The position numbers and the translations under genes are program-made. Shown one piece after another: positions 1 through 64,000 of a stretch of DNA of 64,000 nt. Positions within the stretch are counted from its first letter, which is position 1, and each line of letters begins with the position of its first letter. The stretch covers positions 248,001 to 312,000 of the forward strand of contig VUYT01000006.1 of the NCBI GenBank assembly GCA_008802785.1, in the 5' to 3' direction. The notes beneath the pieces were generated by a model. The model made no database searches. It saw only the letters and a program-made list of their open reading frames with translations, and had not been told where the DNA came from. Origin of the DNA: Symmetrospora coprosmae. Its lineage: Eukaryota > Basidiomycota > Cystobasidiomycetes > Symmetrosporaceae.

Positions 1-755
1 GCGTACAAGGAAGCCCGGGGATCGTTCGGATGAACGGGCGGGGGGATGGACGGGACCTCTCCGTTGTGCTTCATTGCGTGTACCTCCTTGAGATGATCGA
101 GCAGCTCCTTGGACGAGGCGAACGACACGCCCGAGCTGCGCAGCGACGGGTGCTTCATTGCGGGCCTCTGCCCCGCCGTGCCCGGGTTCGCTTGCAGCCG
201 AGCATGCTCTGCGCGCCAGAAGACAAGGTCCCGCTCGTACTCGCCGCGCAGGCGCTCGCTCAGCTGGGGCGACGGCAGGCAGACGGGCGAGTTGCACCCA
301 AAGGGCCGGATGTCCGGATCCTCGGGCACGGCAGCGCGCGCGTTTGTCGACCGGCTCTCGCTGCCGAGGTAGGGTGCTCGTGGGACTGCGGGCTGCTGCG
401 TGGGCGGGCGCGCAGACGGTGGTGGCGCAGCATGAGGGTGGGCGTGCGCATAGCCGATGACGGGATGGGCCGCGGAGCCGATAACTACTGGGCGGGCTGG
501 GGCGGCAGGCGTGGCAGTTGTCGAGGCAGCGGCAGCAGCATTGCCTGCGCCTCCTCCAGCCTGAGTCTGAGCCTGGGATGGGCCTGAAGCAGTCGCAGCA
601 GGCTTTGGCGGCGAGTGCCCATCATCGACCAGAGCCAGAGCGTCAATGAGATTTGGCGTACGCAGGAGCTGGCGGGTCTCCTTGGCGGGCGAGTTGGGCG
701 CAAAGTATCGCTCTGACAGCGTCGGGTCGACTGCTATATCGTCGTCGAGCGCCAT
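1..755 (-). CDS. Zinc-finger-like hypothetical protein, N-terminal part (runs off window)
   Basis: A reading frame opens at an ATG at 755 and stays open for about 250 codons to the window edge, so the C-terminus is missing. The protein starts MALDDDIAVDPTLSERYF, then has a long Ala/Pro/Gln-rich, probably disordered stretch (about residues 45-125). A more ordered part follows, beginning with RPFGCNSPVC and later carrying SSKELLDHLKEVHAMKH. The Cys-x4-Cys followed far downstream by a His-x4-His-like pair recalls the loosely spaced C2H2 fingers of some basidiomycete proteins, but I cannot place it in a named family. The start is chosen because it is the first ATG and lies 121 bp from the divergent ESSS start at 877, giving a shared promoter. 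No intron was needed to keep the frame open. The function is unknown. Confidence 0.55.
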   Translation of the reverse strand, partial: MALDDDIAVDPTLSERYFAPNSPAKETRQLLRTPNLIDALALVDDGHSPPKPAATASGPSQAQTQAGGGAGNAAAAASTTATPAAPARPVVIGSAAHPVIGYAHAHPHAAPPPSARPPTQQPAVPRAPYLGSESRSTNARAAVPEDPDIRPFGCNSPVCLPSPQLSERLRGEYERDLVFWRAEHARLQANPGTAGQRPAMKHPSLRSSGVSFASSKELLDHLKEVHAMKHNGEVPSIPPPVHPNDPRASLY

Positions 756-876
756 GGCTGACTGGCCGGCCGGGCGGCGTCTGGTCCCCCGAGTTGGCAG
801 GAGGGACAGAGGTAGAGGGCTCCCTTCCTCCCTTCTCGTCAGAACGAACATCACACATACATATATATCGCACACC

Positions 877-1522
877 ATGGCAAGCCGTGCACCATCAATC
901 CTGCGGTCAGGCAGCACCCTCCTCCGCGCCGCTCCCCTGCGGAGTCGCTCCATCCCTGCAGGGTCGGCCGCGTTGCAGCAGCAGCAGCAGTCCCGGGCAG
1001 CTTCGGGCGGGATGCACTACAACGAGCCAACGGGCTACTTTCTAGGCGACAAGGTGGGTTCCTTGGTCCATATGCGCGCAATCTCACCCAATGCCCGCTC
1101 TCCCTGACCTCACGAGCGCAATGCCTCTCCTCCTCTCCCCCATCCCCTGCGGCCACCCTCTCTGTCCGCACCGCAACTGCACGCCGAAACGCCCTCGCCG
1201 GATCCGACAGCCCGGCCGCCAGAAGGAGAACTGGGAAGACCTCTACATGTACGGCATGTTTGGCGGGTTCGCCCTATTTGGCGTCCTCTACCTTTACAAG
1301 CCCGACAGCACAGTCCAGACGTGGGCCCTGGCCGAAGCGGTGAGTGCGGGCTAAGCTCGCTTGCTTGCGCGAAGAGAGCCCGCCTGGGATGGCTGGGTGG
1401 CTCGGTATGCACCGACTGACTGCCGTGCATCTCGCCGCGTTTCTACTCGACCCGAACCGCCCCGCCCACAGAAAAAGAAGCTCGACGCTGAAGGCGGGCT
1501 GCCAAAGTGGGAGAAGTCGTAG
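877..1522 (+). CDS. NDUFB11: Complex I subunit ESSS (NDUFB11 family)
   Basis: Exons 877-1053, 1211-1339 and 1472-1522 give 118 aa. The order is a Ser/Arg-rich mitochondrial presequence (residues 1-40), the family signature EPTGYFLGDK, then KENWEDLYMYGMFGGFALF leading into one transmembrane helix (about 66-87), and the tail SVQTWALAEA-type motif (here STVQTWALAEA) with KKKLDAEGG. This matches the ESSS/NDUFB11 accessory subunit of NADH:ubiquinone oxidoreductase, a single-span protein of the inner-membrane arm. Both introns have GT-AG ends (GTGGGT, GTGAGT) and every exon is a whole number of codons. The length is normal for fungi. Its presence says the organism keeps respiratory complex I. The promoter is shared with the divergent gene at 1-755. 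Confidence 0.9.
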
Positions 1523-1779
1523 GCAGAGGTCTGCCGGGGTTCGAGGACCGTTCCGCGAGCGTGTATGTGCAATACGAGCGAGAAGCAGCCCCTAATCATC
1601 GATACTGCTTCGCGTACGCCATCCCCTTCCTGGGGTCTGCCGTGCGCAGCGCCCACAGCAGGAACGCAAGACGCCAACCCTGAGCATTGCATTGCGCGGC
1701 TGCTTGCGTGAGGTCACTCGTGTCACTATCAAGCTGAAATTGTCAGCAGGCTGGAACCGCATCGCATGGTACTCGGACA

Positions 1780-4044
1780 TCAAGCAGATGCAGCCAACGG
1801 GTAGGCAAGACAGAAGTGCTTCTCCCCCTGCAAGAGAATGCAGCGACCGTCCCCCGACCACGTCGTGCCAATGACGGCAAAGTCCGCCTCTGCGCTTGGG
1901 AAGAGACAGACGATAAGGTCAGCGCCCATTCCCGCGCCTGAAGATGCTGAAAGGACCTGGTGTGGATCCGGAGAGCCACGCACTGGAAGGTACCGCGATG
2001 CCCTCGACGTGCCCCATCCGGATCGGGCGGTCGCGGCCCTGCTCCTCGACACCTTCCTCTTCTTCGTCTTCCTCCGAGCTGCCGTCCCCGCTCCGGGAAA
2101 GAGTGCTCGGCGCCTTCTCTTGCCACATGATGACGCTCTTCTCGCCCGTGCACAGCGCCAGCGCCTCGCCGCCCGGATCTGCGTCCGCGTCGGGACGGAC
2201 GGTATCCTCATCGGCCCCGCCTCGGGTGCCTCGAGCGGACGGCCGCCACTCTGCGCTCCTGACCGCACTGCTGGTGCGCACGACGCACGCCACGCGCGGC
2301 CGCGCAGCCGTGTACGTGAGTGCTGGGGACGAGCGCACGAACCGGACGATGACGAGGAGCGCGCCCAGCCCGGGCGAGGCGGACTGCACGAGCAGGTGTT
2401 TCCCGGAAGGACTGAAGGCGAGCAGCGAGGAGACGCCCAGCTCTCTAGCGCCGGGAAAGGCGGCGTGCTCGCGCAGTGCTGTTCGGCTGCTGCTTCCCGT
2501 CGACGCTTTGTGCGCTGAGGCGCTGCTGAATGACGAGGAGGAGTGCGCGAGCTGGGATGCGGGGACGAGCAGCGAGTCGAAGGAGACAATGCTGCCGTTG
2601 CCGCTGGCTGCGGGGCCAGCGAGCCATCCTGCGGGCTCGCGGTGCGTTGGCTGTGCTTCGCACGCGTCAGCTGTGTATCCCTTGCGGAGCTCAGCGGGAC
2701 GCACTATTCTCCCCTTGCCCTTGCTGCCCGCCTTACTCCCGCCGACGCCGCCGCCGCCGCCGCCGCCTCCGCCAGACGCCCACATGTTGCCTGGGACCTC
2801 GAGCTCAAAGCTCACGCTCCAGCTGACGTCGTTCAGGATGCGCACCACATCGTCGTGTCCGCCGACGGCGAGGAAGCGCCCGCTCGGGTGCCAGGCGACA
2901 CTGCGCACGCCGAGGCCCGAGATGCCGCCCTGCGCTAGCGTGTGCGAGGCGAGGTGGCGTCCGTCTGGGGTGTAGATGTGCAGCGCGTACTGTATGGGAA
3001 GAAGATAGCGCGGCGGAGCAAAGATCGGCTTTAGCGCTTCATCTTTGCGAGATGCGGCGTAGTCGTGAGTCCAGGCTGCAGGACAGGGGGCCTGCTCACA
3101 TCGAGGCACGACTCCCATGCGGCGAGATAGCGACCGCACGGCGACCAGGACAGATTCTGCACGTCACTCGTGGCGATTGCAAAGTGCTGTGTGTGGGGAA
3201 GGTCGCGCATTTGGCCCAGGCGGCGAGGTGTCAGCCGTGCAAACAGCCTAACGTGCGAATCGCTCGCGCTTCCGTCTGTTCCGGGGCAACGCACCCGCAC
3301 GAGCGACATGTTGTCGAGCTCGTAGATGCCTAGATAGTCTTTACCCCTGTGTCGCTCGAGTAGGGCCAAGTAGTCGTGGGAGACTGGATGGATTGCCCAG
3401 CCTGTGAAAGCATGCGAAAGCAGTCCGAATGAGCCGTGAGCGGAGCGAGGACGACAAGCGATTGAAGGAGGTCGGACGGACCGGCGGAAGGACCACGCTT
3501 GGGCGACTGTATGTGGTGCTGGCGCCCCGTGCCGAGGTTCCAGACGGTGACGCGGAGCTGCCAAGTGCAGAGGCGGTCAGCTTAGGGGACACAAGTGAAG
3601 CCAGCGATAGGACATACAGACGGGATCACCCACCGCATGCCTGGCCCACACTGCGACGTATCTCTGGCTCGTCAGTCCATTCTCGAGCCATCTTGCGCCC
3701 TGCAGCCCTTCCTGTCCCGCCCGGATGGTCGCGACGGGGCGGTCCTCGCTGACCGAGTACACGTAGGCCGTCTGAGCGGGCACGTCTACCGCCAGACAGT
3801 ACTGGCTGTCGCAGGAGAAGGCGAGCTGGGAGAGGGCGAGCGCCGAGCCTGCACTCTTGCTTGTGCTTGTGCTTGCGCTTGTTCCTGCAGAAGGAGGGGT
3901 CTTCCACGACTGGAGCACCTGGAAGCTGACGGCATCGCGCAGGACGAGGAACCCTGGGTTGGCGACGAGGAGGTAGGACGAGCAGGGGGACAGGATAGAT
4001 CCGCTGTGAAGCGATGCGCAGCTGTACAGGGAGGTGAAGTCCAT
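1780..4044 (-). CDS. WRAP73: WD-repeat protein WRAP73/Wdr8 (spindle-pole protein)
   Basis: Minus-strand exons 4044-3634, 3557-3497, 3401-3100, 2989-1984 and 1889-1780 join in frame to 629 aa. Family landmarks in order are an N-terminus MDFTSLYSCASLHSGSILSP (human MNFSEVFKL...), LRVTVWNL at the exon 1/2 junction, SPCGRYLAAWESCLD, GVRSVAWHPSGRFLAVGG, VVRILNDVSWSV, LAFSPSGKHLLV, LCTGEKSVIMW, and the C-terminal ADFAVIGTTWSGDG...HFCL. Human WRAP73 is about 460 aa; the excess here is mostly a Gly run and Ser-rich insert after the fourth repeat and an acidic SSEEDEEEE stretch near the end. Fission-yeast Wdr8 works with Msd1 and the kinesin-14 Pkl1 at spindle poles. The promoter (184 bp) is shared with the kinesin-5 gene. 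Splice choices agree in phase throughout. Confidence 0.88.
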
Positions 4045-4228
4045 GCTGGCAGTGGGCATACCCAGAGTGGGGCTGCTTCTGAACAGGAGTCTCTTTTTAC
4101 GTTGCTTGTTTATCGTCGCCATGCAGAAACACGTGACACCCCAATCCGAAGGAGGCGGAGTCGCAGATGAAGAAGGAAGCAGCTTCAGCTTCGTCCCGCT
4201 TTCCAGTACTGTAACGCGACATCGCACA
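4045..4228. promoter_or_regulatory. Divergent promoter between WRAP73 and kinesin-5
   Basis: Only 184 bp separate the two start codons (4044 minus, 4229 plus), so the two spindle genes must share upstream control DNA. The kinesin frame stays open further upstream (in-frame ATG at 4043), but that would overlap the other gene's start, so 4229 is preferred. Confidence 0.5.
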
Positions 4229-7200
4229 ATGGCAGCCAGACGTCCGACCGTCAGCCATGCCGCTACGGCTCCAGCTGGGGTGGCAGTCCCATCCAAGCGC
4301 AGTGCCCCTGTCGTAGCGCCGTCCATGCCCAGGGTCGCGTCAAAGACCATCCCCAGGCGCCCACTCTCGGCAACGTCTGCCAACACAACACTCGCTCCAG
4401 TCGCTGCCGCTGATGCTCCAGCACCAGATGCAGAGAAGCGGCCACCTTCGCGGCAGCATACCGCGGCCACAAAGTCTGCAGTGCCGCCGGCCACGAGAAG
4501 ACAGCCGTCCGCACCCGCGTATCCTGGACTTGCTGCCCGGCAGCCGTCGGCGACAGCAAGCAGCGGCCTACTGCAGCACTCGAGGCAGGCTTCGAATGGA
4601 TCGCACTCTAGTCTAGGCTCCCGCGCAGGCAGCAACCCGAATCTCGATACTGGCGGCGGCCACGGCAATGATGCTTCTTCCGCCCTGAACGCCTCAAACA
4701 GCGGAGATGCCTCTTCGCAGGGCAACATCAAAGTGGTGGTGCGATGTCGGTGAGTCTGCATGCGCTCGCGTAGCGCCTCGGCGGAATTATCGCTGACACT
4801 TGCTGCCTAACTTTCAGCGGCGCCAATGCTCGCGAGCTGGCCGAATCGTCCGACCTCTGCGTGACTACCTCCGCCACCCGAGGCAACGAGGTCGGGATAT
4901 CAGCTCCGCACTCGATCTCCACGCTCGGTCAGCACGCGTCCAATCAGGCATCAAGCACAGCGTCATCCCTCCTCCTGCCAAACCTGCAGAGCAAAGAAGA
5001 TGACGCGCCCTCGGGCAAGCTGTACAACTTCGACAATGTCTTTGGCGAGCAGGCCGACCAGGCCATGCTCTACGCGGACGTCGTACAGCCAATCCTTGAC
5101 GAGGTGCTCGCGGGGTACAATTGTACAGTCTTTGCGTACGGACAGACTGGCACGGGGAAGACGTGAGTTTCTCCTGCAGGAGCTGTCATTGTCAAGAGTC
5201 CCATCACCAGGCTGATTCCATTGTTTCACGCAATCGCAGATACACAATGGAGGGTGACCTGACGCCCTCGCCCTTGGGCACCTTTTCGCCTGGCGCGGGC
5301 GTCATCCCACGCACGCTGCACCGGCTCTTCCACATGCTCGAAGGGTCTGAATTCACGGTGCGCGTGAGCTTTGTCGAGCTGTACAACGAGGATCTGCGCG
5401 ACCTGAACGCGGCAGACATATCGGACGAGAGCGCAGCGCCCGTGCTCAAGATCTACGACGACAGCACGCGCAGCGGCAAAGGCGGGGGTGTCGTCATCCA
5501 AGGCGTCGAGGAGACGCACATCCAGTCGGCCGCCGCGGGCATCAAGATCCTCACGCGAGGGTCCCAGCGCCGCCAGAGCGCGAGCACAAGGTGCAACGAC
5601 CAGTCGTCCCGCTCCCACAGCATCTTCAGCATCACGGTGCACCTAAAGGAAGTGAGCAACAAGGGCGAGGACCTCCTCAAAGTGGGCAAGTTCAACCTCG
5701 TCGATCTTGCAGGAAGCGAGAACGTGGGGCGGTCCGGGGCGAAAGATGGCCGGGCCCGGGAAGCCGGCATGATCAATCAGTCTCTCCTCACGCTGGGCAG
5801 AGTCATCAATGCGCTTGTCGAAAAGAGCCCGCATGTCCCCTACCGGTGAGTGCAGGCCTCTTACAATGAAGGCTGCGCAGCCATACTCACCACGCCCTCG
5901 CCGGATTTCCCTAGCGAATCGAAGCTCACCCGCTTGCTGCAAGACTCGCTCGGAGGGCGTACGAAGACGTGCGTCATTGCGACCATCTCGCCCGCGCGCA
6001 TCAACCTCGAAGAGACCATGTCTACGCTCGACTACGCCGCGCGGGCAAAGTCGATTCGGAACAAGCCAGAGGTAAACAGCCGGATGACGAAAGCAGCGCT
6101 GCTGTCGCAGTACGCGGTCGAGATTGAGCGACTCAAAGCCGACGTGCTCGCTGCGCGCGAGAAGAATGGGATTTACCTGTCGGGCGAGAGCTGGGCCGAG
6201 CTCTCGGCCGAGCACGATGCGCGCAAAGCGGCGCTCGCAGACGCCAAGCGTCAGGCAGACATCTTCCAGAGCCAGATGCGCACGACGACCGAGCAGTTCG
6301 AGCAGGCGCTGCGTGTGCTGGGCGTCCGCGATGCCGAGCTCCGTACGATCGGAGAGCAGCTCGCGGCTGAGAAAGGCAACTTTTCCGAGCTCAAGGCGCT
6401 TCTCGAGCAGACGCGCCAGGAGCTCGACGATGAGACTGTCCTGCGCCGCGGGAACGACGAGCAGAGACGCAGGTGGCGGGACGTGGCAGGACAGGCGGTG
6501 CTGGACGTTGACGGTCTGCGCGACAAGATTGCGCGCAAGGCAGCGGTGGAGGACCGGAACGCCCGGACGGTGGAGCAGGCGCACGGCAGCATGTCTGGCC
6601 TGGCCGCGCGTATGGCAGACCAGCTGCGCGCACTGTCTGAGAAGACATTGCGCTTCCAGCAAGAGAGCGGCGACATCCTCTCCATCATGACTACGCGCCA
6701 GCTCGAGGCGCTCACCTCCAACCACACTTTCATCGGCGAGCAGCTTGCCTCGCTGTCTGACTCGTCCACCGCAGTCCGCTCAAAGCTGCAAGCACAAGAC
6801 ATCCAGCTCTCGTCCTTCCTTCAGCTCGTCGACGCGACGTCGCAGGGTATCCTCCAGCAGTCGCAGCAGCAGCGCGCGGAAGCCGAGCGCATCGCCCAGG
6901 AGATGGGCGACAGCGTGCACAAGGGATGCAGCGACGTCCTCCACGAAGCTGAACGCGCCTTGAAGGATGTCATGACTGGCGTGCTCGAGATGCACAGCTC
7001 GGCGCAGGTGGAGCTACAGAAGCAGGCAGATTTCGCACGGGCGAAACGCGACGCTGAGCAGAAAGCGCTGCAGGAAGAGGCGAGTCGTCCCGATATGAGA
7101 CTACGAAAGAGCGGAAAGAGCTGACTTGTGCTTGCATGCTGTCCAGAACGACCGACTGCGAGCGCAGAACGAGGCTCTTTCGCGATTGCTCCTCGAGCAG

Positions 7201-8307
7201 AGGCAAGCGGCAACAAGGTGGCAGACCGAGTTCCTTGCAACTGTCAGCAGCAACCTGAGTGCGCACAACGCTGCGCAAGACGAGCTGCTCCAGCGCAACA
7301 TTGGCGTCGTGCAGGACTCGCTCGCGGAAGGTATGGCCCACCGGTCGAAGCGCGCAAAGCTGCGCGATGCCGCATATACGCAGATTGCGGAAGGCTGTGA
7401 TGGCATACTGAATGATGCGAGCGAGCGGACTGCCATGGTGCAAAGGAGAGCGGGCGCGCACAGCGAGGTTGGTCGTGTGTGGTCTCAGAGTGACGACTCG
7501 AGCTGACCTTGACATGAACCGCGGCAGACATCGAACAAGATGGCTCAGGCACTCCAGTTTGACCTAGCGAGTCGCAGGACCGCACTTAGCACATCCTTCG
7601 AGTCGCAGAGTCAGACGATACAGCAAGGCGTCGACTTGCTTCAGCGGCACTGCGAGAAGTGTAGGTAACGACGGCTAGGACTGGGGCCAAAGCGGCGAGT
7701 AGGCTGACTCCGGGGCTTCTGAAGTCGAGGAAGCGCGGACAACGCATAGCACGGCTATCAACGGCGATTTTGACGCTCTCATCAACGATGCGCAAGAAAC
7801 GTTCCGAGATGTGCAGGAGGACCTGCTGGAGAGTCAAGAAGAGATGAAGGAGAAGATGGCCGACTACACAGAGGCGGTACGTTTGGCTTGGCTTGGCCCG
7901 TCTTCCGTGTTGACGCCCGCACTGACTGGCCGTCCATCGTGCAGACGACGGTCTTTTCGTCAGGCACGAATTCGTATTTCTCGGACTGCTCCGCTAATCT
8001 CGTCTCGCTCAAACAGGAGGTGGACCTTCATCTGCACCAGAACATGGCTGTCGACCTACCAACTGGCGCGACGCCAGTCAAGCGGGCATGGCCTGATGCG
8101 CAAGATCAGGAGGATCCGCTCGATGCCGAGGATCGGGCTACGGTATTGCAACACCTGCGCCGACAACCCGCACCCTCGACGAGGAACGAGGAAGAAGCGC
8201 CCGAAAGCGAGGATCGCGTGGACGATATGCGCGCGCCTAGATTGAGCACAGCGTTGGCGGCGCGCAAAGCGGCAAGGAGATCGAGCGTGCTGGCTGGGAG
8301 AGCGTGA
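4229..8307 (+). CDS. bimC: Kinesin-5 (BimC/Cut7/Eg5) mitotic motor
   Basis: Exons 4229-4749, 4818-5162, 5240-5845, 5915-7079, 7147-7467, 7528-7660, 7725-7876 and 7945-8307 give 1201 aa. A disordered Ser/Ala/Pro N-terminal extension (1-165) precedes the motor domain: [17 protein letters not shown]-loop GQTGTGKT (282-289, split by intron 2), switch I NDQSSRSH, switch II DLAGSE and the [20 protein letters not shown] segment. A long coiled coil follows, with many Glu/Ala/Gln heptads. The C-terminal tail carries the diagnostic BimC box [12 protein letters not shown] (about 1119-1130), whose Thr is the Cdk1 site in the family. It is a bipolar plus-end motor that slides antiparallel spindle microtubules. 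Intron 4 (7080-7146) starts with GC rather than GT; it is needed because the unspliced frame hits a stop, and both flanking exons are conserved coiled coil. Confidence 0.93.
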
Positions 8308-8388
8308 AGACGGAGCTGCGGATGTTCTGTACATATGCAGGGACCAGAGGAAACGGAACGGAGCTTGAGCACGGTCCAGATCTGCGAC

Positions 8389-9589
8389 TCAGCCTGCACT
8401 GCTATCGCGTCTGATTCTTGCAGCCTGTAGCCAGGCCAAGTGATCTTCCCTCAAGCTGGCGAACAATGCTTGCAGAGCGTCAGCCGTTCCCCGCTGTCGG
8501 GCTGTACCTGTGTACCCCATATCGCGTCCAGGCGTGAATAGCTGGTGCCCGGAACCAGGCAGTGTCTCGTCAGTCTCTGTATCATCATGCTGGCTGTGAA
8601 GCTGCCGGCAAGAGTGCGCACCAGGCTGAGCATGTTGATCAGAGTAAGCCAATTCTGGTGAACGAGGACATGGTTGAGCCGCTTCGCAGCAGCAGAAGCC
8701 CATGACATAGCTTGCTGGTAATCGGACTGACTGCATTGGAAGAGTCTTCCATATGCCCCGAAGGTCGCGGCCACGAAGGTCACTGGAGGCATAAGATTCT
8801 ATCTCTCAGTCTGTATCGTCACCTTGGCGTCCGCTTCGTAGGTATCGCTGGCGTGAGACTGTCTTGCAGGCGAACGCGCCTTACTCCCGACCGAGCCAGA
8901 TGACTGTGATCTGGTGCGCGTGGAAGCGCGGGCGCGGGGCAGCGATGCCTGGGTACCCCTGGGAGGGATTACTCCAGAAGAGCCGGCTATCGAGACGGAT
9001 GCTGAGCGCTGCGATCCAGGATATCTCGCTGCCTGCTGTTCAGCCGCCCGCGGTTGGGTCCGGAGATTACCAAGCTGCCTCTGGTAGTCGGCCTGACGCG
9101 CTCGCAGGGTAAGGAGCTTGCGCTCAGAATCGTTGATGGCCCTCCTTGAGTCCTGTACCCACTGGGGCGGCTCCCTTTGACGACCGCAGCTCGGATGCTC
9201 TCCTCGTTGTCTCGCTGCTCTCGGAGGTTTCTGTCGTAGGATGGCGTGTAACACCAGCGGCACTGGCGGCGGTCGTAGTACTGGTTCTGCCTTGACGCTC
9301 GTAGGTCGAACATTTCGTCTGAGATCTTCCGTGCTACAGTGCGGAAGTCGCCAAGCGCTCGCTCCAGGTCTGCCAGCTCGGCACACGCATCACTCTCCCT
9401 CTGGCGGTGATGAGCGACATTCGCCTCCTCGGACGCGATCTCGCTATCAACGGCGCGCAGCGATCCCTCCAGTCGCGCCAAAGCATCGCTACCACCTGTA
9501 GGGCGAATATACGTACGACCACGTGGCGGCTGAGACGGAGCGCGGGCTGGGGTGCCTGGAGTCTGTGCATTGTGTAGGTAGTATGCCAT
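8389..9589 (-). pseudogene. Tandem orphan family, copy A (damaged)
   Basis: This is the proximal member of a three-copy head-to-tail family that I do not recognise. From ATG 9589 it encodes MAYYLHNAQTPGTPAR, a coiled-coil segment, and the family motif YYDRRQCRWCYTPSY. Around 9160-9180 the reading frame shifts: the family sequence resumes as REPPQWVQDSRRAINDSE in another frame. An in-frame TAG lies at 8799-8801. Immediately after it the C-terminal family block is recognisable (FGAYGRLFQC, SDYQQAMSWASAA, NWLTLINMLSL), then an intron (8542-8621, GTGCGC...CAG) at exactly the position used in copy C, and a last exon 8541-8389 (LFTPGRDMGYTG...). A frameshift plus a stop argue for a pseudogene, unless there are assembly errors or the downstream half is a gene of its own. 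There are no signal peptide or transmembrane segments. Confidence 0.6.
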
Positions 9590-9983
9590 GTTGTGCTAGA
9601 TTGAGCAGAGACGAGCGGGACGCATCGTCAAGTCAGCTCACGACACGTCTCGCACGGATGGGAGCCATTGTCTGCACCGCCCAACTGCCTGGAGCTGTCG
9701 AGCGGTTCCGGTCAAAGGGTATCAGGATCGATGATTCTGGCAGGACAGATGCTGCCGGCGTGTGCGGAGCAGGTCAGACATCACAGCGAGCAGAGCGTTC
9801 TGCATATCCCCTAAGTCCTTGTATAACGTTGTACTGCTGCGGAGATTCTGTGCGCGAGTATGTGCGTGGAAGGAGGGAAGGCAAGAGCGCGCTGCAATAC
9901 GGGAACCATACGCTAGAGGGTGAAGCCAAAGGGCACTGGCTAGCCTCTCTCGCATCCTACAATGTAGGTAGCAGAAGTCTGTC
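9590..9983. other. Spacer of the tandem array, homologous to the spacer 5' of copy B
   Basis: No gene is seen. The 5' flank of copy A (9590-9720) resembles the 5' flank of copy B (11214-11340): both read CATGTTG, then TGAGCAGAGAC, then TCTCGCA...GAGCCATT and CTGCACCGCCC in the same order. The duplicated unit therefore includes the promoter and leader. On the minus strand, 9722-9830 may hold an eroded C-terminal exon of copy B (NALLAVMSDLLRTRRQHL compared with DALQALFASLREDHL in copy A), but this match is weak. Confidence 0.45.
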
Positions 9984-11213
9984 TCAGGTTGAGTACGCGC
10001 TAGCGCTTGCATTGGACGTGCTGGCAGCGCTGGACGATCGAGACCCGGAAGTTGTGGAAGCACGCGCCGAGCGACTATCGTTAGACTGGTAGCCAGCTGC
10101 AGAGGATGACGCGCTGCTGCTGCTCTCCGAACTGGACGCGCTGGATGACCGTGATCCGGGAGTCGCGGAGGCTTGCGCCCAGCTACCAATGCCGGATTGG
10201 GAGGAGCTAGCCGCAGATGAAGATGCGCTGCTTCTGCTCGAGCTCCGGGAGCTGGATGACCGAGAGCTGGAAGTCATCGAAGCGCGCTCAGCCCTCGAGG
10301 GCAGGACTTTTGAGGTATAGCTGACCTCAGATGCAGACGCGCTGCTGCTGCTCGAGCTGTTCGAGCTGGACGAGCTGGACGATCGAGATCCAATGAATTT
10401 CGGAGCGCGCGATGCGATACGGACCGGTGGCACCTGAGATCGACCCGTCGATGACCGTAGAGCTATCGACGCACTTGCGGGTTGCACTATCTTGCTAACG
10501 ACGATTTTCTGCGCACGAGCTCGACCCTGCGAGGGCACGGGCACTGCTTTCGTGAGACTCAGGTAGTTTCCACCTGGAGCGGGCGCTGGGCGGTACTGGC
10601 TGGACAGGTTTTGAGCTCGCTGCTCGGCTGCCCACTGTTCCGTCCGCAATTCAGACCATTGCCTCTGGCACTCCGCCATACGGTTCCTGACGTCGATGAG
10701 CTTGTAATGCGAGCTGTCGCCAGCCACTTTGGCAGCCTCTAACCTCAGTTCACAAGCCTCATGACTATGCTCCGCATCCACGGTCGCCCTGTCGTTCCCA
10801 CCCTGGTCGTCAAGAAGGCGTCCATACTTCCGCGTGTACAGCCATTTGCGCTTGTGAGGGTCGTAAAACACATGATGCTTTGATCCCTCTAGGTTGCGCA
10901 GCTTGTTCTCGATGCTCTGGCCTTCGCGACGGAGGATACCAAATGAACGGTCAAGGTTTGCCAACTTGGCAACCTCCTTCCTCATCTGCGAGTCGTAGTG
11001 AGCGATCTCTGCTTCCCCGGATGCGATAGTGTGAGCCAGAGCTTTCATCTCGTCCTCTAGCCGCCGTAGGGCATCGCCGCTATCGTTAGCAGGGCGACTG
11101 CTCAGCCGCGCTGACGGCAGTCCGGCCGGGCGCACCCGGACCGATGGCGGCTGGGCGCCAGCGAATGCCGTAGTCGTGCCTGGCGTATAGTAAGATGGAA
11201 GGAGAAGCGCCAT
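9984..11213 (-). CDS. Tandem orphan family, copy B (open frame, Ser-rich)
   Basis: A single uninterrupted frame of 409 aa runs from ATG 11213, which matches the copy A start (MALLLPSYYTPGTTTAF compared with MAYYLHNAQTPGTPAR). The N-terminal half has a coiled-coil-like segment (RRLEDEMKALAHTIASGEAE) and the family motif FYDPHKRKWLYTRKY. The middle holds a second helical stretch (ECQRQWSELRTEQWAAEQRA). The C-terminal third is replaced by a low-complexity Ser/Ala/Arg tract with runs such as SRSSSSSSSNSSSSSS. It lacks the C-terminal block shared by A and C (SDYQQAM...NWL). It is either a diverged functional paralogue or a copy that lost its end through repeat expansion. No known domain, signal peptide or membrane segment is seen, and the function is unknown. 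Confidence 0.55.
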   Translation of the reverse strand: MALLLPSYYTPGTTTAFAGAQPPSVRVRPAGLPSARLSSRPANDSGDALRRLEDEMKALAHTIASGEAEIAHYDSQMRKEVAKLANLDRSFGILRREGQSIENKLRNLEGSKHHVFYDPHKRKWLYTRKYGRLLDDQGGNDRATVDAEHSHEACELRLEAAKVAGDSSHYKLIDVRNRMAECQRQWSELRTEQWAAEQRAQNLSSQYRPAPAPGGNYLSLTKAVPVPSQGRARAQKIVVSKIVQPASASIALRSSTGRSQVPPVRIASRAPKFIGSRSSSSSSSNSSSSSSASASEVSYTSKVLPSRAERASMTSSSRSSSSRSSSRSSASSSAASSSQSGIGSWAQASATPGSRSSSASSSESSSSASSSAAGYQSNDSRSARASTTSGSRSSSAASTSNASASAYST

Positions 11214-11678
11214 GTTGAGCGGAATGAGCAGAGACAAGCCGCAGTAGCCCTGGTCAGATGAGCACAAGCCAGGTCTCGCAGAGGTGCGAGCCATTCTGCA
11301 CCGCCCGGACAGCATGGAGCAATTCGAGTCAAAGGCCGTAAGCAGCTGTCAGCCCAGCTGGATGCTCCTGTATGCTTGGTATAGGTCACGGGGAGTTCAG
11401 TGTATGTCCGTCAGGTTACTACTCCGGTACTGACGTCTGCTCCTATACAAGTCTTTACTGCGGGGTGGCGAGATTGTTGTCCGTGTTTGCGAGAACGATG
11501 GGTGAGGTCGCAGTCATGCGTGAGGGGGCTGCAGTGTAAAGCGAGATCGACTTGCAGTCTGTAATCGCAAATCCGCCCAGTCTTCGTCAAGTCCGAACCG
11601 ACCGCTGAAAGCGCTACGCTGTAATTTGCTCGGCTACGTATCATGGTGTGTCAGCGGTTCTCATGGTAGCGCATCCGT
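11214..11678. other. Spacer between copies B and C
   Basis: No gene is supported. The part nearest copy B is the homologue of the copy A leader. The rest (about 11340-11678) is ordinary non-coding sequence between the end of copy C and the duplicated leader. Confidence 0.4.
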
Positions 11679-13167
11679 TCACCAGGCCTGGGCCGCCCGG
11701 AACAGTCCGTAGCCGCCCGACGCTGTATAGTCGTGTCCTATCGAAGTAGGCGCCTTTCCCTTCCCCTTGACCTTGACCTTGCCCTGCCCCTTGCCCGTCC
11801 ATCCTTCCGCCTCCCGTGCCTCCGCCAGCCGGCCAGCATGTTCCTTCTCGAGTCTGCCAAAGAACTCTAGCAGAGCTTTGCTGATCCCTTTTGCCCTTGC
11901 CTGCCGTGTCCTCGCCTCAGTGCTGGCGCCGATATCGTCATCCAGGGGTGTGAAAACCTGCCAAGCGGTGAGCTCCCGTGGCCGTCAGCATCACGCCACA
12001 TGCCGTGCAGCTTCCTTGTGTGATGCAACGTACTAAAGCGAGCTTGTTCATCAGGGATAGCCAGTTCTTCTCCACACGGGTCAGACTGCGACGCAGCCCG
12101 GCTGCATTGGCGAAAGCCATAGCCTGCTGATAGTCAGATCCATTGACGGGCCGGTCGAACACTTTGCCGTACGCCTTGAAGATCGCCTTGACCAAGTAAC
12201 ACGCATCAACATTCTGCCACCCGCCAATATCATCACACGCTTCTTCATAGCCAATTTCGAAATAGTTCCGCAAGGGCTTATGCGAAGGTACGACCGTCGA
12301 GCTGGCCGTCGAGCTGGACGCTGAGGATGATCGTCTGTATGACGCATGTGGAGGTGTCGGAATCTTGTGAGTGTTCCGAAGAGAACCGGAGTGGACACTA
12401 CTCGTCGATGCAGGAATGACTGTCGTACCACTAAGCGAGCCCTTTCGTACACGACCTTTCGAAAGCGGCCACGAAGGTGGCTCCTGCGTTGTCTGCGGAA
12501 TGACGGTCCTCGCTGCACCGATGCCTGCCGCAGTCGAGGGTCTGCGGGACCGATAATGCGCTCTTGGAGGTGGGGCGTATGACATCGCTCGGGGACGAGC
12601 TGACTGGAGTGTGGCCAGGATCCGCTCGTCATCAGCTTGACGCTTTTTGAACGTTCTGATGTGCTCCCGGGAGACGGCTTGAGCTTTCTTGGCGTCGGCT
12701 AGCCACTGATTAGGCTCCTCGCGACGTCCTTTTACCGCAGCGATGCTTGCATCGTTTTCCTGCTTCTCATCGCTCAAATCCCTGTACGCTGAGCTGAACA
12801 CCCATCTGTCCTTGCGATGATCATATTCGGTGTCTTTCCCGGACTTGCGGAGTTTTGACATGTCACTCTCGATTTAGCGGCCAGTACGATCGAAGTCATT
12901 CAGGACGCTCTTCAGGTTCTTCAGCTCGGCTTCGGCTTTCTTCTGGCGTCCCTCATTCCCTTTGATGCTGTGTTCCTCGGCGGAGATAGCCTCGCGCAGA
13001 TCCGCCAGCCTGCTCTTGGCCTGCGCCAGCTCGTCTTGCCCACTCGACGACGAACTGCGAGCGGACCTTGATGACGGTACTTGCTCGGACGTGCTGGCGA
13101 CTTCGGGAGGGCGCTGAGCTGGAGGACGTCGAGCTGTGCCATAGCGGCTGGAAAAGTCGTTGGACAT
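11679..13167 (-). pseudogene. Tandem orphan family, copy C (one in-frame stop, otherwise complete)
   Basis: From ATG 13167 the frame reads MSNDFSSRYGTARRPP, a Ser-rich stretch and a coiled coil, then meets a TAA at 12874-12876. It continues in the same frame with IESDMSKLRKSGKD, the family motif EYDHRKDRWVFSSAY, REEPNQWLADAKKAQ and the conserved C-terminal block NVDACYLVKAIFKAYGKVF, SDYQQAMAFANAAG, NWLSLMNKLAL. An intron (11958-12033, GTACGT...CAG) leads to a last exon 11957-11679 ending in a Lys/Gly-rich tail. Without the stop the protein would be 470 aa and is the best template for the family. A product could still begin at the internal ATG 12861 (MSKLRKSGKD...). So this is either a young pseudogene, a shortened gene, or a sequencing error at one codon. 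The function is unknown. Confidence 0.6.
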
Positions 13168-13642
13168 GTTGTATACCAAGGTTCTGCAAGTATGGAGCGG
13201 AGTCAAGCAGGTCAGGAGGTCCCGATTGAGCCTCCCTCTCCCCACCACCCCCCTCTCTGTGCCTGCTGACCTTTGTACACACAGCATAGCTTATCCGAGT
13301 TGTTTTGCTTGACATAGGGCCCCTACCCCGTGGGAAATCCCTTGAGAGCCCGGCAGCTGACTTCTGCACGCTCTAGCCTCAGGGGTCAGCGGCGACATCA
13401 GTACTGCCCAGTCCAACAAGCACATTCGTTTGTCCGCTCAGGAGCGCCGCCAGTATGAACTGCAGGCATCGAGCGTGGGGCTTCCATCCAACGGCGTACG
13501 AGTGAGCTCTTCTACAGACATTACTACGGCGTGCGTGGCGACCATTGTCCATGGTGAGACCGAGAATGAAGAGGTGAACGAGAGGAGGATGTTGCGATCA
13601 AGTGACTGGGATGTACGGGGAAAGCAGGACGATCGGCGACAC
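13168..13642. other. Intergenic, upstream of copy C
   Basis: No coding potential was recognised. It should contain the copy C promoter and the 3' end region of the secreted Ser-rich gene. It shows only a pyrimidine-rich patch near 13230-13260. Confidence 0.3.
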
Positions 13643-14329
13643 TCAGAGCGTGATGTACGCTAGCGACGCCAGCAGAGTGAGTGCAGATGCCATCCCTATG
13701 AAGGCGTTCCTTTGCGCGGCAGCGATGTACTGTGAGCAGAGCCAGACGACGCGTCAGTACTTGCGTGCACGGCACGCTTGCTACAACCCATCCCGGGCGC
13801 GCTTCAGGGACCCACAGAATCATCCGGGCTCTGCGCGACGTTGCCGCCTCCAGCTCCAGCGGGACCTGGTGCGAGACCGGTCTGCGACATGGAGCGAGCG
13901 GGTTGGATGCACGTCAGTATGTTATCACATCGTCAAACCGCCGGCACTCTGGGTCGAGAGTGGCCATGGCCGACGCACCTGTGGCTGGAACGTCGCGTAA
14001 GGCTTCGTGGTAGACGAGGTCGACGTCGTAGATGATGCAGCAGCCGTCCCGTTCACCGAGACAGTACTGTTACCGCCAGCCGAAACGGTGCTGTTGCCAT
14101 TCGGCACGGTGGCGTTGCCCGACTGGGTGGGCTGTGCGTTGCCGCCGGACGCGGCCACAGAGGCGGAGGAAGGCTCCTGCTGCTGCGACGCCGATGAAGA
14201 GGAAGGGAGAGTGAGGTTGCGCTGTTGCGTCCCCGTTGGCGCTTGCGCGGCGGCGGACAGGGCTAGGATGAGCACGCTGAGGGTGAGCAGCAGCGTCCGA
14301 CGTGACGGTGAGGAGGCGCTCGAGGGCAT
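13643..14329 (-). CDS. Small secreted Ser/Thr-rich protein with hydrophobic C-terminal anchor
   Basis: Exons 14329-13979, 13881-13816 and 13729-13643 join in phase to 167 aa. The N-terminus MPSSASSPSRRTLLLTLSVL leads into an Ala/Leu-rich core ending near AAAQAP, a clear signal peptide. The mature part is Ser/Thr/Asn/Gln-rich with several NxT/NxS sites (NLT, NAT, NST, NGT), so probably heavily glycosylated. The last exon encodes a hydrophobic tail, FIGMASALTLLASLAYITL, at the very end with no basic residues after it. This looks like a GPI-attachment signal preceded by a small-residue region (SPDDS), or a single membrane anchor. Both introns (donors GTGCGT, GTGGGT) are phase 0. It is probably a cell-wall or plasma-membrane surface protein; no named family was recognised. 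Confidence 0.7.
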
Positions 14330-14630
14330 GGCGGGAGTCGGGGGACGAGAGACGACTGATATGCTTGGACGAGGATGCAGACAGCGAGGAAGGCGTGTGT
14401 GAGAACGAGACAGAGAAGGGACGGCGAGGAGATGGAGGGTGCAGAACTGGAGAGCAAAGCCCAGCCCTCGACACGCGCACGACGGCAGGCTCGTGCTGAG
14501 TCTTAGTGGCAAAATTGCAGAGACGCCATGCATTAAGTATGCGCAAAGGCAGGGTAGCACCTCTGCGCCATTGCATTCGTTCTATATCCGCTTTTATGCA
14601 CAACGGTAAGCCTAGATCTGCGCTCCGGCC
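14330..14630. other. Intergenic between secreted protein promoter and ARG2 3' end
   Basis: About 300 bp with no gene. It must hold the promoter of the minus-strand secreted-protein gene; CT-rich tracts lie near 14390-14450 on the minus strand. The 3' untranslated region of ARG2 is to its right. Confidence 0.3.
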
Positions 14631-17034
14631 TCACTTCCAGCAGCTTTTGATGGCCCCGATGACTCGCGCCCACCGCTGCAGCCGCCCTTCCTCCTCCGCC
14701 ATGACCACGCTGACGGACCTTCGCTCACCGCCGCCCTCGTCACCCTCGAGCTGACTCCTGATCCTATCCTCCGCATCAGCCCAGAACAGCGTCCCGGGCG
14801 TCCCACCCTTCCCCATCTCGGGGAGGTTGACGAAGCCATTCGAGCGCTCGAAGTACCACCGGTTCACGGGGTTGTCTGCCCGGCTGCGCCAGACGAGGTC
14901 TGTACCTCGCCCGATACCCTCTTTGCCTCCGTTGGGGTTCAGCGCGTCCAGCAGGCCCAGCCCAAATGTCTCATCCCGCAGCGCTGTCCACAGAAAGTCC
15001 ACTGTACCGTCTCCCTGCAGCGACGGGAGCACGGCGAACTTGTCCAAGTAGCATATCGGCACCGTGTTCTCGCCCTCTGCATCTTGCTCAAGCGTGACAA
15101 TCGCAGCCGCTTGATAGTCGCGCTCGGGCCGACCTGGGTACCCAGCCACAATGACGCAGTCGAGGTCGCGCTCCAGCCGGGAGAAGTATTCGTCGGCATT
15201 GAGCGTCTTTCTGAAGGACGCCTCGAGCAGGCGTGTGAGCTGGACCTTGTCCACGCTAGCCATATCCCTGATGACGCGGATGGGCAGTCCCTTCCGGACA
15301 ATGGTGGGCGTGTGCTGTATGTGCCGTGCGGGTAGCAGCGAATGGTGCAGCGATGGCGAATGGGCAGGCTTGTTGGTAATGAGATTGGCGATCAATGCTT
15401 TTGGAGAGCGATGCGAGACGAGAATTGCGCTAGAATCACGCGGCAGCAGGGCTAGGCACGACTGGAGCAAATCCAGGTTTGTCAGTGACGTCGGATGGGA
15501 CTTGTGCCAGATAAATGTGTCGTGGATGTAGCCGAACTCGGACTCTAAGTTGATGGACAAATGCGGGTTGCCGCCTCGTGCGGGCGAGGGAATGCCTCCT
15601 TCGCGGTTGATGACCATCATTCGCAGAGGGGTCAGGTCAATGTCGGATAGCTGGCTGGGTGCATTCTCCTGCAGCTCCCCTTCCACGGCGAGGGACGCAA
15701 CGAGCGCTTTGATGGCGTCATTGGCATGTATGGCAATGGTGGCCAGATCCGCGTCCCTCGCTATCGGAGGGATGATGGGTATCTCGCCTCGTCCGATGGC
15801 AGCTTTGAGCGATCTGAGGCTGTGGACATTTACGACTGGCAGGTCCAGCTGACGAGGCGGATCCGCAGACTCGCCCGCCGCTTCTAGAACGGGATCTCCC
15901 TCGTGTAGGTCGGTGACGGGAGGGCCGGGCGAGCCAAGCCGGAAGAGGTCATTGATGAGTGGTACGGCCCTACCGCCTTTCTCCTCAATGACCTCGGCAA
16001 GCAAGGTGGCGATCCCGACCATCTCCTTCCGCAGCTGACTGGCCTCTGCGCCCAGATGCCCCGCAGCAGACCACGCCTCCTCATCGACCACGACAATGCT
16101 CACGAGGCCCAGGCGGTCGAGATAGACGAGGCCCTCGGCGATGCTCGATAGCTGGCGAGCGGTGAAGGGGCCTTGGACCTTGACAATGGCTGTATGACGG
16201 GTGATTGGATTGAGGAGGGCTTCCACGAGCGGACTCTCTGTCGGTTTGGACGTGCTGGCCGCGAGCTCTGGGCTGCTGTCCTCCGTCTCGGATGCGGCTG
16301 CCTCGTTACGCGTAGACAGCAATCCGCGAGCGAGACTGCGCTGTCCAGGCGAAGACGAGCGCTCTCGCTGGACATCAGATCCGAAGGCTTTCAGGTACGA
16401 GCGCGAGTCCCGAGCCGATGGCTGTGCGTGCAGGATGGACAGGATGAAGTCCTGCGTCGCGAAGGGAATGAGCTACGTCAGCCCGTGCCGGCAGGAGCGT
16501 GCAATCAAGTCAGGCGAGACTCACGCGATTGATCTGCGCTGCGTCGGGACCTCTGCTCCTGCTGCTCCTTCCGTGCGGGAGGAGACGGTCATCCTCCGCG
16601 TCGGCTTTGTCGTGAGCCGTGCGTGTGTGCTGCCTGCGCGCGCCAGACCGTGGACCTGCCAGCGCAGAGCTCTCGTGACGTAACGACAAGTGGGTAGCAG
16701 ATCGTGCTGTTGCTGTGCTGTACTGGCGCAGCGACAAGCCTGTGCCGTGCGACGCATTCAACGCGAAAAGCGTCGACGAGTCAAGGCGGAGTTGCGGACG
16801 AGCGGGCAAGCAGGCGCCCGCTGGAACAGGACGGCTAGTCCAGCGAACAGGATCGTTTTGCGGGACTCCCACTGCAGCTGTCTTCAACGCTGCCGTCACC
16901 GCTGCGTTGCGAGCGGTGCCTCCTGCTGTGCCGCTGCTGCTGCTCCGTCGGCTGGTCCTGCCAAGCAGCCGGGCCGCCTCGTTCTCGACGAGCGCATGAC
17001 AGTGGATGGTGATGCGTAGAGGGGCATGCTGCAT
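14631..17034 (-). CDS. ARG2: Mitochondrial N-acetylglutamate synthase (Arg2)
   Basis: Exons 17034-16525 and 16451-14631 give 776 aa. The N-terminus is Arg/Ser-rich without acidic blocks, as expected for a mitochondrial presequence. The fungal NAGS landmark AAQINR/DFILSILHAQPSARDSRSY spans the intron. It is followed by an amino-acid-kinase-like region (GPFTARQLSSIAEGLVYLDR, VNREGGIPSPARGGNPHLSI) and a GCN5-like acetyltransferase domain near the C-terminus (MASVDKVQLTRLLEASFRK, ICYLDKFAVLPSLQGDG, then NRWYFERSNGF). It makes N-acetylglutamate from acetyl-CoA and glutamate, the first step of arginine synthesis, in mitochondria. ATG 17034 is the only ATG in exon 1. Donor GTGAGT and acceptor CGCAG are both phase 0. 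The length is at the long end for the family because of the N-terminal extension. Confidence 0.92.
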
Positions 17035-17505
17035 TCGCAGTCCTAGAGAGACGAGACGGCAGGAAGCGTCTGGCTAGCTCGTCGTGTGCGCAGTCAAATT
17101 CGTGGATGGTCCAGAGGCTACCGAGATAGGTCCGCCGGACGCCCCGACGATCTCCTCGGTAAAGGCACGCTTGCCCCTGTAATGCATTGCTCGAAGTCTG
17201 ACACGGGCGCCTCATGGTACACATTGACAGCGACATCCTTCCGCGTATCTCCGAGCCCTTCCCTCCATTGCCGCGCGTCTCCACTCTTGCGAGCGTCTCT
17301 CGTCTTTCTACCTCCCCTTCGTGTATCCAGCTTGATCCTTCCCTTCGTGAACGACGTGTCTCCGCTCATTGCGACATCCTTCTTGTCAACACTCTCTGCC
17401 TTTGCCCACGCCGTCTCCGTTCTTGCCAACGTCTCCGAGGCTCACTGCCCGCCATATCTCCATTCTCCGGATGTGCCTGCACGTCGGCAGCCCCCCTAGA
17501 TGGCA
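17035..17505. promoter_or_regulatory. ARG2 upstream region
   Basis: About 470 bp upstream of ARG2 (minus strand) that also carries the 3' end of the neighbouring F-box gene. It is CT-rich on the plus strand around 17290-17345. I looked for Gcn4/CpcA-type TGACTC sites and saw none. Confidence 0.35.
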
Positions 17506-18373
17506 CTACGCGTGCATCTGAACATCCACATCAATGTGCATCTCTTCTCGCACAGCTTGAGCCAGCTGAAGGAGGCAGGAGCGCAGGACCGGGTCGTCAC
17601 CGGTTGCGGGTAGAGGATATGCGGACAGAAGGTGGAGCTTGGTGACACGGCTGAGAACTGGGGACTCCATGAGAAAACGGGTCACTGTCCCCTGATACTG
17701 ATTGTTCTCGTAGCCCTTGCTCGTATCTGAAGCCAAGTAAGGGGCAATGAAAGCGTAGAAGGACGAGAAGGTGGATCGAGGACGACTGAAGGATACCCAC
17801 CGAAAATGATGGTAAAGGTATCGCGACTGCTTGCTCCGTCCCTTGCTTTATGTAGTAGAGTCGAGTTATGACATTGACTTGTTGTAGATTTGGACACGAG
17901 GCCGATAAGGCTTCGAGGAGTCTGTCTTGCCTCGCGGCATTGAAGCATTCGAGCGTGATAGTCGTGAGACACGGCATGACAAAGCCTTCGGCAGGCGGCA
18001 TGCACTGCCATTCGCGTGGTACGCCGATGAGGGTAAGGTGCTGAAGGCCGGGAAAGCCAGAGATGCAGTCGAGTCGAACGTCAAAGTCCGAAGTAAGCGA
18101 GAGCTTCTTGGTGGTATGAGTGATACAGTTCTTCGAAGCGATAGACTCCATCTGCGACATAGCGAGCGGAGATGTCTCGTCTTCGTATTCTCCGGGCCCG
18201 GACTCGCAGTCCAGGTCCTGAAAGAGCGCACTGAGGAACGGAGGCCCGAAAGCGGGATGGACGAGTCGAAATCGGAGAATGCTGCGCCTCATGAAGGGAA
18301 CACGCTCTGCAGCTATCGCGAAAGTCGCAATTCGCTCGAGCATCTCGAAGGGAAGGTCGATGAGCGTCAACAT
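17506..18373 (-). CDS. F-box-like protein
   Basis: Exons 18373-17797 and 17726-17506 give 265 aa. The start is set at MLTLIDLPFEMLERIATFAI, a typical F-box opening (LPxE-LERI...), followed by RRSILRFRLVHPAFGPPFL. Downstream segments such as FPGLQHLTLIGVPREW, PCLTTITLECFNAARQDRLLEAL and CPNLQQVNVITRLYY look like degenerate leucine-rich repeats, as in fungal F-box/LRR proteins that present substrates to SCF ubiquitin ligases. The intron donor is uncertain. GTGGGT at the end of exon 1 is stronger, but leads to a short alternative end. GTATCC five bases later keeps the phase and yields SPVLSRVTKLHLLSAYPLP, a sensible C-terminus. The substrate is unknown. Confidence 0.6.
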
Positions 18374-18789
18374 CGTGTTTGCGCTGCGGGGGTTCTGTTG
18401 GTTCTGCCAGGTACGGCCATCCGGGATGATTAGCTGCACGATGTCGACGCTCGAGATGGGTATCGAGCTCACCTCGTGTGCGTTCACCCAGGCCTGCTTA
18501 TCGTCCCGCTGCAACTTGACCTTCCGCTTCGATGGATGTTGGCGAGAACAAGAGAGACAAAGGGGTGCAACGGAGCTGCGGAACGGACGGCGGGACGAGG
18601 AGGACCATAACTACCTGATCTAGTACGCGTACGCGAGAGGAGGCGTAGAGGGCAAGCTTCCGGTGCAAAGTATCTCGAGCGGTACATGGCTTGTATTGAG
18701 CTGCACGGAGACATGAAACGATAGGTACAGGATCCGAAACAGACCACGCGATGAGAGCGGTGAGTCGACAGTCAGAGAAGAGCGCGCGC
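18374..18789. promoter_or_regulatory. Intergenic: F-box gene promoter and NPC2 3' region
   Basis: No gene is recognised in these roughly 415 bp. Both flanking genes are on the minus strand. Confidence 0.3.
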
Positions 18790-19672
18790 TCAGTGACGCT
18801 GCATGAAGTCAATGACAATGGTTGCGCAGGTCATGGGCTCCGAGTCGGGTGGCTGCGTGAAGCCGAGAGCATTCACGGTGAACTTGGCTGCGAGTACAGA
18901 AATGGAGGTCAATCAGCGTACGCCCAGGAGCCGAGTATGTCCTGCAGCAGTCCGACCCACCTTTCGGAATCTCAGCGGGCAGGTCGACGCTCTGGACGAT
19001 CTGGTGGTCTCCTGGCTCGATAGGGCACTGCAGGGTGGCGTTGGCGTTCCTCCTGCGGAGACGGAGCGGCGGCGGCGAGATCAGCGGATAGTCGCGGCGA
19101 CGGAGAGGTGAAGGTCAAACATACAACTCATCACACAGACTGAATCGCTTCTGGATGAGCTTGATGAGGCCGAGCTTGACGACGACATCGACGAATGCGC
19201 CTTCCTGATTGAGGGTGGGCAGAGAGCGATAGGGGCGATGAACGGGTGGCCGCGTGTCAGCTATGCCCGACGAACATGGAGATGAAGCATCGGCGAACAT
19301 CGATCCTCTTCTTTGCTGTACCGTCAGCGTAGATGGTCATCTTCTTGCCAGCCTCTGGCGGATCGGGCACGACGCGGAGCGTCTTGATCTCGATGGCATC
19401 CTCGGGCTCGCCTGTAGATATGACGGCGAACTTTCAGTCTCGGTGCCTGCCTGAGGAGCGGGAGCTGGCTCACCGCAGTCGATGAACTGCCAGCCGTTCT
19501 GCGCATGCACAGTCCCGTCATCGCCGAGTGCGCTGACCTCCTGCGCGGTCCAGTCGACGACCGACTGGGCCAGGTTGGGCAGCTGGCCGGCGGGCGAGGC
19601 AGAGGCGACGCCGGCACCGACGGCCAGCAGCGACGAGACGGCAGCGATAACGGACACGACGGTGGATCTCAT
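18790..19672 (-). CDS. NPC2: NPC2-type ML-domain sterol/phospholipid transfer protein
   Basis: Five exons (19672-19474, 19411-19299, 19204-19125, 19052-18961, 18887-18790) give 193 aa. There is a signal peptide at 1-25 (MRSTVVSVIAAVSSLLAVGA). The ML domain then runs in order: WQFIDCGEPEDAIEIKTLRV, DPPEAGKKMTIYADGTAKK, GAFVDVVVKLGLIKLIQKRF, LCDELRNANATLQCPIEPGD, HQIVQSVDLPAEIPKAKFTV, and MTCATIVIDF. The Cys pattern fits the three disulfides of the family. Such proteins bind sterols or phosphatidylinositol/phosphatidylglycerol and act in the vacuole or secretory lumen (yeast Npc2). Splice phases 1,0,2,1 all agree. The exon 2 donor (GTTCGC) is weak but is the only one that joins the conserved strands. 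It is divergently arranged with the BRE4-like gene. Confidence 0.88.
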
Positions 19673-20040
19673 GATGGGCTGCTGATGAGTTGCCTCAGAT
19701 ATCGGAAGCAGGGGATGAATGAAGGGGTAGCTATAGCAGGCCACGAGGCGTGACCTCTCCCGGGACTGATCGACCGTGTTCGCCACCGGGGAGCGGATGG
19801 AGCTGAGCTCCGGACGTCATGGTTTGCTCTCTTCTGTACCATTCACATGAGCTACCAGGCTGCTTCTCAATACCGGCCTTAAAGAGCTGCTCGATACTTC
19901 TCTGGGTGCACCCTCAATCCGCGTGCTGCCGTCTGGGCCAGCTCGGCTGAGACTGGTCGCGCTTGCGCGAAAGAAGCAGCGCTGTCGGACGGCTTGGCTC
20001 GACCCGTTTCATGCACGCACGTCGCACATTTCCAGCATAG
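19673..20040. promoter_or_regulatory. Divergent promoter between NPC2 and the BRE4-like gene
   Basis: 368 bp separate the two start codons. No ORF or repeat of note is present. Confidence 0.4.
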
Positions 20041-23000
20041 ATGGCGGCTCCATCGCAAGGCGAGGGCGCAAGCTCGCTGCGACGGCGCGAGCCTGCAGGC
20101 GTCTCTGAAGGCGACGGCGAGAAAGCCAGACAGTACATTGCCGCGAAAGAGAAGCGCGAGAAGGATATAGAGCAAGGGTCGCCGAAAGATGCAAAGGACA
20201 AGAAAGCTACGTCTACGGCGAGAAGCTTCCTCAAGGAAACTCTCACCCCAGCGGACTGGGTCCTCGCCAATTACCGAAACGTCAAGGTACGTCATGCCCG
20301 AGAAGATAGACCAGCTGCCAGACTACATTTGCTTATGACCTGCGGTTACAGTCATGGAAGATCATCTTTCGATGCGCGGTAGCATCCTGGGTCGGCCTTC
20401 TTCTCGTCCTGTGCAGACCCAGCCAGAACGTCCTCGGCACTGCTTCCTTCCTGGTCCTTATCGTGTCTTTCATCCTGCCGCCATCCAATCCCGTCGCCCT
20501 GTGCATCGAGCAGTACTTTGTTGCCACCCTCTTTGTAGCCTTCTCGTGGGGCTATTCCTGCATCTTCATCCGCATCGCCTGCCTCGCCCGCTCGGAATTC
20601 CAGTATGCCAGTCAGGCAGCCTTTGGAGCGGCAGTGGGGGCACAGCTCGCTGCGCAGGGCGTACCTGCGGCTCAGATCTCGTCCGAGGTCCAGGCAACGA
20701 TCTTTGCGGGCAACTACATCGAGGCCGGCTCCTCGGTGGTCTCGGCAGTCGGCTTTGCCATCTTTGCTGGCATAGCCTTGTTCGTCCGCGGCTGGATCGG
20801 CCCATCGCCCTATGTCTTTGGCGTGATTCTTTCCATCATGTGCGTATCATTGGGGCTTGCTTGCAGATCCATCCGCCCTGGGCTGACACATGCAACCATA
20901 GCTGCGCTTCAATCTGCCTACTATTCAACCCTTTGTTCCCATACCCATTCTACATGCTGGGCTACCAGTTCTTCCTCCCCTTCATCTGCCAGATCGCCAT
21001 CAACCTTGTTTGTGCCATCCTCATCTTCCCGGATAACCTGCACGACCAGTTCCTGGATCGCCTACAGGGGGTGGTCACCCCGCTGCAGAAAGTACTGAAG
21101 GAGCAAGAGGATCTGTTATCCACCCACCCGGACTCGGAGGACTGGGCCAACTACAAGAACCACAAGGTCCTGCTGGCTGGAGCAACAAAATCTCTAGGCA
21201 TGCTCAGCGTATCGGAGAGCCTGCTCAGCCGGAACATCTCGCTGCAGTAAGCATTGAGCCGCTTTCCGGGCTGGTGAACGATGCTGAACAAAGTGTGCTT
21301 TACACGTAGACGGGCCAGCGGGAGGGATTTGCAGGAGCTTCTGGTGAGCCAGCTACATCCTCACTATATCAGCATACCGTGCTGATCGATCGTGGCGATG
21401 GGCCAAATGGTACGATCTCAGACATGTGTTCGAGCTCTCGCAAGTCGAGCATCGGGTTTCACGTACTTCCATGACTTTCTAACGCGCCGTAAGCTTGCGA
21501 CTCGCACCCAAGTCCACCGAACTTCGCTAATACAGCTTTTGGCAGATATGGCGGCTGCCGAAGATGCCAATCATGAGCTTGTGATTCACTTCGGAAGATC
21601 CGAGCCGCCTACACGCCATGGCTCGCCTGCACCTTCAATACATGCCAGTACTTCCGATGCTATCACGTCAACCGACTCGGCACGACCTGTAGTGGGCAAA
21701 GCGCACAGCCACGGACTCCTCGACCATATCTTTCACCACCACGGGCACGGGCACACGCCTCGCCAATCGGGCCACAATACGCCCAAGCAGCAGCACCAGG
21801 TCGGCTTCATGGAGGCTCAGGCCTACATGCTGCTAGAGAAGCGGATGGGCCTGGCTAGCGATTCAGACGCTCTTCCGAGTCTTCTAGAAGCGCTGCGCAA
21901 CTCATCTCGGACTTTCATCAAGCAGGTCGACTCGAGCATCGACTTAGTCATGACCGCGCTGCAAGGTTTGCGATCTAAGAACCCACTCGGTATACTCAAG
22001 GGCGTCATTTCGATCGATAGCTCAGATATTACCAGCACAGACCATGCTATCCGGAAGCTGGAGCTGGCCATCCACGAGTACGAGTCGACGGACCGTCTCG
22101 AGGTCGTCAAGGCCTTTGCGCACCTCTTCGATCCGGACTTTGACGAAGATACGGGGCAGCTCGCATCGCTCAAGGGTGCATCGCATCGCGGGCTGTTTAT
22201 CACGTTCTCGTACCAGTGGAGCCTGCTCCAGTATGCGCGCGCAACGCTCAATCTCCTGCAGACGTTGCAGAAAGTGCAGGGCAAGCGCAGACGAATTCAG
22301 CTCTTCCTTCCGCACAAACTGTCATCCGTCTTCAAGTCCCCCGACAAGGTTGACGGGATTGTGGACGAGGACCCAGAAGTCATCGATGGCGTGCCAGATC
22401 ACGGTGCGTATGCCTTCTGGACGTGCCACTCATAAGATCCATCTAACAGATCCGATGCATCACTGCAGATGCAGTATCGAGGAGGAATCCCGACTATCTC
22501 GATCCGGACGCTGGCTCCTTCCGCTATCGGGCAAGATGGCTTACCACCGCCATTCACGCGCTTACGGGGCCGAGCATGCTCTTCGCCTACAAAGCAGGCA
22601 TCTTTTCCTGCCTCGCCGCATTTCCGGCCTTCTTTGCGAGCACGGCTAGCTTCTATTACAAACATCGCGGAATCTGGGTTACCATCATGGTCGCTCTGAC
22701 CATGAATCGCTGGGTAGCCGATACAACTTTCCAATTTGTGCTGCGTATCACTGGGACATTTGCTGGCGCCGTAGTTGGCCTGCTCATCTGGAGTATCGGG
22801 AATCCTCGTAAGTCTTGCCTCAGCGCCCGTTTTTCATGTTGCTGACGGACACCTTTTGCATCTAGATGGCTTCTCCCCATACGGGTCTGGCGCCGTTTGT
22901 GCCGTCGCCTTTCCTATCATGCACTTCTACCGAAACTTCCACCCCATAGTAGTCCAAGGCATTCTGACGATCGTGACTGTCGTTCTGGTTGTCGGTTACT

Positions 23001-24047
23001 CGATTCAGGATGCGACACTGGTAAATGGATCGCTTATGACCCACTTACAAAAGCAGCGGCTGAGCAATGGTGTCTTCCAGCCCTCCGCCGGTACGGTCGG
23101 CGTCGGATGGGATGTTGCCTGGCGTCGCTTCCTCCTCGTAGCCATCGGCGTCACCATAGCTTTCGTCACAGCATTCATCCCACCCCGCAGCACCCAGAAG
23201 AATACATTGCGCTTGCTGTACGCAAAAACACTCGATGCAAATGCCGAGATGCTCTTCCAGGTCATCTCGATCAACAGGCGAAAGCGGGTCCAGCTTGCGC
23301 GGCTGCCCGCACGAGTCATCAAGAGCGTGTCCGGTCTAAGGTGCGAACATACCCAGACACTGTGTCGAAACGGTCGGCTGACATCCTGAAATGCTGCTCC
23401 TGCGTCTGGTAGGGCACGGCTACTCAAGTCTGCCGCGTCCCGCAATATCGTCAAGTACGAGGTCGACCTTCGTGGACCTTGGCCAGAGGAGCAGTACAAC
23501 GCTCTCGCGACTCTGCAAGTTGAGCTCGTCGACCTTATCGCCCAGTTCGGAACTGCTCTTGGCGGACTCGACCTTGCCTGGACAAGAGCGGCCTTACATC
23601 GGACCAGGCTGGACGAACCCGATTTTTTAGCCGCAATCTCGGCCTGTGTCGCGCTTGCCTCGAATTCTCTGCGGACGAAGACGCCGATGCCTTATTACCA
23701 CTCGCCGTTGGCGACGCAGTGTGAGCGATGCCATCCCGGATCTTCACTAGATCAGGCTGACCGAGCTCTTGCCCGCCCGCCCAGTCCTGCAAGGGCAGTA
23801 CCGCTTCCGCATCACGTCGGACGAGTACCGTGATGCACGCCTGCCGGAAAACATCACATACGACGTCCTGTGCTCGTCCGAGTATCTCAGATTCAGCTGC
23901 TGCGTCTCGCTAGCCTTTGGCATCGTCACTCGGCTCGACCGGATCGTCTATATCACCAAGAAACTCTGCGGAGAGCGCCTCTACATCCCCAAGTCGACCC
24001 AGCCAATCGATGCCCGTGATGAGGATGAGGAGGACGAGAAGCCCTAG
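20041..24047 (+). CDS. BRE4-like aromatic-acid-exporter (ArAE_2) family membrane protein
   Basis: Ten exons (20041-20286, 20352-20839, 20902-21246, 21310-21343, 21422-21488, 21546-22403, 22469-22807, 22866-23340, 23413-23720, 23785-24047) keep phase to give 1140 aa. A charged N-terminus ends in SFLKETLTPADWVLANYRNV. The first set of membrane spans follows (WKIIFRCAVASWVGLLLVLC through GYQFFLPFICQIAINLVCAI), then a cytosolic loop with a His-rich patch (LLDHIFHHHGHGHTP), a second set of spans (GPSMLFAYKAGIFSCLAAFP, WVTIMVALTMNRWVADTTFQ, FPIMHFYRNFHPIVVQGILT) and a soluble tail. This is the layout of the fungal ER-transporter-like family containing yeast Bre4 (fusaric-acid-resistance/ArAE_2 fold). 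The substrate is unproven. The 34-nt and 67-nt exons 4 and 5 are the least certain part. Confidence 0.82.
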
Positions 24048-24717
24048 GATAAAGATAGCGATTCGTACCGTTTGTGCGCGTACCAGCCGAAGCGGGTGAC
24101 GTACACCGCACATGACGCGTGCGACGGAGAAAGCGGACATGTCGATCATGGATAGTTCCGCATTGCGGAGAGTCCCCTGACGTCCGGGAGCGGTCATCAT
24201 GACATCAAGGCTGTGACAGGGGAGACTCGACGGGAGGGAGGTCATCCGACCCGCCCGGCGTCTCTCCTCAGCTTCGCACCAACTTCGCCTCAATACGTTG
24301 CGCACCTATCGGCACCTCTATCCACATATCTTCATAGCCATGGCGTCATTCTTCTGCCATGGAGCAGCAGAAGGACGAGATGATCAGCGATTATGCCCGG
24401 AGGTCAGTCACTTTCCGCATGATCTTGCTGGTTGCCCAGTGCAAGGTGAGCTCCTGCTGACACCATCGCTCATCTACCCCGAAACAGCGCCTACAAGTCC
24501 GCCACAGGCAGCGACGTACCAGTTGCAGACAAATAGACGGGTCTTGTCGTCTGCGCTCGTGCACCCTGTACTTCCGCAATAGATTGGATTGACGGCCTCT
24601 CGTGTGCCGAGCCATCGTATGCTACAACAGGCTTTCCGCCTTGACGACATGGGGTCTCTCTGCTACCGCTTCACAGCATTGCATCTCTCCGCTGCTTTTG
24701 TAGAGTGGCCGCGTGTA
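24048..24717. other. Convergent intergenic region
   Basis: 670 bp between the 3' ends of the BRE4-like gene and MDV1. Apart from a possible tiny spliced ORF (24359-24536, listed separately) nothing coding was seen. Confidence 0.35.
24359..24536 (+). CDS. Possible 30-aa spliced microprotein
   Basis: An ATG at 24359 opens a short frame that can be spliced (exon 24359-24402, GTCAGT donor, branch-like GCTGACAC, CCGAAACAG acceptor, exon 24488-24536). The product is 30 aa and starts MEQQKDEMISDYARSAYK, charged and with no membrane segment. The intron length (85 bp) and signals resemble those of real genes in the window, and the region is otherwise an unusually long convergent gap. No family is recognised. 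It may equally be chance in a 3' untranslated region. Confidence 0.2.
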
Positions 24718-27700
24718 TCAAGCCAGACTCCAGATCTTGACCAAGCCGTCCTGCCCGCCTGTGGCGAGGTACCTATCCATGAAGCGAAGCTTTTCCACCG
24801 GTCCTGCATGCCCGTTGACGGCGAGTTCCGTCTGCTGCAGCGTTGTGCGATTGTACACGCTTACGGCGTTGCTCGCGTCGTTCGCGACGAGGATTCTGCG
24901 CGTGTCGAATTGGAGGTCGGTGACGCGGCCGGGGTAGCGCAGGGTGTCGATGGTGCGGCCCGTGCGCAGGTCCCATACGCGCACCGAGCGGTCCCGCGCG
25001 CCGGACACGAGGTGGAAGTTGTCAAACTGCAGGCACGTCACGGCGCTCGTGTGCCCCACAAGCGAGCGGACCGACTGCCCCGTGCGCGTGTCCCACATGC
25101 GCACGCACCCGTCCGCAGAGCCCGACGCGAGCGCGTACGACCACAGCTGGATCCCGCCCACAAAGTCGTCGTACCCCGTGTCCCACGCGTCCTCGCCCGG
25201 GAAAAGCGAAGGGGTCGGTGCTCCGCCCCCGCCGCCAGAGCCGGGGAGGAAGGCCGTGCCGGGGTGCACCGCCGTAGGTGTCATCGGCGAGCCCGTCATG
25301 CTTGACAGGCCGTACGACTGCGACGAGAGGCGGCGCAAGCCAGACAGGGATGAGCGCTTGGTCCGGGGCGTCATATACGAGCTCGAGGCGTGCCACGGGT
25401 ACGAAGGGTTCCCGCCTTCCTTGCCCGGCGAGTCAAAGCCTGACGCATTGTAGCTCGCGGGCTCGGCGCTCGCGGCGGTGGCTGCACGACCGTGTCCATG
25501 GCCGGCCATGCCGCCCGGCCCGACGCCAAAGTCCTCTTCGGACTCTGCAGGGAGCGGGTTGCTGATGGCCCAGAGGATGTCCATGGTCACGACGCACTGG
25601 CCCGTCGTCATGTCCCACAGGCGCAGCGTCTTGTCGCTCGAGCCGCTGACGAGCGAGTTGTCCTCGTAGCTGATGCACGTCACGTCTTTGCTGTGCCCTT
25701 CGAGGACGCGCAGCCGACTGGCCGAGGGCACTGAGCCGTCCGGCTCATCGAGCTCTTCGTCCTCGTCCTGTTGTTCCTGCCGTGTCTCGGAGTACTGACC
25801 GTGTCCGACCAGCGGCGGCCTCGACGTCGGCGTCTGAGAAGCCTGCGCCAAGTGGTGCTGCTGTTGCTGCTGCTGCATCTGCATGGCGCGGTAGGAGCGC
25901 AGTGCAGCTCCTGGAGAGGGAAGAAGGGGCCACTCGTCCTCTTCCTCATCGGCTTTATCGCCGTCCATACTGCTCAGATAGTCCTCCCGTTCCGCGACAT
26001 CGCCATTCACGCTTGCCTTTTGGCCGTTCAGCTTGCCCGCAGAAGAGGCAGAGAAGACGTCCTCATCTCCATCACCGTCGCGTCCCGCGGACCGTTGACT
26101 GCTGATATCAGACGCGGCCGAGCTGGCTTTCACCCGGTTTTTGCCTTGGCGGCGGTCACTCTCTCTGCGCAGCCTGTCCCTCTCGCGCTCGCGCTCGCGC
26201 TCCATCCCTTCCTCGACCGCGGCGGGCAGGTCCCAGATGGCGATGGTCCCGTCCCTGCCGCCCGTGATGCACAGGTCGCCCTCGACAAGCAGGCACTTGA
26301 CGCCGCCCCGGTGCCCGTGGAGGCGCGCGAGCTCCTCGCCGTCCGTCAGGTCAAACACCGACACGGAGGACGAGGAAGCCTGCGAGGCGTAGCGCGGGGC
26401 AGTGGACGCCACGAGGAGGCCGTACGGCTCGGAGAAGTCGAGCGCCAGGATGGCCGGCGCAGCTGTCGGGCCCGAAGAGGAGCTCTGCGAGGACATGTAG
26501 TCGGCTTTCGAGCTGGCGCCGGCTCTGGTTCCGGCTCTGGCCGCCGCAGCCGTCGCGATGGACATGAAGGCGACGTTGGCGGGGAGATCGTCGTGCTCGC
26601 TTGGCAGGAAGGCAGGGCCCTTGCGGCGCCGCGAGGATGTCGACGAGACGACGCGACCTGCATTGATGGCCTCGAGCTGCGACAGTCGGTCGGTAACGCC
26701 TTCCACTGCGAGCCGGAAAGCGAATATTAGCGTGTGGGTGCGCGGGAGCCATGAGGTGCTTCAGGGCCGCACGGCGACAGACACGCACGCTCGTCGTCCA
26801 ACTCCAGCTCCTCCTCTTTGAGCTCGAGCAGCTTGTTGCCGAGCTCGAGCTTGATGTCCTCGAGTTTTTTGATCTTTGCCTCGAGCACCTCCAAGTCGCG
26901 CACGACGAGTCTGCGGCGGACCTTGAGGGCGTCTTTGTCCATGTTGATTTCCTTGAGGTCGCTTTCCAGCTCTGGCCGCGTGAGCGTCTCTATGGGCTCT
27001 CCGGCAATGTCGTGCTCTTTCCTGGCTTGCTGCTGCTGCTGCTGCTGCTGCTTGGAGGCGAGCGAGGGCATGAAGCTGCTCCGCCGCTTCGCCTTGATGG
27101 TTCGGCGGCGGGGTGTGCTCTCGATGCTGTCGACGGTATACTCGTCACCCGCCGAGAGCAGTCCCAGTCCGCCAGATGTCTCTCCAGCAGATGTGGACGA
27201 GGCAGCGGCACGCTGTCCCCGTTCGCGCAGGCCCAGCTCGTCCGCGCCTGCCGTGATGCCCAGGGCGCGCTCCGAGATGCCGGCGCGCTTCCTGCGGCGT
27301 GCGAGCTTGCGTGACGAGGCTGACGGGATGGTCGCGCGGAATCCCTCAAACAGCGACACGGCAGTTTCCGTCTCGTTGTCCTCGTTCTCGCCCTCGCCAT
27401 CGCCTTCCTCGGGGACGGTCGATAGGCTCATCGGGGGAACGGGCAAGTCGAGGAGCCTGTCGATCCCTTCGAGGATGTGGAGGTCGGTCGAGGTGCGCGG
27501 CGCGCTTGGCCCTTTTCCTTTGCTGCGGCCATTGGCACTGGCCGAGCCGTGACGTCCGTCCGACGAGTAGGCGGCCTGGATGAGGGGGTTGTTGCGCAGC
27601 CTTGCGAGTGCGACAAAGGCGTTCTGCGGGTTTGAGAGCGAGATCAAGCTGCGCGAGGTGTTGCTGGACGAGGACGAGGACGACGACGCGCCGGCCGACA

Positions 27701-27791
27701 ACGTTGACGATGATGAAGCTGGACCATTGAGAAAGGCGGCCGAGGTGAGGATGCGCGGATGGAGGAGCTGCGGGGCCTGCATAATTGACAT
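24718..27791 (-). CDS. MDV1: Mitochondrial division protein 1 (Mdv1/Caf4-type WD40 adaptor)
   Basis: Exons 27791-26789 and 26705-24718 give 996 aa. The N-terminal half has a helical region (NPQNAFVALARLRNNPLIQA), a central coiled coil (LKEINMDKDALKVRRRLVVR and the Leu/Glu-rich LELGNKLLELKEEELELDDE), then seven-bladed WD40 material: LHGHRGGVKCLLVEGDLCIT, GGRDGTIAIWDLP, LEGHSKDVTCISYEDNSLVS, GSSDKTLRLWDM, LVGHTSAVTCLQFDNFHLVS, GARDRSVRVWDLRTGRTIDT, ending GGQDGLVKIWSLA. This order is that of Mdv1, which links Fis1 on the outer mitochondrial membrane to the dynamin Dnm1 for fission. Yeast Mdv1 is about 714 aa; the excess lies in low-complexity loops between WD repeats. Donor GTGCGT and acceptor CGCAG join in phase 1. 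It is divergent from the mitochondrial ribosomal gene at 28249. Confidence 0.9.
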
Positions 27792-27980
27792 GCAGCACAG
27801 CACAGCATCATCATCAGCACGCGAGCACACGAGCACACGAGCATCAGTATGCGGATCGCAGTCAATGCAATGCCACGCACCAGCTCCTTTAGGATCTTTG
27901 TCGACTGCCTCGCCGAAGCTGACTGCGTCAGAGGCTGGAGGGCGTCCCTGTACTCGGACATCCCTGTAATCACGACGTCG

Positions 27981-28030
27981 ATGCGATGCGATGCGATGCG
28001 ATGCGATGCGATGCGATGCGATGCGATGCG
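27981..28030. repeat. (ATGCG)10 microsatellite
   Basis: Ten uninterrupted copies of the 5-bp unit ATGCG fill this interval. The unit is not a multiple of three and lies outside any coding exon. Confidence 0.95.
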
Positions 28031-28212
28031 ACTGCCGTGTTGCTATATCCCCTCGTCGGATGGATGGCTTGATATCCCCCTTCCTTGCTTGCCCTTGATG
28101 CGATGCGAGCAGGATACAGGCAGGGCCGGTGAGGGCGCAGCAGGGGAGGAGGGCAGCAGAGCAGGGAGGCAGCTGAGAGCTCCTTCTTCCACCAACATCC
28201 ACCATCCCCACA

Positions 28213-28240
28213 CCATCGCATCGCATCGCATCCCATCGCA
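28213..28240. repeat. Short CGCAT repeat, inverted relative to 27981-28030
   Basis: Imperfect copies of CGCAT/CCCAT (the reverse complement of the upstream ATGCG unit) end about 10 bp before the MRP49 start codon. RNA or single-stranded DNA covering both tracts could fold into a stem. Confidence 0.7.
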
Positions 28241-28248
28241 TAGCAACC

Positions 28249-29224
28249 ATGGCCTCCACTGCCGCTCTCCGGTCAGCATCCACCTCCGCATCCACCTCTG
28301 CCCTCCCTTCTTCGGTGACCGCCGCCGCACCCCGCCGCATCTCGAAGAAGGTCACCTCGCTCACGCAAAAGCTCGAGCGCCTGCGGAACGGGCCAGCGAG
28401 CATCGCCCTGCCGCCTGGGCTGCGCGCGCTCGAGCTGACATTCGCAATGCGCAACAAGGACTATGGCGCGCGGTGCGTCGTCCCGTCGTGTCTTCCTCCG
28501 CCTCCCCCAGCTCACCGGGGACGTCGTGGCCTGTCTGTCCAGCGGGCGTCTCCGGACTGTTGTACTGACGCGCCGCGCTCTGCACGTCTGTCTGTGTGGT
28601 TCCAACGCCCCTGCAGCAAGTTCCTCAAGTATGATGTGCCCAGCTTGGTGTACGCCAACCCGGCCCTGCAGATAAAGCAGAACCGACCGGAGCGCGTAGA
28701 GAACCCGACCCTCGTTATGCAATTCGGTGAGTCGGTCTGGCAGCCCGCACTGCGTATCCTGCCTGGAGAAGCGAACGAGCGGGCTGAACATCTGCCTGTC
28801 TATTTGTTCCCGTTCCACCGCGCACGCAGACAACGGGAGCACGCGCACAATGAGCCTCAAGATGAAGAACAGCGATCTCATCCGCGAAGAGTTCAAGGAG
28901 CTCGTCAGGGCCGCTTTCGCCACTTCCCCTTCTGCCTCTGCTTCTGCTTCTGCTCCGACTTCGGGGCTGTCGGCCTCTGCCTCTACGTCTACCTCTGGCT
29001 CCTCCCCTCTGCCTCGCTCGTCAGCCACGACCAGCCCCCAGCAGGACACAGGCAGGGACACTAGTGCCCCGGCGCCGACGCCGACGCCGGGGACGGCAGA
29101 AAAGACGAGCGAGCCCATCTTGCCAACAGATAGCGGCGAGAGCTCGGGGGGCAAGACGACAGCGGGGCAGAAGACGGCAGGCGCGCCAGAAGCGGGGGCA
29201 GACAACGGCACGGCAAGAGAATGA
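28249..29224 (+). CDS. MRP49: Mitochondrial ribosomal protein mL61/Mrp49 (L51/S25/CI-B8 fold)
   Basis: Exons 28249-28472, 28617-28726 and 28830-29224 give 242 aa. After a Ser/Ala-rich mitochondrial presequence the conserved domain reads LRNGPASIALPPGLRALELT, FAMRNKDYGARKFLKYDVPS, LVYANPALQIKQNRPERVEN, PTLVMQFDNGSTRTMSLKMK, which is the thioredoxin-like L51/S25/CI-B8 domain of the Mrp49 type from the large subunit of the mitoribosome. The last 90 residues are an unusual low-complexity Ser/Ala/Thr/Gly tail not expected in the family; yeast Mrp49 is only about 137 aa. Both introns (GTGCGT, GTGAGT) agree in phase (2 and 1). It shares its upstream region with MDV1. Confidence 0.85.
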
Positions 29225-29537
29225 TGCAAGGTACTACTGTATGCGTTGTTTTTCGGCTTTTTGCTATGCCAGCGGGAGGGCTTGTCATAGATATTGCACA
29301 CATTTCCGGACATACCAATGCGCTACAGCAGAAGTATTCGCAGATGGGGCTAGGCTAGAGAGGCTCTTCAAGGAACCGTGACAAGTCCGCAATACACCGG
29401 GTGGGCAAGTCAAGTGGTGCAGACTCGCTAGATAGGGTACTGCCCGTGAGGCACGCTGCGCACGGATGACAACGTACGAGGTCGCAATCAGCGGTCTACT
29501 CCTCTCGTGCAGCACCCGTTCACTCGAGGCATCCAAC
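29225..29537. other. Convergent intergenic region
   Basis: About 310 bp between the 3' ends of MRP49 and the aldehyde dehydrogenase gene; no gene is seen. Confidence 0.35.
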
Positions 29538-31545
29538 TCACTTGATAGTGATTGTCTTGGTCTGAGTGAACTCGTGCAATCCTTCGAGTCCGTTGAAGCG
29601 GCCAAAGCCAGACTTCTTGTGTCCGCCGTGGGGAATCTGCATCAATTCATCATCGGAGATAACGATGTGTGAGCTGTGGTGCTGCCAATTGATCGTGCCC
29701 GGTTGCACACAGCCAGAGGTTGTTCTGACGCACCGTCTGTGCATCGTGCAGCGTCGAGCCGTTGATGTGGACCTGTCCGGACTCGATCTCCTTCGCGACA
29801 TTCCAGCACTCTGTCAGGTCCGAGCCGTACACGCTGGCCGCGAGGCCGTACTCGCTCGAGTTGGCGCGCTCAATAGCCTCTTCGGTCGTCTTGAAGCGCG
29901 CAAGCGTCATGGCCGGTCCAAAGATCTCCTCGCTGTAGATGCGCGATTCCTTGCCGTGCCCTTCGAGCACGACGGGCTGCACCACATTCCCCTCGGTCGC
30001 CTGCTTGCCGATGATGACCTTTGCGCCGCGGTCGGTCGCGTCCTTCACGAGCGCAGTCACGCGCGAGGCGCTCATCTGGCTGAAAAGGCCCCGGTACCCA
30101 AACGTCCCGTCCGCCACGGCTGACGCGGAGCGCCCGTCCAGCATGCCGGAGAGGACCTTGATGAACTCGTCGGCAACGTCCTCGTGCACAATGAGGGCGT
30201 CAGAGCTGTGGAGCGGACGCGACGCGACGGCGAGGGGTGCGGTGCGGTTGGTCAACAGGGGACGGACTCGTCAGGTCAGCTCTTTCCTCTTGGCCCATTG
30301 CCTGGAGACGGCGGCGCTTGATAGAAGGGCACGACGACGCACGCCATGCAGACCTGTCCAGAGTGCGAGAGCCCGCCAAACATGACAGAGTTGGCGGCCG
30401 CCTGCAGGTTGGCGTCCTTCATGACGATGACGGGCGCCTTGCCCCCGAGCTCGAGGACGACGGGCTTGATGTTGCGTCCGCAGACCTCTGCAATCTTCGC
30501 GCCGACAAGCGTCGATCCCGTAAAGTTGACTTTGCGCACGTCGCGGTGCGCCACGATGCGCTCAACCACGCTCGGCGCGTCTTTGGGCGCGACGTGGACC
30601 ATGTTGAGCACGCCCGCCGGCAGGCCCGCGTCGACAAAGAGCTGCGTCGCAAACGTGTGGATCTTTGGGCTGTACTCGGACGTCTTGAACACGACCGTGT
30701 TTCCCGCCATGAGGGCGTTGGCGAACGAGCGCACGCCCAGGACGAGCGGGGCATTCCAGGCTATTAGGCGGCAAAGTGAGCCGCACAGCGCAGCGGCTCA
30801 GTCATGGCTTTCTCGTACATTGTAAAGGATAGCCGGCAACTCACGCGCAATGGCCAGGACAACACCGAAGGGGACGCGCTCGATGTAGGCGCGCTGTCCG
30901 TCCTCCGAGGGCGCAATCTCCCCCCGAAGCGCAGTGGCGAGCGCCGCCGTCTCGGAAATGACGTTCCATGCGAGCTGGTGGTCGACGGCGCTGCAAAGAC
31001 ACACATGCCAAGTATGCGCATCTCAGCCTTCGACCTTGTCGCACAAGGTGTGAGAGCGCACGCGCGCGCTCATGTGGTAGGAGGACGCACCTCCAGAACT
31101 CGTTGCCCGTCGTCTCCTCCTGCGACAGCTTGATGTACTCGCCCTTGCGCTCGTCGAGGAGCGCGAGCGCCTTGAGGAAGATGGCGCGCCTTCCGTGTGC
31201 AGAGTAGTTCTTCCACGTCTTGAAGGCCTTTGCGGCCGACTCTACGGCGGCGAGGCAGTTGTTGGGCGTGACGGACGCGACCTTGTACTGCGGGCGGCGG
31301 GTGTGTGGAAGAGGGAGAGAGCGAGAGCGAGAGAGCAGCGTCAGGGCCGGGTCACAAGGAAGCGTAGCAAGAAGGTCGCTGCAGAGGGCGCGACGCACGA
31401 GCAGCTCGCCGGAGTGAGGGTCGTTCAGGTCGTACGTCGTGTCGAGACCGGACCAGGCGGCATTGTCGAGGACGCACGGGACGGTCTTCTCGTTGACGAG
31501 CCCGCTGTTGGAGGGCCTGTCGTCGCCGTTGGTCTGCTGCGCCAT
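29538..31545 (-). CDS. Aldehyde dehydrogenase (vanillin/salicylaldehyde-dehydrogenase-like)
   Basis: Six exons (31545-31399, 31287-31091, 30990-30845, 30760-30343, 30205-29734, 29636-29538) give 492 aa, the normal ALDH length. Landmarks in order are ERVPFGVVLAIAPWNAPLVL (NAD-binding loop), GNTVVFKTSEYSP, FTGSTLVGAKIAE, the general-base Glu in VVLELGGKAP, the catalytic Cys in SHSGQVCMA, EEIFGPAMTLARFKTTEEAI, and the C-terminal GGHKKSGFGRFNGLEG. The enzyme oxidises an aldehyde to an acid with NAD(P)+. The spacing and PWNAP form resemble the aromatic/salicylaldehyde group, but the substrate cannot be read from sequence. There is no presequence, so it is probably cytosolic. Four of five introns use GTGCGT donors. 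Confidence 0.9.
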
Positions 31546-33037
31546 GGTGCAAGGAGTGGGCTATGTGAGTGAGAGGGTGTAGGACAGAGGAGAGCAAGTG
31601 AGAGAAAGAGAGAGCTCTTCCGTCGTCTCTTCCCTGTGTCCTTCCTCGGCGACGGCGTAACTTGGAGCCGGTACAGCAGAGGTGGAGACTTGCGAACGCA
31701 CAGTTACGGACGGACAGCCCTGCAGGAAGGATCAAAAGGCAACAAATCGCACAGTACGTGATGAGTACATGCGAGTGTCCCGCACCGCAATGCTGCGCTA
31801 CCCGCCTCTAGAGCCGTTGCTGCAGTACAAATGGTGCAGAGTCCTTGAATCTGTCCAACCCCTAATTTGCCACATCCGTACCCCCCTTCAGCAACTCCGA
31901 GTACGCGTACACATACAGCACTTACGGCATCGCAGAGGTGCTGGGTAGCGCTTGCGACGCCTTTACTGCCATTGCCTCTGCTAAAGGCACACGCGCGTCG
32001 GTGCCGTCTCCGTGTGAGCTGCTCTCGCATACTGCTTTGCATGCCAACTCGATCGGGTCGAGTCGGACCAGCACTGGTGTGGCTCCGCACGCCTGACTTC
32101 TGAGGAGTACCAATCCTCGCTAGCAGCAGCAGCAGCAGCAGCCATGCAGCAGTATACGCGCCGTCCCTTCTCTGCAGGAGGCCTGATCACCTAGAGGATC
32201 GGCTCCATCGCAGCATACACCCTCGGAAAAGCAAGGCCAACCGGGCAAAGCGGTGGGTGAGTGGGAGCATGGACTGAGTCGGTCAGGTCGTGCAACACGG
32301 GGCAACACAAGCAAAGGGGGAATGGCGCAGGCATTCTGCCAACCAGGGCATGGGCAGTGCTGCCCTATGGCGATGCTCTTTACGCCCTTGCGCGCTCCCG
32401 ACCCTTCTTCCGCGCGACCACCCGACGAGGGTCGCGGCGGGTCGCATAGCACACGGGGTGGTCGGGAAGGGGATGGCAACTGCACCGTTCACATCTGCAG
32501 AACATGAGAGATATTCATGCATGCATGCATGCACCGTCTGTGCACAGATATACTGACTAGGTCATTCTGCCGCTTCGTCCTCAGCTGCCGGCTGCGTTCA
32601 ACGCCCCTCCAGCACTCACCCCCAGGGGACAAGAGACCGAAGAGAGTGTCACCCCCCAAGAGCCACAGCATCTCAGTTCTGCCAGGTGCCCAGCAGCAGA
32701 GTCTGCACTGAGACACGCACACGCACACGCACACAGCACTGCCGCCGCCTCTGTTGAACATCAGCACCGCGTGGGCACCGTCTTCACTCGAGCGTGCTCC
32801 TTCTCTTCCTCCGAAGGCACCCGACGGTCCCCCTTCCTCGGAGTTCTAGTCGGGAAACCCGTCCGTCGAGGCGCAAGACTGGAGAGGAGCACCGCACCGT
32901 AGCGCAGCAAGTGCGCTCTACCTGTCTGTGCGGACTGCGCACCGCAGACACGCCGCTCCGACGACGCTCTGACCAAGATTACCTCAGCCAGCCGCAAAGT
33001 ACTGTACGCGTAAAGCGCGACCTCTCGCACACGCACA
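31546..33037. promoter_or_regulatory. Long divergent intergenic region with microsatellites
   Basis: 1.5 kb between the ALDH start and the SWI1 start. It holds seven AGC units (32122-32142), an ATGC run (32517-32532) and a CACACG-rich run (about 32703-32735). Several short frames exist on both strands, but none has family-like sequence. The length suggests complex upstream control or a long leader for SWI1. Confidence 0.45.
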
Positions 33038-33123
33038 ATGGCAGGAAATGGCGGCGTTGACGGGCACGACATGCTTGCACAGCAGCGCATGCTCCAGTCG
33101 TACATGGACGACCTTATGCGCAC

Positions 33124-33155
<32 letters not shown>

Positions 33156-36100
33156 CTGGGCCCGGCGCGAACAACGGCGGCGCCGGGGGCAGTGGGAGCG
33201 CGAACCTCGGGCTCCACCCAGGCGTCCCTGCCATCTTTCAGCAGAATGCCATGGCCCGCCAGCAGCCCGTGCCCAACAATGCGGGTACAGGAGGCGCCCC
33301 GCAGCAGCAGCAGCAGCAATTTCCCGGCCTGGCGGGCGGGGGCCTGCCCATGCAGTACCCGGGGCAGGGGCAGGGGCAAGGGCAAGGGCAAGGGCACGCG
33401 CAGGCCCAGCCTGGACAGCAGACGCCGCAGCCGTGGAACGCCAACATGCTGCAGAACATCCAGCAGCGGCCCATGCTGCCCGGCCCTGGCACTGGCAACC
33501 AAGCTGGGACGTCCCAGCAGCAAGTGCCCCCGCAGTCTGGGCCGCAGTACTCGCAGGCAGAGATTCAGGCCATGTTTGCTTCGCTGCTCCCACAACAGCA
33601 GCAGCAGCAACAGCAGCAGATGCCGATGCAGCAGTTCGGCCAGCAGCAGCAGCTACAGCAGCAAGGCCCGCCTCAGCAACAACACCAACAGCCACCTCAG
33701 CCGCAGCAGCAGCAATTCGGACAGGGCAATGCGTACCCACCCCAACTGCAGGCTGCCTTCCAGCAGTTCCAGCAGCAGCAACAACAACTGCAGATGCAGC
33801 AGCAGCAGCAGCAACAGCACAACGGCAATAATCAGCTGGGCGGGGGAGCATTCGCCGGGCAGAACGCGCAGGCGCCCGACCTCAACATGCTGCTCAAGCT
33901 CCGCCAGCAAGGTGCGCAGCTCACCCCGGAACAGCAGATGCTGCTCGCACGGAACATGCCCCGCCGGGGCGGGACGGCGAACGAGCAGGCGGGGCCCGGT
34001 AACGCCGGTCCGACGGCTGCCGCAGGAGGACAGCAGATCCAGTACAACAACTCGCCTCAGACGGCAAACCGGCAGCAGGTCCCGCCTCAGCCACAGCAGC
34101 AGCAGCATGGCCCCAGCAGCGGACTGGGAGGGCAGAGCCAGAACTCCGCACTCGGACTGTCCAACATGCAGCCTGCTCCCATAGGCCAACAGTCGGGCCA
34201 GCAGCAGCAGCAGCAGCAGCCGGCGATGACGGTGCCGCTACCTGTGCTGCACGAGTATACGGCGCTGAGCGACCAGATGCGGACATGTCTGGCGCAGGAG
34301 CAGCACATTGCCGTGTGCCTCTCGTCTGGGCTATCGATCCCCGCAAAAGCGCTGCCGGGCGCGCCAGCCCCGCAGCCCCTCACACCACATCAGCGGCAGG
34401 CGCTCGAGGCGCAGCAGAACAGCTTGCGCAACACTATCGCGCTCCTGCGGCCAAAGGTCCTTGCCTTTGAGGCGCAGTGCGGGGGCAAGGAGAACATCCT
34501 CCTCAATGTGCGGGCGTACGCGATCCAACGCCAGCAGGCGATGCAGCAGCAGCAGCAGGCGCAGCAGGGGCAACAGCATGGGCAAGGGCAGACACCCGGC
34601 TCAGGTCAAGGACAGGTCCAGGGGCAGGGGCAAGCTGTCAATCGCGGCCAGATGCGCACGCCCGTCAACGGGGCCGGGAACAGTGCCAATGTCACCCCTC
34701 AGCAGAACAACCGGCAGACCAGTGCACCTGGTGTGAACCTCGGCAATGCTGGCAGTGCCATTGCGGTATCGCAGCAGCAGAGTATGCAGGCGCAGATGCA
34801 GCGGCTCATGCAGCAGCAGCAGCAACAGCAACAGCCAAGTATGCCAGCCGCTGCAGGCCAACCAAACAACCTGACCCAGTCGCCGGCTCAGCCTGGCCGT
34901 ACGAGTATCCCAACCCAGCAGCAGCAAGGCGGCCCAATACAGGGGTCGCCGCCCATGCAGCCGAGTCTTCCGCAGAGCCAGCAGCCCATCTACACGCCTG
35001 CACAGATCGCCTTCATTCGCTCGCAGCCACAGCTCGTCAATGAGGAGATCATGAAGACGCTCAACGCAGCGCCGAACGCGACCTTCATGAAGGCTCTGTT
35101 CGACACGATGAAGAAGCGCGAAAAGCCCATATTGTCCATTCCCCGGGTGGAAGGGAAGGAGGTTGACCTGCACAAGTTGTACAAGGTCGTGCAACAAAGA
35201 GGCGGCTGCCTGCCTGTATGTTGACAATCCTCGTGCGCGCAGACCATGCAGCACAGGCTGACAGGATGCCATTCTCCTCTCCGCAGATCAAGCAGCAAGG
35301 CCTTTGGCGGCAGGTAGCTCTCGAGATCAACATCGTGGCAGACAGTCCCGAGGCCGGCCAGCGGATCTCGGATCAGCTGCAGAGCGTGTACACAGAGTAC
35401 CTTGAGCCGTTTGAGGAGATCCAGCGCCGCGCTGCCATCAGCACCGTCCTGAAGCAGGCGGCAAACTCCCAGCAGCTGCAGCAGCTACAGATGCAGTACC
35501 AGCAGCAACAGCAACAGCAGCAACAGATGCAGCAGCACCAGCGTGCGCAAAGCAGCAACGGCGCCCCGCTGATGCCCCCTAATCAGGGCCAGGCCGGCGC
35601 ATTGCCTGCCCGTCAGCCGAGTCCGAACAACATCAATCAGCATGGTGCGCCAAACGCTGTGCCTCACCCTGGCGCAGGCGGACCTGCGAATTCACAGGCT
35701 GCCCTGCACTTCCAGCAGCAGCAACAGCAGTCACATCAGTACCTTGCGAGCATACAGCAGATCCAAGCGCAGGCCGCTGCCCAGCAGCAGATGCAGGCGA
35801 TGCAGCAGGCAGGATTCAACATGGCGAGTCTGACTCCGCAGATGCCGGGCGTGCCTCTACCCGCGCTGGGCGGTGTAATGGGGGCCCCTGCTGGTCCAGC
35901 ACAGGCACATGTGCATGCGCAGTGGGCAGCCGCACAGCTCTTGTCGCAGCAGCAAGCGGCTCAGCATGCGCTTCAAATGCAGCAGCAGCAGCAGCAGCAG
36001 CAGCAACCGGCCTTCACTCCCCAGCAGCCTGCAGCACAGCAGCAGCAGCAACAGCAACAGCATCAACAACAGCAGCAGACCGCGGTATTTCAACCTCAGC

Positions 36101-38134
36101 CGGAACAAGCCAGCCAGCAGCAGGTGCCGTCCAAAGCAGGCCACCAAAGGAATCCATCAGTCGCGTCTCAAAGCCAGGGGCAGAGTCAAGGACAAGGGCA
36201 AGGCACGCCTCAAACGCAGAATCAGCCCCTGCAGCCGGTGGGTAATCGGCAGCAGCAAAGTAACCCTGCGTCAGGGCGGCCAACTCTCCCTTCCTCGGAA
36301 GAGACTGCTCGAGCGAAAGGCGAGATTGAACAGATGAAGCAGCGCTTGCAGCAGAATCGACGTATGTCTGATCTGCCCATCATTCTCTGGGCCGTCTCGC
36401 TGATTGCCATCACGACCTGCCTCCCTTCCTTTCGATCAATACAGCTCAGTACAAAATACTCGAGAATATTGACCAGGCCGAGCAGGCCAAGTTCACCGCT
36501 CTCACAAAGACACTGCAGCCGATGGTCGACAAAGTGCTGGATCTGCTCCCACTCTACCTTGCCATGAGCAGTCAAGCGGAAGGCGCTCGCCGAATGCTGG
36601 TTATGGTGCGGACACCCTGACTGCAGTCGATGAGTTTGCTGGAGTTGCTGACGCTTTGCGCTCTCAGATGTACATGTTCCGTGACCAGCTGGTCGCCCTC
36701 GAGCGCCGGCCCCCAGAATACATCCTCCGAGTCTCGGACCTCGAGAAGCTTCGGATCCAGCTGCAGCGGTGCTGGACATTTGTGTCTTCCATTGCGCAGG
36801 GCTCCGGATCACCCGTCGATGTCGCGCAGACAGCGGGCCAGCAGTTGGCGCCAAACGGCGTGGGCGGCGGGCTCGAGAACTCGAATTTCCAAGGCGTGGT
36901 AATGAAGGCAGGTCTCAGGGTTGAGGACCTGAAGCCGCCTCCTGCAAAGAAGCGAGGTTCGATGATGGGCCCTTCGGGAGTTGCAAGCGGCAGCGGAATG
37001 ACGCCGACGGCGAGTGGGCCCTCGCCGGCCTCTGCAGTCCAGACGGGCGGCGTCGCAAACGCCGACAAAGCTGGCACGGGGCAGTCCTACGCTTCTCCCA
37101 TATCACTGGACTCGCCTTCGCCGGGCAAGGCAGAGGCGTCCAGCACGGGACCGTCTCGACCCAGCATCAAGAAGACCAATACCGCCGGGTCATCAAACAC
37201 ACCAGACTCGACCTTCACTGCTCCTGGCACGCCGAGGTCGGCCGCTGCCGCGCTCGGGGCAAAGCCCAAAGCGAAACCCAAGGGCAGAGGTGCAGTCAAT
37301 GCAAAGACACCGCTCAGCAACGACATCTCCCTGCCGCCCGTGGCTGAGGCAGACCCTCCCGTCCCGCAATCCGGAACAGGGCAGACGCCCAAGCAGCCGT
37401 CGCAGGCTCTGCCCCAGCTTTCAGGCGGTGCATCGCAAGTGCGCGGCCTCACAGAAGCGCAGTCACAAGCCGTGCAGCAGGCGCAGGTACAAGCTCAGCA
37501 GCTCTCGCTCAAGCGCAAGCGCGAGCTCGAAGAAGCCAATGACGATCCAGCCGGATTTGCCGAGCGCATCTTCGCAAGCTACCTTTCTGCCGACACGAAG
37601 CAGCACGGTCAGCCGGCGGGGCTCGGGCGGGCTCAGAACAGCCAGTCTTCCGGCTCTGCGGGTAGTACCGGCTTGTCGGCTGCCTTCGGGGAGGACCTGA
37701 TGCGGTTTCTCAACGAGGATTTCCTTGCGGGTGACGAAGCGAAGGCGCCGCCCGTATCTGTCGCTGCGACCATCAGCACGCCGTACCAAGCAGCTGGGCC
37801 TCGCTGGTTCTCCGAGACCCCTTCCTTCTCGGCCGAAACTCCGGAGCTCTTTTCCGAAGACCCGCACCGAACCAGTCCACCAGACAACGACTTTGCCACG
37901 CCGTCTGACGCGCTCAACTCTTCTACCGCCAGCGCGCAACAGGCCCGTCCATCGGCCCTGCCATCTGTCCCGCCCAAGGCAAGTACTGCGGACATCATCT
38001 CGTCGTTCGACAAAGAGTACGAGGAGCTCTTCAAGGCGGTGTCGGTGTCGGCTGCACCGTCTACCGCCTCCTTGCCGCCGGGTGACCTGGCTTGGTCATG
38101 GGACAGCGGGCTGGTTCCCACAACTGCAAGATAG
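33038..38134 (+). CDS. SWI1: SWI1-like ARID subunit of the SWI/SNF chromatin remodeller
   Basis: Exons 33038-35215, 35287-36361, 36445-36605 and 36668-38134 give 1626 aa. The first 680 residues are extremely Gln-rich with many CAG/CAA runs and a (Gly-Gln) stretch. The ARID DNA-binding domain spans residues 683-770: FMKALFDTMKKREKPILSIP, GKEVDLHKLYKVVQQRGGCL, then after intron 1 IKQQGLWRQVALEINIVADS. A second Gln-rich region follows, then a helical segment (AQYKILENIDQAEQ-like, after intron 2) and EYILRVSDLEKLRIQLQRCW, and a long disordered C-terminus with a Lys/Arg motif (LKRKREL). ARID plus Gln-rich flanks is the build of fungal Swi1, which recruits SWI/SNF to chromatin in the nucleus. Intron 3 (62 bp) is needed to avoid a stop. 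Mediator Med15 was considered and rejected because of the ARID. Confidence 0.85.
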
Positions 38135-38419
38135 GCATGCGACTCAAAAAGGGGCGGAATCGCCCGATTAACCCAGTGCATGGTGCTCCTATTCCCACCT
38201 GTTGATGTAATAGTGCGCGCGACTTTCCTTCGCTTCTTCCCGGCTCCGTCTTACTTCCCCAAAACCCCCGGTCATCAGCGATGCTCTCATTCCGTTATAG
38301 ACCTGCGATTCCATTCCCGTAATCACGCTGTATCTACAGCCACGCTCAGCATGTACATATGGCAGTGCAGTCACGTACGGTCGACACGATGATGCGAAAC
38401 GCGCTACTAAAGCTACAGA

Positions 38420-40402
38420 CTAGACACGCTTCTGCTTCTCCTCTTGCAGCGCCCTCTCCTTCTCCAGATACATGGCCTGCTCGACACGCGACTTCTTCAA
38501 GTCGACAAAGGCGAGAATGACACTGCCGAGAATGGAAAGGCCAAAGAGGAAGTAGAACGGCAGACTATTGTTGCCAGATGGGCTAGCATCAATAATGGCT
38601 GAAGAGACGATGGGACCCTGTACGTACGCGATCGCTTGGTCAGCGTTATGCAGCCAAGAATGGTCTAAGCCCTCCGACCGAGCCAGCCCACGCAACACTC
38701 ACGATGAAAGCGCTTGTCTTGCCAAAGATGGAGAAGAGCGAAAAGAAGAGGAACTCCTTACCGCGCGGAGTGACCTGTCACGAGACGAGAGCACAGTGAG
38801 CAGGAGCCAGTCGTGTCAGTCTTCTACGCCACCAGAGTCCAGCAGGAAGCACTCCTCACCTCCGAGATCATGACCTGGGAATAGGAGTACCAGGGGCATA
38901 CGAAGAGCCCGTAGAAAGCTTGGTATACCCAGGGCTCCCACTGTTCGTTTGGGGCGCACATCAGCCGATGTCCTGCCTGAACTTCATAAGAAAGGCTTAG
39001 ATCCCACCGTTTGATGAAAGCCAAACCGCTGGGTCCAGATGCCGATGGCGCCCCACCCGTCAAGGATGCAGATGGATACCATGATCACCGAGAACATCGT
39101 CTTTGTCGACAGGCGGTACCGTTTCTGGATCATCCAGAAGCCTCCGATTCCAACGAGCTGCGCCGCGATGCCAACGATCAGGAGGTAGGCCAAGGTCAAC
39201 GAGTTATAAGAAGTGATGGCGTTTTGGAGTGTGCCGATGACGGAGACGGTTGTGTTGAGCGAGTCCGAGAGGATGAAAAAGCCGACAAGGTAGAGGAGGG
39301 TCTGCTTCAACTGCCAGATCTGGGTCATGGCGCGCCAGACCGTCCAGGGAAGGACAGTAAAGACGTTCAAGCCAGCAGGTATATTTTGACCAGGCCGTCG
39401 CTTTTCCAGGACGAACCACGGAATGGCGAGGACGATCCACACTCCTGTGCAGTAGGCGATGAGAACGCTGAGCCCGTAAGCGTTATTTGCGGCTGAAGCG
39501 TTGACCTGCAACGCAAAGAGGATGCCGACCAGGACGGCCAGGACAACGATCTCGCCTGCACTCTGCGCAATGAAAGCGACGTTGCTGATGCGGTTCCGCT
39601 GCATCATGTCTTCGTGGTCGTACTCGTCGCGGGAGACCTCTCCCCGCTCGTACTGCTGCGCCTTTTCCCGCATCTCATCCGTGTTTCTCGCTAGACCAGG
39701 GAAAGCCGCTGTCCAGAACGTGATGCACATCTGGTACGCGATCAGGCTGAGCATGTATAGCGCTATGCCTGCGGGCCAGCGCTCGGCCGTATGGACGCCC
39801 ATCCAGGCGAACCCGAGCGCGAAGGCCACAACGCTCCAGAAGATGAGAATCCACGGCCGCCATGTGCCGAAGTCTGCAAGTGCGCCCAGCAAAAGGAAGA
39901 GCACGACTTGGATCGCGAATGAGATGCCGTTCGAGAGCAGCACGATCGAGTTGATGGTTCGGTCGCGCCCAAGGAAGCGCAACACTCCCGCATCGCCTGC
40001 CGCCTCGTATAGCAGATTCTGCGCTTGTGTCGGCGCGTAATTGAACAGAGAAAGTCCTGAGTTACCTGTAGTGTAGTACAGTATTGTGAAGAGGTGCAGA
40101 AGGTGTCCAAATTTAGCTACCTCTGCGGCTTAGGGGTAAGGAGGGGTGTGCCCGAACGCACCTATGTAATAGCTGTAGTAGGCCCAGCGCTCGTACTTGC
40201 TCGTCCTGTAGCGCTCTTCGAATTGATCCGGAGCGACGAGCCTTTCCTGGCTTTCGTTCAGGCTGCGCTCGCTCGTCTCGATACTGCGGTCCAGTCCTCG
40301 GCTGAGATCCGTTCCGACTTTTCCATCCTCGTCGAGCTCTTTCGCATCGGAAGCTTCGGCGTCCAGGTGCGCTTGCACGGGCAGAGGTTGTGGAACTGAC
40401 AT
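38420..40402 (-). CDS. ATG22: Autophagy-related protein 22 (vacuolar amino-acid effluxer)
   Basis: Exons 40402-40162, 40065-39008, 38940-38860, 38774-38703 and 38617-38420 give 549 aa. A charged N-terminus (about 65 aa) leads to KYERWAYYSYYIGNSGLSLF, a family signature. About twelve membrane spans follow, including SIVLLSNGISFAIQVVLFLL, TWRPWILIFWSVVAFALGFA, IWQLKQTLLYLVGFFILSDS (Asp-Ser near the Atg22 motif) and WEPWVYQAFYGLFVCPWYSY, then EVTPRGKEFLFFSLFSIFGK. A Lys/Glu-rich tail ends the protein. Atg22 belongs to the MFS superfamily and exports amino acids from the vacuole after autophagic breakdown. All introns are phase 0 except the first. The intron 2 acceptor was chosen before TGG because it restores the conserved T-W-E junction. 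Confidence 0.9.
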
Positions 40403-40564
40403 GGCTGGCTCTTTCGCAGATGAAGCCAATGGAGGATAGGCGTGAAGTTGACGGCGGCCAGCTTTCGAAGTCGGGCGCAGCAAGCGCGGGGACATCCCGA
40501 GGATCCGGTCGACGTCTCTTCCCATCCTTCCCTTCGCATCCTGCTCGAATACAGTATCTTCTCA

Positions 40565-41524
40565 TCAGCCCTGCTCGTCTGGAGTGGACGGCAGAGCGGG
40601 CCCTGCAAAGATGGTATTCTGTGCCTCTTGGACTGTCCATCGGATGCCCAGGTCCCGCATCGCTCTCACAGCCTCCCGCCGCGCGTCGATGAAGCCAGAG
40701 CAATCTGCCATCAGGTTGCCGAGATAGGCGATCTCGACAGATATACCAAAAAAGATGTTCTGTGCGGCCCGCATCTCTGCTGGTACGGACAAGCTGATGT
40801 TGGGGAGGTGTGTCAGGCGCGGAAAGCGCGCTGGTCGTCGTGCTAGGAGGCGCAGCATGTGCAAGCATGCAGGTACTGGCATATCGAGCAGACGCAGTTG
40901 CTTGAGCGAGGGAGGCAGATCATCGAGTATGCTGCATACAGTGCCGACGTTTGCTGAGGTCATGTCTTGGAGCGGACTGATCTCGTAACGGAAGTCTAGG
41001 CTGAAGTCGGCTAGGTTTGCCGAGTGCTGCAAGATCTGCCTGAGTTCCTGGACGGTCCCCGCATCCATTGTTCTTCCGCTGGCAGATACGAACAGGCCGC
41101 TGACCGAGAGCGTGTGCAAGCTGTCCAAGGAATTGGGCAGGCTGCGCGACAGCCAAACCAGATCACCTGCGGTTTCGACGACCAGTGCGGTCAAATGGGT
41201 GAATGGAAGTATTGGAGCGTCCCGGTTCCAAGGTGAAACCAGCCGATTTCTACTTGAGGGGACGTGGACTGTCCGTATGAGGGACGCGTTCTCCGGCCGC
41301 TGTGAAAGCGCCTCCTCGACGCGAATCAAGTTTGCTGGACAGAGGGTGAGGCTCCGCCACAGCCACATGCGCATGGGATGCTTGAAGGATCGACAGACAG
41401 TCTGGAGACGCTCCATTTCGAGACGGACCTTGCGAGGAGGTGTACATGCTGTCCCGAGCAAGTCCAGCACGAGGAGATCGAGAATGTGGTCGACGAGCTC
41501 GGGAGCTAGCGAGGTGAAGGACAT
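40565..41524 (-). CDS. F-box/LRR-like protein
   Basis: This is an intronless frame of 319 aa. It opens MSFTSLAPELVDHILDLLVL, an F-box-like N-terminus (LxPELVDHIL), followed by RLQTVCRSFKHPMRMWLWRS. The rest has regularly spaced leucine-rich segments (FTHLTALVVETAGDLVWLSR, LDSLHTLSVSGLFVSASGRT, PPSLKQLRLLDMPVPACLHM, RFPRLTHLPNISLSVPAEM), as in fungal F-box/LRR substrate receptors of SCF ligases. It lies 163 bp 3' of the ATG22 start, on the same strand. The substrate is unknown. It shares the fold style of the F-box-like gene at 17.5-18.4 kb, but I see no close sequence identity between them. Confidence 0.65.
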   Translation of the reverse strand: MSFTSLAPELVDHILDLLVLDLLGTACTPPRKVRLEMERLQTVCRSFKHPMRMWLWRSLTLCPANLIRVEEALSQRPENASLIRTVHVPSSRNRLVSPWNRDAPILPFTHLTALVVETAGDLVWLSRSLPNSLDSLHTLSVSGLFVSASGRTMDAGTVQELRQILQHSANLADFSLDFRYEISPLQDMTSANVGTVCSILDDLPPSLKQLRLLDMPVPACLHMLRLLARRPARFPRLTHLPNISLSVPAEMRAAQNIFFGISVEIAYLGNLMADCSGFIDARREAVRAMRDLGIRWTVQEAQNTIFAGPALPSTPDEQG

Positions 41525-42722
41525 GGAGAGGGGAGATGTGGTACTGGTACTGATAAGAGAAGAGAGGACGAGGGGAAGGTAGTGTTCGCCGAGGCAGGTA
41601 TGGTGAGGCAGGATGGTACCTTGCCGGTGACGGGCGAGGATTAGTATGATGGCGGCGCAAGGTCAGATCCGGATGGCGGGTGCAGAGGTGAGGGATGGAT
41701 CATTGTCCTGCGAAGGCATTTACTGCACGCCGAGTGATGGCTTTGGCTCCGCGAATCCATAGGACCATCACGGAGCGCTTCAGGCGGATTTGGCGCGAGC
41801 GGCGGTCTCTTGCACTTCAAGCGGACATAATCGCGCGAACAGGGGGCATGCGACGGACTGTATCAGTAGCGGGCGTATCAATGCAGGCGAAGCGGACTCC
41901 ATTCGAAGCTTGCGGGAGGTCTCGCTGTGGCCTCGCCGGATTGGCAATCCAGGACAACCTGAAGCCGACCAAGGCGGCTTAAAGCGCAAGCCCGATGAAG
42001 TATACGGACTCGCCAAGATGATGCAAGCTGAGGACGCATCCGAAAGCGAACGCCTTCAGGGGACGCGTTCAACTCGTTCATCGGGGCCCATACTCGGTCC
42101 AGGCCCGCTCGGCCTCGCGATCCGCGATCCGCGTTCCAGACGTCCCCTGCCCCTCCGGCTCGCCAGGGGGTTCACGTTGCGAGCCCACAAGAACAAGACG
42201 GCGAGGCTGCCCCTTGTCTTCGCATCCCACTTGTTCGAAGTTGCTTTCGCCTTTCGCTCTTGCAGAAATCGGTCAAGCCAAGCTGCCACTGGCCTCCTCC
42301 GCCTCTGCGCCTCCTTTCCCGCCCGGTCGACATCGCAACGCCTCTGGCCGCTCCGTTCGGAGTCGTAGTCAACGGTCGACCTCTCCATCCGTCCCACTTC
42401 ACCCAAAGTCCGGATCGCACCGCAGCAAGCAGCACCACCATCCGACTGGTCTGGTCTGTCGTGTCCGTCCGTGCCGTCACCCCTTGACAACGCACAGCTC
42501 TGCAGCCAGGCAGATCCCACTCGCCCTTGCCACCCAGCCGCACTCCCCCACTGCGCAGTTGCTCGCGCTTCTCACAGGAACAGACGGCCGACCACGGACT
42601 CGGACTTGGCTCGCATTCGCCTCTTCCGTCGCTTCCTCTGCTTAGCTCGACACTAGACACCACACCAACGCACGCCTAGATTGCACACCTGCGTCATCGT
42701 CATCGCCGCACAGTCACACACC
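41525..42722. promoter_or_regulatory. 1.2-kb upstream region of the repeat-peptide precursor
   Basis: No gene is recognised; frames on both strands are unconserved-looking and Arg/Ser/Pro-rich. The last 80 bp before the start are A/C-rich (ACACCACACCAACGCAC-like), typical of a fungal leader. It also contains the promoter of the F-box/LRR gene. Confidence 0.4.
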
Positions 42723-43610
42723 ATGCGTCTCACCGCTCTCACCTCCGCGGCCATCCTCCTTGCCATCAACTCTGCCTTTGTGGCTGGTGCCGCCGTCAAC
42801 ACTGGCGCTCAGGTGTGTCTTAGCTCCCCATGCGCCCGCACGCTCTCAGTCCGAAGACGTGACTGACTGACTGCTGCATTGGCCCTCACAGGTTGAGCGC
42901 GCCCTTGTCGCCCGAGACGAGGCTGTCGACGATGGCAGCCGATTCTTCAAGCCTGGCCGAGGCTACGTCAAGCGCGACGACGACTCTGTCGTGGTGGAGG
43001 GCACCGAGGGTGCGTGGGCGGGCAGCGGCCGTCCCCGTGGCTACGTCAAGAGGGAAGCCGACTCGCCCGTCGTCGACGGAACAGAGGGAGCGTGGGCAGG
43101 CAGCGGCCGCCCGCGGGGCTATGTGAGGCGCGACGGCGACGACACCGAGGTTGTCGAGGGGACGGAGGGTGCCTGGGCTGGCAGCGGCCGCCCGCGAGGC
43201 TACGCCAAGCGCGACGGAGATGACGACGACGCTGCTGTTGTTGGCGGCACCGAGGGCGCATGGGCAGGAAGCGGTCGCGGGCGCGGGTACGCCAAGCGCG
43301 ACGATGCTGACGTCGTCGAGGGCACTGAGGGTGCCTGGGCAGGCAGTGGCCGCCCTCGAGGCTACGTCAAGCGTGACGAGGAAGGAAACGTCGTCGGCGG
43401 CACCGAGGGCGCCTGGGCGGGAAGTGGCCGTGGACGTGGCTACGCTCGCAGGCAGGAGGCTGTCGACGGCACCGAGGCACAGTTCTTTGCGCCTGCCAGA
43501 GGCTACAAGGTCAAGAGGAAGGAGTTCCATGTGAGTGTCTGCTTTTGTCGGTTTGACGACTATCCCGAGCTAATGTGCTGTTCCTCCTGTCCGCCACCGG
43601 CCAGGCCTAA
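42723..43610 (+). CDS. Secreted Kex2-type repeat peptide precursor (KEP-like)
   Basis: Exons 42723-42812, 42892-43530 and 43605-43610 give 244 aa. Residues 1-22 form a signal peptide (MRLTALTSAAILLAINSAFV). The rest is almost entirely a tandem array. Six copies of GTEGAWAGSGRPRGYVKR (variants GRGRGY, Y-A-K-R, Y-V-R-R) start at residues 67, 93, 120, 149, 174 and 200. Each ends in a dibasic Kex2 site and is separated by a variable acidic spacer (for example DGDDTEVVE). The array is flanked by two diverged units that resemble each other (RFFKPGRGYVKR at 47-58; QFFAPARGYKVKR at 227-239). Cleavage by Kex2 and trimming by Kex1 would release a family of small peptides sharing the WAGSGRPRGY core. 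The last exon encodes only Ala and the stop. The function is unknown; fungal KEP proteins include pheromones, repellents and RiPP precursors. Confidence 0.85.
42943..43518 (+). repeat. In-frame coding tandem repeat of the peptide precursor
   Basis: Units of 75-87 bp, six strongly conserved and one diverged at each end. The conserved 54-bp core encodes the peptide plus Kex2 site, while the spacers vary in length and sequence. This is as expected if selection acts on the core and the array grows or shrinks by unequal exchange. Confidence 0.85.
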
Positions 43611-45398
43611 TTGTCCCGCACATGCGTTCACATCGTCCTTCTCCGTTTGTCTCAATTGCCTTACAGCTGCCGTACACTCAAAGGTCTTCCCTTCCTCTCC
43701 CGCTCCCGTCCTCGCGGTCAACTTTCCTGCCCTCCGTTAGCGAGTCTTCTTGCAGAATTCAGTAGTCAGTCTTTAGGGTATCCTCGTGATCACAGTCCAT
43801 GCTCCTCTGCTCTCGTCATCTGTCTCAAGTGGCTCTCTCTCCATTTGGTACACCTCTAATTTCCAAAGAAGCGACAGGCGGGTCCTCGGTCGCTCCCGAC
43901 TGGTGCGATGACGGAAAGGCAGCGGTAGCGCGTAAAGATGGGCTATCGTTGCGGAAACTTGCGCTTTAATCTGTTGTCCCCGCGTAAGGGCGCCAGCTTG
44001 AGCAGAGCGAGCGCGGTGCATGCGTCGTGATGCGGTAGGTTGCTTCGCATGTGAAGTGCAGGGAGGACGTGAATGGACGTCTCAGAGGGTAGAGGGCGTA
44101 AATGTGGGAGGGTGTGTGAGGAGACGCTGGCCAGCGGTTACGTCGAAGCGGGAGAGGCGACGTCAGTTGATGGCGGCAGGGTAAGAACGGGAGTGGGAGT
44201 GCAGCACGCCGGGTCTAGGAGGGAGGACACGGTCAGGCCCGATATGATAGCGGTAGCTCGGCCTGGAAGTGCACGCAGGTAAGAGTCGCCAGAGGTTGCA
44301 ATGGGGCAATATGGAGAAGGGCCTTCATGTCGTGCTGTGTCATTCACAGACCGCCGTCGCGCGCGCCGCCTTCTGATTCGTCGCCGCTGTGCTGTTCCTT
44401 TGGGCCTCTTTCGTTGTTCGAGTCCGAGTGGGCGGAAACTCAGCCGCCCCGCGGAGAGGGCCTGAACGTCGAGGCAGGAAATGAGCGGCTCAGGAGAGGA
44501 GCGACGGAAGCATGGGACTTTGTTGCTCTGCGCACACGTATGACCTGCAGGCCTGCAGTCGTCATTCAGTATGTAGCTCTGCATTGCGAGAAAGCCAGCC
44601 CGTGGCCATGGCCATGGCTCGTGCTCGATCGGCCTCGTGCTGGGGAGGAGGAGGAGGAGCCCGCTGCCGCCCCTTTCTAGAGAGCGAGCACTGTATCCGG
44701 GCACACTCAGCAGCAGCGAGACTGGCCTCTCTTCTTCCTTCTCCGAACCGACAGCATCCTTCCGGGATCCACACACTTGCATCAAAACACACACACACGC
44801 CCTGCTTGGAGATGGCACACCGCTCCGCATATTGACTTCCTCCTGGCCTCCACCTAGACCGTGACACGTCCAACAGAGGGACATCCAGCCAGCAACTCTG
44901 GCACCTGCGCGGGCTGGATTAAGTGCATCCGAGCGTCGTTCAACAGCCAAACACCCCCGCACAATTCGACCTGAAGCTCGTGTAGAGGTGCACTTTACAT
45001 CTCCAAAGAGCTGCCCCTCCTCTGAGATACCACACGCGTACCTGAGCACCCGAAGGCAGGTCTCGCAAAACCCCGTCAGCGAGAGGGAGACAGACGGCCC
45101 CCCAGCCAGCGCCCGCTTCTGGCACGTTCTCAGCCACTTTGCCGCAACAGAGACTGGGCATACAGTGCTGCCACTGCGAACGCTCTATCATAGAGCTGCA
45201 CGCACGCGTGTGCCTGCGCCACTGTGCTTTTCTTGGTGTCAAGGAGGGGCCACCCTGCCAACTCGGTCGAAGCAGCTCTACAGGCCACGGCGACCGGCAC
45301 TGCACAGAGAGGCGTCTGAGCAGCAAACCGACGACTTTCTCTAGGCGTCCTGCCCGCACGCCTCCTACATCACAAAGTAGTCCCGCCCCGTCGTCAGC
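43611..45398. promoter_or_regulatory. 1.8-kb intergenic region upstream of ITC1
   Basis: The longest gene-free stretch in the window. It has a GGA run (about 44642-44660) and a CA run (about 44784-44797). A minus-strand frame at 44138-45049 is open but Arg/Ser/Cys-rich without any recognisable domain, so it is not called. Confidence 0.4.
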
Positions 45399-48300
45399 AT
45401 GCCCCTCCTAAAGAGAAAGCACGTCCCGCTCGTGCCCTTTCCCAAAGAACTCGAGGATGGCTCCATCGCACCAGACACCGAGGTCTTTCAGCTCAAAGCG
45501 ACTGGAGAAATCTTCCTCCATTACGAGTACGTGATTCCCGTGCATGGAAACCTTGGCCAGTGCTGCCCGGCTGCGCGGCAGGCCACCTGCTCTGCGTTTA
45601 AGCTGACATACTGCCGCTGCTGTCCTTCGCACTTGCTCTCTCACCCCGTAGGGATTACGCCGAGCGCATGAAGTTCTATCTCGAGAAGATCTTCAGCTGC
45701 GAGTACACGGGCAAGTCCGGACTAGACTACTTTGCTGCCCTCGACTCGGAACAGAAGGAGGCAGAAAAGACGCAGCGCCTCTTCCCCGCACGACTGAAGA
45801 GCAAAGTGCTCAAGGCATGCCAGTTCCGTAAGTGTTCCCCCGAACCTCTCTGGACGACGCACTATCGTAGCGGCACTCAAACTAACGCTCTCCTGATCGC
45901 CTCCTCATGCGCAGAGGTCGAAGGACGCCTCGAGAACATGGTGGACCTCGTCTACGAGCGCTTTGACCGGCGCTTCTTCCTGCACGACCGCGTCCTCCTC
46001 GACGACGCCTTGCCGGACCAGCCATACAGGCAGCAGTACGGTGGCATCATCCGGCGCATTGTGCCGTCCCGCGCGCGGCTTGACGAACTGCTCGACAACC
46101 CAAACAGCCCGCACACCTCCAACATATTCGCCACGTACGACGTGCCAGACCCGAACGGTGAAGGCACCATCCGGCCAACAACACCGGAGCCGGAGGACTT
46201 TGAGCAGGCGCGGGCCATGCTGGGCCGCGTGACCATCCCATACCCGGATCGCCCTTCTCGGACCCTCACCGTCGACGAGATGACGCCCATGTGCCACACA
46301 TTCGGGTGCAGGCTCGAGGTGTCGAGCCGGGAGGTCGAGGAGGTCGACCCGGCAAGCGGGTACCTGTACTCTGTTCAGCTCATGAGCGGGACAACCTTTT
46401 GCGGGGGACCCATCATCGAGGTGTACCCGGAAAAGCTGCATCGCGACCGGATCTGCTGGAACAAGGCCCTCGTCCGCAAGTTCCTCAAAGAGGCTCTGTA
46501 CAGGGATGCAGCCGTCGGAAGCCCCTGGCAGGTCAAGCAGAAATACGTGGAAGAGTATGGCATCACGACGCAGCAGCCCGCAGACCAGCTTGCGAGGAGC
46601 ATCGAGCTGCGTGAGGATCTGCTTAGGAAGAGGAAGAAGGTGGGTCTGGGAAATCCGAGGCATACTTCGCTCAGGTTACATTATCCGACTGATCTGACCC
46701 GACATTCGCAGCCGCGAGTGGAGAAGCCCGTGCCAGTTGATGAGGATGGAAATGAAGTGCCCCCTACAAAGTCGAGGAGAAAGCGAGGTGAGCGGCTCCG
46801 TGTCCGATTCCGGAGCTTCGTTAGCGCGATCAGAAGCTGACACACGTCCGTAACCGCGGGCCCGCGACAGTTACGGGTGGTGGACGGCAAGAAGACTCTG
46901 CCGGGCCAACCGAGAGCGCCTCATCCGCGTCTGCTGGTGGATCAGGTTTGCCTCGGCTCCTGCCCGCGCCTGCCAAGGACGACGGGAGTGCATCTCCCCT
47001 TGCGCCAGGCGAGCCTGCAGACTCGAGTCTCCGCGACATGTCACCCGCGCCCTCACATCGGGCAGGCACGTCCCCTGCTCCGGCTTCAGCCGCAGCTGTG
47101 GGAGAGCAGGGCAGAGCAACGCCGCCTTTCCTGCCTGCACCTCACCCGCTGCGCAAGAACATCAAGTACCCGATCGAGGACCTCGAGCTGGACCCGACGA
47201 CGGTGTTTGACGGACGCGTGCTGAACCGCAAGCACATGGCTCTGCCCGACCTGCCCAAAAAACCGCTGCCGCACCGCGATCTCCCAGTCCCGCAAGACCA
47301 GTTTGAGCGCTTCATGAACTGCTGGAACTTCTTGCAGATTTTCGGAAGCGCCCTCGCCATCTCACCCTTCACGCTCGACGATTTCACCCAGGCGCTCGTA
47401 CATCACGCGACGGTTGAGCCGCGGTGCGCGCTGCTCGGTGAGATGCACTGCGTGCTTGCGAGCAGCATATCTGGCGACGCCTACACCGTCCTTGCTCCCG
47501 GCACGGGCGCGAAGGCGTCCGTCGAGAGCATCCCCTTACTTGCTGCGACGGCGCTCGGGCAAGATGATGGCATGACTATCGAGCAGCGCGAAAGGTGGAC
47601 CGCCGCTGCGCTGCACTACTCGCGCGGGTGGGACAAGAAGGCACGTCCGCGCGCGAACGACGGCCGGCGCGGGTGGGATGTCCACCTCCTTGGCATCCTC
47701 ACGCAGAAGGGCGGACTCGAGACCATTCCCACCTTGCCCACCATTTTCCGACACCTCTTCACGGACGAGAATAGCGATCCTGATGTGGATGTCTTGCCGG
47801 AGCTTGACGGTGGTGAGGCAGAGGCAGAACCGGAGACAGAGGCAGATGTCGAGGAAGAGCAGGGCGTCACCGACCAGAGCGAAGCCAAGAAGGACGTCAA
47901 CGGCAGTGATGGGCCCAGCAGGCACAATGGGGATATGGACATCGATCAAGCGAAGCCAGAAGGCAAAGGTGACGTAAGCGAAGGCGTGACCGCAGGCACT
48001 GCTTTCACCGGGAAGGCGGAGGACGTAGCCCACGGCGATGATGGCGACGACACGAAGGAGATTGCGGTCAAGGCGGAGGCAGGGAAAAGGGATCCAGACG
48101 AGACTGCAGACATCAATAACGAGCAAAAAGCGAACGGCGAGACCTCAACCAAGACGGAAGGTGCGGCACCAGCATCGAAGGAAGTCGTCGACGAGGACGA
48201 CGACGACGAGGATCAGCTCATCAGTCCTGTATCGGCCAAGCCGACTCGCAAATGGACGAAAGCGCAAGCGTATGGCTGCGCCCACCCAAATCCGGAGCGT

Positions 48301-50109
48301 CGCTACCTCAGCCTGCCCATCTCGGCCAAGCTCGACATCCTGACGTTCCTCGTCAATATGAACCTCGGCACCAAGCCAATCAAGAAGTACCTGGATGATG
48401 CCGAGCTTCGCCTTACCGAGGAACGCAAGACGCGCGCCGACATCAAGAAGGAGAGGAAGGAACTGCAGGCGGAGCGCGCCATCATCGACCCGTCCAAGCA
48501 CGCGAGGAAGAAGGCGGCCAATGCAGCTGGCGATTTGCTCGGTGTTCCCGGTGCAGATGGAGGAGATGCCACACCAGCTGGCTCGGCAGCGCCATCGCCT
48601 CTTTTGGCACCGTCGTCCTTGGCCGCCGAGGAGCTCGGCGATTTGACAACACTGTCTGCTGCGCCGTCGGAGCGGGATCCGGATGAGTCGGTTCTAGACG
48701 ATGTCGCACCGGCCTCGAGACGGACATCATCCTCGCCAATTTCGGCCATTTCTGGCTCCGAGGCCGATAGCCCAGAGAAGCGATCCAAAGGCGCAGCTCC
48801 CGCAGATGAGGATGGAGAAGATGACGCGGACAAGGAAGAGATTGTCAGCGACGATGACGCCGGCTCGGACGCTCCGGACGAAGGGGAGGACGAGCTAGAC
48901 GGCGACGACGAGCTGGTTGGCGACGAGGACGAGACGATGGCGGAAGTGGCCAGCGATGTAGACGAGCTTGCATCGACATCGGACGAGGAGGACGAGGCGC
49001 CTGTACCTGCCAAGAAGACTCGCGCGGGGACCAGAAGTCGGGCGAGGGCGAGCCAGGCGATGGATCTCGATTCTGGTGGGGAGGAGGAAGAAGACGAGAT
49101 TGACGATGACGAGGACGAGGAGGAGGGATCCGAGGCCCCTGCTGCGGCAAACGGCAAGGGTAAAGGCCGGGCCAAGCGCGGCAAGGCTGCTACCGGCGGG
49201 CGGCGAAAAGGCGGGCGCAAGGCGGCTCTGTTGACACGCCCGAAGAAGTCAAGCAAGGCCAAGAAGGCGCCCGCGCCCGAGCCAATCGTCGTGGACAGGA
49301 AGACGCAGCTGGCGGAGGAGCTTAAGCGGAACCTCAAGCAGGAAGAGCTGTTTGAGCGTGATTTCCGACGTCACAAGGAGGTCGCGAGAATCACGCCGCT
49401 CGGGAAGGATCGCTTCTATCACAAAGTGGGTTGATGGCGAGGGAAACCTCTCTTTAAAGCTTTAGAGGCTGATGTACCGCTCCTGCACAGTACTGGTGGT
49501 TTGACGGCATCGGCCCACAGCAGCTTGTTGGGCCAGACGGTCAGGCCATCTACGGCACTGGCCGCCTTTTTGTCCAAGGTCCATCAGAGGACGACTGGAA
49601 GCGAGCTTGCTACGAGTTTGGCGGAGAGGCCATACTTATGGAACGGCGGCGCAAGGAGGAGGGCCATGAGGAGTTGCTGGGCATTGATGAATGGGCTTTC
49701 TACGATGACGCTCAGACGGTGAGTCTTGCCGACCTCAGTAGCATGTATCTGCTACAGTAGTCGCACGGAGCACTGACTGCTCTGCCATTCGTTTGCCTCC
49801 TAGATTGAGACCCTCCTCGCATGGCTCAATACCAAGGGCATCCGCGAAGCCGGGACACGCTCGGCCATCAACAAGTGGAAGCGGTACATCCTCGGAGGCG
49901 TCAAGGCGCGCCAGGCAGACCTTGCGGGCTCGATGCCCGAGTCTGAACAGACTGCAACGGGCGAGGACGCTGGCGCTGCTGCGCAAGACAGCACCGCGTT
50001 CGAGACTGTCGGGAACACTACGAGGGTGACACGAGGCAGGGCCACGCTGGAAGCTAACACCACAGCGCGCTACCTCGCGTACGAGAACACGCTCGCTACG
50101 CAGAAGTAA
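45399..50109 (+). CDS. ITC1: Itc1/ACF1-type subunit of an ISWI chromatin remodeller
   Basis: Seven exons (45399-45526, 45652-45827, 45915-46639, 46712-46787, 46871-49425, 49491-49718, 49804-50109) give 1397 aa. The N-terminal WAC domain starts MPLLKRKHVPLVPFPKELED and continues through FLHYEDYAERMKFYLEKIFS and VYERFDRRFFLHDRV. A DDT domain follows (QFERFMNCWNFLQIFGSALA, near residue 510). Then come acidic and Lys-rich low-complexity regions, a WHIM-like segment (YLSLPISAKLDILTFLVNMN, TKPIKKYLDDAELRLTEERK) and the C-terminal YWWFDGIGPQQL motif (about 1221) with NKWKRYILGGVKARQ. This is the domain order of yeast Itc1, partner of Isw2, and of animal ACF1. The complex spaces nucleosomes and represses early meiotic and hyphal genes in yeasts. 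All splice phases agree. Confidence 0.92.
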
Positions 50110-50389
50110 GGTGCAAAGCAGGAAATGAGGACCCTTCCCGCGCGCCTCCACTGTGTAGACTGGGCCACAACCATGCATTCAGGAGGGGCTCTCTACTGCA
50201 GTAGATGTCGTTATCACAGTTTTAAACCTGCCCATTGATGCTCCACCTCTCGTCGGGTCCAACTATAACTTGTACATTTGAGCCTGTCCTGCCCTGTCAC
50301 GCTCGAAATCCGCAGGCCGCCAGCCAGCGGCTTTCGCGCTGCACTGCTGCTGCTGCTTCTGCTTCTGCCCGCTCATCTTCGGACAATCA
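50110..50389. promoter_or_regulatory. Short intergenic region upstream of the AVT1-like gene
   Basis: 280 bp between two plus-strand genes. A GCTGCT-rich run ends just before the start codon at 50390. No gene is present. Confidence 0.35.
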
Positions 50390-53300
50390 ATGGCCTCATC
50401 GCGCAAGCCGATACGCGGACAGGGCACTGCGACGGCCAATCAGCCGAGCAGCAATCAGGCTCAGCAGTCTGGCCTGCTAAAGAGTTCGCTCGACGTGAGT
50501 CCGCGTCCGTGTCCGTGTCGCTCGCCCTCGATCGACTCTCAGCCCCTTATCAGCGAGCACCGCGCAGAACCTCGTCGGGGGGCAAGCAGCAGCACCAGGC
50601 GCTGGCCATTGCAGCGGAGCTGATCACATTGTCCTGCGTATGCGCCTGCCTCACTGCAGATCGTCTGGTCGTACTCGCGCTCGCAGGCCTTCTTCGGATC
50701 CAACCTCCCGTCGTCGCCGAGCTTCATCCAGCGTTATCGTCGACCAGGCGAGTTCAGCGACGACGAAGACGACGACGATGATGAGGACGATGACGATGAC
50801 GAGGAGGATGGCGGCGAGGGAAGCAGTAGCGAAAGAGTTGGGAGAGATGGGACGGCTGTCGCGGGACCGTCGACAAGCGCAGTCCAGCCTGTGCGCCGAA
50901 AGCGGAGACGGCGGCAAGGCGGGGAGGGTGCGACCGGTCCAGACGGCAAGGCTTCGGGCAGCGCGAATGCAGGGGATGCGACAATGACGACGGATGCCTC
51001 GTCGGGCCAGGAAAATGACGATGCGAGCGGGAGTGGCACAGGGAGCGAAGAGGAGGACGACTGGGATGGCCTTCAGGCTCAGGCTCAGCAGCAACAGCAG
51101 GCACCTAACGGCCGCGCATGGCATCCAGACGATATCGAAGGACAGCCGCCTACCGCAGTACAGCGCAGAGCCCGTCGCAGGTCGAGCGGAAAACGGAGGA
51201 GCGGGTCATCGGGACGCGGCACGGTCCCTGCATTCCTAGCGCTCACCGCAGGTCGCCCTGCCGGTACCTCTAAACGCCCTTCTTCGCGGGAGGCGAGCAG
51301 AGCCGACGGTCTAATGGCCCAGTCAAGTGAAGCAACAGCCGCGCTCCCTACGGTCTCTTCGGCTTCTGCGTCCGCCATCGGCATGGCCAACGAGCAAACG
51401 CCTCTGCTCACCTCGGGCGATGCGAGCACGACAGACCCATACGGCGCCAGCAGCGGTCACATCACGCCGCCCCACGCCGATGCAACTGCACAGCCTGCTG
51501 GGCAGGGCGGGGATGGGCTGCGAGTGGGATCAGGCTCGTCCTTCTACGGGTCGTCCCCGCCAGATGGCGTACCGTTCCCGCGCAAGTCTAGCTTCCTCCG
51601 CAAGAAGAAGGACGGCATGGAAGCCTTGATCACGGAAAGAAGGAGCGGGATGGGTACCATTGCGAACGGCATGAGGCAGCGGGATCGGCGCAGGTCCAGT
51701 GCGCATGCTGGCTCGCGACCACGCATGCAGCAGGTCGGCTCCTCTACCTCCGGTCAGACGCTCTTCAATGCCATCAACGTGCTCGTCGGAGTCGGTATCC
51801 TCGCTCAGCGTGCGCCATGCCTACTCTCCGAAGTCCTCGCTCAGTTGACTGATGCCGCTTCTGCCCCGCTCGTACAGCCCTTGCATTCTCTCAGGCTGGC
51901 TGGCTGGGAGGCGTCTTCCTCCTTCTATTCTGCTCACTCCTCACCAACTATACAGCAAAGATCCTCGCACGCATCCTGGCCGACGATATGCATATCAACA
52001 CTTATGCTGACATCGGCGCAAAGGCCTTCGGTACGACCGCAAGAAACTTCATCAACGTGCTCTTCTGCCTCGAGATATCAGCGCTCTGGTGAGCAGGTGC
52101 TATCTATCGCCCGCCGTGCTGCTGAAGCACAGGCTGATAAAGGAAAATTCCCCGACCACTAGTGTCGCCCTCATCATTCTTCTAGGCGACTCTCTCTCCA
52201 TTCTCTTCGCCTGGCCTCCTTGGACTTTCAAGCTTATCGGTTTCGCCATGTGCGTAAACTGCAGCTCTCGCTATTCTCAGAGTTGCGCTTACAGTCTGCT
52301 TCTTTTCTCCCCGCTAAGTATTTTACCTACTCTATTCCTTCCTCTCCGTTACCTGTCGATAGCTTCCCTTATCGGGTAGGCCTCGATTCCCTAGCGACTG
52401 GTGCGACCAGCACATTGCTAAGCGCCCACTTGCAACTGCAGGATCATCTCCGTCGTGACCCTTACTATCACCGTCCTTGTCGACGGGTCTATCAATAAGA
52501 CACAGCCCGGTAGCCTGCATCACCCGATGCCGACGAGCCTCTGGCCAGCTTGGAAGCAGCTGCCAATCTCCTTCGGTCTGATCATGAGCGGGGTGAGCTC
52601 TCCACTTACTGCTGCCTGCACTGTATCGTGCTGAATCCTTCGCCAATGCAGTTCGGAGGGCACGCCGTCTTTCCCTCGCTAGCGCGTGACATGAAGCGTC
52701 CAAAGGACTTCAACCGGGTCTGCGATCTTGCGTTTCTGGTCGCTACAGCTGTATACCTCCTGATGGCGGTCATTGGGTACCTCATGTTCGGCAATACCGT
52801 CAGCGACGAGGTGCGTTGCGGTCAACCAGCGCCAATTATCCGTAGAGCATGCTGCGCACTTGCTGACTGGGTCTCGCTTGTATGCGTATCGCTTTGCCAG
52901 ATCACTCGCGATCTCATGAAGACAGCGGCACTTCCTCGACACCTGAACCTAGTCGCAGTCTCCATGGTAGCCATCACTCCGCTATGCAAGTATTCGATCT
53001 CGCAGAGCCCGCTCGAGGGTACCATTGCGTACATCCTGGGCGTTGACCGTCCCACCATTGTGCAGTCGCACTCTGGCCATGGCCGACTCAGCCACAAGGA
53101 CGGCTCGAGCTTCTTCAAGGACAGCGACTCTCGCGCCCATTCCAACTATTCCACTTTTTCGAGCAGCGGCCCGGATACTGCTCAAGTTGGAGACGCGGGT
53201 GCGGTGTCGCGCAGTGGGGTCAGCTTACCTAGCGCAGGCGCGAGCGTGACACCACGCGCTCGGAGTAGCCCAGCCATTCCCAACAGTGGACTGTCATCGT

Positions 53301-53727
53301 CCTTCCTGGCGCATCCGCTCGGCGAGAACCTGTCGCCGTCGCAAGGCTCGTCTGGCATGTCGAAAACGGCGGCCAAGCTGATCATCAAGCTCGGCGCGGG
53401 ATTCACCCTGCTGGCAATCGCCATCTTCGTGCCTGGCTTTGACAGCGTCATGGGTGAGTGACAGTACTTGTCGGCGGAAAGTCTCGTAGGATTACCTTGG
53501 CTTTTCAGCCGCTGATACCCGTACCCTGTTTCTCCCCTTGCGCAGGTCTGCTCGGCGCCTTTTCGGTCTTTATGATCTGCGCCATCATTCCGCTCGCTTC
53601 GGACATTGTCATCCACCGTAACAGCATGTCGCGGGTCCGGCTCGTGCTCGACGCTGTCCTGATAGTCCTGTCGGTCGCGGCTGCCGCCACGGGCACCGTG
53701 TGGGTCTTTCTGCCGAAGCATGGCTAG
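50390..53727 (+). CDS. AVT1: Avt1-like vacuolar amino-acid transporter
   Basis: Nine exons (50390-50494, 50660-51809, 51878-52088, 52163-52249, 52295-52375, 52442-52592, 52652-52810, 52901-53453, 53546-53727) give 892 aa. The first 400 residues are cytosolic, with an acidic run (EFSDDEDDDDDEDDDDDEED), a basic block (VRRKRRRRQG) and a NEQTPLL motif of the type used for vacuolar sorting. The transporter domain follows: TLFNAINVLVGVGILAQPLA, FLLLFCSLLTNYTAKILARI, NFINVLFCLEISALCVALII, FGGHAVFPSLARDM, FLVATAVYLLMAVIGYLMFG, YSISQSPLEGTIAYILG, and a last span VLLVLDAVLIVLSVAA-like (LVLDAVLIVLSVAAAATGTV). This AAAP-family order matches Avt1, a proton-driven amino-acid transporter of the vacuole. The exon phases all agree. 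A Ser-rich loop sits between the eighth and ninth spans. Confidence 0.87.
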
Positions 53728-53914
53728 CGATGGCTGAGGATGGCGTATGGTAGTACAGTAGCTTGTAGCCGTCAGTCAGTAAGCAGCTTCGTGCAGAATA
53801 TTCCGGGCAAACCGAATCAAACCGGCGCTGCCACTGTTCTCGCACGCTTGTCACGCGGACTACTCTACACGTGCCCCTTCATCCTGCGGAGGGGACCTGT
53901 GTCTCTTTACGGCC

Positions 53915-56521
53915 ATGGAGGCATTGAATGAGCAGCAGCATGGATCTTCAGCATCGCAGCGGTTGCTAGCAGTGTCTGAACCTGCAGCAGCACCCCAGCT
54001 ACCTCCCAGGCGGATTCCACCTGTACCGCCTCCACGGCCGCCGACCCTGTCGGGATGGCAAAGCGCCCAAGGGCTGCGGTCGCGCACTGCTTCCAGCGCT
54101 CGCGATGGCGGTAGCGACGACAGCGCGCTGCATGGACCCACAAAGACACCTCCGGAGCTACCTTCTAGACCCTCTGCCGCCGTGACGGGGTCTCGGTCTC
54201 AGCAGCACGACCGAGCGAGTTCGACGTTGCCGGGCGGCCAGGCGCCTGCAGTGGACGACACCGCCCGCTTTCCGGGAGGAGCTCGCCCAGCACTGTCTGT
54301 CGGTACAGCCGGCTCCCATGCATCCATCCCTAACATCTATGAGACGCCTCCTACTGCGGCCAGTCGCAAGCTTCCAGACGGCTCGGCCTCTTCTTCGCCG
54401 GGACCATCACGCTCGCCGTCGCCACAACGTCATCGTCCGCGTCTCACCTCGCTGCAAACGAGCACCAGCAGTCTCGGCGACGAGTATCTCTCAGGCAGCA
54501 ATGAGGCCGCCAGACCGACACTGCAGCTCTTCGGCCTCGCCTCGCCGGTCAGGCAGGATATTCAGGCCGCGTTGGAGGAGCTGCGGAACCTCGAGCTGGT
54601 GAATGCCTGCTTGCAACGCCCATCCTGTGCCCTCACAGGACAGCCGCTGACGTCATGGAGACTCCACACATCTCTCTTCCATTGACAAGGATGAGTTCCT
54701 GGACCGGACGAGCAAGAGCATGGAGGAGGTGCGCTTTGACGAGCCCAGCCATGCCGATCTACATCTACCTGAAAGGGCAAAGTACCGGGATTCTCGCACC
54801 GGCAGAGTCGATTACCTCCGCTTCGCCGAAGCGTGGGCGTGCACATACGCAGACCTGCATCTGCCTCCGGATCTCTTGTCAACGGCCCGTCCCGCCAAGT
54901 TCAGCCTGTCTCGGACACGCGTGGCCGTTGAGCGACTGTACGTGCTGGTTCCGCCGAAGCTCGTCGAAAAGCTCATCGCTGGCGATCTCGTCAACTTGTA
55001 TCGCTGGGTCGACCCACTGCGGACGGCAAAATGGGCGCTCGGCTATCTTGCCTGTTGGTGGCACGATCAGATTCCAGCAGCCATTTTCGTCTACCTCATA
55101 TATCAGATCCTCAAGCCACAGATCTGGCCACCCAGCCCATCCGAAATCCGCCAGCAGCTCCTGGAACGCCGCGTGCTCAGCGGCGAGGCCAAGGCTATAG
55201 ATGACGATGACGATGACAAGCGTTCGAAGCGGGAGTCGGCGAAGCGAATGTCGCATTCTCTCGCCTCTAGCGTAGGTATCGCGACGATGATGAGCGGGAT
55301 AAACATACACGCCGGTCCCAAAACGCTAGAAAGATCCATGACACCGGATCTGGACGATAGCAGCTCGAGCACGGATGATACGACGCAGATTGACACGTCT
55401 GGTACGGCGAGGAAAGCGAAGAAGACCAAGAAGAAGCACAGGGGAAAGCGAGGGATGTACAGACTCATCAAGGAGCTCATAGCTCGCTTTGGACCCATCA
55501 TCGAGATGCTGATTCAGGATCAAGCAGATCTTGCCGAAAAAGCCAAGAAGTGGGTGCGAGCTGAAAGGCACCTCGCCGGCTCGCAATATGAATTGGCTGA
55601 TCCGCTGTCGATAGCCTCTTCCTCTGGAGAAGGCCCAAAGCCTGCAAGCAAAGCATCTGCTTCATCGGGGCTTGGGCGCTGTTCCTCTCGCTGCTACCGG
55701 GGTACCTGCAGCTCAAACTGCTCCTCCTCTGGGCCTGGTTCCAATTCTTTGTCATCTGGCCATTGCAGGATCGCTATCCTCGGTATCGACGGGCCCTGAA
55801 TCCGCTATGGTATCTGCTATGGAACGTGCCGAATGATGCAGAGTGCGCAATGGAGGTTTTGAGAGAAAGAGCGAGCAAGGCGCAGGCTGCTCAAGAGGAT
55901 GCAACCGACATGGCCGAACGCCGGTCTCTGTCAGTCAGTGACATGCCCAGGAACCCCCGAACCAAGTCGGTGAGTGACAGGAAAAGGGCGAGTCAGCTTT
56001 CCGGACTTTCTCTGACATGAAGGACGACACAGCTCTCGAGCCTGTCGCAGATCAGTCTCGCTCTGACGGACGACCTCGATGGGCAACCTATCGAAGGGAA
56101 GCACTTTGCCATCTACCGAGGCCTCCCCGGCCACCTTATGCTCACGTCGTCCGAGGTGTACTTCAACTCCCTGAAAGGATTGCGCTCCTTGTCGGCAAGG
56201 ATATTCAAAGGCAGTAGCGCAACAGGCAAAGACGATGCAAGCAAGGCCACGACCCTCTTCAGGTATCAGCTGAGCACGATAACACTCGTCAAGAAGGAGT
56301 CGCGCTTTGAAGTCGGCTTCTTTGACACGGACGGTCTGCATATAGCCTTCAACAATGGAAAGGTGCGTTCACGAAGGTTCCTCTGCTGTGGGCCTGTCAT
56401 TGACATACATGGCGGTTTGTCCGAGCTGCAGGCTGTCCGTCTGGCATCGGTGTCGAAGCGGGACGAGGCTTTCGCCTTCATTCTAGCGCATTCGACGAGT
56501 CAGAGATTGGCTGCCAAATGA
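53915..56521 (+). CDS. DUF3292-type multispan membrane protein with C-terminal GRAM-like domain
   Basis: Exons 53915-54598, 54690-55549, 55615-55969, 56033-56362 and 56432-56521 give 772 aa. The N-terminus (1-215) is Pro/Ser-rich and disordered. The DUF3292 hallmarks follow: LYVLVPPKLVEKLIAGDLVN, LYRWVDPLRTAKWALGYLAC, a span IPAAIFVYLIYQILK, an acidic/Lys-rich cytosolic loop, paired spans FIGAWALFLSLLPGYLQLKL and LLLWAWFQFFVIWPL, then NPLWYLLWNVPNDAECAMEV. The C-terminus is a GRAM-like phosphoinositide-binding fold (EGKHFAIYRGLPGHLMLTSS, EVYFNSLKGLRSL, ending AVRLASVSKRDEAFAFIL). It is probably a membrane-tethered lipid-sensing protein; its role is not established. The acceptor of intron 2 (55614) is inferred from frame and branch site and is less sure than the others. 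Confidence 0.75.
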
Positions 56522-57165
56522 TCATCAAACATGTAGCCCTACCACCAAATACGACGTGCGATTTCAACTGCTGCCTATCGATGCCGCCTCCTTGTAGACC
56601 CTGTTTCTCAACGTCGAACGGACTTGGGTCGATCTACAGGCAAGACAGGCTGTAAGCAGAATCGAGGCCTCAGTGCGCACTTCTGCGTATCGCATCGTCT
56701 TCAAGCACGTAAGACAGCTCTGCGCTCATAGCTGAGCGAGCTGCTGCTGCTTTCGAATGCGGTGAGGCCCAGGCACTCACGTGCCGGCAGCCCCTATTTT
56801 GGTGGCAAGGCCTCCGCGTGCGTGCATGAATTGTTGAAGCAGCTTCTACCTACTGCGCGCTCGAATTAACAATGAGCAGAGGCCAAGATGAAGAGGCGAG
56901 CTGATCCTCGCACGCCTCATCTTGTCGCCGACGTCCTCTCGCCTCATCCTTCCCTTCTTCCTCCCTTCCCATCGCTTTCCTCACCTCTCCTTCCTAACCC
57001 ACGCAAGACTCCTCCTTTGACAGGACCCAGTCTGCTTACCCTCTCTAGCTGGCCTACTCACTCACCTACAAGCGACTCTTTGCGCACACTCACTCAGCCT
57101 AGACGGCTCGCTCTGCTCAAAAGTCGCAGCTTCCGGCAAGCTACACCCCCTCGACCAAACCCATC
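56522..57165. promoter_or_regulatory. Upstream region of the expansin-like gene
   Basis: 640 bp with no recognised gene. A strongly pyrimidine-rich tract (about 56945-57000) precedes the start codon at 57166, a common feature of well-expressed fungal promoters. An open frame here (56888-57259) is Pro/Ser/Leu-rich and is treated as leader sequence. Confidence 0.4.
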
Positions 57166-58744
57166 ATGCGATCCCAACTATACTACTACCTCTGCCTCTT
57201 GGCAATCAGCTATGGTCCATCGACCGCTTCAGCATCTTCCCTGCCAGTCATCGCAGTAGCGGACCTACAGCGGCAGTTGTCCAACCAGACCACCCTTCAG
57301 GAGGGACACCAGGCGCATCATGGGCACCATGCGTCGACCCGGACTTCGCGTTTGCGCCACGGCCACCATCGTCATCATCACCACGACTCAAATCACACCG
57401 CCAGCATACACTCCAGCTCAGGCCGATCGCACGTCAATCGTACTGTGGTGGCACGCGTGGCCAGGCCGTTCGGTGTTGCCCCAGTTATTGTCGAGCGCGA
57501 TGTGGAGGAGGGAGACTGTGACGATGGCGAGGAGTGGGTGACGACAACGTCGACAAGGTCCACTTCTGCTCCTCGGACATCTACATCGACTCGCACCATC
57601 ACGACGACAGCAGTCGTGCCCTTGACGCGGACGACTACACGCCGCGTTACGCAGGTCACCGGCACTTCCACTCGCGTCCTGACTTTCACCCAGACTATCA
57701 CTCGTACAGCCACGACGACGGCGAAGCCAAGCAGTATGCAGGCTTCGAGCACCAGCAAAGCCAGCTCGAGTACGAAGACATCTTCAGCGCCGACATCCTC
57801 AAACACCTCTGGCCAGCTCAAAACCCTATACAAGGGCAAGACTAGCGGAGATGCGACCTGGTATGGGGACAACGGCTATGGCAACTGCATGCTCCCTCGG
57901 CCGGATCTCCGCTTCGCCGCATGGCCGGGTGCAACTTACGGCAAGGGTACCTACTGCGGTGCCTGTGTCAAAGTTACTGGGAGCGCAGGGACCGAAGTCG
58001 TCCAGATCACGGACCAGGTGTGTGATCTTGGATCCTCGTTAGGATCGATTTGTAGAAGCTGACTCTATGGATCATTTGCAGTGCCCGGAGTGCTTGGAGG
58101 GCAGTCTAGGTGTGTAATTCTGCGGCGCGTTGGTTACGGTCGACTCTGGACTGAATGCTGATGTGACGCGCTCCTTTTCAAGACCTCTCTACGAGCATGT
58201 TCACGAAGATTGTCGGCCCAGAATCCATTGGTCGCGCGAAAGTGTCGTGGGAATTTGTCGACTGTGTCGATGCTGGACTCGAGTCTGGCCGTCTGTCCTA
58301 CTACTGGGTGAGGCTCTTCATGGAAGCTAGCAGAAACCGCCCACTTGCTGCTGATATAACTCACTCTTCTCACCTTGCAGAAAGCAGGGTATGTTGCCTA
58401 GTCTAGCCTTCCAGCCGGACATCGACTGATCATGCTGTATCACAGATCGTCGCAGTGGTGGGCTGGCATCCAAGTGCGCGGGGGCGGACCACCCGTCAAT
58501 TTCATCGAGGTCCGGACGGCTGGCTCGTCGGACTGGGTGAAGCCCGCTCGCACGGACTACAACTATTTCGTCTCGCCCAGTGAGTATGAGAATCATGACC
58601 ATTCAAACATATGTGTCCTAAGGCTGACTCTTTGGTTTGTCAGACGGCTTTGGTGTGGGACCCTTCACCATTCGTACCACCTTCCAGGATGGATCTACTG
58701 CCACGGACACCAACGTACCCATGAACGGGAACATCGAGGATTAG
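57166..58744 (+). CDS. Expansin-like secreted protein with His-rich and Ser/Thr-rich N-terminal region
   Basis: Exons 57166-58017, 58082-58109, 58183-58307, 58381-58388 (8 nt), 58446-58579 and 58644-58744 give 415 aa. A signal peptide (1-24) is followed by a His-rich segment (GHHRHHHHDSNH and neighbours, about 50-80), then a Ser/Thr-rich, probably O-glycosylated stalk. The double-psi beta-barrel domain follows: GDATWYGDNGYGNCMLPRP, TYGKGTYCGACVKVTGSAG, QITDQCPECLEGSLDLSTSM, FTKIVGPESIGRAKVSWEFV. A second expansin-type domain ends the protein: YYWKAGSSQWWAGIQVR, VNFIEVRTAGSSDWVKPART, FGVGPFTIRTTFQDGSTATD. Expansins loosen cellulose/chitin-containing walls without hydrolysis. The HFD catalytic motif of plant expansins is not evident, so it may be a non-lytic loosenin-like binder. 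The phases are consistent throughout. Confidence 0.83.
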
Positions 58745-59229
58745 AGTTGAGGGTGAGGCAGTCAATCTGAGGAATGGCAGCAACTGCCTTCAGGCGAGAC
58801 ATCGGGCTGCATCGAGCCTTTGGCAATCGCGCACCTGCCGCCAGCCTTTGGCAGTTCCGCGAGTGAATGCATAGCAAGTCGCGGTATGCGGGAATGCGGG
58901 AGCCATACTCTGTCCGCCTGCTCCGCATCCCCTGCGTCCTAACGCGTACCAGCTCAAGTCTGCAGCATACTCGAGCAGCCGACGGGCCGCGCCCGCACAT
59001 TATGCTAGACTTTGTCGATTCGGCATGGAAACTCAGTGTTGACGTTGTACATAGCTGTTCGCGTCCGGTTGAGCGCAAATGCACAGGTTGCTATCGCATC
59101 AGAGCCGAGCCAGCCGTGTCCGGACTTATCGGCGGAGATCGGCTCTATTGATCAGATAACTTGCCGCCAGGAATAGCGCACATCCGCAGTGTCCCGCGTG
59201 TTCCCCTTTGCCTCACTCCCTGCTTCTAC
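58745..59229. other. Intergenic between the expansin-like and AIF-like genes
   Basis: About 485 bp, tandem genes on the plus strand. Nothing coding was recognised. Confidence 0.35.
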
Positions 59230-60802
59230 ATGCGAGTCGGTCTAGTCCAGCTCCTTTACTCTGCACTACTGACCACTCTTGCGGCCCTCATACTACCATA
59301 CATCAACCGTCAGCGAAAGCCGTCGAGTCCTGTAGACAGCATGCATATGACCCTCCCTACCATTGTCGTAGTCGGGGGTTCCTACGTTGGTGAGCCGCCT
59401 TGCAGGACTAATGTAGCTCACATAGAGCCACTTTGGCTCACTGCCTCTCATGACCAGGCGTCAAGACAGCGCAGACACTGGCTATCGCTTTCCACCATTC
59501 CTTCAAGGTCCTCCTCATCGAGAAGAACTCGCATTTCCAGCATCTCTTCGCCTACCCTCGCTTCGCCGTGACGGACAAATGTCCTTCGCACAAAGCGTTC
59601 ATTCCCTTCAAGCCGGGCACCTTTGCGGCATGTCCACCCGGATCTGGCAGCGTGGTGCAGGCGCGGGTGGTCAACATCACGAGAGACGCTGTCCGACTTG
59701 ACCGAGAGGTGGCACTGGACAGTGGTTATAGAGGGAACCTTGTCCCATACAGCTATCTGGTGAGGCGCCTTGGCAGGTACTGTCAGCAGGCCCTAGCTGA
59801 CTCTCCTGTACAGGTCATCGCCACAGGCACCAAGCTCACGCCTCCCTCGACCCTGCCCGGCTCAGAGAAGCTCGACGGTGTGCAATACCTCGACCGGCAT
59901 GTCAAGCTTGTACAGCGCGCGCAGAGGATTACCGTCATTGGTGGAGGCGCAGTCGGCGTGCAGACGGTAACGGACATTAAGGAGCTCTACCCGGAGAAGC
60001 AGATCACACTAGTTCACTCGCGGCAGCACCTCATGAACAAGTTTGATTCGCGGCTGCACGACATCATCGCTGAGCGCATGAATGAACTGGATGTGCAGCT
60101 TGTTCTTGGCTCTAGGGTGAAGCTGCCTGCCGAAGGCTATCCGACAAGTATCGGACCCTTCCAGGTCGAGCTTCAAGACGGCAGGAAGATCGAGAGCGAC
60201 TTTGCTATCGTTGCGACGGGTCAGACCCCTCAATCTGCTCTCATTCAAGACTTCTTGCCAGAGTCCATCGACGCGTCTGGCTTCATCAACACACGCAAGA
60301 CGCTTCAGATCGATGCAGCCGACGCGGAGAACGTCTTTGTCGTAGGCGACATCGCTCACACTGGCGCGCCTAAGGCAGCTAGACCGTAAGTTGCACGTAG
60401 TCCCGGGACTCGCTGTTATAGGGCTGACGGGGCGACGCAGTGGCTTCGTGCAAGCCGAAGTTATAGCCAAGAACATTCAGCATCTCATGAACGAGGAGAA
60501 GCTAGAGGACTACAGCTTCGACCCTGCCGGTATCCATCTGACGCTAGGGATTGTGAGTGGAGTGCGGCTGCGTAGGAGTGCATTGCGTTGACTCGCTTGC
60601 TGTCTCAGACGAAAAATGTCATCTTCCGGAACCCGGCGAGGGAGGGCGAGGAGCCGATGATCAAGATGCAGGACAACGGGTGAGTATACGAACACAGCGG
60701 GCTGACTTTCAGCTGAAGCGAGTATGTCTGGGCAGCCGGCTTGATATGGGAATCGATGATGTCTGGACGAGGCGAGGCGGAGGAGAGGACTACCACCTTT
60801 GA
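59230..60802 (+). CDS. AIFM2/FSP1-like FAD-dependent oxidoreductase
   Basis: Exons 59230-59389, 59458-59759, 59814-60385, 60441-60552, 60609-60679 and 60736-60802 give 427 aa. A single N-terminal hydrophobic segment (LVQLLYSALLTTLAALILPY) could anchor the enzyme. FAD-binding Rossmann motif: LPTIVVVGGSYVGVKTAQTL. Then KVLLIEKNSHFQHLFAYPRF, PYSYLVIATGT, the NAD(P)H-binding RITVIGGGAVGVQTVTDI, the second FAD contact ENVFVVGDIAHTGA, and a C-terminus DMGIDDVWTRRGGGEDYHL. The order is that of the AIF-like NAD(P)H-quinone oxidoreductases (AIFM2/AMID/FSP1; yeast Aif1/Nde relatives). It probably reduces quinones using NAD(P)H on a membrane. The final acceptor (60735) was picked because it yields this conserved tail; earlier acceptors give an immediate stop. 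Confidence 0.85.
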
Positions 60803-60839
60803 AAGATGCAGTTGTAGGGCAATCCGAGCATCACCTCCG

Positions 60840-61341
60840 CTCGGCGCTTGCGTACGTCACGATGGCGGAGTTGCTTGCGAGGTTCGTGATATCGTAGCGT
60901 CGACACTGATTTGGACAGCTTGTATCACGGTGCCGTCTTACGGAGGTCGTGTTTCTTCCAGAAGCGCGAACGTCCGCTGGCCGAGCAAAGTATCGACGGC
61001 AATCCTCACATCTCGCGATCGGACGAGATGCTTTCAGTGACATTGTGAGCCGCGGGATGGACAGCAAGTCACTTCCTGCTCATACACGAGCAGCTCTCTC
61101 TCTCTTCATCTCGCGTGGGCACGCCTTTGACGTCGACTTCCTCTTTATGCTGGAACCCCAGTGTGCGTAACTGCTGCCAATGTTTGTCGGGCAGCACTGA
61201 ATACGTTGGCGTGACCTACCGGGGAGGGGTCACATTCGGAGATGGATTGCGCCTTCTGCTCGAACCCCAGCGCGATCTACGAGTATCTCCTGGCTTGCGA
61301 GCCGACGTGATCCTTGACGATTTCGAGCCACTCGAACCCAT
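60840..61341 (-). pseudogene. Decayed copy of the orphan gene at 61699-62411
   Basis: From an ATG at 61341 the minus strand reads MGSSGSKSSRITSAR, like the neighbour's MGSKSSRLGRHRHK. Farther on it has SVLPDKHWQQLRTLGFQ and EEVDVKGVPTRDEE, which align with LVLTEKQWTAFKSVRSQ and SEIKIRGVPCRDEE of the intact gene. In between, the frame is closed by a TAG near 61220. After RDEE a GA-rich run shifts the frame, and the matching splice donor is no longer GT. A second conserved-looking part (CRRYFARPAD compared with CRGLIARPAAD) lies downstream. It is a duplicated and degenerating host gene; the boundaries are approximate. Confidence 0.45.
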
Positions 61342-61698
61342 GATTAGCTCGCGGTACTGAGTCAGATTACGCTGTCGATGTCCAGTTCGCTCTATAGAGA
61401 TGCTGTCCGAAGGTGAGGTGCCATCTCCTCGAGCGCAGCCCTATCGGCAGGAGCGTTTGAAAGGCAGGGGTAGCACTGCCTTGATCTCATATGCTCTCGG
61501 CAGCCCTTTCACGAAGATCAGCTATAGCGCTGTGCTGGACCGGAAGCCGACCGGGACGAAGGGAATGGAAGAGCAACGCAGGGTCGCATGACAGTCGAAT
61601 GCTTCTGTCTGACATTGACATTACAGATTCATATTGGCGAAGGTACCAGTACGAGACGAAAGCCTCGGAGGTTATCTCTATGACGCACGTCCGGCCAG
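61342..61698. other. Intergenic between the relic and the orphan gene
   Basis: About 360 bp without recognisable coding sequence; it would hold the relic's former promoter and the orphan gene's 3' region. Confidence 0.3.
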
Positions 61699-62411
61699 TC
61701 AGCGACCTGCCGGCCAGTAAGTATCGTCTGTCCTATAGATGAGGATGCATCGACTCGTGCCCTTACTGCCCTTGACCTGAGGACAGCCTTTGCGCAGATG
61801 TTCTGCGAGCTCCCTGTGATTCGCAAGCGCCGCCTTCCTTCGTTCCACAGGGTCCGCAGCAGGGCGAGCGATGAGGCCCCTGCACGAGTTCGGGCCCTTG
61901 GCATAGCATCTACAGGTGAGACCAGCAATCAGTGTGCGCATCGAGCCGCGACGCCGGCAACATTGCCTTACTGCTCAAAGACTAGGTCGGCGTCCAGCTC
62001 CTCATCGCGACAGGGAACTCCGCGGATCTTGATCTCTGATCGGTCTGTAAGCTGGGACCGTACTGACTTGAACGCTGTCCATTGCTTCTCTGTGAGGACG
62101 AGAGGAGGAGGAAGCGGGGGTGCAGTACTAGCCCGTTGTAAGAACTGCGGCATCCATGAAAGCGAGCGTTGCGGGCCAGCCGGCAAGGTTGCTGAAGCGG
62201 TGCTCGCTCTCAAAGGCTTCGCCGAGAGGTTCGGGACAATACTCGGGGTCTGCAATGCCGGAGGTGGCCCCGAAGGCTTCGAGTATTCCGAAAGGCCAGA
62301 GCTGCGCGGAATACGAGATGATCTCCGTGGCTCCGAGTGTTGCTGGAGCAGTCCGGGCTCCGCACTCCTCTTGTGCCTGTGCCGGCCCAACCTCGAGGAC
62401 TTCGAGCCCAT
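61699..62411 (-). CDS. Unrecognised basic protein with a decayed neighbour copy
   Basis: Exons 62411-61972 and 61909-61699 join in phase (donor GTAAGG, branch ACTGAT, acceptor CTGTAG; 62-bp intron) to 216 aa. The start MGSKSSRLGRHRHK is supported because the relic at 60.8-61.3 kb begins the same way. The N-terminal half is basic and Ser/Pro-rich. The second half looks folded: LVLTEKQWTAFKSVRSQ, SEIKIRGVPCRDEELDADLV, FEQCYAKGPNSCRGLIARPA, DPVERRKAALANHRELAEHL and a final Cys. A further 60-bp intron near the 3' end (61707-61766) is possible and would not change the frame. No family was recognised; the paired Cys and N-terminal basic region give no firm clue. It lies 230 bp 3' of DLT1 on the same strand. 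Confidence 0.5.
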
Positions 62412-62640
62412 CGTGTTTCTGGACCGGGTCAAGCTATATGCAGCGGCGTTGAGCGACTTGACAGCGTCGCTGAGTCACGAGAGTCCAAGCAGGCCCACGC
62501 AAGCGCAGGAGGCCGAGGACCGTACTGCCTCCAGCTCCTTCGATGAAAGGAGAAGGCACCGTGTGAAGCTGTTCCGGCTGAACCCCGGAGAACAAGAGGA
62601 TAGCGATGCTCGACAGCAGGCCGTGGAGCCCGAAAGTCCA

Positions 62641-63529
62641 TCAAGCAGGCACACCCTCCTGCCCACTGGTCGCGCGCTTGCCGATGACGTCGACAAGCAC
62701 CGCGACGATCCTCAAGCACTCCTCATAGTGCGCCTGAGTCGGTTCTTGCGCTGCCCACCTGGCGTCCTCGAGGCGGCTCTCGTACAGCTGAAGCAGAGGC
62801 AGGAGCGCCCGCGGAATGACGGGGTCGTCGCCCTGCAAGAGGGGCAAGTACTTTGCGAGCGGCGAGGCGTGCTTTGATCTGGTGGGTATGGGACGCGCTG
62901 TTGCCGAATCAGGCGAGAGGAGGCGTCCAGGGATGACGGCATCGAGCACGGAAACCGTCTGGAGAATGGCGCTGCGGAAGTGGATCCCGGAGTACTCGGA
63001 GTCCGTCGTGCCCCAGCCAGGGAGAGCGCGGCCGGTTGGGCGGGTCGCATGCACAATCATTGCGCAGCGCGTGAACTCGGACGTGACGAGGCGATACATG
63101 TTCTGCGCGCGCGAGAGAGAGCCGGATCAGCTCTGTACGAGTCTATGATGTACGCTGGAGACTTACCTTGCTCAGCTCGTCCTTGCCCGTCGGGATGTAC
63201 CCTTTCGGGATGGCCTGCAGCTCCCTCTTTGTCGTGTACCGGCGGCTGAAGATGATGCCCGACGCAATGAGGAAGGTGAGGACGTATGCGCCACCCGTGA
63301 CGATGGTGTCCGAGAAGCGTATCTGTCCGCGGGAGACGACGATGACTTGCTGGAAGATGTCGTACCCGGTCGCGAGGAGGACGCAGCTGAGGATGATGAC
63401 GAGGACGCCCAGCGAGCCGTTGTAGAGGAAGTGCGACAGGCGGCTGTGCGAGTGCGTCCCGCGGTAGAACTGGCCGTGGGAGTGGGGATGGACGGGCGCT
63501 GGAGCACCTCCAGTGCGCGACAGGGGCAT
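62641..63529 (-). CDS. DLT1: Defect-at-low-temperature protein 1 (Dlt1)
   Basis: Exons 63529-63167 and 63102-62641 give 274 aa. A His-rich N-terminus precedes two membrane spans, LYNGSLGVLVIILSCVLLAT and TIVTGGAYVLTFLIASGIIF. The Dlt1 signature follows: RRYTTKRELQAIPKGYIPTG, KDELSKNMYRLVTSEFTRCA, HATRPTGRALPGWG, and a C-terminal helical part YESRLEDARWAAQEPTQAHY. Donor GTAAGT and acceptor CGCAG join at phase 0. Yeast Dlt1 is a small, poorly understood ER/vesicle membrane protein needed for growth in the cold. The stop at 62641 gives a natural end because the last conserved helix (VAVLVDVIGKRA) lies just before it. Confidence 0.85.
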
Positions 63530-63791
63530 GGCGGCGGTCCGGGCCTCAGTGGCAGCAATGGGCGTCCCCCTTGGATGTGTGGCAAAGTCAATGTCTACCG
63601 GACGGCGAGCTGCGGGTCCTTGCGCAGTCTATGCAGCTGCTGCCCCTGTGCATGCTGCCATCCGAGTTGGCGAGAGCAAGAGCGAAAGCGGATTGCCACC
63701 GATGTGCACTACTCTCTCTCAGCTCTTCACCCTGCCCCGACTGCGGCTCTTGCATATCACAACGCTCACTAGAGAGCATCACGCCTGCACC
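63530..63791. promoter_or_regulatory. Divergent promoter between DLT1 and the gene at 63792
   Basis: 262 bp between two start codons pointing away from each other. There are no ORFs or repeats of note. Confidence 0.35.
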
Positions 63792-64000
63792 ATGTCTGCT
63801 GCCTCTTCACGGTCCTCCAGCAATGCCTCTTCCACCATCCGCCAGCTGCTCTTTCGGGCGCGCCCAGCACCTCCGCGGGGAACTCCGACTCCGAGCAGTC
63901 TACGCTCCCGCCTGACACGCCGCTGGAACAGCACGAGCACCTCTGCATCATCATCTCCCGGCGCGAATGGCGCATCCCCTACACCATTGCGGAAGGGTCG
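63792..64000 (+). CDS. N-terminus of a probable mitochondrial protein (runs off window)
   Basis: ATG 63792 opens a frame that reaches the window edge after 69 codons. The sequence MSAASSRSSSNASSTIRQLL, then LRSRLTRRWNSTSTS, is Ser/Arg-rich without acidic residues and has the RRWNS form common at mitochondrial presequence cleavage sites. Another frame over the last 120 bp (PLEQHEHLCIIISRREWRIP) also looks protein-like, so a splice switch near the edge is possible. The identity cannot be told from this part. Confidence 0.5.
   Translation, partial: MSAASSRSSSNASSTIRQLLFRARPAPPRGTPTPSSLRSRLTRRWNSTSTSASSSPGANGASPTPLRKG

Follow-up and report, generated by a model that had tools for sequence, protein, structure and literature searches.

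A probable Kex2-processed repeat protein carrying two kinds of RGY-ending peptide in Symmetrospora coprosmae

Introduction

Kex2-processed repeat proteins (KEPs) are delimited by two published definitions. In that of Le Marquer et al. (2019; PMC6339444), a KEP carries a secretion signal, is cut at KR or RR into at least four fragments of which at least three are similar, has repeats that account for at least 15% of the protein, and possesses no membrane segment. In that of Umemura (2020; PMC7329392), at least three repeats of at least 8 and at most 100 aa are placed between KR, KK, RK or RR sites, and the accompanying survey comprises 7878 KEPs. The functions of KEPs are described as largely unknown, and Coprinopsis cinerea showed no apparent phenotype when six of its KEP genes were deleted (PMC9769878).

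Here, a 64,000-nt stretch of the Symmetrospora coprosmae genome (assembly GCA_008802785.1, 20,053,935 bases in 77 contigs; contig VUYT01000006.1, positions 248,001-312,000 of the forward strand) is analysed; this whole stretch, with a GC content of 60.5%, is referred to as the window, and gene coordinates are counted within it unless a contig is named. The window contains an array gene that appears to encode a real, selected and conserved multi-peptide precursor, probably for an undescribed secreted peptide. Comparison of its copies with one another marks what is probably the functional part, a selected 15-residue message ending in RGY next to a drifting spacer, and its homologues reveal a second kind of message in the same carrier. 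The exact peptides are thereby defined for synthesis and testing, and there is one gene for deletion.

Gene model and precursor

The array gene extends over 42723..43610 on the forward strand, the exact coordinates of a preliminary description made from the sequence, and consists of three exons that encode 244 aa between an ATG at 42723 and a TAA ending at 43610. In the gene model, exon 1 (42723..42812, +) provides the start codon and the N-terminus (MRLTALTSAAILLAINSAFVAGAAVNTGAQ), which is hydrophobic and of the signal-peptide type, as predicted from hydropathy alone. Exon 2 (42892..43530, +) encodes the propeptide, eight repeat units and a closing KEFH, and exon 3 (43605..43610, +) contributes only the last codon, for Ala, and the TAA stop. 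Both introns are of the GT-AG type: intron 1 (42813..42891, +; GTGTGT ... ACAG), the removal of which carries the reading frame on into the repeats, and intron 2 (43531..43604, +; GTGAGT ... CCAG). In the homologues described below the repeat character fades a few residues past the last RGY-KR, which would fit a conserved end to the coding part of the array.

Hydropathy in a 19-residue window peaks at 1.87 at residue 3, and no second hydrophobic segment follows the signal by this measure. The precursor contains 0 Cys among its 244 residues, no N-glycosylation sequon and no GPI-like tail at the C-terminus; disorder is expected of so repetitive a protein. Searches of Pfam and the PDB with the whole precursor returned nothing above cut-off. 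There was no match to MF_alpha, the sole Pfam match being sub-threshold and unrelated (DUF4893, E 5.6).

Organization of the repeat array

The eight units are arranged as one F-type unit (FFKPGRGY), six W-type units (GTEGAWAGSGR[P/G]RGY) and a second F-type unit (FFAPARGY). The array is preceded by a short propeptide ending in LVAR, which together with F-type unit 1 (FFKPGRGY-V-KR) occupies 42892..42975 (+). The LVAR end is of the LxxR type, a form of the expanded Kex2 motif (PMC8528282), and may be an additional Kex2 site. The W-type units follow without interruption on the same strand: unit 1 (42976..43053, +) reads DDDSVVVE-GTEGAWAGSGRPRGY-V-KR, unit 2 (43054..43131, +) EADSPVVD-GTEGAWAGSGRPRGY-V-RR, unit 3 (43132..43212, +) DGDDTEVVE-GTEGAWAGSGRPRGY-A-KR, unit 4 (43213..43299, +) DGDDDDAAVVG-GTEGAWAGSGRGRGY-A-KR, unit 5 (43300..43374, +) DDADVVE-GTEGAWAGSGRPRGY-V-KR and unit 6 (43375..43452, +) DEEGNVVG-GTEGAWAGSGRGRGY-A-RR. 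F-type unit 2, QEAVDGTEAQFFAPARGY-KV-KR, completes the array at 43453..43518 (+). The W-type units measure 25-29 aa with their dibasic sites, and the spacers between the cores are acidic and variable.

The preliminary description had recognized six near-identical W-type units flanked by two F-type units, and this layout is borne out. It had also written the repeated peptide as copies of WAGSGRPRGY; the count of six stands, but a single core does not, as the W-type core is GTEGAWAGSGRPRGY in four of the six units (RPRGY) and GTEGAWAGSGRGRGY in the other two (RGRGY). At the DNA level the five other copies share 63-80% identity with the reference copy, and the spacing is 75-87 nt (Tandem Repeats Finder).

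A KR or RR site follows RGY in all eight units, after one residue in seven of them and after two in one, and the only other dibasic pair in the precursor is an RK that overlaps the last KR site. When the mature part was shuffled (n=20000), no shuffle contained more than one RGY with a dibasic site after it, and 0/20000 attained the 8 observed. The dibasic unit ends and variable acidic spacers of the earlier account are upheld.

Selection within the array

Synonymous and non-synonymous differences were summed over the 15 pairs formed by the six W cores, each of 15 codons; as the pairs are drawn from non-independent copies, the resulting pS and pN are descriptive and carry no p-value. Within the cores, differences fall on 118.0 of 182.5 synonymous sites (pS 0.647), as against 16.0 of 492.5 non-synonymous sites (pN 0.032), the latter all stemming from the one codon that alternates between P and G. 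The expected non-synonymous share of random single substitutions in the W core is 74%. In the same six copies, the five codons directly upstream of each core show a pS of 0.637 and a pN of 0.332. Selection therefore holds the protein sequence of the W core and the adjoining spacer much less. Two Val codons are constant within the five-codon upstream stretch, so that conservation may extend back to VV.

The pS of the cores (0.647) compared with that of the spacers (0.637) indicates that cores and spacers are equally old. The W copies are therefore old and not products of recent slippage; the core protein was kept while the adjoining spacer changed.

Homologues and search for paralogues

Homologues were sought among approximately 5.8 billion proteins, of which the best 8000 candidates by shared words were scored, so that the family has at least three members beyond the window protein. 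P0001 (45% identity over 60% of the query, E 5.6e-15) and P0002 (41% identity over 46% of the query, E 1.2e-13) were found directly in this way, and P0003 (E 1.4e-20) by a profile built from the array parts of the precursor, P0001 and P0002. Beyond these three, the same profile found nothing at E up to 10 among its best 8000 candidates, and a query consisting of the F-type part of P0002 brought back just that protein itself and P0001, with no further relative among 22 candidates. The three proteins come from the sources 'ena' and 'lgn', are diverged from the window protein, and are probably gene predictions made on fungal contigs that are metagenomic or unannotated. No signal peptide is visible in their predicted sequences, which look like unspliced single-exon predictions.

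The arrays of P0001, P0002 and P0003 contain three, two and one truncated W-type unit, followed by four, three and three F-type units, respectively. Across the four proteins RGY or RAY has a dibasic site within the next four residues in 24/24 units, W.G.G..RGY is present in 11/11 full W-units and F...R.Y in 12/12 F-units. Copy number and spacer length vary, and the messages W.G.G..RGY and F...R[G/A]Y remain constant. Conservation of the array in close relatives had been named as a touchstone for the original proposal; the array is indeed kept in three proteins, but these are diverged sequences, predicted without a signal peptide, rather than named close relatives. In the homologues the W-type units precede the F-type units, whereas the window gene has F-type units at both ends, a difference that suggests gain and loss of units within the array. 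A likeness of the SGRP stretch to plant Pep peptides was considered and dropped, as SGRP is not kept by the homologues.

Protein searches of the S. coprosmae genome with the window protein and with P0001 matched this locus only. A degenerate DNA pattern for RGY[V/A]KR occurs at seven places genome-wide, four of them in this gene and the other three being single matches with one RGY per frame. The pattern is blind to RR ends and to AGG/AGA arginines, and detects four of the eight units of this gene, so that a diverged paralogue could be missed by it.

Predicted peptides and processing machinery

The precursor would enter the endoplasmic reticulum by means of its signal-type N-terminus, and in the late secretory pathway the kexin of the genome would cut after each KR or RR and possibly after LVAR as well. 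A Kex1-type carboxypeptidase would then trim the C-terminal basic residues, releasing about eight linear peptides of 18-27 residues, each with an acidic N-terminal part that varies and, at the C-terminus, a message that is fixed. Six of these would bear the W-type message (GTEGAWAGSGR[P/G]RGY followed by V or A) and two the F-type message (FFxPxRGY). After the Kex2 cut the spacer would stay on the peptide, its removal being unexplained by any Ste13 signature. The eight predicted peptides have a pI of 4.05-4.68, a charge of -1.2 to -4.2 and a GRAVY of -0.45 to -0.98, and are thus hydrophilic; computed neutral monoisotopic masses include 2478.141 (DDDSVVVEGTEGAWAGSGRPRGYV), 2363.078 (DDADVVEGTEGAWAGSGRPRGYV) and 2183.065 (QEAVDGTEAQFFAPARGYKV).

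A kexin gene was located on contig C44 (81136-84306) by a profile search of the genome for the P-domain, and its catalytic exons, transmembrane segment and acidic cytoplasmic tail were read by eye. This search yielded one kexin locus in S. coprosmae; three KEX2 genes are reported for C. cinerea (PMC9769878). Exons of DPPIV type are present on contig C15, and pieces of S10 carboxypeptidases on five contigs. The Ste13 signature (XA or XP after the Kex2 site) is found at 1/8 sites in the window protein and 0/16 in the homologues, or 1/24 overall.

Genomic neighbourhood

A Pfam scan of the window covered 14 ORFs, namely the 13 that ranked highest by coding score plus the one at 40565-41524, and 11 of these matched, leaving three without a match. 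The matches comprise a piece of an aldehyde dehydrogenase (29.7 kb), three ORFs belonging to an ARID and Med15-like region, a transporter resembling ATG22, a protein with a DDT domain, a pyridine-nucleotide oxidoreductase (59.5 kb), two WD40 pieces, a kinesin piece and a NAT domain of the N-acetylglutamate-synthase type. Nothing among these 14 ORFs points to a biosynthetic cluster. The earlier statement that neither UstYa nor another obvious tailoring gene lies nearby holds for the same 14 ORFs, and the lack of a tailoring family among them fits an unmodified peptide. A genome-wide UstYa search gave 0 matches here and 0 in every control genome, and so has no weight either way.

Several other features of the region and genome were recorded. 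The genome is marked as fungal by its genes, among them a fungal Med15-like stretch, ATG22 and the kexin. An exon of an ATG22-like vacuolar effluxer (38987-40129, -; Pfam ATG22, E 2.3e-87) lies upstream of the array gene. A Gln-rich ARID-domain gene (33014-38131, +), with the domain divided between two ORFs, precedes a Med15-like stretch whose weak match falls below cut-off, and the ARID/Med15-like region 33014-38131 is possibly one SWI1-type regulator in several exons. The 319-aa ORF at 40565-41524 (-) has a start that looks F-box-like by eye and no Pfam match at 0.01. Elsewhere in the genome, a PAL exon is identical at 86/148 residues (58%) to 1y2m, the best-matching solved PAL, which we take to be that of Rhodotorula toruloides. 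A search of the genome for 5.8S rRNA was empty while 9/14 control genomes matched, and the rDNA may be missing from the assembly.

Function of the array protein

The array protein is very probably a multi-peptide precursor of the KEP kind. The original proposal of a carrier for many small secreted peptides gains support from the core-restricted selection, the three homologue arrays and the kexin gene. Since selection holds the message of all copies but lets the spacers drift, function probably resides in the peptide once released and not in the whole precursor. A repetitive secreted or wall protein that stays uncleaved, with incidental KR sites, is highly improbable: tandem repeats are common among the wall proteins of fungi, but all eight KR/RR sites stand at unit ends, the homologues keep these unit-end sites while copy number and spacer length vary, and wall-anchor features are absent from the precursor, which has neither Cys nor a GPI-like C-terminus. 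A cut array whose peptides coat the cell wall is a less remote prospect, although still an unlikely one. Rep1 of Ustilago maydis has the same build, with repeats between Kex2 sites, and its peptides form amyloid-like fibrils on hyphae (PMC4617103, PMC8528282), but its repeats, of 34-55 aa, are amphipathic (PMC4617103), as against 18-27 aa, hydrophilic and acidic here. Nor is it obvious why a coat should require a 15-residue message that is nearly invariant next to spacers that drift.

Most antimicrobial peptides are not net acidic and cysteine-free, as the peptides predicted here are, and this counts against an action on other organisms, whether antimicrobial or directed at a plant or animal partner. 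Such an action is improbable, even with the resemblance in layout to U. maydis Rsp1 (260 aa, eleven hydrophilic repeats of 18/21 aa, putative Kex2 motifs; PMC4617103) and the action on the biotic environment proposed for C. cinerea KEPs (PMC9769878). Dikaritin-type RiPP precursors, the cores of which undergo cyclisation or another modification by UstYa-type oxidases, share the build of the array protein, the core contains Tyr, and DUF3328 genes adjoin 22% of KEP genes according to Umemura (PMC7329392). Against this stand the absence of UstYa from the 14 scanned ORFs and the position of the two oxidoreductase pieces of the window, 12-16 kb from the array gene with unrelated genes between, which make a dikaritin-type product quite improbable; the label 'RiPP-like' of the preliminary description finds no positive evidence here.

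Within the precursor reading, an extracellular signal, hormone- or pheromone-like and acting through a putative receptor, is favoured tentatively, at somewhat less than an even chance, because a receptor ligand would be expected to combine a short, strongly held sequence with flanks free to vary. The combination of a conserved C-terminal message with drifting N-terminal spacers suggests recognition of the C-terminal part. Le Marquer et al. regard KEPs with a Ste13 signature as good hormone candidates (PMC6339444), and the absence of this signature here (1/24) weakens a signalling role and counts against a classical pheromone. The C. cinerea deletions without apparent phenotype likewise stand against the favoured reading. 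Searches for the STE2 and STE3 families gave no match here, nor in any control genome, and so speak neither for nor against a receptor. A more specific version, rather doubtful as a whole, is a two-ligand secreted signalling system: one precursor would supply W-type and F-type RGY peptides, conserved across diverged fungi and read by their C-terminal message through a putative receptor, without Ste13 trimming.

Comparison with known systems

The array protein shares with ascomycete alpha-type pheromone precursors a signal peptide, here a predicted one, and many near-identical copies between dibasic sites, but has no MF_alpha Pfam match and next to no Ste13 signature. Basidiomycete a-type pheromone precursors (rhodotorucine, CAAX type), which are multi-copy in some red yeasts, are peptide precursors as well; the array protein differs in having a secretory signal-type N-terminus and no CAAX cysteine, and with 0 Cys it offers no farnesylation site. 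Rep1 is likewise a multi-peptide precursor cut by Kex2 (PMC4617103), but its peptides are longer and amphipathic, whereas those of the array are short, hydrophilic and acidic. Rsp1 is similar in size (260 vs 244 aa) and in its short, hydrophilic, imperfect repeats with putative Kex2 motifs, but has eleven repeats of 18/21 aa compared with eight units here; the likeness is one of layout, as tabulated in PMC4617103.

Literature searches found nothing on the W/F peptide. Five core strings had no match in the running text of 5.39 million papers; the protein or its relatives may nevertheless be listed, as an unlabelled KEP, in the supplementary catalogues. None of six red-yeast group names was found in a passage search of PMC7329392. 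A description of the core could thus not be found; the precursor itself belongs to the known KEP kind. Like KEPs, it combines a signal-type N-terminus, at least three repeats between KR or RR sites and the lack of a later hydrophobic segment. Its 8 sites delimit 9 fragments, six of them near-identical; the six 15-residue cores make up 90/244 residues (37%); hydropathy stays at or below -0.11 after residue 30, which by this measure leaves no membrane segment; and the six W-type units of 25-29 aa fall within the repeat number and length set by Umemura. As the computable parts of both published definitions are thus present, the array protein can be placed among the KEPs.
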